Below the pieces are notes generated by a model that worked only from the letters and a program-made list of their open reading frames with translations, had not been told where the DNA came from and did not search any database. Positions 1-24,502 of a stretch of DNA of 24,502 bases are shown here, piece after piece. The stretch lies in the IMG/VR virus record IMGVR_UViG_3300044644_001149, positions 1-24,502 of that record; one strand, 5' to 3'. How positions within the stretch are numbered: the stretch's first letter is position 1; every line of letters begins with the position of its first letter. The stretch is from a virus. A program made the translations under genes and the position numbers.

Positions 1-2328
1 AATCCTGGAACTGTAAGGGATTGTCGTGAGTTTTATAAAAAATATGATGAAGTTGATGGATTTGAAATCTATGGAAATGATCGTTACATCTATCAATATA
101 TTTCAGAAAAATATCCAGAGGATGAAATCAAGTTTGATATTAGTAAAATCAAACTTGTAACTCTGGACATTGAGGTTGCCTCTGAACAAGGGTTTCCTGA
201 TGTTGAATCTTGTTCAGAAGAAATTCTTGCAATTACGATTCAAGATTATTCAACAAAAAAAATTATTACTTGGGGATTGAAACCATTTAAAAATACCCGC
301 AGTGATGTAACATATCACCACTGTCCAAGTGAATATGAACTTTTAAACAACTTCATTCATTACTGGATGGTAGATGTTCCAGATGTAATTACTGGATGGA
401 ATATTCAGTTTTATGATATTCCTTATATCTGCAAAAGACTAAATCGTGTTCTTGGTGAAAAACTAATGAAACGAATGTCTAATTGGGGACTTGTGACTGA
501 AGGTGAAGTTTTCATTAATGGAAGAAAGCATACCACCTTTGATGTTGGCGGATTGACTCAACTTGACTACTTAGATCTTTACAAGAAGTTTACTTATAAA
601 GCACAGGAGTCATATCGTCTTGATTATATTGCTGAAGTTGAACTGGGACAGAAAAAACTTGATCACTCAGAGTTTGATACTTTTAAGGACTTCTATACTC
701 AAGGTTGGCAAAAATTTATTGAGTACAACATCGTTGACGTAGAACTTGTTGACCGTTTGGAAGACAAGATGAAACTCATTGAACTTGCTTTGACGATGGC
801 ATATGACGCAAAAGTCAACTATGCAGATGTGTTCTATCAAGTTCGTATGTGGGATAACATCATTTACAACTACCTCAAAAAAAGAGATATTGTAATCCCG
901 CCAAAGAATAAATCTCAAAAGAATGAAAAGTATGCTGGTGCTTATGTAAAAGAACCTAAACCAGGTAAGTATGATTGGGTTGTTAACTTTGACTTAAACT
1001 CACTGTATCCTCACTTGATTATGGAGTTTAACATCAGTCCAGAAACTCTTGTTGATGAAAAGCATCCTACAATCACCGTGGATAAAATACTCAATCAGGA
1101 ACTTACTTTTGAGATGTATAGTGATTATGCTGTCTGTGCGAATGGTGCAATGTTCCGAAAAGATGTTCGTGGATTTCTTCCCGAACTGATGGAAAAGATG
1201 TATCAAGATCGTGTCATCTTTAAAAATAAGATGATTGAAGCAAAGAAACAATACGAAAAGAAAAAGACGAAGGAACTTGAAAAGGAAATTGCCCGATGCA
1301 ATAACATTCAAATGGCAAAGAAGATTTCCTTGAACTCTGCTTATGGTGCGATTGGTAATCAGTATTTCCGTTATTATAAACTTGAAAATGCTGAAGCAAT
1401 CACTTTAAGTGGGCAAGTCGCAATTCGTTGGATTGAAAGTAAGATGAATGCTTACTTGAATAAACTTCTTAAAACAGAGGATATTGATTATGTTATTGCT
1501 TCAGATACTGACTCCATTTATCTTAATATGGGTCCTCTGGTTGAAACTGTATACAAGGGAAGAGAGAAAACTACTCAGGGCATTGTTTCGTTCCTTGATA
1601 AGATCTGTAAAGTGGAACTTGAGAAGTATATTGAAGGTTGCTACCAAGAACTGGCTTCGTATGTAAATGCTTACGATCAGAAGATGCAGATGAAACGAGA
1701 GAACATTGCCGACCGTGGAATTTGGACTGCTAAAAAACGATACATTCTGAATGTTTGGGATAGTGAAGGTGTTCGTTATGAAGAACCTAAACTCAAAATG
1801 ATGGGCATTGAAGCAGTCAAATCATCTACACCTGCACCTTGTCGCAAGATGATTAAGGATGCTCTTAAGTTGATGATGAGTGGAACTGAGAATGAAGTCA
1901 TTGACTTTATTGAAAATTCACGAAAGCAGTTTAAACAACTTCCACCCGAACAGATTGCCTTCCCGAGGACAGCATCTGATGTTCAAAAATATCAATCATC
2001 TTCGTCAATTTATGCAAAGGGAACACCAGTTCATATTCGTGGAGCACTTTTATTCAATCATTATATAAAAGAGAAAAAACTTACCAACAAGTATTCACTT
2101 ATTAATAATGGTGAAAAGGTAAAGTTCATTTATTTAAAAAAACCAAATAGCATACACGAGAATATTATTTCCTTTATTCAAGAGTTTCCTAAAGAATTGA
2201 ACCTTGACAAATATATTGATTATGACTTACAATTTGAGAAAAGTTTTGTAGAACCACTCAGAGCAATTCTTGATTCCATTGGGTGGAGCGTAGAAAAAAC
2301 TGTAAACCTTGATTCCTTTTTTTCCTGA
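1..2328 (+). CDS. 43: DNA polymerase, T4 gp43-like (family B), 5' end outside window
   Basis: Replicative family B DNA polymerase with 3'-5' proofreading, the core of the T4-type replisome. The reading frame is open from base 1, so the N-terminus lies upstream; about 775 codons are visible. The exonuclease I motif LDIEV is near base 165. Polymerase motif A (DLNSLYP) is at 991-1011, motif B (KISLNSAYG) near 1321, and motif C (SDTDS) at 1501-1515. The frame is uninterrupted, so there is no intron, intein or frameshift in the visible part. The stop TGA (2326-2328) overlaps the ATG of the next small ORF by one base (TGATG), which suggests translational coupling. It heads the operon with uvsX and the gp41 helicase gene. 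Identity is certain from the motifs; only the true start is unknown. Confidence 0.97.
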   Translation, partial: NPGTVRDCREFYKKYDEVDGFEIYGNDRYIYQYISEKYPEDEIKFDISKIKLVTLDIEVASEQGFPDVESCSEEILAITIQDYSTKKIITWGLKPFKNTRSDVTYHHCPSEYELLNNFIHYWMVDVPDVITGWNIQFYDIPYICKRLNRVLGEKLMKRMSNWGLVTEGEVFINGRKHTTFDVGGLTQLDYLDLYKKFTYKAQESYRLDYIAEVELGQKKLDHSEFDTFKDFYTQGWQKFIEYNIVDVELVDRLEDKMKLIELALTMAYDAKVNYADVFYQVRMWDNIIYNYLKKRDIVIPPKNKSQKNEKYAGAYVKEPKPGKYDWVVNFDLNSLYPHLIMEFNISPETLVDEKHPTITVDKILNQELTFEMYSDYAVCANGAMFRKDVRGFLPELMEKMYQDRVIFKNKMIEAKKQYEKKKTKELEKEIARCNNIQMAKKISLNSAYGAIGNQYFRYYKLENAEAITLSGQVAIRWIESKMNAYLNKLLKTEDIDYVIASDTDSIYLNMGPLVETVYKGREKTTQGIVSFLDKICKVELEKYIEGCYQELASYVNAYDQKMQMKRENIADRGIWTAKKRYILNVWDSEGVRYEEPKLKMMGIEAVKSSTPAPCRKMIKDALKLMMSGTENEVIDFIENSRKQFKQLPPEQIAFPRTASDVQKYQSSSSIYAKGTPVHIRGALLFNHYIKEKKLTNKYSLINNGEKVKFIYLKKPNSIHENIISFIQEFPKELNLDKYIDYDLQFEKSFVEPLRAILDSIGWSVEKTVNLDSFFS

Positions 2329-2492
2329 TGGATTTACCTATTAATGATGAAGAACTGAATACAATTATAAATGCGATGTCTCTTGGTGGAGATTCTGCAT
2401 TATATCAAAAACTTAAACTTGTAAAAGAACTCAAAGAACAAGGTTTGCCTTATAAAAAAATACTTCGTGAAGAATACGGGATGGTGGTGTGA
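2328..2492 (+). CDS. small conserved-position ORF between polymerase and uvsX (54 aa)
   Basis: I do not recognise this 54-aa protein. It fills the space between the polymerase and uvsX exactly. Its ATG overlaps the polymerase stop (TGATG at 2326-2330), and its own stop (2490-2492) overlaps the uvsX ATG in the same TGATG arrangement. That tight double coupling is the main evidence that it is translated. The protein is short, soluble and charged, with an acidic start ([10 protein letters not shown]) and a Lys-rich middle and end that looks helical. It has no cysteines, signal peptide or membrane segment. Transcription would be with the replication operon. A role as a replication accessory peptide is inferred from position only. 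Confidence 0.6.
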
Positions 2493-3496
2493 TGGATTTT
2501 CTTAAAGATATTGTAAAAGAAATCGGTGATGACTTTACAAAGTTAGCATCCGATATTGATGAAACTGAGACTTATGTTGATACGGGTTCATACGTTTTTA
2601 ATGCACTGGTTTCAGGTAGCATATTTGGTGGTGTATCTGGGAATAAGATTACTGCTATTGCTGGAGAGTCTTCTACTGGAAAGACTTTTTTCTCTCTCGC
2701 AGTGGTTAAGAACTTTCTTGATACTCATCCCGATGGTTACTGTCTCTACTTTGACACTGAGGCTGCTATTACCAAATCACTTATAGAGTCTCGTGGAATT
2801 GATACTACTCGTCTTGTTGTTGTAAATGTTGTTACTATAGAAGAGTTCCGTACAAAGGCACTCAAAGCAGTAGATATATATCTGAAAGCACCGGTAGAAG
2901 ATCGCAAACCTTGTATGTTTGTGTTAGACTCTTTGGGTATGCTTTCTACAAGTAAAGAAATTAATGATGCACTGAATGAAAAAGAAGTTAGGGATATGAC
3001 TAAATCCCAACTTATTAAAGGTGCTTTCCGAATGCTCACACTCAAATTAGGTCAAGCAAATGTCCCGCTCATTGTCACAAATCATACATACGATGTCATC
3101 GGAGCTTACGTACCAACTAAAGAAATGGGAGGAGGTTCTGGACTCAAATACGCAGCAAGTACGATCATTTATCTCAGCAAAAAGAAAGAAAAGGATGGAA
3201 CGGAAGTGGTCGGAAATATTATCAAGGCTAAGACTGCTAAATCGCGTTTAAGTAAGGAGAATAAAGATGTTGAGATCCGTTTGTATTATGATGAGCGCGG
3301 TCTTGATCGTTACTATGGTCTTTTGGAGCTTGGTGAACTTGGTGGACTCTGGAAGAATGTAGCAGGACGTTATGAGATGGATGGTAAGAAGATTTATGCC
3401 AAACAAATTCTTGCAAACCCAGAAGAATATTTCACTGATGAAGTGATGCAAAAACTTGATGCAATTGCAAGAGAGGAGTTCAGTTACGGCAAATGA
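2492..3496 (+). CDS. uvsX: RecA-like recombination protein UvsX
   Basis: RecA-family strand-exchange ATPase (334 aa) that coats ssDNA and drives recombination-dependent replication and repair in T4-like phages. Walker A (GESSTGKT) is at residues 58-65, FDTE with the likely catalytic glutamate at about 87-90, and Walker B (MFVLDSLG) at about 142-149. I chose ATG 2492 over an in-frame GTG one codon earlier, because ATG 2492 overlaps the upstream stop as TGATG. Its own stop overlaps the next start as ATGA (3493-3496). It sits between gp43 and the gp41 helicase gene, the usual neighbourhood in T4-like cyanophages. Length and motifs are typical and nothing looks broken. Confidence 0.96.
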
Positions 3497-4035
3497 TTAA
3501 GATTCTAAAGACAGGAATCAATATATCAAAAGTTGTAGAACAACTTAAAAAATATCCACAAGATTGGGATCATCAAAAACATTTGAAAGATTCCCAGTCT
3601 TTGGTTGACAGGGGATTTGCTGACTTGCCAGTAAGTGCTCTTCAACTTATAATTGGTGGAGTCAAGAAAAAAGAAGACTTTGTTGGAGATTCAGAAATTA
3701 ATATCAAAACTCCAGCATACGAACATCACGGAGAAATTCGAAAGATTATACGCAAAAACTTTGGAAACAGAGAGTTGCATCGTTGTGGATTTCTTTCTCT
3801 TCCGATTGATGAAATTGTGGGAGCACATATTGATGAGGGAACTTACTATCAAACAAGAGATAGATATCACCTTTCTATTTTGGGAAGATATCAATATTTC
3901 TGTGGAACTGATACGGTGATAGTTGAACCAGGAACTCTTCTGTGGTTTAACAATAAATTACCTCACGGAACAGTTAATATTGGTGATGAAACAAGAATAA
4001 CATTTGTATTTGATATGCCTTATGGACAAAGTTGA
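3493..4035 (+). CDS. 2OG-Fe(II)-dependent Asp/Asn beta-hydroxylase-like protein
   Basis: A 180-aa double-stranded beta-helix oxygenase resembling the aspartyl/asparaginyl beta-hydroxylase family, which uses 2-oxoglutarate, O2 and Fe(II) to hydroxylate a protein side chain. Visible candidate iron and 2OG ligands are HIDEGTYY near residue 112, RDRYHLSI near residue 122 (the Arg/His pair) and the distal LPHGTVN near residue 156. It starts by ATGA overlap with uvsX, and its last 14 bases overlap the gp41 helicase gene. Its lodging between two replisome genes is a known T4-like cyanophage arrangement, but the substrate is not known to me; a replication protein or a host protein are both guesses. 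The fold assignment is fairly safe, the reaction less so. Confidence 0.82.
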
Positions 4036-5398
4036 GTTTTTGATTCTTCGTAATCTTCTTTATAATGAAAATTACTTAAGAAAAGTTATTCCTTTCATTA
4101 AATCTGAGTATTTTGAAGATCTTAATCAAAAGATTGTATTTGAAGAAGTTTTAAAGTTTATTCAACAATATAATGAACTTGCTACAAAAGAAGTTCTTTG
4201 CATTGAAGTTGAAAAACGTCAAGATATTAATGACACTTCTTTCAAAGAAATCACACATCTGATTGAATGTCTTGATGATGTTCCAGCAGAGTTTAACTGG
4301 TTAGTTGATACTACTGAAAAGTGGTGTCGTGATCGTGCCATCTATCTTGCATTGATGGAATCTATTCATATTGCAGATGGAAAGGATGAAAAGAAAAATC
4401 GTGATAGTATTCCCAGCATTCTCTCAGATGCTCTTGCTGTATCTTTTGATACTAACATCGGACACGATTATCTGTTAGACTATGAGGCACGTTATGAGTC
4501 TTATCATAGAAAGGAAGAGAAAATTGAATTTGATCTTGAATATTTTAATAAAATCACAAAAGGTGGTTTACCTAATAAGACTCTCAATATCGCTCTTGCT
4601 GGTACAGGTGTCGGAAAAAGTCTCTTTATGTGCCACGTGGCTGCTTCCGTCCTATTGCAAGGCAGGAACGTTTTGTATATCACTCTTGAAATGGCGGAGG
4701 AACGAATTGCTGAAAGAATTGACGCAAATCTTTTGAATATTCCTATTCAGCAACTTAATGAACTTCCAAAGTCAATGTTTGAGAATAAAGTTACTAATCT
4801 TGCAAAGAAAACTCAGGGAACTTTAATCATTAAAGAATATCCAACTGCATCTGCTCATAGTGGGCATTTTAAATCTCTGTTGAATGAACTTTCCCTTAAG
4901 AAGTCTTTCAAACCAGATATTATTTTCATTGACTATCTTAATATTTGTTCTTCCTCTCGTTATCGTGGAAACAGCAACATTAACTCATACACTTTTATTA
5001 AGGCAATTGCGGAAGAACTTCGGGGACTTGCCTGTGAGTTCAATGTTCCAATTGTAAGTGCAACACAAACTACAAGAAGTGGTTATGGTAGTTCCGATGT
5101 TGAGTTGACTGATACTTCAGAATCTTTTGGACTTCCTGCTACTGCTGATCTTATGTTTGCTTTGATTAGTACAGAAGAACTGGAGGGACTTGGGCAGATT
5201 CTGGTGAAGCAACTTAAGAATCGTTATAATGATCCTACTATTCATAAACGTTTTGTAATCGGTATTGATCGTGCCAAAATGAGACTTTATGATTGTGAAC
5301 AGTCGGCACAGGAAGATATTCTTGACAACGGCAAAGAAGAAGAGTATGATAATGAAGAAAAGAAACCTAAAAAATCATTTGAGGGATTTAAGTTTTGA
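4022..5398 (+). CDS. 41: replicative DNA helicase, T4 gp41-like (DnaB family)
   Basis: Hexameric 5'-3' replicative helicase that pairs with the gp61 primase to form the T4-type primosome; 458 aa from ATG 4022. Walker A (GTGVGKS) is at residues 194-200 and Walker B (IIFIDYL) at about 300-306. The N-terminal 150 residues are the helical domain usual for DnaB-like helicases. The C-terminus is acidic then Lys-rich (EEKKPKKSFEGF), as in T4 gp41. An earlier in-frame ATG at 4004 would add six residues, but it lies deeper inside the upstream gene. I prefer 4022, since the sequence MDKVEF looks like a natural N-terminus. The stop overlaps the TTG start of the next gene (TTGA). Confidence 0.95.
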   Translation: MDKVEFLILRNLLYNENYLRKVIPFIKSEYFEDLNQKIVFEEVLKFIQQYNELATKEVLCIEVEKRQDINDTSFKEITHLIECLDDVPAEFNWLVDTTEKWCRDRAIYLALMESIHIADGKDEKKNRDSIPSILSDALAVSFDTNIGHDYLLDYEARYESYHRKEEKIEFDLEYFNKITKGGLPNKTLNIALAGTGVGKSLFMCHVAASVLLQGRNVLYITLEMAEERIAERIDANLLNIPIQQLNELPKSMFENKVTNLAKKTQGTLIIKEYPTASAHSGHFKSLLNELSLKKSFKPDIIFIDYLNICSSSRYRGNSNINSYTFIKAIAEELRGLACEFNVPIVSATQTTRSGYGSSDVELTDTSESFGLPATADLMFALISTEELEGLGQILVKQLKNRYNDPTIHKRFVIGIDRAKMRLYDCEQSAQEDILDNGKEEEYDNEEKKPKKSFEGFKF

Positions 5399-5865
5399 TT
5401 AATATTAATAAAGAAATTCTTCCTAATGGATCTACTAAATTTACTATGACTGAAAGCAAAGTGATTGACACTAAAAAATATATTGAGTTTGTCCGTCAAA
5501 CTACAAGTCCTGCAAGTAGTGATTTTGCAGCACTTCTTGCACGTATGACTGAACTTGAAGCAACGAATGATGCAGATGTTCCTCGTCTATTGACTGCTGC
5601 TCTTGGTATGACAGCAGAAGCAGGAGAATTTACAGAAGTTGTAAAAAAAATTGTAATGCAAGGAAAACCTTATAATGAAGAAAATGTTTTCCATATGAAG
5701 AGAGAACTTGGTGATATTTGTTGGTATCTTGCACAAGCTTGTATGGCACTTGATACTAACTTTGAAGAAGTTCTTCAAATGAACTATGAAAAACTGAGTG
5801 CAAGATATCCGGAAGGGACATTTGATGTATTCAGAAGTGAAAATCGTAAGGAGGGAGATCTATGA
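5395..5865 (+). CDS. mazG: MazG-like nucleotide pyrophosphohydrolase
   Basis: All-alpha NTP pyrophosphohydrolase of the MazG type, hydrolysing (d)NTPs to (d)NMP plus PPi. The magnesium-binding signature is visible as EAGE about two thirds along and ELGD about 25 residues later (ExxE...ExxD). MazG genes are common in cyanophages and have been linked there to nucleotide recycling. I place the start at TTG 5395: it overlaps the helicase stop (TTGA) and has GAGGG at 5381-5385, nine bases upstream. The alternative ATG at 5446 has no visible ribosome binding site; using it would drop 17 residues. The stop overlaps the next ATG (ATGA at 5862-5865). Family assignment is firm; the preferred substrate cannot be read from sequence. 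Confidence 0.87.
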   Translation: MININKEILPNGSTKFTMTESKVIDTKKYIEFVRQTTSPASSDFAALLARMTELEATNDADVPRLLTAALGMTAEAGEFTEVVKKIVMQGKPYNEENVFHMKRELGDICWYLAQACMALDTNFEEVLQMNYEKLSARYPEGTFDVFRSENRKEGDL

Positions 5866-6017
5866 CCGAAACAACTTGGCCTTATAATCATCGTCACTCT
5901 TCTGAACTCTGGGATATTACTGCAGAAATTCTCACAGAACTGTCCCGAAGAGATGAAGTTGTTTATCAGGTAAAAGCAACGCCCGAGTCTGTGAAATCAA
6001 AGATAGAATCACTATGA
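5862..6017 (+). CDS. hypothetical 51-aa protein
   Basis: I do not recognise this protein. The ORF starts by ATGA overlap with the mazG-like gene and ends by ATGA overlap with the next gene (6014-6017), so it is embedded in a coupled chain. The ribosome binding site GGAGG lies at 5850-5855, within the 3' end of the upstream gene and well spaced. The 51-aa product starts MTETTWPYNHRHSSELWD and has several His and Trp residues in its first 17 positions, then a charged helical stretch. No membrane segment, cysteine pair or signal peptide is visible. The good ribosome binding site and coupling support expression. Confidence 0.65.
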   Translation: MTETTWPYNHRHSSELWDITAEILTELSRRDEVVYQVKATPESVKSKIESL

Positions 6018-6199
6018 CTAAAGAAAAACAAGTAACACTTAAATTGGATGCTCGTGCAGCAGCAGCGGTTCGTCAAGTTCTCTTTGAAGCACAGAGAGGA
6101 TATACTTATGATAAAGTGAGTGTCCCTCCTCGTATTGTTGACATTCGTTCAGTTATTCAAAGTATTGACGACAATCTTGGAGCAGCACTTGGAGTTTGA
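6014..6199 (+). CDS. hypothetical 61-aa protein ending the replication operon
   Basis: I do not recognise this 61-aa protein. It begins by ATGA overlap with the preceding small ORF. It opens with a Lys-rich segment followed by a helical stretch rich in Ala (LDARAAAAVRQVL) and has no cysteines or membrane segment. Its stop codon TGA (6197-6199) is built into the left arm of the terminator that closes the operon, so it is the last gene of the replication transcript. A small regulatory or DNA-binding role is possible but not shown. Confidence 0.65.
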   Translation: MTKEKQVTLKLDARAAAAVRQVLFEAQRGYTYDKVSVPPRIVDIRSVIQSIDDNLGAALGV

Positions 6200-6219
6200 C
6201 CCTTTGGGGTCTTTTTTTT
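6198..6219 (+). terminator. intrinsic terminator of the replication operon
   Basis: Stem GACCC (6198-6202), loop TTTG, stem GGGTC (6207-6211), then a run of eight T (6212-6219). The stem begins inside the stop codon of the preceding gene. The last T of the run is the first base of a TATAAATA late promoter. Confidence 0.88.
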
Positions 6220-6226
6220 ATAAATA
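6219..6226 (+). promoter_or_regulatory. T4-type late promoter TATAAATA
   Basis: Exact match to the T4 late -10 box, fused to the T-tract of the terminator. Expected start is near 6232, giving a leader of about 17 bases before ATG 6249. It should drive the first virion-associated gene of the late block. Confidence 0.85.
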
Positions 6227-6248
6227 ACTAAAAAGTATTTGTAGAAAA

Positions 6249-7184
6249 ATGGATTCTAAAGAACTTAGAGGTTTGTGTGAAGCTTATACTGCTGTTTACG
6301 ATGAAGAACTCAGAGATGAGTTAGAAGAAATGTCAGATGAATTTGCTGGCATTGAAGATTTAACCGATGATGAAATTGATGCAATTGTTGAAGAAACAAT
6401 TGATGAGATGCTTGATGAAGGATATGAATTTGATGAAGTAGAGCAAATTTTTGAAGAAGTTCTTTCGGAAGCAAGAGTTGATATGGCAGCTCGTGCTGCT
6501 GCAAGAAAAAAGGAAATGGCAGCATCGGAAAAGTCTGCAAAAGAAGCAAGACGTAGAGGTGCAGAAGTAGTTAGAAAAGAAAAAAGAGCAGAAGCAATTT
6601 CTAAAGTGAAGGGTGCTGTTAAGTCTGCACTTGGAAAAGCAAAAGCAGCAGTTAAATCTGGTGTTGCAAAAGCAAAAGAAGCTGGAAAAGAAGCAAAGTT
6701 TCGTGCAGTAGATAAACCAGTAGCTGCTTATGCTACTAAAAGAAATCTTCATCCTGCCGCAGGAATGGCAGCAAGATCAAAAGATCCTGAAAAGAGAAGA
6801 GGACTAAGAGCAAAAGTTGCTGCTGATATCAAAGGCAGAATTAAAAAGAAAATTGCTCAGGCACAAGTAGGTGCTTATAGTGCTGCAAGAAAAGCTGGAC
6901 AGGCAGCATCTGATGTTGCCGGAAGAGCAAAACAAAGTGCAAAAAATATTAAGGCAAAAACCAAAAGGGGAGTTAAGAGTGCAATAGGTGCAGCAGCTTC
7001 TAAAGTTGCATCTGGAGCATCTGGACTTGCTACAAGAATGGCAACGGAAGAAATTGATGTTTATGATGTAGTTCTTGAGTATCTTCTTGGTGGAGGTTAT
7101 GCTGAGACACAAGAAGCAGCAGAAAAAATTATGTTAAATATGAGTGAAGAGTGGAAAAACGAAATTATTGCTAAGTGTGATTGA
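6249..7184 (+). CDS. late virion-associated protein, acidic head and Lys/Ala-rich body (311 aa)
   Basis: Probably a virion or internal head protein; function unproven. Residues 18-74 are strongly acidic (Asp/Glu-rich) and residues 75-260 are Lys/Arg/Ala-rich and repetitive, like a DNA-binding tail. The last 45 residues return to an ordinary helical module (YDVVLEYLLGG..., NMSEEW). The charge switch falls exactly at VLSE74|A75, which fits the T4 prohead protease gp21 cleavage rule (L/I/V)xE|A. A second match is LCE11|A12 near the N-terminus. A late promoter at 6219 and a terminator-like hairpin at 7209 bound it. There is no good ribosome binding site before ATG 6249. The low-complexity middle makes homology searches hard, and homologues are probably annotated as structural or hypothetical. 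It could be a scaffold or an internal protein instead. Confidence 0.72.
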   Translation: MDSKELRGLCEAYTAVYDEELRDELEEMSDEFAGIEDLTDDEIDAIVEETIDEMLDEGYEFDEVEQIFEEVLSEARVDMAARAAARKKEMAASEKSAKEARRRGAEVVRKEKRAEAISKVKGAVKSALGKAKAAVKSGVAKAKEAGKEAKFRAVDKPVAAYATKRNLHPAAGMAARSKDPEKRRGLRAKVAADIKGRIKKKIAQAQVGAYSAARKAGQAASDVAGRAKQSAKNIKAKTKRGVKSAIGAAASKVASGASGLATRMATEEIDVYDVVLEYLLGGGYAETQEAAEKIMLNMSEEWKNEIIAKCD

Positions 7185-7190
7185 TAAATA
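7183..7190 (+). promoter_or_regulatory. possible late promoter variant GATAAATA
   Basis: Matches seven of eight bases of TATAAATA and overlaps the stop codon of the preceding gene. Its start would be near 7196, upstream of the hairpin at 7209 and tRNA-Ala. The motif is AT-rich and could occur by chance. Confidence 0.4.
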
Positions 7191-7208
7191 ACTAAGGAAG
7201 GTTGCTCT

Positions 7209-7237
7209 GACCCACTTGACTTTTAGTTGAGTGGGTC
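7209..7237 (+). terminator. 12-bp hairpin, likely terminator, overlapping the tRNA-Ala promoter
   Basis: GACCCACTTGAC (7209-7220), loop TTTTA, GTTGAGTGGGTC (7226-7237); all 12 positions pair, two as G-T. The following TTATACTTTCT is only weakly T-rich, so termination may be partial. The -35 box of the tRNA-Ala promoter lies in the left arm and loop. Confidence 0.6.
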
Positions 7238-7244
7238 TTATACT
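7216..7244 (+). promoter_or_regulatory. sigma70-like promoter for tRNA-Ala
   Basis: TTGACT (7216-7221), 17-base spacer, TATACT (7239-7244). The expected start is near 7251, three bases before the tRNA. The -35 box and spacer are inside the hairpin at 7209-7237. Confidence 0.65.
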
Positions 7245-7253
7245 TTCTACATC

Positions 7254-7327
7254 GGGGATATAGCTCAGTTGGTAGTAGCGCTTGCTTTGCAAGCAAGATG
7301 TCATCGGTTCGAGTCCGATTATCTCCA
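7254..7327 (+). tRNA. tRNA-Ala(TGC)
   Basis: Acceptor GGGGATA pairs with TATCTCC, discriminator A. The anticodon stem CTTGC/GCAAG carries loop TTTGCAA with anticodon TGC. The T-arm is ATCGG/CCGAT. CCA is not encoded. The D-stem is GCTC against TAGC, with one mismatch where GAGC is usual. This tRNA lies alone in the late block, more than 12 kb from the other tRNAs. Confidence 0.95.
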
Positions 7328-7333
7328 TAAATA
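7326..7333 (+). promoter_or_regulatory. late promoter variant CATAAATA abutting tRNA-Ala
   Basis: CATAAATA begins on the last acceptor base of the tRNA and includes its discriminator A. Expected start is near 7339, upstream of the nucleotidyltransferase gene at 7377. It fits the cyanophage late consensus NATAAATA. Confidence 0.6.
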
Positions 7334-7348
7334 CGGGAATTGAAAAAA

Positions 7349-7356
7349 AATAAATA
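7349..7356 (+). promoter_or_regulatory. late promoter variant AATAAATA
   Basis: AATAAATA with an expected start near 7362, giving a leader of about 15 bases before ATG 7377. It competes or cooperates with the CATAAATA motif 23 bases upstream. The surroundings are AT-rich, so confidence is moderate. Confidence 0.55.
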
Positions 7357-7376
7357 TAAGTATAATAAAAAGTAAT

Positions 7377-8657
7377 ATGAAGAGTTTCTCCCAATTTTTA
7401 TTTGAAGCAGCACAATCACAAGCATCAATGCAAGCAAAAAAACTTGGATTGCGTGGAGATGGCCACGGTGGTTGGTTAGATCGTTCTGGGAAAACCATAG
7501 CAAGAACTGAAGATGGGAAATTAAAGTTTATTGATGGACGACAAGCATCAACAAAACAGGAACCAAAACAATCCGTAGGATCTACTCCTACACAACAATC
7601 AAAAACAGTAACTTCCACACCTACTACTTCTACTCCTCAAAAACCGAAAGTAGAACCTAAAGATCAAGTACCAAAAGAAGGTGATACTCTTACTGTAGTC
7701 TTTGGAAGATTTAATCCTCCAACAATAGGACACGAAAAACTTTTACAATCAGCAAAAAGAATTTCTGTTGGTGGAGATGTCAAAATATATCCATCAAGAA
7801 CTCAAGATCCTAAAAAGAATCCTTTGCCACCAGATACAAAAATCTCATATATGAGAAAAATGTTTCCAAATTTTGATGAAAATATTATTAATGATCCAAA
7901 TATGAAAACAATTTTTGATGTTCTTATAAATGCAAATAAAGAGGGATATTCAAATATTAATTTAGTGGTAGGTTCTGATCGTCAATCTGAATTTGAAAAT
8001 CTAGCTCAAAAGTATAATGGTGATTTGTATACTTTTGATTTAATTCGGGTTGTTTCTGCAGGTATAAGAGATGCTGATGCTGAGGGTGTGGAGGGAATGT
8101 CAGCTTCTAAAATGAGAAAAGCAGTAATGGATAATGATTTTAATTCATTCCGTAGAGGAACTCCAAAAACACTAGATGATGGAGACACTCAAGCACTTTT
8201 TGATGCTGTTCGTCAGGGAATGGGTGTTAAGAAAACAAAAGTTAAAAAAGAATCATATTCACTTTGGGAAATTGCTCCAAAGTTTGATATGAAAAATCTT
8301 CGTGAAAATTATGTAAGAGGTAATATCTTTAGAATAGGTGACAAAGTGGAAAATTTAAATACTGGATTGATTGGAGAAGTAATGCGTAGAGGAACCAATC
8401 ATCTTATTTGTGTAACTGAAGAGGGTTATATGTTTAAATCTTGGATTAAAGATTTGATGGAATATACTGAAGTAAAAATGGATAAAATGTATAGACTTCC
8501 TGGAAAGCCAAATACATTGGTAGGAACCACTGGATATTTGAAATATGCAGCACAACAAACTCCAGATTCAAAACTTGGAAAGAAAAATTTGCAACAAGGT
8601 GGCAGGGCATTTTTGGATTTCATAAATAAGTATAAGAAAAAGAAAGTAAGTGCTTAA
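7377..8657 (+). CDS. nucleotidyltransferase with capsid-targeting-like N-terminus (426 aa)
   Basis: Multi-domain protein. Residues 1-11 (MKSFSQFLFEA) closely resemble the T4 internal-protein capsid-targeting peptide, which I recall as MKTYQEFIAEA, with the cleavage point LFE10|A11 at the same position. Residues 56-100 are a Ser/Thr/Pro/Gln linker. Residues 104-285 form a cytidylyltransferase/NMN adenylyltransferase-type domain: FGRFNPPTIGH (109-119, HxGH-like as TIGH), a basic SYMRKMF segment near 157 and MSASKMRKAV (241-250, matching the ISxxxxR motif). Residues 316-360 look like a KOW/SH3-like barrel, and the end is Lys-rich. Known nucleotidyltransferases of this class join a nucleotide to a phosphate-bearing substrate; the substrate here is unknown (NMN or phosphopantetheine are candidates). 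Late promoters at 7326 and 7349 and flanking virion genes fit a packaged, injected enzyme. Packaging is inferred. Confidence 0.85.
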   Translation: MKSFSQFLFEAAQSQASMQAKKLGLRGDGHGGWLDRSGKTIARTEDGKLKFIDGRQASTKQEPKQSVGSTPTQQSKTVTSTPTTSTPQKPKVEPKDQVPKEGDTLTVVFGRFNPPTIGHEKLLQSAKRISVGGDVKIYPSRTQDPKKNPLPPDTKISYMRKMFPNFDENIINDPNMKTIFDVLINANKEGYSNINLVVGSDRQSEFENLAQKYNGDLYTFDLIRVVSAGIRDADAEGVEGMSASKMRKAVMDNDFNSFRRGTPKTLDDGDTQALFDAVRQGMGVKKTKVKKESYSLWEIAPKFDMKNLRENYVRGNIFRIGDKVENLNTGLIGEVMRRGTNHLICVTEEGYMFKSWIKDLMEYTEVKMDKMYRLPGKPNTLVGTTGYLKYAAQQTPDSKLGKKNLQQGGRAFLDFINKYKKKKVSA

Positions 8658-8659
8658 AA

Positions 8660-10705
8660 ATGTCCACTAATTCTCTGAATGATATTTCTAAAATATATCT
8701 GGAACAGGTCGCTGTTTCTGAAGCAAAAGTAGATAAATTAAAACCAGAGCACGAAAGGGCCACTGCAAGAGATAAAAGAAGTGAATTTTCTGATCTTCCA
8801 GGATCTGGTGCAAGACGTGCGAGAAGAATTGCTCATCGAGAAAGAGATGAAATGAGAAAGGATGCGAAAGATATTCGTAGGGGTAGATTAGATGCACCTC
8901 AATTTCAGGGAAAGACTGGGCAAGAACGCATTACCCAAGTTAAAAAAGCAATGGGTATGAAGGAAGAAAAAAAACCCAATGATGGCAATCTAGCAAATAA
9001 TTATCCTCCATATGATAAAGTCACCAGAGGAGATGTAATTGCTGGTAGACTTGGTAAAGATGAAATGGGTGGAAAGAAAAAAGTAACTAAAGAAGGATAT
9101 TCTAATTGGAGACAAGATCTTTCTGAAGTTCTTGGTAATGTAAAGGACGATAAAAAAATTGCAGAGAAAAAAATTAATAATAAAATTACAATTAATCCTA
9201 AACTTGATCTTGGTGAAGCAATTGAAAATCTTGGTGGATCTTTAGTTGAAATGGTAGAACTTGATGAAGAATTTATTTATGAAACTGCTAATATTGCAAC
9301 TGAATATTTTTATGAAATGGGTTTGAATGAGTTTGGGATTGGCATTTTAATTGAAGAACTTGGACTTGAAGGTTTTGTTGATTTTGTCTTTGAATTATCT
9401 GAGGAATATACTTTAACTGAAGCAAGAAGAAGTGGTAAAATTGAACCAGTGACTGCCAAAGGAACGGCATTTAAATCTGGAAAACCGACTGGAAAATCAT
9501 TACAAAGACTTCGTGCCCAAAAAGCAGCAAGAAAAGAAGCAGAAGCAAAAGCATCTTCATCAAAACCATCAGGAATGAAAGCAGCACTTCAAAGACAGTC
9601 TGCTGTTGCAAGTGCTAAAAAACAACAACCCACAAAAAAACCAATTAAGGATAGAATTGCTAAAGGAGTTTTAAGTGCTCTTGATGCATATCAGAAGGGT
9701 ATGGAACGTCATAGAGCAGCAACTGCAACTGCTGGTAAAGCATTGAGAGTTGCTGGAAAGGGTGCTTCTGAGTTTGGAAGAGGAGTTGCCTCTGGAGTAA
9801 AAACTGTAGGTAAAGTTGCAAAAGATGTTCGTAGAGTTGTTGGGGAAAGTGAAGAAATTGATGAAGCAAAAGTAGAATCTGGGGAAAGTGAAGCAACTAA
9901 AAAGGACATCAGAAGTCGTCGTTATGTTGAAAAAACAAAAGGTGCCGAAGGTGTAAGAAATTATGATGCAATGGGTTCTACTGCTCCTAATTGGGTGACT
10001 GCAGCAAGACGTAGAGCACATAAAGCGGAAAGAGGAATTAAAAGAGAAGAGTTTGAATTGGATGAAAAAACTTTAAGTGCTGCTGAGACTAAAAAAAAAG
10101 AAGAAATTGTAAAGTCAATGAAGGATAAAGCAGCAGATTTTGAAAAGAGATATCCTGGTCGTGGTAAAGAAGTGATGTATGCGACTGCTACTAAGATGGC
10201 AAAGAAAATGTCTGAGCAGGCAATGGAACTACAACCAAAATCTCAGCAATCATCACAACCTCAAAAATCAGATCAGCAACAAAAAAAGTTGCAGCAACAA
10301 CAAGATAGAATGAGACAACAAGAAGTTCAAATTCTTCAAAGAAAACTTCAAACATTAAGATCTGCTCCTAAAGGATCTGATCCTTCTATTATGGCTGGAT
10401 ATGAACCAGAAGGTGGAATGGTTGATGAGGCAAGATCTTCAGAAAAGCGTGGATTGGGTTCTCCCGAATCACCATTATCGTATCCAGGAAGAACGGTACA
10501 AAAACAAAGAGGTGAAAGGGGTGGAAGGCACCAATATAGTGGTAGTGTAGAATATGGTGGTGCAGCTGCAGAGAGGGGCAAAAAGAAATCAGATCCTTAT
10601 TCTCAGGCACAAAGATTGAGAAAACTTAGTAATTATCCTGAAATTACTGGAAAATATTCTGGGATGCAAAGTAAAAAAAGAGATATTGGATCCAGATTTG
10701 ACTGA
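8660..10705 (+). CDS. large low-complexity virion structural protein, likely processed (681 aa)
   Basis: Likely cyanophage structural or internal head protein. It begins three bases after the upstream stop with no ribosome binding site of its own, so it is probably coupled. Residues 22-180 are basic and helical, 181-250 acidic. Residues 255-395 are Lys/Ala/Gly-rich, resembling the body of the gene at 6249. Residues 495-515 hold the segment RYPGRGKEVMYATATKMAKK, which I recall from other marine T4-like virion proteins. Residues 520-560 are a Gln-rich coiled coil, and the tail is Arg/Gly/Ser-rich. Matches to the gp21 cleavage rule lie at VSE21|A, LGE186|A, LTE254|A, IDE402|A and VDE590|A, near changes in composition. 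Function is unproven; an injected DNA-binding protein or a scaffold are the main options. Confidence 0.78.
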   Translation: MSTNSLNDISKIYLEQVAVSEAKVDKLKPEHERATARDKRSEFSDLPGSGARRARRIAHRERDEMRKDAKDIRRGRLDAPQFQGKTGQERITQVKKAMGMKEEKKPNDGNLANNYPPYDKVTRGDVIAGRLGKDEMGGKKKVTKEGYSNWRQDLSEVLGNVKDDKKIAEKKINNKITINPKLDLGEAIENLGGSLVEMVELDEEFIYETANIATEYFYEMGLNEFGIGILIEELGLEGFVDFVFELSEEYTLTEARRSGKIEPVTAKGTAFKSGKPTGKSLQRLRAQKAARKEAEAKASSSKPSGMKAALQRQSAVASAKKQQPTKKPIKDRIAKGVLSALDAYQKGMERHRAATATAGKALRVAGKGASEFGRGVASGVKTVGKVAKDVRRVVGESEEIDEAKVESGESEATKKDIRSRRYVEKTKGAEGVRNYDAMGSTAPNWVTAARRRAHKAERGIKREEFELDEKTLSAAETKKKEEIVKSMKDKAADFEKRYPGRGKEVMYATATKMAKKMSEQAMELQPKSQQSSQPQKSDQQQKKLQQQQDRMRQQEVQILQRKLQTLRSAPKGSDPSIMAGYEPEGGMVDEARSSEKRGLGSPESPLSYPGRTVQKQRGERGGRHQYSGSVEYGGAAAERGKKKSDPYSQAQRLRKLSNYPEITGKYSGMQSKKRDIGSRFD

Positions 10706-10727
10706 TCGTTAAAAAAGGTTAAATTGT

Positions 10728-10735
10728 CTAAATAA
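10728..10735 (+). promoter_or_regulatory. weak late-promoter-like CTAAATAA
   Basis: Partial match to the late box, about 30 bases before the ATG of the 56-aa gene. It is the only promoter-like motif in the 60-base gap, but the match is poor. Confidence 0.25.
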
Positions 10736-10765
10736 GTTAGGACATTTCCAAAAACGGAGGACATT

Positions 10766-10936
10766 ATGGGAGTACTTGTAGAACTAGTAAAACCAATTAT
10801 TCTTGCAGCAATGAATTCTTGTCATACCAAAAAACTTGTATGCGATCTCTTAGATCGTTATGTCAAGACTACTGACAATGATGTTGATAATGTTATTGCA
10901 TTAACTGTAAGAACAGCATTACTTAAAAATTGCTGA
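10766..10936 (+). CDS. hypothetical 56-aa protein
   Basis: I do not recognise a function. Translation is well supported by a strong ribosome binding site GGAGG at 10756-10760, five bases before ATG 10766, which is rare among the late genes here. The 56-aa product starts with a hydrophobic stretch (MGVLVELVKPIILAAMN, possibly membrane-associated) and contains three cysteines, including one as the last residue. The rest is helical and polar. It lies alone between the 681-aa structural gene and a terminator at 10962. It may be a small virion or lysis-related peptide; that is a guess from position only. Confidence 0.72.
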   Translation: MGVLVELVKPIILAAMNSCHTKKLVCDLLDRYVKTTDNDVDNVIALTVRTALLKNC

Positions 10937-10961
10937 TAAGTAAACAAAATTTACTTCAAGG

Positions 10962-10990
10962 GAGATCCTTAAGTGGGGTCTCTTTTTTTT
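10962..10990 (+). terminator. intrinsic terminator
   Basis: Stem GAGATCC (10962-10968), loop TTAAGTG, stem GGGTCTC (10976-10982) with one T-G pair, then eight T (10983-10990). It ends transcription after the 56-aa gene. The last T starts a late promoter. Confidence 0.87.
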
Positions 10991-10997
10991 ATAAATA
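10990..10997 (+). promoter_or_regulatory. T4-type late promoter TATAAATA
   Basis: Exact TATAAATA fused to the terminator T-tract. Expected start is near 11003. The gene at 11030 has GGAAGAAG (11019-11026) just upstream of its ATG. Confidence 0.87.
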
Positions 10998-11029
10998 TCT
11001 TATAGAAATAACTTTTACGGAAGAAGAAC

Positions 11030-11791
11030 ATGGCACTCTGGGGAAATAATGATGCTAAAGGTTCTGGTGGAACAGTATCTCTCAATTATGATACTCTTAT
11101 TGTAACTGGTAGTGGAACCACTTTTGGGCAAGTAGGTGCTGCTGCAACTGGTGATGTAATTAGATTTGGTAGTAGAACGGGTACTTATTATGGTGATGCA
11201 GTAATTGTTGGTATTGAAAGTGCAACCCAACTTTCTATTGGTAGAACCTCTGGGTTAAGTGGTGCTGCTATTTCTGGAGTTCAATTTGATGTTAGTGAGC
11301 TTCCAAAATATACAATTAAAGATAAAAGATATCAACAGATTTTTACAGATTCCACTGAAACTTCACTTGTTCTTTCTACAACAGCATCTTTAACTGCTGG
11401 CATTGGAACAGGTATTGTATACGTTGAAAGTACAACAGGAATCACTACTGGAGACACTCTTGTAAGTGGTAATACATCAAAGGTTGTGGTTTCTTTTGCT
11501 TCAACATCTGTTTCTCTTGCATCTACAATTGCATCTGCAATTGCTTCAGGGAGTAAGGTTGATTTTACTAGAGTGACTGGTGGTTATGAAGCATCAATTT
11601 ATGGTGTTGCTGAAGGTGGAATGGATTCTGCTGCAGGCACTGTATATGAATTAACTCACGAAGGTTGGGTTGGTATTCAAACTTATATGGATGCGGAAGG
11701 AAATCTAAGAGTTAAAAAAGAGACTCTTGTGGCAATGTCTGGAATTACCACTGGAAATATTCCTTTATATGATAGTAACCCATTGGTTTGA
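11030..11791 (+). CDS. virion structural protein, MALWGNN type (253 aa)
   Basis: A Gly/Ser/Thr-rich, beta-strand-dominated protein beginning MALWGNNDAKGSG, a start I recall from conserved structural proteins of marine T4-like phages; its exact place in the particle is not known to me. Residues 5-90 are beta-rich with many Gly-Thr repeats. Residues 120-185 are almost entirely Ser/Thr/Ala/Gly/Val (for example STTGITTGDTLVSG). The C-terminal 60 residues hold the aromatic HEGWVGIQTYMDAEGNLR segment. There are no cysteines, and no signal peptide. A perfect late promoter and a good ribosome binding site predict high late expression. A neck, tail or capsid-decoration role are all possible. The next gene starts six bases after its stop. 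Confidence 0.8.
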   Translation: MALWGNNDAKGSGGTVSLNYDTLIVTGSGTTFGQVGAAATGDVIRFGSRTGTYYGDAVIVGIESATQLSIGRTSGLSGAAISGVQFDVSELPKYTIKDKRYQQIFTDSTETSLVLSTTASLTAGIGTGIVYVESTTGITTGDTLVSGNTSKVVVSFASTSVSLASTIASAIASGSKVDFTRVTGGYEASIYGVAEGGMDSAAGTVYELTHEGWVGIQTYMDAEGNLRVKKETLVAMSGITTGNIPLYDSNPLV

Positions 11792-11797
11792 TAATAT

Positions 11798-12190
11798 ATG
11801 ATTTTTAATGAATTGAATGAGGATAATTTTCTTTTATTTGCAATTAAACATTATGAAAATCCTCAAGCAGTAACTAGAGAAGATTTTGATAAAGATCTAA
11901 ATCATTTTAAGTATATTAAAAGATTACTGAAAAGATATAAAAATAATGGTGAACTTAAAACTCACCTTCTTCTCAATCACTTTATTATTCTTTATAATAT
12001 TTTTGGAGAAGCAACAACTCCTATGTTGTTTTTTAAAATTGAAAAAGACCTTTGGTCTCCTGTGAAAAGTTTTATTATTTTTTTGAATAGACTTCCAGAA
12101 TATCCAAAGTCAAGCATTCACGATATACAAGTTGATTTAAATTGTTTATCAAAACTTCAACAAATCTATAATGGACCACAAGAAACTTGA
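11798..12190 (+). CDS. conserved hypothetical protein of the late operon (130 aa)
   Basis: I do not recognise a function, but the type (MIFNELNEDNFLLFAIKHY...) looks like a small helical protein widely seen beside virion genes in marine T4-like phages. It is all-helical in appearance, rich in Leu, Ile, Phe, Asn and Lys, with a basic middle (YIKRLLKRYKNNGE). It also has a hydrophobic region around residues 52-75, which is probably a buried core rather than a membrane span. The ATG is six bases downstream of the structural gene stop, so it shares the late promoter at 10990. Its last 20 bases overlap the next gene in another frame. Confidence 0.7.
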   Translation: MIFNELNEDNFLLFAIKHYENPQAVTREDFDKDLNHFKYIKRLLKRYKNNGELKTHLLLNHFIILYNIFGEATTPMLFFKIEKDLWSPVKSFIIFLNRLPEYPKSSIHDIQVDLNCLSKLQQIYNGPQET

Positions 12191-12374
12191 TAAGATTATT
12201 TCAATCATCCGTGAGCAAATGGTAGCAAATGCTCCTGGAGGATCTGGTGGATTTAGCGGATCTGTTGACCCGAAAGGTCCTACTGCTGGGTTTGATCCTA
12301 TTATGGGGAAAGTTCAAAAAAGATATATGAAAGGAAAAAGAAAACCGTGGTTAGATTATCTAAAAAATAAATAA
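12171..12374 (+). CDS. hypothetical basic protein of the late operon (67 aa)
   Basis: Small protein in three parts: a charged helix (MDHKKLDKIISIIREQM), a Gly/Pro/Ser-rich linker (residues 21-47, with GFDPIMGKV), and a strongly basic end (KRYMKGKRKPWLDYLKNK). I have a memory of similar basic tails (GFDP.MGK.....RR) in other marine phages, always hypothetical. It overlaps the upstream gene by 20 bases, so it is probably translated by re-initiation. The basic tail may bind DNA or an acidic partner in the virion. The stop TAA lies within a late promoter motif. Confidence 0.65.
   Translation: MDHKKLDKIISIIREQMVANAPGGSGGFSGSVDPKGPTAGFDPIMGKVQKRYMKGKRKPWLDYLKNK
12366..12373 (+). promoter_or_regulatory. 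late promoter variant AATAAATA
   Basis: AATAAATA overlapping the stop of the 67-aa gene; expected start is near 12379, leading into the membrane protein gene at 12430. Confidence 0.6.
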
Positions 12375-12429
12375 CTATAGAAAATTCTGATTTACTACTT
12401 GAATCGAAGCAAACAAACTATCTAGAGAA

Positions 12430-12846
12430 ATGTCAGACGAAGTAGTAAAAGTTGCCGTTCTAGAGCAAAAATTTGCTGATTTTATTAATATTGTAAACAA
12501 ATTAGATGATGCTATACAAAAGTTAAGTGAAGTTAATACGAATGTAATTAAAATGCTTGCAGTTCACGATGAAAAAATTGATCAGTGTAATAAAACTGAT
12601 GATTTGTTTCTCAAAATGATCGATGATATTCGTGATGAAAATGCGGAAGATCATCAAAAGTCTAATGAAAGAATTTTAGCTTTGGAAAAAGAAATTGGTG
12701 AAGTCTCGAAAATAAAGTGGATGACGATAGGATGTGGAGTTGTTTTAGCAGTTCTTGCAACTTCTTTTTCCACATTAGCATCTGGTTGGTGGACACCAGC
12801 AGGAATGAGAGATGCTAGAGATATTCACCAGTCTAGTCTCAAGTAA
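12430..12846 (+). CDS. coiled-coil protein with one C-terminal membrane segment (138 aa)
   Basis: Residues 1-95 are a long charged coiled coil (EQKFADFINIVNKLDDAIQK and following heptads), and residues 97-120 form one hydrophobic span (MTIGCGVVLAVLATSFSTLA). After that comes a short polar tail with GWWTP. The product would be an anchored protein with the coiled coil on one side of the membrane. Similar architecture occurs in holin-like or other phage membrane proteins, but a single span and long soluble arm also fit a chaperone or a superinfection factor. It follows its own late promoter (AATAAATA at 12366), so expression late with lysis functions is plausible. I do not claim a holin function. 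Confidence 0.72.
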   Translation: MSDEVVKVAVLEQKFADFINIVNKLDDAIQKLSEVNTNVIKMLAVHDEKIDQCNKTDDLFLKMIDDIRDENAEDHQKSNERILALEKEIGEVSKIKWMTIGCGVVLAVLATSFSTLASGWWTPAGMRDARDIHQSSLK

Positions 12847-12854
12847 AATAAATA
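12847..12854 (+). promoter_or_regulatory. late promoter variant AATAAATA
   Basis: Lies immediately after the stop of the membrane protein gene. Expected start is near 12860, three bases before a perfect 7-bp hairpin at 12863-12879. Confidence 0.5.
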
Positions 12855-12862
12855 ATTGAGTG

Positions 12863-12879
12863 TTGGCATAAGATGCCAA
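12863..12879 (+). other. perfect hairpin containing the start of a small ORF
   Basis: TTGGCAT (12863-12869), loop AAG, ATGCCAA (12873-12879). There is no T-run after it, so it is not an ordinary terminator. The right arm begins with the ATG of a 37-codon ORF. Confidence 0.55.
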
Positions 12880-12986
12880 TGAAACCCCCAAAAAAAGTCA
12901 CCCTCTACTCACTACAAAAAGCTACTAACGCAGTCATTAAATGGACCGCAATAATGACTGCTCTTTGCCTTGACAAAGTACGATAG
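12873..12986 (+). CDS. possible 37-aa basic peptide
   Basis: ATG at 12873, with a second in-frame ATG at 12879, gives a short peptide rich in Lys, Thr and Ala (MPMKPPKKVTLYSLQKATNA at the start). A hydrophobic stretch follows (VIKWTAIMTALCL). It is the only ORF between the membrane protein gene and the primase promoter. No ribosome binding site is visible, and the start is inside a hairpin. It may equally be noncoding spacer. Confidence 0.3.
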   Translation: MPMKPPKKVTLYSLQKATNAVIKWTAIMTALCLDKVR

Positions 12987-12997
12987 TTTGATAGAAT
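12970..12997 (+). promoter_or_regulatory. sigma70-like promoter for primase-nrdA-nrdB
   Basis: TTGACA (12970-12975), 16-base spacer, TAGAAT (12992-12997). Expected start is near 13004, about 17 bases before the primase ATG. A perfect -35 box suggests early transcription by host polymerase. Confidence 0.65.
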
Positions 12998-13020
12998 AGA
13001 ATACCAGTGATGTCTTGTTT

Positions 13021-13989
13021 ATGGACTTTGTTGATGTAAAATACATCAATTTGATTTCTTCCCGATTCCAAAAGTTTAAGAAAGTAAAGAATAATCTTTA
13101 TAACTTTAGGTGTCCGATTTGTGGAGACTCTCAAAGGAATAAAAATAAAGCACGGGGATATCTCTATCAAGTTAAAAATAATACAAACTTTAAGTGTCAT
13201 AATTGTGGAATTAATATATCATTTAACAATTTTCTTAAACAGATAGATTCGACAATTCACAAACAATATACTTTTGATAAGTTCAAAGAAGGACATACTG
13301 GCAAGAATTTTACAGTTGAAGAACCTGTATTTAATTTTGAAGTACCTCAATTCAAACCGAAGTTAAATTTGCCAAAAGCAACAGAAAATCAAAAAGCAAA
13401 AGACTACTTAGAAAGTAGAAAACTAAATCCGGATAAATTTTATTACACAGATAAATTTAAATCGTGGACAAATTCTATAAAAGAAGTCTTCGATGATACT
13501 ATTAAAGATGAACCTAGGATTATCATTCCTTTGTTCTATCAAAATACTTTAGTTGGATTTCAAGGTAGAGCACTTGGTCCAAGTAAGATTAAATATATTA
13601 CTGTGATGCTTAGTGATGACGCACCAAAAATCTATGGACTCGATGAAGTTCAAAAAGACAAAACTGTATATGTCACCGAAGGACCATTTGACTCAACATT
13701 CATTTCAAATGCGATTGCTATGTGTGGAGCTGATGGTGATGTTAGTAAGTGGGGCATTGGTGATCCTGTTTGGATATACGATAACGAACCACGTAATTCA
13801 GAAATCCTATCAAGAATTTCCCGTGTTATTGAAATGGGACAAAAAGTTGTCATCTGGCCTTCATCAATAAAAGAGAAGGATATCAATGATATGGTTTTGT
13901 CTGGACTTGATATTCAGAACGTGATAAAATCTAACGTGTATTCTGGATTAGAAGCAAAACTTAAATTTACTACCTGGAAAAAAGTATGA
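13021..13989 (+). CDS. 61: DNA primase, T4 gp61-like
   Basis: Primase that makes RNA primers for lagging-strand synthesis with the gp41 helicase. The N-terminal zinc ribbon is visible as CPICGD (Cys 31 and 34) and CHNCG (Cys 59 and 62). The TOPRIM-like catalytic region carries VTEGPFDS in the middle third and YDNEPRN about 40 residues later. Length (322 aa) is close to T4 gp61 (342 aa). ATG 13021 is chosen over an in-frame TTG at 13015; no good ribosome binding site is visible for either. The stop overlaps the nrdA ATG (ATGA at 13986-13989), so primase and reductase are translated from one mRNA. An early-type promoter lies just upstream. Confidence 0.92.
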   Translation: MDFVDVKYINLISSRFQKFKKVKNNLYNFRCPICGDSQRNKNKARGYLYQVKNNTNFKCHNCGINISFNNFLKQIDSTIHKQYTFDKFKEGHTGKNFTVEEPVFNFEVPQFKPKLNLPKATENQKAKDYLESRKLNPDKFYYTDKFKSWTNSIKEVFDDTIKDEPRIIIPLFYQNTLVGFQGRALGPSKIKYITVMLSDDAPKIYGLDEVQKDKTVYVTEGPFDSTFISNAIAMCGADGDVSKWGIGDPVWIYDNEPRNSEILSRISRVIEMGQKVVIWPSSIKEKDINDMVLSGLDIQNVIKSNVYSGLEAKLKFTTWKKV

Positions 13990-16280
13990 GTAACGGTACA
14001 AAAGTAATCAAGAGAAATGGATTGATTGAATCTCTTGATCTAGACAAAATGCACATAATGGTTGAAGAGGCATGTAAAAACCTTGCTGGCGTCTCTGCAA
14101 GTCAGGTTGAAATGAAGTCTGGTATCCAATTTTATAGTGGAATTTCTACTGCAGAAATTCAAGAAATTTTGATTCGTTCTGCTTCTGATTTGATTGATTT
14201 AGATCATCCGAATTACCAATATGTTGCTGCTCGTCTTCTTTTGTTTTCGGTTCGTAAGCAACTTTATGGAAAGATGATGGAACTTCCTCATCTTGAAGAA
14301 CACATTTATGCTTGTGTAAATGCTGAAGTATATGATTCTGATATTTTTAATAAGTATTCTAAGGAAGAAATTGACTTTGCAAACTCTTTCATCCGTCATG
14401 ATAGGGATTACTTGTTTACGTATGCTGGACTTAGGCAGGTAGTTGATAAGTATCTTGTGCAAGATAGAAGCACTGGTGGAGTATATGAAACTCCTCAATT
14501 CATGTATATGATGATTGCATTGACGGTATTTGCCGAGTATCCAAAAGAAACTAGAATGTCATACGTTAAGAGGTATTATGACGCAATCTCAAGACACAAA
14601 ATCAACATCCCGACACCAATCATGGCAGGAGTGCGAACTCCGCTTAGACAATTTGCTAGCTGTGTCCTTGTTGACGTTGATGACACCCTCGATAGTATCT
14701 TTAGCAGTGATATGGCTATTGGCAGATACGTGTCACAGAGGGCGGGCATCGGCATCAACGCTGGTCGAATCCGTGGCATCAACAGTAAAATCAGAGGGGG
14801 AGAAGTTTCGCATACGGGTGTTATACCATTTCTCAAAAAGTTTGAAGCAACTGTCAGATGTTGCACGCAAAATGGCATACGAGGTGGATCCGCGACAGTA
14901 CACTTCCCAATCTGGCACCAAGAAATAGAAGATATCTTAGTTCTTAAAAACAATAAAGGTACGGAGGACAATCGTGTTCGCAAACTTGATTACAGCATCC
15001 AAATCAGTAAACTCTTCTATGAAAGGTTTATTCAAGATGGTGAGATCACGCTTTTCTCCCCGCATGATACACCTGGACTTTATGATTCTTTCGGGACAGA
15101 CAAGTTTGACGATTTATACGTTCAATATGAAAACGATTCGTCCATTCCGTCGAAAACTGTTAAAGCACAAGAACTCATCCTTAGTCTTCTTAAAGAAAGG
15201 GCTGAGACGGGTCGTATCTATATCATGAACATTGATCATTGCAACTCTCACTCATCCTTTAAAGATAAAGTTGAGATGAGTAATCTTTGTCAAGAAATTA
15301 CTTTGCCAACTTATCCGATTCAGCACATTGATGGTGAGGGTGAGATTGCACTTTGCATTCTTTCTGCGATTAATGTAGGTAAAGTAAAATCCGATGAAGA
15401 ACTTGAGGAACTTTGTGATCTTTCTGTTCGTGGACTAGATGAATTGATTGACTATCAAAAGTATCCTGTAATAGCAGCAGAACGTGCTACAAAGGCACGA
15501 AGATCGCTTGGTGTAGGATTTATTGGTTTAGCACATTATTTGGCAAAACTTGGATTTAATTATGATTCTCAAGAATCTTGGGATGCAGTTCATGGTCTGT
15601 CCGAATCATTTCAATATTATCTTCTAAAGGCATCAAATCAACTTGCAAAAGAAAAGGGACATTGTGAATATTTTGGACGAACCAAATATGCTGATGGCAT
15701 TCTTCCGATTGATACATACAAAAGAGATGTAGACGAAATCTCTTCTATCCCCTACCAGCATGATTGGGAAACACTTAGAACATCAATCTTGGAATATGGC
15801 CTTAGGCACTCAACATTGTCCGCACAGATGCCATCGGAGAGCAGTTCCGTTGTGTCAAATGCAACCAATGGAATCGAGCCACCTAGAGACTACTTGTCCG
15901 TTAAAAAGTCAAAGAAAGGACCTCTCAAGCAAATTGTTCCTCAATATCAAACTCTTAAGAACAACTATACGCTTTTGTGGGATATGCCTAGTAATCGTGG
16001 GTACATTCATATTGTTGCTGTTATGCAAAAATTCTTCGATCAAGCGATTAGTGGAAACTGGTCCTATAACCCAGAAAATTATTCGGATAATGAAGTCCCA
16101 ACTTCAGTAATGGCAAATGACTTTTTGACTACATACAAGTATGGGTGGAAAACTTCCTATTATCAAAATACCTACGATATTAAAACCGATGAGGTGGTGG
16201 AAGAGAAACCCAAACTTCAAGATTTGCTAAGTGAGTTAAGTTCAGTAGAGGAGGGAGAGTGTGAATCCTGTGCAGTTTAA
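13986..16280 (+). CDS. nrdA: class Ia ribonucleotide reductase, large subunit
   Basis: Reduces ribonucleoside diphosphates to deoxyribonucleotides, supplying dNTPs for phage DNA. 764 aa. The N-terminal segment (about 1-95, starting KVIKRNGLIESLDL) is an ATP-cone allosteric domain. Active-site residues are visible: Cys226 (FASCVLVDVDD), NLCQE with Asn433, Cys435 and Glu437, and Cys457 (ALCILSAIN), matching the E. coli pattern of the thiyl cysteine and redox pair. The C-terminal redox pair is Cys759 and Cys762 (GECESCAV). The gene is coupled to primase by ATGA and is followed by nrdB, the usual order in T4-like phages. There is no intron or inserted homing gene. All key residues are present, so it should be active. 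Confidence 0.97.
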   Translation: MSNGTKVIKRNGLIESLDLDKMHIMVEEACKNLAGVSASQVEMKSGIQFYSGISTAEIQEILIRSASDLIDLDHPNYQYVAARLLLFSVRKQLYGKMMELPHLEEHIYACVNAEVYDSDIFNKYSKEEIDFANSFIRHDRDYLFTYAGLRQVVDKYLVQDRSTGGVYETPQFMYMMIALTVFAEYPKETRMSYVKRYYDAISRHKINIPTPIMAGVRTPLRQFASCVLVDVDDTLDSIFSSDMAIGRYVSQRAGIGINAGRIRGINSKIRGGEVSHTGVIPFLKKFEATVRCCTQNGIRGGSATVHFPIWHQEIEDILVLKNNKGTEDNRVRKLDYSIQISKLFYERFIQDGEITLFSPHDTPGLYDSFGTDKFDDLYVQYENDSSIPSKTVKAQELILSLLKERAETGRIYIMNIDHCNSHSSFKDKVEMSNLCQEITLPTYPIQHIDGEGEIALCILSAINVGKVKSDEELEELCDLSVRGLDELIDYQKYPVIAAERATKARRSLGVGFIGLAHYLAKLGFNYDSQESWDAVHGLSESFQYYLLKASNQLAKEKGHCEYFGRTKYADGILPIDTYKRDVDEISSIPYQHDWETLRTSILEYGLRHSTLSAQMPSESSSVVSNATNGIEPPRDYLSVKKSKKGPLKQIVPQYQTLKNNYTLLWDMPSNRGYIHIVAVMQKFFDQAISGNWSYNPENYSDNEVPTSVMANDFLTTYKYGWKTSYYQNTYDIKTDEVVEEKPKLQDLLSELSSVEEGECESCAV

Positions 16281-16317
16281 AATTTCTTTAACAGAAGAAC
16301 AAACACAAGTCAAGGGG

Positions 16318-17448
16318 ATGACGGTTTTTAACACTGAACAAGTGAATGTAAAAAAACAACCGATGTTTTTTGGAAAACCTCTTGGGATACAACGATATGA
16401 TTCATACAAATATCCAGTCTTCGATAAACTGACTACACAGCAATTAGGATACTTCTGGAGACCCGAAGAGGTGTCTCTTCAGAAGGATCGTGGTGACTAT
16501 CAAACTTTACGTCCTGAACAGAAACACATTTATACATCAAATTTGAAATATCAAATTATGCTTGATTCTGTTCAGGGTCGTGGACCTGGAATGGCTTTCA
16601 TTCCATATTGCTCATTACCTGAGTTGGAAGCATGTATGGAAGTGTGGGGGTTTATGGAGATGATCCATAGTCGTTCATACACGTATATTATCAAAAATAT
16701 CTATTCTGATCCAAGTGAAGTGTTTGATATGATCATCAATGATGAACGTATCTTGGAACGTGCTAAAAGCGTTACAGAATCATATGATGACTTTATTCAA
16801 ACCGCACAAGATTATGGTTCATCCAATACTTGGATGCACAATCTTGAAAAAGTTTCATATGCACAACAGAGTCTCAATGATGTTAAACGAAAATTATACA
16901 GAGCAATCGCAAACGTTAACATTCTTGAAGGTATTCGCTTCTACGTTAGTTTTGCTTGTAGTTTCGCCTTTGGTGAACTTAAGCTTATGGAAGGATCCGC
17001 TAAGATCATCTCTCTTATCGCAAGAGACGAAAATCAACACCTAGCTATTACTCAGAATATTCTGAATAAGTGGAGGGATGGTGATGATCCTGAAATGAAG
17101 CAAATTATGAAAGAGGAGGAAGAGTGGACATATAAGATGTTTAATCGTGCTGTAAATGAAGAAAAACGATGGGCAGATTATCTGTTCAAAGATGGTAGCA
17201 TGATTGGACTTAACGATAAACTTCTTCAACAATACGTTGAGTGGATTGCTAATAGAAGGTTAAAAGCGATTGGATTAAAACCTCAATACGATATTTCAGC
17301 AAACAATAATCCACTTCCTTGGACTCAGCACTGGATTTCTTCTAAAGGACTCCAGGTGGCTCCCCAGGAAACCGAAGTAGAAAGTTATGTAGTCGGTGGA
17401 ATTAAACAAGATGTGAAAAAGGACACATTTAGTGGTTTTAAATTGTAA
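16318..17448 (+). CDS. nrdB: class Ia ribonucleotide reductase, small subunit
   Basis: Di-iron, tyrosyl-radical subunit of ribonucleotide reductase, partner of NrdA. 376 aa from ATG 16318 (MTVFNTEQVNV), the start that fits cyanophage NrdB N-termini as I recall them. Iron ligands and radical residue are visible: EMIHSRSYTYI (Glu and His ligands, then the radical Tyr) and RDENQH (Glu, His). An earlier in-frame GTG at 16261 has an excellent GAGGAGGGAG just upstream, but that sequence is also the coding sequence of the NrdA tail (EEGE), so it may be coincidental. It would add 19 residues and overlap nrdA by 20 bases. The gene ends 24 bases before a strong terminator. Confidence 0.95.
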   Translation: MTVFNTEQVNVKKQPMFFGKPLGIQRYDSYKYPVFDKLTTQQLGYFWRPEEVSLQKDRGDYQTLRPEQKHIYTSNLKYQIMLDSVQGRGPGMAFIPYCSLPELEACMEVWGFMEMIHSRSYTYIIKNIYSDPSEVFDMIINDERILERAKSVTESYDDFIQTAQDYGSSNTWMHNLEKVSYAQQSLNDVKRKLYRAIANVNILEGIRFYVSFACSFAFGELKLMEGSAKIISLIARDENQHLAITQNILNKWRDGDDPEMKQIMKEEEEWTYKMFNRAVNEEKRWADYLFKDGSMIGLNDKLLQQYVEWIANRRLKAIGLKPQYDISANNNPLPWTQHWISSKGLQVAPQETEVESYVVGGIKQDVKKDTFSGFKL

Positions 17449-17472
17449 TAATCGAATTAAAACTTATAGATA

Positions 17473-17497
17473 GAGGAGGTAACCCCTCCTCTTTTTT
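17473..17497 (+). terminator. strong intrinsic terminator after nrdB
   Basis: GAGGAGG (17473-17479), loop TAACC, CCTCCTC (17485-17491), six T (17492-17497). Perfect 7-bp GC-rich stem. The T-run runs directly into the ATG of the next small gene. Confidence 0.92.
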
Positions 17498-17653
17498 ATG
17501 ATACACGTTACAGACATTTACGCTCTTAAAGCAAAATTATTTAAACTTAAACATCAAGTAGATCGAGATCAGATGTATCCTGGAGAGAAAGAACTCGTTC
17601 ATAAATATCTTAATAAAGTTCTTGATTATGTAGATGAGTTGCAGTTATACTAA
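17498..17653 (+). CDS. hypothetical 51-aa helical protein
   Basis: Not recognised. The 51-aa product (MIHVTDIYALKAKLFKLKHQ...) is a charged helical protein with no cysteines. Its ATG follows the T-run of the nrdB terminator with no spacer, so it can be translated only from read-through mRNA or from a promoter inside or beside the hairpin. AGGAGG in the hairpin (17474-17479) is too far (18 bases) for a standard ribosome binding site. The last 20 bases overlap the next gene. Codon use is unremarkable. I keep it because position and overlap resemble its neighbours, but the odd start lowers confidence. Confidence 0.5.
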   Translation: MIHVTDIYALKAKLFKLKHQVDRDQMYPGEKELVHKYLNKVLDYVDELQLY

Positions 17654-18071
17654 TCCATGGTATTATAATGAAGAACCTTTTGAGTCTAAAGATATCAAAG
17701 ACTATTTTGGATTTGTTTATTTAATAGAGAATAAACTAAATGATCGAAAATACATAGGTAGAAAATATTTTTGGCAATTTAGAACCCCAAAAGGTAAGAG
17801 TCGTAAAGTTAAATCAGAATCAGATTGGAAAAAATACTATGGGTCTTGTCCGGAACTTAAAGAAGACATTATCAAATTTGGTAGAGAGAATTTTAGTAGA
17901 ATTATCTTATCATTACATAAAACAAAGGGCAAAACAAACTACGAAGAGACAAGACAACTCTTCACGAATAATGTACTCACAGAGTCCCTTGACAACGGAG
18001 AACCTGCATTCTACAATAGCAACATCCTCTCAAGGTATTACCGAAAAGATTATTATGAACGCAACGACTGA
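17634..18071 (+). CDS. GIY-YIG-like endonuclease (145 aa)
   Basis: Carries a GIY-YIG type core: GFVYLIENKLNDRKYIGRKY (residues 26-45), where FVY stands for GIY and YIG is exact, followed by the usual Arg. Further on come basic and aromatic segments (RTPKGKSRKVKSE, KKYYGSCPEL) and a GRENF motif. GIY-YIG proteins of this size include phage homing endonucleases such as the T4 Seg family, which are similar in core but usually longer. Whether this one cuts DNA for homing, or acts as a nuclease against other DNA, cannot be seen. It lies just downstream of nrdB, a common site for such genes. It overlaps its upstream neighbour by 20 bases and its downstream one by 17 bases. Confidence 0.72.
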   Translation: MSCSYTNPWYYNEEPFESKDIKDYFGFVYLIENKLNDRKYIGRKYFWQFRTPKGKSRKVKSESDWKKYYGSCPELKEDIIKFGRENFSRIILSLHKTKGKTNYEETRQLFTNNVLTESLDNGEPAFYNSNILSRYYRKDYYERND

Positions 18072-18228
18072 AGATATTGTTGCTCACGTAAGGGAATGGT
18101 CTCTTGATCGTGCCGCAGATAAAAACATTTCAAAAGCAGATTCTCGTGCTATCCTTGCAGAGTTTTATGAATGGATTGATCCAGAAGATGATGAACTTGA
18201 GATTGTCTCCTTAGAACCTGAAACTTGA
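18055..18228 (+). CDS. small acidic protein (57 aa)
   Basis: Not recognised. The 57-aa product has a charged, helical N-terminal half and a very acidic C-terminus (EWIDPEDDELEIVSLEPET). It has no cysteine or membrane segment. Its ATG lies inside the upstream gene (17-base overlap), fitting the coupling pattern of this phage. Acidic tails of this kind are seen in inhibitors and DNA mimics, but here this is only a composition-based remark. Its stop is just before a TATAAATT late-like box. Confidence 0.6.
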   Translation: MNATTEDIVAHVREWSLDRAADKNISKADSRAILAEFYEWIDPEDDELEIVSLEPET

Positions 18229-18236
18229 TATAAATT
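18229..18236 (+). promoter_or_regulatory. late-promoter-like TATAAATT
   Basis: Seven of eight bases of TATAAATA; expected start near 18242 would leave a leader of only about 7 bases before ATG 18249. The AT-rich setting makes this uncertain. Confidence 0.4.
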
Positions 18237-18248
18237 GAAAAAATAAAA

Positions 18249-18899
18249 ATGTTAGAAATTTTAAAAAAATTCAATTATTCTCCACCAGATATTGTTGAAT
18301 ATAATGATGATAATCTTAAGATTGTAAGAAAAAATAATGGATATTTTTTATTTTTAAAAGATATTGGGTGGATGGCATATGATTATAACACTCATGTGTC
18401 TGCTTATGAATTATATTCTCACTATTCTCTTGCTAAAGGTCATTGTATTTGCACTGGACTTGGATTTGGAGTTAGAGAAAATTGGATTTTGACTAAACCG
18501 GAGGTTTCTAAAATTACTATTATTGAAAATGATAGTAATTTAATTGATTATCATAAGCATATTAAATCTCCATTTCTAGACCATGTAGAAATAATAAATT
18601 GTGATGCTTCCGAGTATGTGGGTAAGTGTGACACTTTATTGTTGGATCATTATGAAAATGAAACTGAAGAAGAAATTGTGAACAATGTGTGTCACATTCA
18701 AAATAATATTGAGTGTGATACTTTATGGTTCTGGCCTTTAGAAAAGTTTATCTTAAAACATGATATTTATGATAAAAAGGTTGAATATGATTTTTTCAAA
18801 CATAAAAATAAATTATGGAAATTACCAGAATTAGATACTGAAACCCTAAGATCTTTCTGTTTTATGTGGTTTTCTTCTTCTACCTACAAGGTATATTGA
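18249..18899 (+). CDS. SAM-dependent methyltransferase-like protein (216 aa)
   Basis: Looks like a Rossmann-type methyltransferase of the spermidine-synthase-like group. The glycine-rich motif I is CICTGLGFG (about residues 67-75), the acidic end of beta-2 is IIENDSNLI (about 91-99), and INCDASEY (about 115) followed by CDTLLLDHYE (about 128) fit motifs II-III. The first 60 residues are a small beta-rich domain. It is rich in Cys and aromatic residues, has no membrane segment and no ribosome binding site of note. Substrate is unknown; DNA, protein and small molecule are all open. A late-like box lies upstream, a perfect sigma70-like promoter begins at its end. Confidence 0.65.
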   Translation: MLEILKKFNYSPPDIVEYNDDNLKIVRKNNGYFLFLKDIGWMAYDYNTHVSAYELYSHYSLAKGHCICTGLGFGVRENWILTKPEVSKITIIENDSNLIDYHKHIKSPFLDHVEIINCDASEYVGKCDTLLLDHYENETEEEIVNNVCHIQNNIECDTLWFWPLEKFILKHDIYDKKVEYDFFKHKNKLWKLPELDTETLRSFCFMWFSSSTYKVY

Positions 18900-18924
18900 C
18901 AATTCCTAAATAATCACTTATAAT
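18896..18924 (+). promoter_or_regulatory. perfect sigma70 promoter TTGACA-N17-TATAAT
   Basis: TTGACA (18896-18901), 17-base spacer, TATAAT (18919-18924). Expected start is near 18931. It could drive the RlpA-like gene at 19057 through a leader of about 126 bases, but an intrinsic terminator begins at the start site. Confidence 0.8.
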
Positions 18925-18928
18925 GTTT

Positions 18929-18957
18929 AAGCAATTCTTAAAAAAGATTGCTTTTTT
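18929..18957 (+). terminator. intrinsic terminator at the start site of the preceding promoter
   Basis: AAGCAAT (18929-18935), bulged T, CTT, loop AAAA, AAG, ATTGCTT (18947-18953), T-run 18952-18957. It may end the methyltransferase transcript and also attenuate transcripts from the promoter at 18896. Confidence 0.75.
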
Positions 18958-19056
18958 ATTATGAGACTTTGAGTGCGATTTAGAGCCCAGGAGATTGCCC
19001 CTTGAGAAAGGGGAAGTGCGTTTTCTCTATTGGGATGTAGAGTTCTATGCAAATTA
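18958..19056 (+). promoter_or_regulatory. structured leader of the RlpA-like gene
   Basis: About 100 bases with no ORF. It holds a perfect 6-bp hairpin CCCCTT-GAGA-AAGGGG (18998-19013) with a GNRA-type tetraloop, flanked by a direct repeat AGTGCG (18972-18977 and 19015-19020). TAGAG (18981-18985) could pair with CTCTA (19025-19029), and CCCA (18986-18989) with TGGG (19031-19034). I do not recognise a known riboswitch. Confidence 0.4.
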
Positions 19057-19419
19057 ATGCTTTTAAAAACACTTTCAATTCTTGCTTTTGGTCTAGTCGG
19101 ATTGGCACCCGTAACAGCAAAGGCAGCGAGCGGATGTTCCCTCGCATCACATTATGGAATCGGTGATGGATATCATGGGCAGACAACTGCTAACGGTGAA
19201 AGATATAATGCTTACGGAAAATCAGTAGCACATCGGTGGTTACCATTTGGTACTAAATTAAGAGTGACAAATCAATCAAATGGTAAATCAGTAATTGTGC
19301 GTGTAAATGATCGAGGACCTTATGTAGGTGGTAGAGACCTTGACCTGTCTTACGGTGCGTTCTCTTCTATTGCTCACCCAGGGCAAGGAGTCGCTAACAT
19401 CTGCTATGCAACTTTATAG
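19057..19419 (+). CDS. secreted RlpA-like double-psi beta-barrel protein (120 aa)
   Basis: N-terminal signal peptide: positively charged MLLK, hydrophobic core (TLSILAFGLVGLAPV) and a likely signal peptidase site TAKA|A near residue 23. The mature part is an RlpA-like double-psi beta-barrel: ASHYG, TTANGERYN, AHRWLPFGTKLRVTN, NGKSVIVRVNDRGPYV and RDLDLS match the family motifs in order, including the conserved Asp of DRGP. RlpA proteins act on peptidoglycan as lytic transglycosylases or bind it at the septum. This product would work in the periplasm, perhaps weakening the wall for lysis or remodelling it during infection. The longer in-frame start at 19030 would bury the signal peptide, so ATG 19057 is preferred. 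It lacks the SPOR domain of full-length RlpA. Confidence 0.87.
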   Translation: MLLKTLSILAFGLVGLAPVTAKAASGCSLASHYGIGDGYHGQTTANGERYNAYGKSVAHRWLPFGTKLRVTNQSNGKSVIVRVNDRGPYVGGRDLDLSYGAFSSIAHPGQGVANICYATL

Positions 19420-19424
19420 TATTT

Positions 19425-19432
19425 GATAAATA
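19425..19432 (+). promoter_or_regulatory. late promoter variant GATAAATA
   Basis: Six bases after the RlpA-like stop. Expected start is near 19438, inside the left arm of the terminator at 19435. Confidence 0.5.
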
Positions 19433-19434
19433 TT

Positions 19435-19463
19435 GGGGAGTGCTGCAGAACTCCCCCTTTTTT
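19435..19463 (+). terminator. strong intrinsic terminator after the RlpA-like gene
   Basis: GGGGAGT (19435-19441), loop GCTGCAGA, ACTCCCC (19450-19456), then C and six T (19458-19463). Perfect stem. The T-run runs directly into the ATG of the next gene. Confidence 0.92.
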
Positions 19464-19880
19464 ATGTTTAATTTTAACTTTGGAAATAAAAAATCAAATA
19501 TAAAACAATATGCAATTATAGGAATTGTATTATCTTCTATCATTGCAACACTCTCACAATGCACGGGAATTCATGAAAACAATCTTTGGGACATACTTGA
19601 CGAAGTTCAAAGAAAGTATTTCCCACAAACTACTATTAACCAGATTATTATTCAAGACCCTGACAAAGTAAAACGTAGAGTGGAAAGGGATGTTAATAAA
19701 GCAATTGATAATGTAATACCAGAGTATGATCGGATTATTTCCGATTATAGTCGAAAATATAAACCAAGATATGTGGAAGAACAAAATAATGAGACTGTGT
19801 GCTATACTGATGAATGTAAAAAGTTGGCACCTCCTATGAGAATCTGTGCTCCTTGGGTTGACACCTGCCCTAAGGACTGA
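19464..19880 (+). CDS. membrane-anchored protein with a Cys-rich tail (138 aa)
   Basis: Function not recognised. After a short basic segment (GNKKSNIKQ), residues 18-34 are hydrophobic (YAIIGIVLSSIIATLS) and end at QC. This could be a signal anchor; the LSQC sequence resembles a lipobox only weakly. The remaining 100 residues would lie outside the cytoplasm and are charged. They include a helical stretch (KVKRRVERDVNKAIDNV) and four cysteines near the end (CYTDEC, RICAPWVDTC) that could form disulfides. Following a secreted RlpA-like protein, an envelope role such as a spanin-like or lysis accessory factor is possible, but that is inference. The ATG directly follows a terminator T-run, and GATAAATA upstream may supply late transcripts. 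Confidence 0.7.
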   Translation: MFNFNFGNKKSNIKQYAIIGIVLSSIIATLSQCTGIHENNLWDILDEVQRKYFPQTTINQIIIQDPDKVKRRVERDVNKAIDNVIPEYDRIISDYSRKYKPRYVEEQNNETVCYTDECKKLAPPMRICAPWVDTCPKD

Positions 19881-19886
19881 TATGAT
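19858..19886 (+). promoter_or_regulatory. sigma70-like promoter for the tRNA-Arg/Leu pair
   Basis: TTGACA (19858-19863), 17-base spacer, TATGAT (19881-19886). Expected start is near 19893, five bases before tRNA-Arg. The -35 box lies in the 3' end of the upstream gene. Confidence 0.8.
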
Positions 19887-19897
19887 AAATGAGTAAT

Positions 19898-19971
19898 GAC
19901 TCAGTAGCTCAGTTGGATAGAGCATCTGCCTTCTAAGCAGTTGGTCGGGGGTTCAAGTCCCTCCTGAGTCG
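19898..19971 (+). tRNA. tRNA-Arg(TCT)
   Basis: Acceptor GACTCAG/CTGAGTC, discriminator G, anticodon loop CTTCTAA on stem TCTGC/GCAGT, T-arm CGGGG/TTC..., no CCA. It reads AGA, a codon favoured in AT-rich phage genes. Confidence 0.96.
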
Positions 19972-19975
19972 CCTT

Positions 19976-20057
19976 GTCGTTGTGGCGGAATTGGTAGACG
20001 CGCTGGGTTTAGGTTCCAGTAGATTAATCTGTGAAGGTTCAAGTCCTTTCAACGACA
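19976..20057 (+). tRNA. tRNA-Leu(TAG)
   Basis: Class II tRNA with a long variable arm. Acceptor GTCGTTG/CAACGAC, discriminator A, anticodon stem CTGGG/TCCAG with loop TTTAGGT (anticodon TAG). No CCA. Four bases separate it from tRNA-Arg. Confidence 0.95.
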
Positions 20058-20058
20058 C

Positions 20059-20087
20059 TTGACAATCAAATCTAAATGGTTTATGAT
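20059..20087 (+). promoter_or_regulatory. sigma70-like promoter for tRNA-Gly
   Basis: TTGACA (20059-20064), 17-base spacer, TATGAT (20082-20087). Expected start near 20094, four bases before tRNA-Gly. It begins two bases after tRNA-Leu. An 8-bp inverted repeat GACAATCA/TGATTGTC (20061-20068 and 20084-20091) covers both boxes. Confidence 0.78.
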
Positions 20088-20091
20088 TGTC
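20061..20091 (+). repeat. inverted repeat covering the tRNA-Gly promoter
   Basis: GACAATCA (20061-20068) and TGATTGTC (20084-20091), perfect 8-bp arms with a 15-base spacer. It may be a protein operator or a read-through RNA hairpin. Confidence 0.7.
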
Positions 20092-20097
20092 TTATAT

Positions 20098-20169
20098 GCG
20101 GAGTTAGTTCAGTGGTAGAACGCTATCCTTCCAAGTTAGATGTCGTCGGTTCGAATCCGATACTCCGCT
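20098..20169 (+). tRNA. tRNA-Gly(TCC)
   Basis: Acceptor GCGGAGT/ACTCCGC, discriminator T, D-stem GTTC/GAAC, anticodon loop CTTCCAA (TCC). The anticodon stem CTATC/GTTAG has one T-T mismatch. No CCA. Confidence 0.94.
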
Positions 20170-20171
20170 CT

Positions 20172-20185
20172 GAACCTTCGGGTTC
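20172..20185 (+). other. short hairpin with TTCG tetraloop
   Basis: GAACC (20172-20176), TTCG, GGTTC (20181-20185), three bases after tRNA-Gly. There is no T-run; instead a late promoter starts at 20186. Probably a 3' processing or stability hairpin for the tRNA transcript. Confidence 0.6.
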
Positions 20186-20193
20186 TATAAATA
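20186..20193 (+). promoter_or_regulatory. T4-type late promoter TATAAATA for the HNH gene
   Basis: Exact TATAAATA. Expected start is near 20199, inside the left arm of the hairpin at 20195-20219, so late transcripts would lack half of that stem. Confidence 0.82.
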
Positions 20194-20194
20194 A

Positions 20195-20219
20195 TGGTAG
20201 AACAATAAAACTTCTACCA
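20195..20219 (+). promoter_or_regulatory. hairpin just before the HNH start codon
   Basis: TGGTAGAA (20195-20202) and TTCTACCA (20212-20219), perfect 8 bp, loop CAATAAAAC. It ends one base before the ATG at 20221, so on long transcripts it would block ribosome access. Confidence 0.75.
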
Positions 20220-20220
20220 A

Positions 20221-20523
20221 ATGACAAAAGAAACTAGAACGTATGCTGATCGTAGAGAAGCAAATAAAGCAAGCGTCATCAAAAGACGTAAGCAAAACAA
20301 ACTTCTTCTAGTAGAATATAAAGGTGGTAAGTGTGAACGATGTGGATACGATAAATGCATTGCTGCTTTAGAGTTTCACCATCTTGATCCCACTACTAAG
20401 GAATCTAAAAACCTTGGAACCACTGCTGCCATAGAAAAACAAAAGGCAGAAGCAGATAAATGTATTCTTGTATGTGCTAACTGTCATCGAGAAATACATG
20501 AAGAACAACGTAATGGGGTGTAG
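20221..20523 (+). CDS. HNH endonuclease in the tRNA cluster (100 aa)
   Basis: HNH nuclease with the zinc-ribbon form of the motif: CERCGYDKC (about residue 38), then FHHLDP (about 52, with the catalytic His pair) and CILVCANCHREIH (about 81-93). The first 30 residues are very basic and probably bind DNA. At 100 aa it is a small free-standing enzyme of the type that promotes its own spread, much as the T4 SegB homing enzyme is tied to the T4 tRNA region. Its stop codon TAG (20521-20523) is bases 8-10 of tRNA-Asn, so the last codons are tRNA acceptor sequence. A late promoter and a start-blocking hairpin lie directly upstream. No ribosome binding site is seen. It appears intact. Confidence 0.88.
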   Translation: MTKETRTYADRREANKASVIKRRKQNKLLLVEYKGGKCERCGYDKCIAALEFHHLDPTTKESKNLGTTAAIEKQKAEADKCILVCANCHREIHEEQRNGV

Positions 20524-20586
20524 CTCAGCGGTAGTAGCGGGATGCTGTTAACATCTAGGTCGCAGGTTCGATCCCTGCCGCCCCAG
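20514..20586 (+). tRNA. tRNA-Asn(GTT)
   Basis: Acceptor TGGGGTG/CGCCCCA, discriminator G (both typical for Asn), anticodon loop CTGTTAA on GGATG/CATCT, T-arm GCAGG/CCTGC. No CCA. The D-stem is GCTC against TAGC with one mismatch, as in tRNA-Ala. Its first ten bases also code the end of the HNH protein. Confidence 0.95.
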
Positions 20587-20739
20587 TTGATAGGGTTGGA
20601 AATGTCCGATTCTATCATAAGAGTCGGGATCATCATATCCGACTCACTAAATCCTAAGTTTACTTAGGTCGGGGACTTGATCACCCCCGTTCGTTGCGGA
20701 GAGTGTCTTCCGCGAGTGGTGGGCACTCACTACTCATTT
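20587..20739 (+). ncRNA. candidate structured ncRNA of six consecutive hairpins
   Basis: The 153 bases between tRNA-Asn and tRNA-Val contain no supported ORF of their own, are 48% GC (73 of 153 by my count), and fold almost completely. H1 is 20588-20617 (13 bp, loop AATG). H2 is 20621-20645 (7 bp GAGTCGG/CCGACTC). H3 is 20653-20668 (CCTAAG-TTTA-CTTAGG). H4 is 20670-20689 (CGGGG/CCCCG). H5 is 20696-20713 (GCGGA/TCCGC). H6 is 20714-20735 (8 bp, loop GGCACT). The H5 and H6 loops are complementary over 6 bases, and H2 and H4 over 5. It would be co-transcribed and released by tRNA processing at both ends. T4 also has stable RNAs (species C and D) in its tRNA region. I know no family with this structure. 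Confidence 0.65.
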
Positions 20740-20811
20740 GGGCGATTGGCGCAGCGGTAGCGCAGCTGCTTTACACGCAGACGGTCATTGGTTCGAATCC
20801 GATATTGCCCA
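20740..20811 (+). tRNA. tRNA-Val(TAC)
   Basis: Acceptor GGGCGAT/ATTGCCC, discriminator A, anticodon loop TTTACAC on GCTGC/GCAGA (TAC). No CCA. It directly abuts the candidate ncRNA. Confidence 0.95.
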
Positions 20812-20815
20812 CTTG

Positions 20816-20823
20816 CATAAATA
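20816..20823 (+). promoter_or_regulatory. late promoter variant CATAAATA for the Dps-like gene
   Basis: Four bases after tRNA-Val, expected start near 20829. It mirrors the CATAAATA that abuts tRNA-Ala at 7326. Confidence 0.65.
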
Positions 20824-20839
20824 TTCTAAAAAGAGTAGA

Positions 20840-21274
20840 ATGGAAAAACTTTATAAGTTAATTTCTGATGCTCAGGCAACACTTTTTATGCTATTCCAAA
20901 AAACTTGGGTATATCATTGGAATGTAGTTGGATCGGAGTTTTATCAGTTTCATAAAGTATTTGGAAAACAATACGAAGAAATGTTTGAGGAGATTGATCG
21001 TCTCACCGAACATATGAGATATTTAAATATCAAACCAGTAAGTACTCTCACAAGAATTACCGAAGTATCTCACATCTTAGAGGCAAATAATTCTCTTGAT
21101 GATATGGGAATGGTTAGAGATCTTCTTGCCGATAATGAAACTCTAGTTAGTTTACTTTCAAAAGTTGCTGAAGAGGCAGACGAGCAAGGATCAAGAGGAA
21201 CAACAAATCTTGTAGAAGATTTGATTGAATCTCACGGAAAAAATGTATGGATGTTAAGATCATTTTTACAATGA
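20840..21274 (+). CDS. Dps-like ferritin-fold protein (144 aa)
   Basis: Resembles Dps, the DNA-binding, iron-storing protein that forms 12-subunit shells and protects DNA from iron-driven oxidation. The ferroxidase signature is visible: KTWVYHWNVVG (His), FYQFHKVFGKQYEEMF (His) and EEIDRLTEH (Asp and Glu), in the usual spacing over about residues 20-58. The rest is the four-helix bundle, with LNIKPVSTL as the helix break. It lacks the Lys-rich N-terminal tail that binds DNA in E. coli Dps. ATG 20840 is chosen because the longer frame runs through tRNA-Val; AAGAG (20831-20835) is just upstream. A late promoter variant precedes it. A role in protecting phage or host DNA, or iron storage, is likely but not shown. 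Confidence 0.82.
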   Translation: MEKLYKLISDAQATLFMLFQKTWVYHWNVVGSEFYQFHKVFGKQYEEMFEEIDRLTEHMRYLNIKPVSTLTRITEVSHILEANNSLDDMGMVRDLLADNETLVSLLSKVAEEADEQGSRGTTNLVEDLIESHGKNVWMLRSFLQ

Positions 21275-21289
21275 ACAGGACAAAGAACA

Positions 21290-21535
21290 ATGATTATCGT
21301 AAGATGTAGAGATTGCAATAAAGAAATTGCAAGCACAAATAAAATTCAAGTCTGTGGTTGTCCAAATATGATGACTGTGAGAGGTGATAACGTGTCTGCA
21401 GTTGACTTAAGTAGAGTTATTATGGTAAACTCTACTCAGAAAGAACAAAAAAACTTTCTGACATCACAAGATATTGCTTGGCAAGAGGCAAGACGCCAAC
21501 GCAAAGTAAAGCGTTTGGACTTTGAAATCCGTTGA
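21290..21535 (+). CDS. small zinc-ribbon-like protein (81 aa)
   Basis: Function unknown. Two cysteine pairs near the N-terminus (CRDC at residues 6-9 and CGC at 22-24) look like a zinc ribbon. A second half ends in a strongly basic, Arg-rich helix (WQEARRQRKVKRLDFEIR). I recall similar small proteins with CGCPNMMTV in other cyanophages, all hypothetical. It starts 15 bases after the Dps-like gene and shares its transcript. AGGAC (21278-21282) is a weak ribosome binding site. It ends nine bases before tRNA-Ser. Nucleic-acid binding is a reasonable guess. Confidence 0.75.
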   Translation: MIIVRCRDCNKEIASTNKIQVCGCPNMMTVRGDNVSAVDLSRVIMVNSTQKEQKNFLTSQDIAWQEARRQRKVKRLDFEIR

Positions 21536-21544
21536 GGACTTATT

Positions 21545-21629
21545 GGAAAGGTGGTCGAGTGGTTGAAGGCTCTAGTCTTGAAAACTAGCGATGTGAAAGC
21601 ATCCGTGGGTTCGAATCCCACCCTTTCCG
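21545..21629 (+). tRNA. tRNA-Ser(TGA)
   Basis: Class II tRNA. Acceptor GGAAAGG/CCTTTCC, discriminator G, anticodon stem CTAGT/ACTAG with loop CTTGAAA (TGA), long variable arm GATGTGAAAGCATC, T-arm GTGGG/CCCAC. No CCA. Confidence 0.96.
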
Positions 21630-21637
21630 TTTAAATG

Positions 21638-21676
21638 GTTACGAACTTAACAATTTCTTTAACAGTGTTACGAACT
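21638..21676 (+). repeat. direct repeat GTTACGAACT
   Basis: Two exact 10-base copies at 21638-21647 and 21667-21676, 29 bases apart, followed by similar bases (AACAATT and AACACAATT). They lie upstream of TATAAT (21715-21720). They may be an activator or repressor site. Confidence 0.5.
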
Positions 21677-21714
21677 AAACACAATTATTGATGTTTGAAG
21701 TTGTGCAATTAGTA

Positions 21715-21720
21715 TATAAT
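21715..21720 (+). promoter_or_regulatory. isolated TATAAT -10 box upstream of the small-gene operon
   Basis: TATAAT at 21715-21720, expected start near 21727, 13 bases before ATG 21740. No -35 box at 16-18 bases; TTGAAG (21695-21700) is 14 bases and TTGATG (21688-21693) is 21 bases away. The direct repeats nearby may substitute. Confidence 0.5.
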
Positions 21721-21739
21721 AGTAATATGCGCAAAACCC

Positions 21740-21889
21740 ATGGATCAGCATACTTATGAGAACTGGGTGAAAATTAAAGCAACTTTTGAATCTTCTGGTA
21801 ATACTGACAATATGTTCTATAAAAGAGCAGTTGAAATTGTTAAAACACGAAGAGATCCTCTTGCAAAATATCTTGGAGATGAGAAATGA
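21740..21889 (+). CDS. hypothetical 49-aa protein
   Basis: Not recognised. The 49-aa product is soluble, helical and basic at the end (MFYKRAVEIVKTRRDPLAKY). It has no cysteines or membrane span. It is the first gene of a chain of small genes; its stop overlaps the next start as ATGA (21886-21889). A TATAAT box and a direct repeat precede it. A candidate ribosome binding site is weak. The overlap and the absence of any other ORF in the interval support it. Confidence 0.6.
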   Translation: MDQHTYENWVKIKATFESSGNTDNMFYKRAVEIVKTRRDPLAKYLGDEK

Positions 21890-22089
21890 TGCACGAACAA
21901 GATGAATTCATAAGCCGTTCTGAAGTTCAGGAGATGATCGATGCTGCAATACGACGACACAACCGTAATGCTTCTATCATTAGTATGTGCGTCGGTTGGG
22001 TGGTTCTTTCTTTATTTGCTGAGGGACTTCTAAGACTCGTTGGGGTGATTCCACCCCTACTACCATGGATCAAAATTACTCTGAACTAA
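21886..22089 (+). CDS. small single-span membrane protein (67 aa)
   Basis: Cytoplasmic acidic/basic head (DEFISRSEVQEMIDAAIRRH) followed by a hydrophobic span of about 20 residues (IISMCVGWVVLSLFAEGLLR) and a second, Pro-rich hydrophobic end (LVGVIPPLLPWIKI). The ribosome binding site GGAG (21875-21878) lies seven bases before ATG. It is coupled to the previous gene by ATGA; its end overlaps the next gene by 25 bases. Function unknown. It may belong with the neighbouring membrane proteins in one complex or act in envelope alteration. Confidence 0.7.
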   Translation: MMHEQDEFISRSEVQEMIDAAIRRHNRNASIISMCVGWVVLSLFAEGLLRLVGVIPPLLPWIKITLN

Positions 22090-22367
22090 TTTTTTTAGTT
22101 CCCTGGTTTGTTTTATTAATTATTGCAATATCAATGTTTATACAAGGTTGGATGGTTATACATGAATCTCATGGATATAGAGAAAATCCAAAGGTTAAGG
22201 GTCATCCAGAAATGAAAGGAGTTAAAAAAGGAGACGGATTAATGGTTGTGAATTTCAATCAAATGCCAGATGAAGATTACAACGAACTTTATGGTCGCAT
22301 TCAAAGATTAAAAATGGAAGAATTATTTGAGGAACCTTCTAGTTATGAGGATGACGAAGATGACTAA
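22065..22367 (+). CDS. small membrane protein with acidic cytoplasmic tail (100 aa)
   Basis: One membrane span near the N-terminus (ELIFLVPWFVLLIIAISMFI, residues 7-26). Then comes a basic/polar stretch (VIHESHGYRENPKVKGHPEM, VKKGDGLMVVNF) and a very acidic tail (EEPSSYEDDEDD). I recall cyanophage proteins with similar ESHGYRE segments, all of unknown function. It starts within the upstream gene (25-base overlap), and its stop overlaps the next, very short ORF by 8 bases. Confidence 0.72.
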   Translation: MDQNYSELIFLVPWFVLLIIAISMFIQGWMVIHESHGYRENPKVKGHPEMKGVKKGDGLMVVNFNQMPDEDYNELYGRIQRLKMEELFEEPSSYEDDEDD

Positions 22368-22449
22368 AACTTTTATATCTTCTATATTACTTTTAACATC
22401 CATTGGGTTGTTTATCCGATGGGGACTTACTCACGCATATCCACAATGA
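22360..22449 (+). CDS. possible 29-aa membrane peptide
   Basis: MTKTFISSILLLTSIGLFIR then a short tail (WGLTHAYPQ). Residues 5-20 are hydrophobic, ended by Arg-Trp, so it could be a one-span peptide. Support comes from overlaps: it starts 5 bases before the upstream stop, and its TGA overlaps the next ATG (ATGA at 22446-22449). No homology can be claimed. Many photosystem and transport-associated peptides have this size, but the sequence does not match one I know. Confidence 0.5.
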   Translation: MTKTFISSILLLTSIGLFIRWGLTHAYPQ

Positions 22450-22616
22450 ACTATTCACTAACTTTAAGAGAATGTCCACATTGTCACGGCAATTTGATTG
22501 ATGATGAAATTAGTGATCCAATTAAAAAATTTTGTGAATCTGGGGCATTTCATTCTAATTTACTATTTTCTGATGAAGGGTGGGTTTGCCCTCACTGCAA
22601 TGGAGTTATCAAATGA
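22446..22616 (+). CDS. small zinc-ribbon protein (56 aa)
   Basis: Two CxxC pairs: CPHCHG (residues 9-14) and CPHCNG (residues 48-53), separated by 35 residues with another Cys, so a zinc ribbon is very likely. The middle is acidic then hydrophobic (SNLLFSDEGWV). ATG 22446 is preferred to a longer in-frame start at 22419 because it overlaps the previous stop (ATGA) and puts the first CxxC close to the N-terminus. The stop overlaps the next ATG (ATGA at 22613-22616). Function unknown; RNA or protein binding is plausible. Confidence 0.75.
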   Translation: MNYSLTLRECPHCHGNLIDDEISDPIKKFCESGAFHSNLLFSDEGWVCPHCNGVIK

Positions 22617-22858
22617 GTTATTATAATTTTATAACATATGAAGTGTTATTGTTAATTATGGCACTTTCAGTTATTAATCATTTCAAAGCAAAGAAGTTTA
22701 ATTTGGTTTTAAGTATTGCCTCAACTGTACTCACTATTTTTTTATGTACTATTGCATTTTGGTGGATGGTGGATACTGTAGTATATCTAAAATGGGAAGT
22801 CCTAAAGTCTCCACTACTTAATAATGGAGTAAAAGAACAGGTTGTTTTACCTATCTAA
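22613..22858 (+). CDS. two-span membrane protein (81 aa)
   Basis: Two hydrophobic helices: about residues 8-22 (TYEVLLLIMALSVIN) and 31-57 (VLSIASTVLTIFLCTIAFWW), separated by a basic loop (HFKAKKFN) that would face the cytoplasm. Both termini would be outside or periplasmic. The start overlaps the zinc-ribbon gene as ATGA; a longer frame from 22580 is rejected for that reason. Function unknown; it belongs to the run of small envelope-type proteins between tRNA-Ser and tRNA-Pro. Confidence 0.7.
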   Translation: MSYYNFITYEVLLLIMALSVINHFKAKKFNLVLSIASTVLTIFLCTIAFWWMVDTVVYLKWEVLKSPLLNNGVKEQVVLPI

Positions 22859-22927
22859 TAAAAGTATTATTCATTTCTATACCTTTTGTTTTAGTAAAGT
22901 TTTATTTCGGAACACTAGAAGGATACT

Positions 22928-23152
22928 ATGACACAAGACAATGTAATGGCAATGAAACCACATATCAAACAACGATATGGATTTGTAGCATCGGCATTTG
23001 TAAGAATGTGGGGACACACTTCTCTACATGATCATCGTATTGTAGAATTTTGTACTGAATGGGCATATAAAGATGTAAATGCTCCGTTAGGAAGTTTGTA
23101 TGATGTAGACCAATATTTTTATTACGAATTTAAATCTTGGAGAGGATACTAA
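22928..23152 (+). CDS. hypothetical 74-aa protein
   Basis: Not recognised. It is a soluble, aromatic-rich protein with many His, Tyr, Trp and Asp residues (HTSLHDHRIVEFCTEWAYKD and following), compatible with a compact fold. The ribosome binding site AGAAGGA (22917-22923) lies four bases before ATG 22928, one of the best in the region. The 69-base gap before it holds no clear promoter. Its stop overlaps the ATG of the next peptide (TAATG at 23150-23154). Confidence 0.7.
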   Translation: MTQDNVMAMKPHIKQRYGFVASAFVRMWGHTSLHDHRIVEFCTEWAYKDVNAPLGSLYDVDQYFYYEFKSWRGY

Positions 23153-23265
23153 TGTTACATTTAGTAGAAACACTTGCATCAAGTCCAATCTGGTTGGGAC
23201 TTTGCGGAGCAGGCTTGACAGTCGTTCCAATCCTGGGTATAATGCTTATACACCGAAATAAATAA
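23152..23265 (+). CDS. 37-aa single-span membrane peptide
   Basis: Starts by TAATG overlap with the previous gene. After nine polar residues comes a continuous hydrophobic stretch (PIWLGLCGAGLTVVPILGIM, then LIHRNK), so one membrane span ending in a basic tail. The DNA coding the second half contains a perfect sigma70 promoter (23215-23243), and its stop lies in AATAAATA. Function unknown. Confidence 0.55.
   Translation: MLHLVETLASSPIWLGLCGAGLTVVPILGIMLIHRNK
23215..23243 (+). promoter_or_regulatory. perfect sigma70 promoter TTGACA-N17-TATAAT for tRNA-Pro
   Basis: TTGACA (23215-23220), 17-base spacer, TATAAT (23238-23243), inside the coding sequence of the 37-aa peptide. Expected start is near 23250, 24 bases before tRNA-Pro. 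Confidence 0.82.
23257..23264 (+). promoter_or_regulatory. possible late promoter variant AATAAATA
   Basis: AATAAATA overlapping the stop of the 37-aa peptide; expected start near 23270, just before tRNA-Pro. It may allow late transcription of the same unit. Confidence 0.4.
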
Positions 23266-23273
23266 AGGCACTT

Positions 23274-23347
23274 CGGAATGTAGCTCAGTTTGGTAGAGCA
23301 CTCGCTTTGGGAGCGAGATGTCGCAGGTTCGAATCCTGTCATTCCGA
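23274..23347 (+). tRNA. tRNA-Pro(TGG)
   Basis: Acceptor CGGAATG/CATTCCG, discriminator A, D-stem GCTC/GAGC, anticodon stem CTCGC/GCGAG with loop TTTGGGA (TGG), T-arm GCAGG/CCTGT. No CCA. Confidence 0.95.
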
Positions 23348-23363
23348 TCATAAAACTCACTTT

Positions 23364-23600
23364 ATGAATAAAATGAATCAAGAAATCGACGAACTTCAGT
23401 CTTTTACAATCGAAGAGTTTCAGGCAGATTTTGATAATCTGATAGACAAAGTTCAAAATGGTGAATCATTCTTGATAAAAAGTGAGCACGGAAATGCAAT
23501 AATGGTTCCTTACAACGAAGTCATACGAATATGTGAGGAATCAAATGTGGATTTTGAAGAGATAGTTAAAATTCACACAGATCACGAAGAAGGTTCGTGA
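23364..23600 (+). CDS. Phd/YefM-like antitoxin-domain protein (78 aa)
   Basis: Resembles the Phd/YefM fold: the N-terminal pattern EEFQADFDNLIDKVQNGESF, then LIKSEHGNAIMVPYNEV, follows the family rhythm of a helix, a strand and a second strand with the gene-conserved Gly-Asn. Phd proteins repress their operon and neutralise a partner toxin. No toxin ORF lies next to it; upstream is tRNA-Pro, downstream a terminator and tRNAs. In a phage this may counter a host toxin, or be a plain DNA-binding regulator. ATG 23364 is chosen since the longer frame runs through tRNA-Pro; ATG 23373 is also possible. It ends in an acidic His-rich tail (IHTDHEEGS). Confidence 0.68.
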   Translation: MNKMNQEIDELQSFTIEEFQADFDNLIDKVQNGESFLIKSEHGNAIMVPYNEVIRICEESNVDFEEIVKIHTDHEEGS

Positions 23601-23605
23601 TTTTT
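23581..23605 (+). terminator. intrinsic terminator overlapping the end of the antitoxin-like gene
   Basis: ATCACGAA (23581-23588), loop GAAGG, TTCGTGAT (23594-23601), perfect 8 bp, then TTTT (23602-23605). It lies three bases before tRNA-Ile, so it may also act as a processing barrier. Confidence 0.75.
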
Positions 23606-23607
23606 AT

Positions 23608-23679
23608 GGGAATATAGCTTAATGGTTAGAGCGGCCTGCTTATAACGGGTTAGTCTGGGTTCAACTCCCAGTATTCCTA
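23608..23679 (+). tRNA. tRNA-Ile(TAT)
   Basis: Acceptor GGGAATA/TATTCCT (first pair G-T), discriminator A, anticodon stem GCCTG/CGGGT with loop CTTATAA (TAT), T-arm CTGGG/CCCAG. No CCA. It reads AUA. Confidence 0.92.
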
Positions 23680-23683
23680 CCTT

Positions 23684-23756
23684 GCTGGTTTACCCATCTG
23701 GTGATAGGAGCGTCCTCATAAGACGATATAGGCGTGTTCGATCCACGCAACCAGCA
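23684..23756 (+). tRNA. tRNA with CAT anticodon (Met or lysidine-type Ile)
   Basis: Acceptor GCTGGTT/AACCAGC, discriminator A, anticodon stem GCGTC/GACGA (four of five pairs) with loop CTCATAA (CAT), T-arm GCGTG/CACGC. The D-arm is odd, starting CCCA where G usually stands at position 10. The paired first base rules against initiator tRNA. Four bases after tRNA-Ile. No CCA. Confidence 0.88.
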
Positions 23757-23757
23757 C

Positions 23758-23776
23758 TTGACAGAATCCCTGTCAA
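23758..23776 (+). repeat. inverted repeat on a -35 box
   Basis: TTGACAG-AATCC-CTGTCAA, perfect 7-bp arms. Candidate repressor operator, or end-of-tRNA hairpin. Confidence 0.65.
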
Positions 23777-23787
23777 ACCTGTATAAT
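23758..23787 (+). promoter_or_regulatory. sigma70 promoter TTGACA-N18-TATAAT
   Basis: TTGACA (23758-23763), 18-base spacer, TATAAT (23782-23787), two bases after the CAT tRNA. Expected start is near 23794; drives the genes at 23810 and 24025. A 7-bp inverted repeat TTGACAG/CTGTCAA (23758-23764 and 23770-23776) covers the -35 box. Confidence 0.82.
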
Positions 23788-23809
23788 ACATAGGTCAACA
23801 TTCAAAACA

Positions 23810-24025
23810 ATGACTCTTACAGAAAAATTCAAGAAAGACGTTCAAACTCTTCGTGGTGCAGCAAACGGGGACTTTTATCTTGATGTAAAGAATCCGAAAC
23901 TTTACAAAAAAGTCCGTCGTTATTATGAAAATGAAGGCGTAGTATTCTCTGGTGATCCTCTGGATGATTATGAGATTCTTATGGAATATGTTCTTGCCGA
24001 TCTTGAAACTGTTGAGGTTGCTTAA
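23810..24025 (+). CDS. conserved hypothetical protein (71 aa)
   Basis: Function unknown. The sequence MTLTEKFKKDVQTLRGAANG, followed by DFYLDVKNPKLYKKVRRYYE, has the look of a small cyanophage-specific protein I recall from other genomes, with no known fold. It has a basic centre (KLYKKVRRYY) and an acidic C-terminal half (DPLDDYEILMEYVLADLETVEVA). No cysteines or membrane span. It follows a strong sigma70-like promoter with a leader of about 16 bases, so early expression is likely. Its stop overlaps the next ATG (TAATG at 24023-24027). Confidence 0.75.
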   Translation: MTLTEKFKKDVQTLRGAANGDFYLDVKNPKLYKKVRRYYENEGVVFSGDPLDDYEILMEYVLADLETVEVA

Positions 24026-24252
24026 TGAAAGTTCTTCTTGAACGCAGTGGATACCGTTTTATTCAAGATGGTATTCTCGAAATCAATGGAAAACCAGATT
24101 ATCGTATGCAAAAGAAAAATGAATGGACCAAACGTTGGAACGACATTTATCTTTTTGATAACCAAATGCAGTGTCTAACTGCTATGGAGGATCACCAATA
24201 TGCACGTTGGTTGGATTCTGATAATCCTGGTGCCTATCGTCATTATACATAG
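24025..24252 (+). CDS. hypothetical protein (75 aa)
   Basis: Not recognised. Starts by TAATG overlap with the preceding gene, so the two are coupled and share the promoter at 23758. The product is basic in the middle (RMQKKNEWTKRWND), rich in Tyr and Trp, and acidic near the end. It has one cysteine and no membrane span or signal. A DNA- or RNA-contacting early protein is conceivable from composition, but not supported by any motif. Confidence 0.7.
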   Translation: MKVLLERSGYRFIQDGILEINGKPDYRMQKKNEWTKRWNDIYLFDNQMQCLTAMEDHQYARWLDSDNPGAYRHYT

Positions 24253-24301
24253 TCTCGGTATGACTTAAAACTAGCCCTGGTCGGTGATGAAATCCCCCTT
24301 T

Positions 24302-24502
24302 ATGGCAAAATCTAATATATTAAGGTATGTTGGCAACATTCTCCTTTTATCGGGATATTTTATTCTGCTTTGGGGAGATCCAAAAGTTGGATTGCTTGTA
24401 AAATGCTTTGGAAATGCTTTTGTAGTTCCATTTGCAATCAAGTATAAGTTTTGGGACATTTTAGTATTATGTGGTTTTTATGCTGCAATTGAGATTCCAA
24501 AA
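24302..24502 (+). CDS. membrane protein, 3' end outside window
   Basis: Open to the end of the window (67 codons seen). Starts MAKSNILRYVGNILLLSGYF, with hydrophobic helices about residues 9-25 (VGNILLLSGYFILLWGD) and 49-65 (WDILVLCGFYAAIEI), separated by a polar turn and a hydrophobic loop (KCFGNAFVVPFAIKYK). Two spans are visible and more may follow. An in-frame ATG at 24287 would add five residues; I prefer 24302, but neither has a convincing ribosome binding site. I have a vague memory of cyanophage proteins with similar RYVGN and LLWGD segments, all hypothetical. The gap before it (24253-24301) holds no clear terminator. Confidence 0.65.
   Translation, partial: MAKSNILRYVGNILLLSGYFILLWGDPKVGLLVKCFGNAFVVPFAIKYKFWDILVLCGFYAAIEIPK

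Follow-up and report, generated by a model that had tools for sequence, protein, structure and literature searches.

Why would a phage nucleotidyltransferase begin with a peptide that resembles the label by which T4 directs internal proteins into its head? The question is raised by an open reading frame in the 24,502-nt stretch of DNA analyzed here (the window), whose phage is a marine T4-like virus of cyanobacteria. The initial annotation had likened residues 1 to 11 of the encoded enzyme to a T4 targeting peptide and proposed that the enzyme is packaged with the DNA. The gene is laid out as follows.

7377-8657, + strand: enzyme ORF, 426 aa, ATG start
7377-7409, + strand: residues 1-11, capsid-targeting-like peptide MKSFSQFLFEA (the tag), from comparison with T4 ipII/ipIII, scores, shuffles and conservation
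7404-7406, + strand: codon of Glu10, after which a gp21-type cut is predicted from the sequence, with a mature start at Ala11
7410-7559, + strand: residues 12-61, 'GHGGW' module, GDGHGGWxDRSGKxxARTExGKLKF, from a phrog_3561 match to residues 2-61, tblastn of residues 1-63 and alignment
7560-7688, + strand: residues 62-104, variable linker, predicted disordered (pLDDT <50 for residues 55-100)
7689-8234, + strand: residues 105-286, nucleotidyltransferase (adenylyltransferase-like) domain, from phrog_395, a weak TIGR01526 match and PDB fold matches
7701-7733, + strand: FGRFNPPTIGH, (H/T)xGH nucleotide-binding motif, in mostly invariant alignment columns
8100-8117, + strand: SASKMR, which we take to be the counterpart of the C-terminal ISSTxxR motif of adenylyltransferases; SAS and Arg are invariant in the homologue alignment
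8292-8462, + strand: residues 306-362, strand-rich C-terminal module, from phrog_4808 and phrog_22379 matches and predicted strands

Packaging of the enzyme through a T4-type capsid-targeting sequence is the best explanation of this arrangement, and we consider it likely. Because the first ten residues match the T4 label and the same label heads the enzyme detected in virions of relatives, the enzyme probably travels in the particle and is delivered along with the DNA.

The N-terminal peptide and the T4 targeting sequence

T4 ipII and ipIII both start with MKTYQEFIAEA in the T4 genome (NC_000866), the peptide that the initial annotation had quoted. The resemblance it described is borne out: five of the 11 residues are identical, four more are conservative (S/T, F/Y, Q/E, L/I), and L8-F9-E10|A11 fits the gp21 pattern (L/I)-x-E|A. 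When the 379 possible starts of window ORFs of at least 60 aa were scored against the T4 peptide with BLOSUM62, the enzyme start reached 31 and the next best 19, and shuffles of the enzyme's own residues scored as high in 3 of 200,000 cases (about 1.5e-5). The tag regex, M[KRQN].[FYLI]..F[LIMFV].E, matched a single one of the window's ORF starts; applied to 2,659 internal Met codons from four sequences, it matched none. Its strict matches in T4 are three, ipII, ipIII and gene 61.1 (18966-19130 of NC_000866, - strand), whose product starts with the tag-like MKTFKEFIKED.

Homologues of the enzyme were found in 533 phage records, mainly cyanomyophages. Among 55 distinct N-termini of close homologues, K2, F7 and E10 were kept in all 55, L8 and A11 in 54 and F4 in 53, and positions 3, 5, 6, 9 and 12 onward were variable; this set was partly retrieved through the peptide just behind the tag. 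A second set was therefore retrieved from viral contigs by the catalytic domain alone, avoiding choice by peptide. Aligning N-termini across homologues had been proposed at the outset as a check on the targeting reading, and in this second set the tag sits at the first ATG of 75 of the 77 homologues with an intact start. That unfiltered rate is the one to quote, as one conservation set was regex-filtered, which fixes some positions. Overall, residues 1, 2, 4, 7, 8, 10 and 11 are constrained and those between them vary. The tag was absent from three distant jumbo-phage homologues (CBB, slurp01 and Pseudomonas 30-3), which start at or near the catalytic domain.

The constrained positions include those with reported roles in T4, where residues 4 and 7 of IPIII matter for targeting and residues 8 and 10 for processing, and where gp21 cleaves after L/I-x-E (PMC9026906). 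Of 17 tag-bearing records, 13 yielded a gp21 homologue (PF03420), relatives of the window and of S-SCSM1 among them; the 14 control genomes yielded none. Head genes are absent from the 24.5-kb window, so that the phage's own gp21 is not seen in it. The major capsid proteins of S-SCSM1, S-SZBM1 and S-CREM2 bear similar sites (the matching cyanophage capsid sites are SFLAEAP, GILTEAA and GLLTEAP).

The system resembles the capsid-targeting sequence of T4 IPII and IPIII (Mullaney and Black 1996, cited in PMC9026906) in its 10-residue N-terminal peptide, which is aromatic at positions 4 and 7, has L/I at 8 and E at 10 and is followed by A at 11, and in the gp21-type protease of the phage lineage. 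Unlike those internal proteins, the cargo here is a 426-aa multi-domain nucleotidyltransferase of a cyanophage lineage, bearing an extra shared module behind the tag.

Catalytic domain and gene neighborhood

The enzyme falls in the phage nucleotidyltransferase family phrog_395 (1e-103). Confidence in its structure model is largely confined to the catalytic domain (pLDDT mostly 80-90), for which the best PDB fold matches were PPAT/CoaD, followed by NadD and NadM, at 11-16% identity and target-based TM-scores of 0.55-0.70. Both elements of the HxGH-type adenylyltransferase signature, FNPPTIGH and SASKMR, are conserved on the matching fold. Profile matches to adenylyltransferase-type families, such as TIGR01526, fall below the curated cut-offs, and searching solved structures with a profile built on the alignment of the enzyme returned nothing meaningful. 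As the best structural matches of the model are PPAT, NadD and NadM, assignment as an adenylyltransferase-type nucleotidyltransferase (NMNAT/NadD/PPAT kind) is supported, on matches that do not fix the substrate.

The flanking modules are shared more widely. The 'GHGGW' module also lies behind the tag in phage kinases and other virion proteins (the alignment comprised S-CREM2 ORF14 and ORF12, the MA10 kinase, S-CRM01 g128 and S-SM1), and the module at residues 306-362 is common to other phage proteins. The tag and the 'GHGGW' module can be separated, since three homologues of the catalytic-domain set have the former and lack the latter.

The window shows synteny with a series of virion-protein genes in S-SCSM1, in the order SSCSM1_89, tRNA-Ala, 90, the enzyme, 92, 93, 95 and 97.

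6249-7184, + strand: ORF homologous to virion protein SSCSM1_89; late-promoter motif at 6220
7254-7327, + strand: tRNA-Ala(TGC), also directly upstream in the S-SCSM1 cassette
7350-7356, + strand: ATAAATA, T4-type late-promoter-like motif, 26 bp upstream of the enzyme ATG
8660-10705, + strand: ORF homologous to virion protein SSCSM1_92; late-promoter motif at 8622
11030-11791, + strand: ORF homologous to virion protein SSCSM1_95; late-promoter motif at 10991
12171-12374, + strand: 67-aa ORF homologous to virion protein SSCSM1_97 (phrog_696, 2.8e-8)

ATAAATA lies 26-38 bp upstream of the ATG in four cassette ORFs, that of the enzyme included, and upstream of none of seven replication-type genes in the window. 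In related loci, the motif precedes tagged enzymes in 33 of 68 cases versus 120 of 333 (P = 0.04) and other tagged cargo in 22 of 73 versus 158 of 1,027 (P = 0.002). The late-promoter motif and the virion-protein cassette fit the packaging reading, the motif as supporting evidence only because its enrichment in related loci is modest.

Both ORFs that flank the enzyme and the tRNA have strongly conserved N-terminal peptides of their own: MDSKELRGLCEAYTAVY in the upstream one (6249-6299; MDxKELRGLxEAYxxVY), which contains an LxE|A site, and MSxNPLNDISxVYLEQV in the downstream one (8660-8720). As the S-SCSM1 homologues of both ORFs are virion proteins, these peptides may be other targeting peptides. 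The 67-aa ORF shows similarity to the N-terminal arm of the major capsid protein.

Detection in virions and competing explanations

Homologues of the enzyme are reported as virion proteins in four publications: S-SCSM1 ORF91 (PMC9602691), S-SM1 T4-GC190 (PMC3037559), S-SZBM1 ORF140 (PMC9146016) and S-CREM2 ORF154 (PMC10665884). These virion NMNATs or cytidylyltransferases belong to the same protein family as the enzyme, and S-SCSM1 ORF91, 60% identical over the full length, also shares its domain order and gene neighborhood. All four carry the label: MKSFLQFLKEA in S-SCSM1, MKKFSAFLNEA in S-SM1, MKNFSSFLTEA in S-CREM2 and, one residue shorter, MRFRQFIIEA in S-SZBM1. Absence from virions, on which the initial annotation had staked its proposal, is thus contradicted for four homologues, but that of S-PM2 is listed in PMC3037559 as encoded and undetected in virions.

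Tag presence could also be compared with virion content. In S-CREM2, all five annotated regex-tagged ORFs (6, 13, 14, 136 and 154: a SAM lyase/hydrolase, an APH-like kinase, the enzyme homologue and two hypothetical proteins) are among the 52 of 219 ORFs published as virion proteins (PMC10665884; P = 6.5e-4). Pooled over S-CREM2, S-SCSM1 and S-SZBM1, six of nine regex matches were detected in virions (P = 1.6e-3). S-SCSM1 ORF30 and S-SZBM1 ORF191, both tagged and about 105 aa long, are missing from their published virion lists. Another regex match, S-SZBM1 ORF57 (MQVIDDFLPEE), looks like chance and was discarded. Tagged proteins of about 105 aa form a conserved family (...SESVNISGDFNGNLY) encoded at 44215-44535 in S-SCSM1 and 122311-122628 in S-SZBM1, which recurs in several phages. 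S-CREM2 ORF12 (L002, 7704-10313, - strand), annotated as Cas9 and present in virions, carries a tag-like site and a GHGxY module; it had no Cas9 profile match in NCBIfam or PADLOC.

The tag might work and the enzyme be packaged, and yet act in assembly, as a core component or a protein retained after core breakdown, with no injected role. We regard this as unlikely. The low peptide counts of the enzyme, three in S-CREM2 (PMC10665884) and two in S-SZBM1 (PMC9146016), are akin to those of residual gp21 and speak for such a role, and the gene is kept as core in cyanophages according to PMC3037559, which fits assembly and effector alike. However, few columns of the alignment are as conserved as those of the catalytic motifs, and the tagless jumbo-phage homologues are free-standing enzymes.

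Virion detection might otherwise reflect carry-over of an abundant enzyme whose N-terminal peptide does another job, for example as a docking helix. Carry-over was raised, and not excluded, by the authors of PMC9602691 and PMC10665884, and the S-PM2 result agrees with it. We nevertheless find it very improbable, as T4 internal proteins and many unrelated proteins begin with this 11-residue pattern, and as its presence predicts virion detection in S-CREM2. Chance likeness to the T4 sequence, conceivable for a peptide of only 11 residues with five identities, has next to nothing left in its favor given the shuffling result, the rank of the enzyme among the 379 starts and the conservation of the tag in 75 of 77 homologues.

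By comparison, packaging by means of a capsid-targeting sequence came through every available computational test (position-specific conservation, N-terminal restriction, unrelated tagged proteins in phages most of which encode gp21, and tagless jumbo-phage homologues) and has the independent published mass spectrometry of four tagged relatives behind it. We infer the following course. The enzyme would be made late in infection, and its first ten residues would dock it onto the prohead core. A gp21-type protease of the phage would then cut after Glu10, as the site suggests, leaving a mature enzyme from Ala11 sealed in the head with the DNA. At infection it would enter the host and may act, to the benefit of the phage, before phage gene expression, with NMN/NaMN or a similar adenylate acceptor as the most likely substrate.

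T4 has a packaged enzyme of this kind in Alt, an ADP-ribosyltransferase that is injected, acts on the host at once and is processed by gp21. The nucleotidyltransferase would resemble Alt in being a packaged enzyme and differs from it in that Alt has the N-terminal propeptide MELITELFDE and an unrelated fold. The published papers on the cyanophage enzyme report its presence in virions, and two of them discuss carry-over; in the passages searched, none names a targeting sequence. No paper naming the tag sequence in cyanophages was found in the open literature searched. Published cyanophage virion proteomes had left packaged versus carried-over nucleotidyltransferase undecided, and a conserved T4-type peptide on that very protein supplies a mechanism.

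Tagged proteins of other families

A DNA pattern for the tag, run over viral contigs, gave at least 123 matches; among the matches listed, 119 were at the first in-frame ATG and 118 stood at the start of ORFs of at least 50 aa. All ten virus records searched had matches, and the reversed control had none. Metagenome bacterial contigs with tag matches, considered as host controls, were mostly phage-like sequence in bins and were set aside. At least 100 other tagged proteins in about 50 clusters were found among the matches listed, some of them further nucleotidyltransferases; the clusters include S-AdoMet lyase, GNAT, glucosaminidase, RlpA-type and several unknown families. This breadth of sequence matches suggests a general packaging signal with a wide packaged repertoire, virion presence having been compared for S-CREM2, S-SCSM1 and S-SZBM1.

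In its broadest form, the proposal, to which we give an even chance, is that the heads of T4-like marine phages are loaded with a broad modular set of tagged enzymes (nucleotidyltransferase, SAM lyase, kinase, GNAT, glucosaminidase, RlpA-type and possibly ADP-ribosyltransferase) via one N-terminal address, sometimes with a shared 45-residue module behind it, and that a genome sequence would suffice to list the injected repertoire. Should the tag prove general, sequence could predict which proteins marine T4-like phages deliver as infection begins, enzymes altering host cofactors or countering defenses among them.

An ADP-ribosyltransferase-like motif was seen by eye in three tagged ORFs (L306, 1501-1962; L195, 3736-4149; L231, 1211-1858); this cargo gave one weak family match, to phrog_5470, and a low-confidence model (pLDDT 49) that was left unused. 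An RlpA-like ORF in the window (19030-19419) has an apparent signal peptide and no tag, and RlpA-type ORFs in L188 and L249 are tagged. In L290, five ORFs between 5915 and 9422 on the - strand each begin with the tag (MKTFKQF..., MKSFKSF...) and may form a cassette of packaged proteins.
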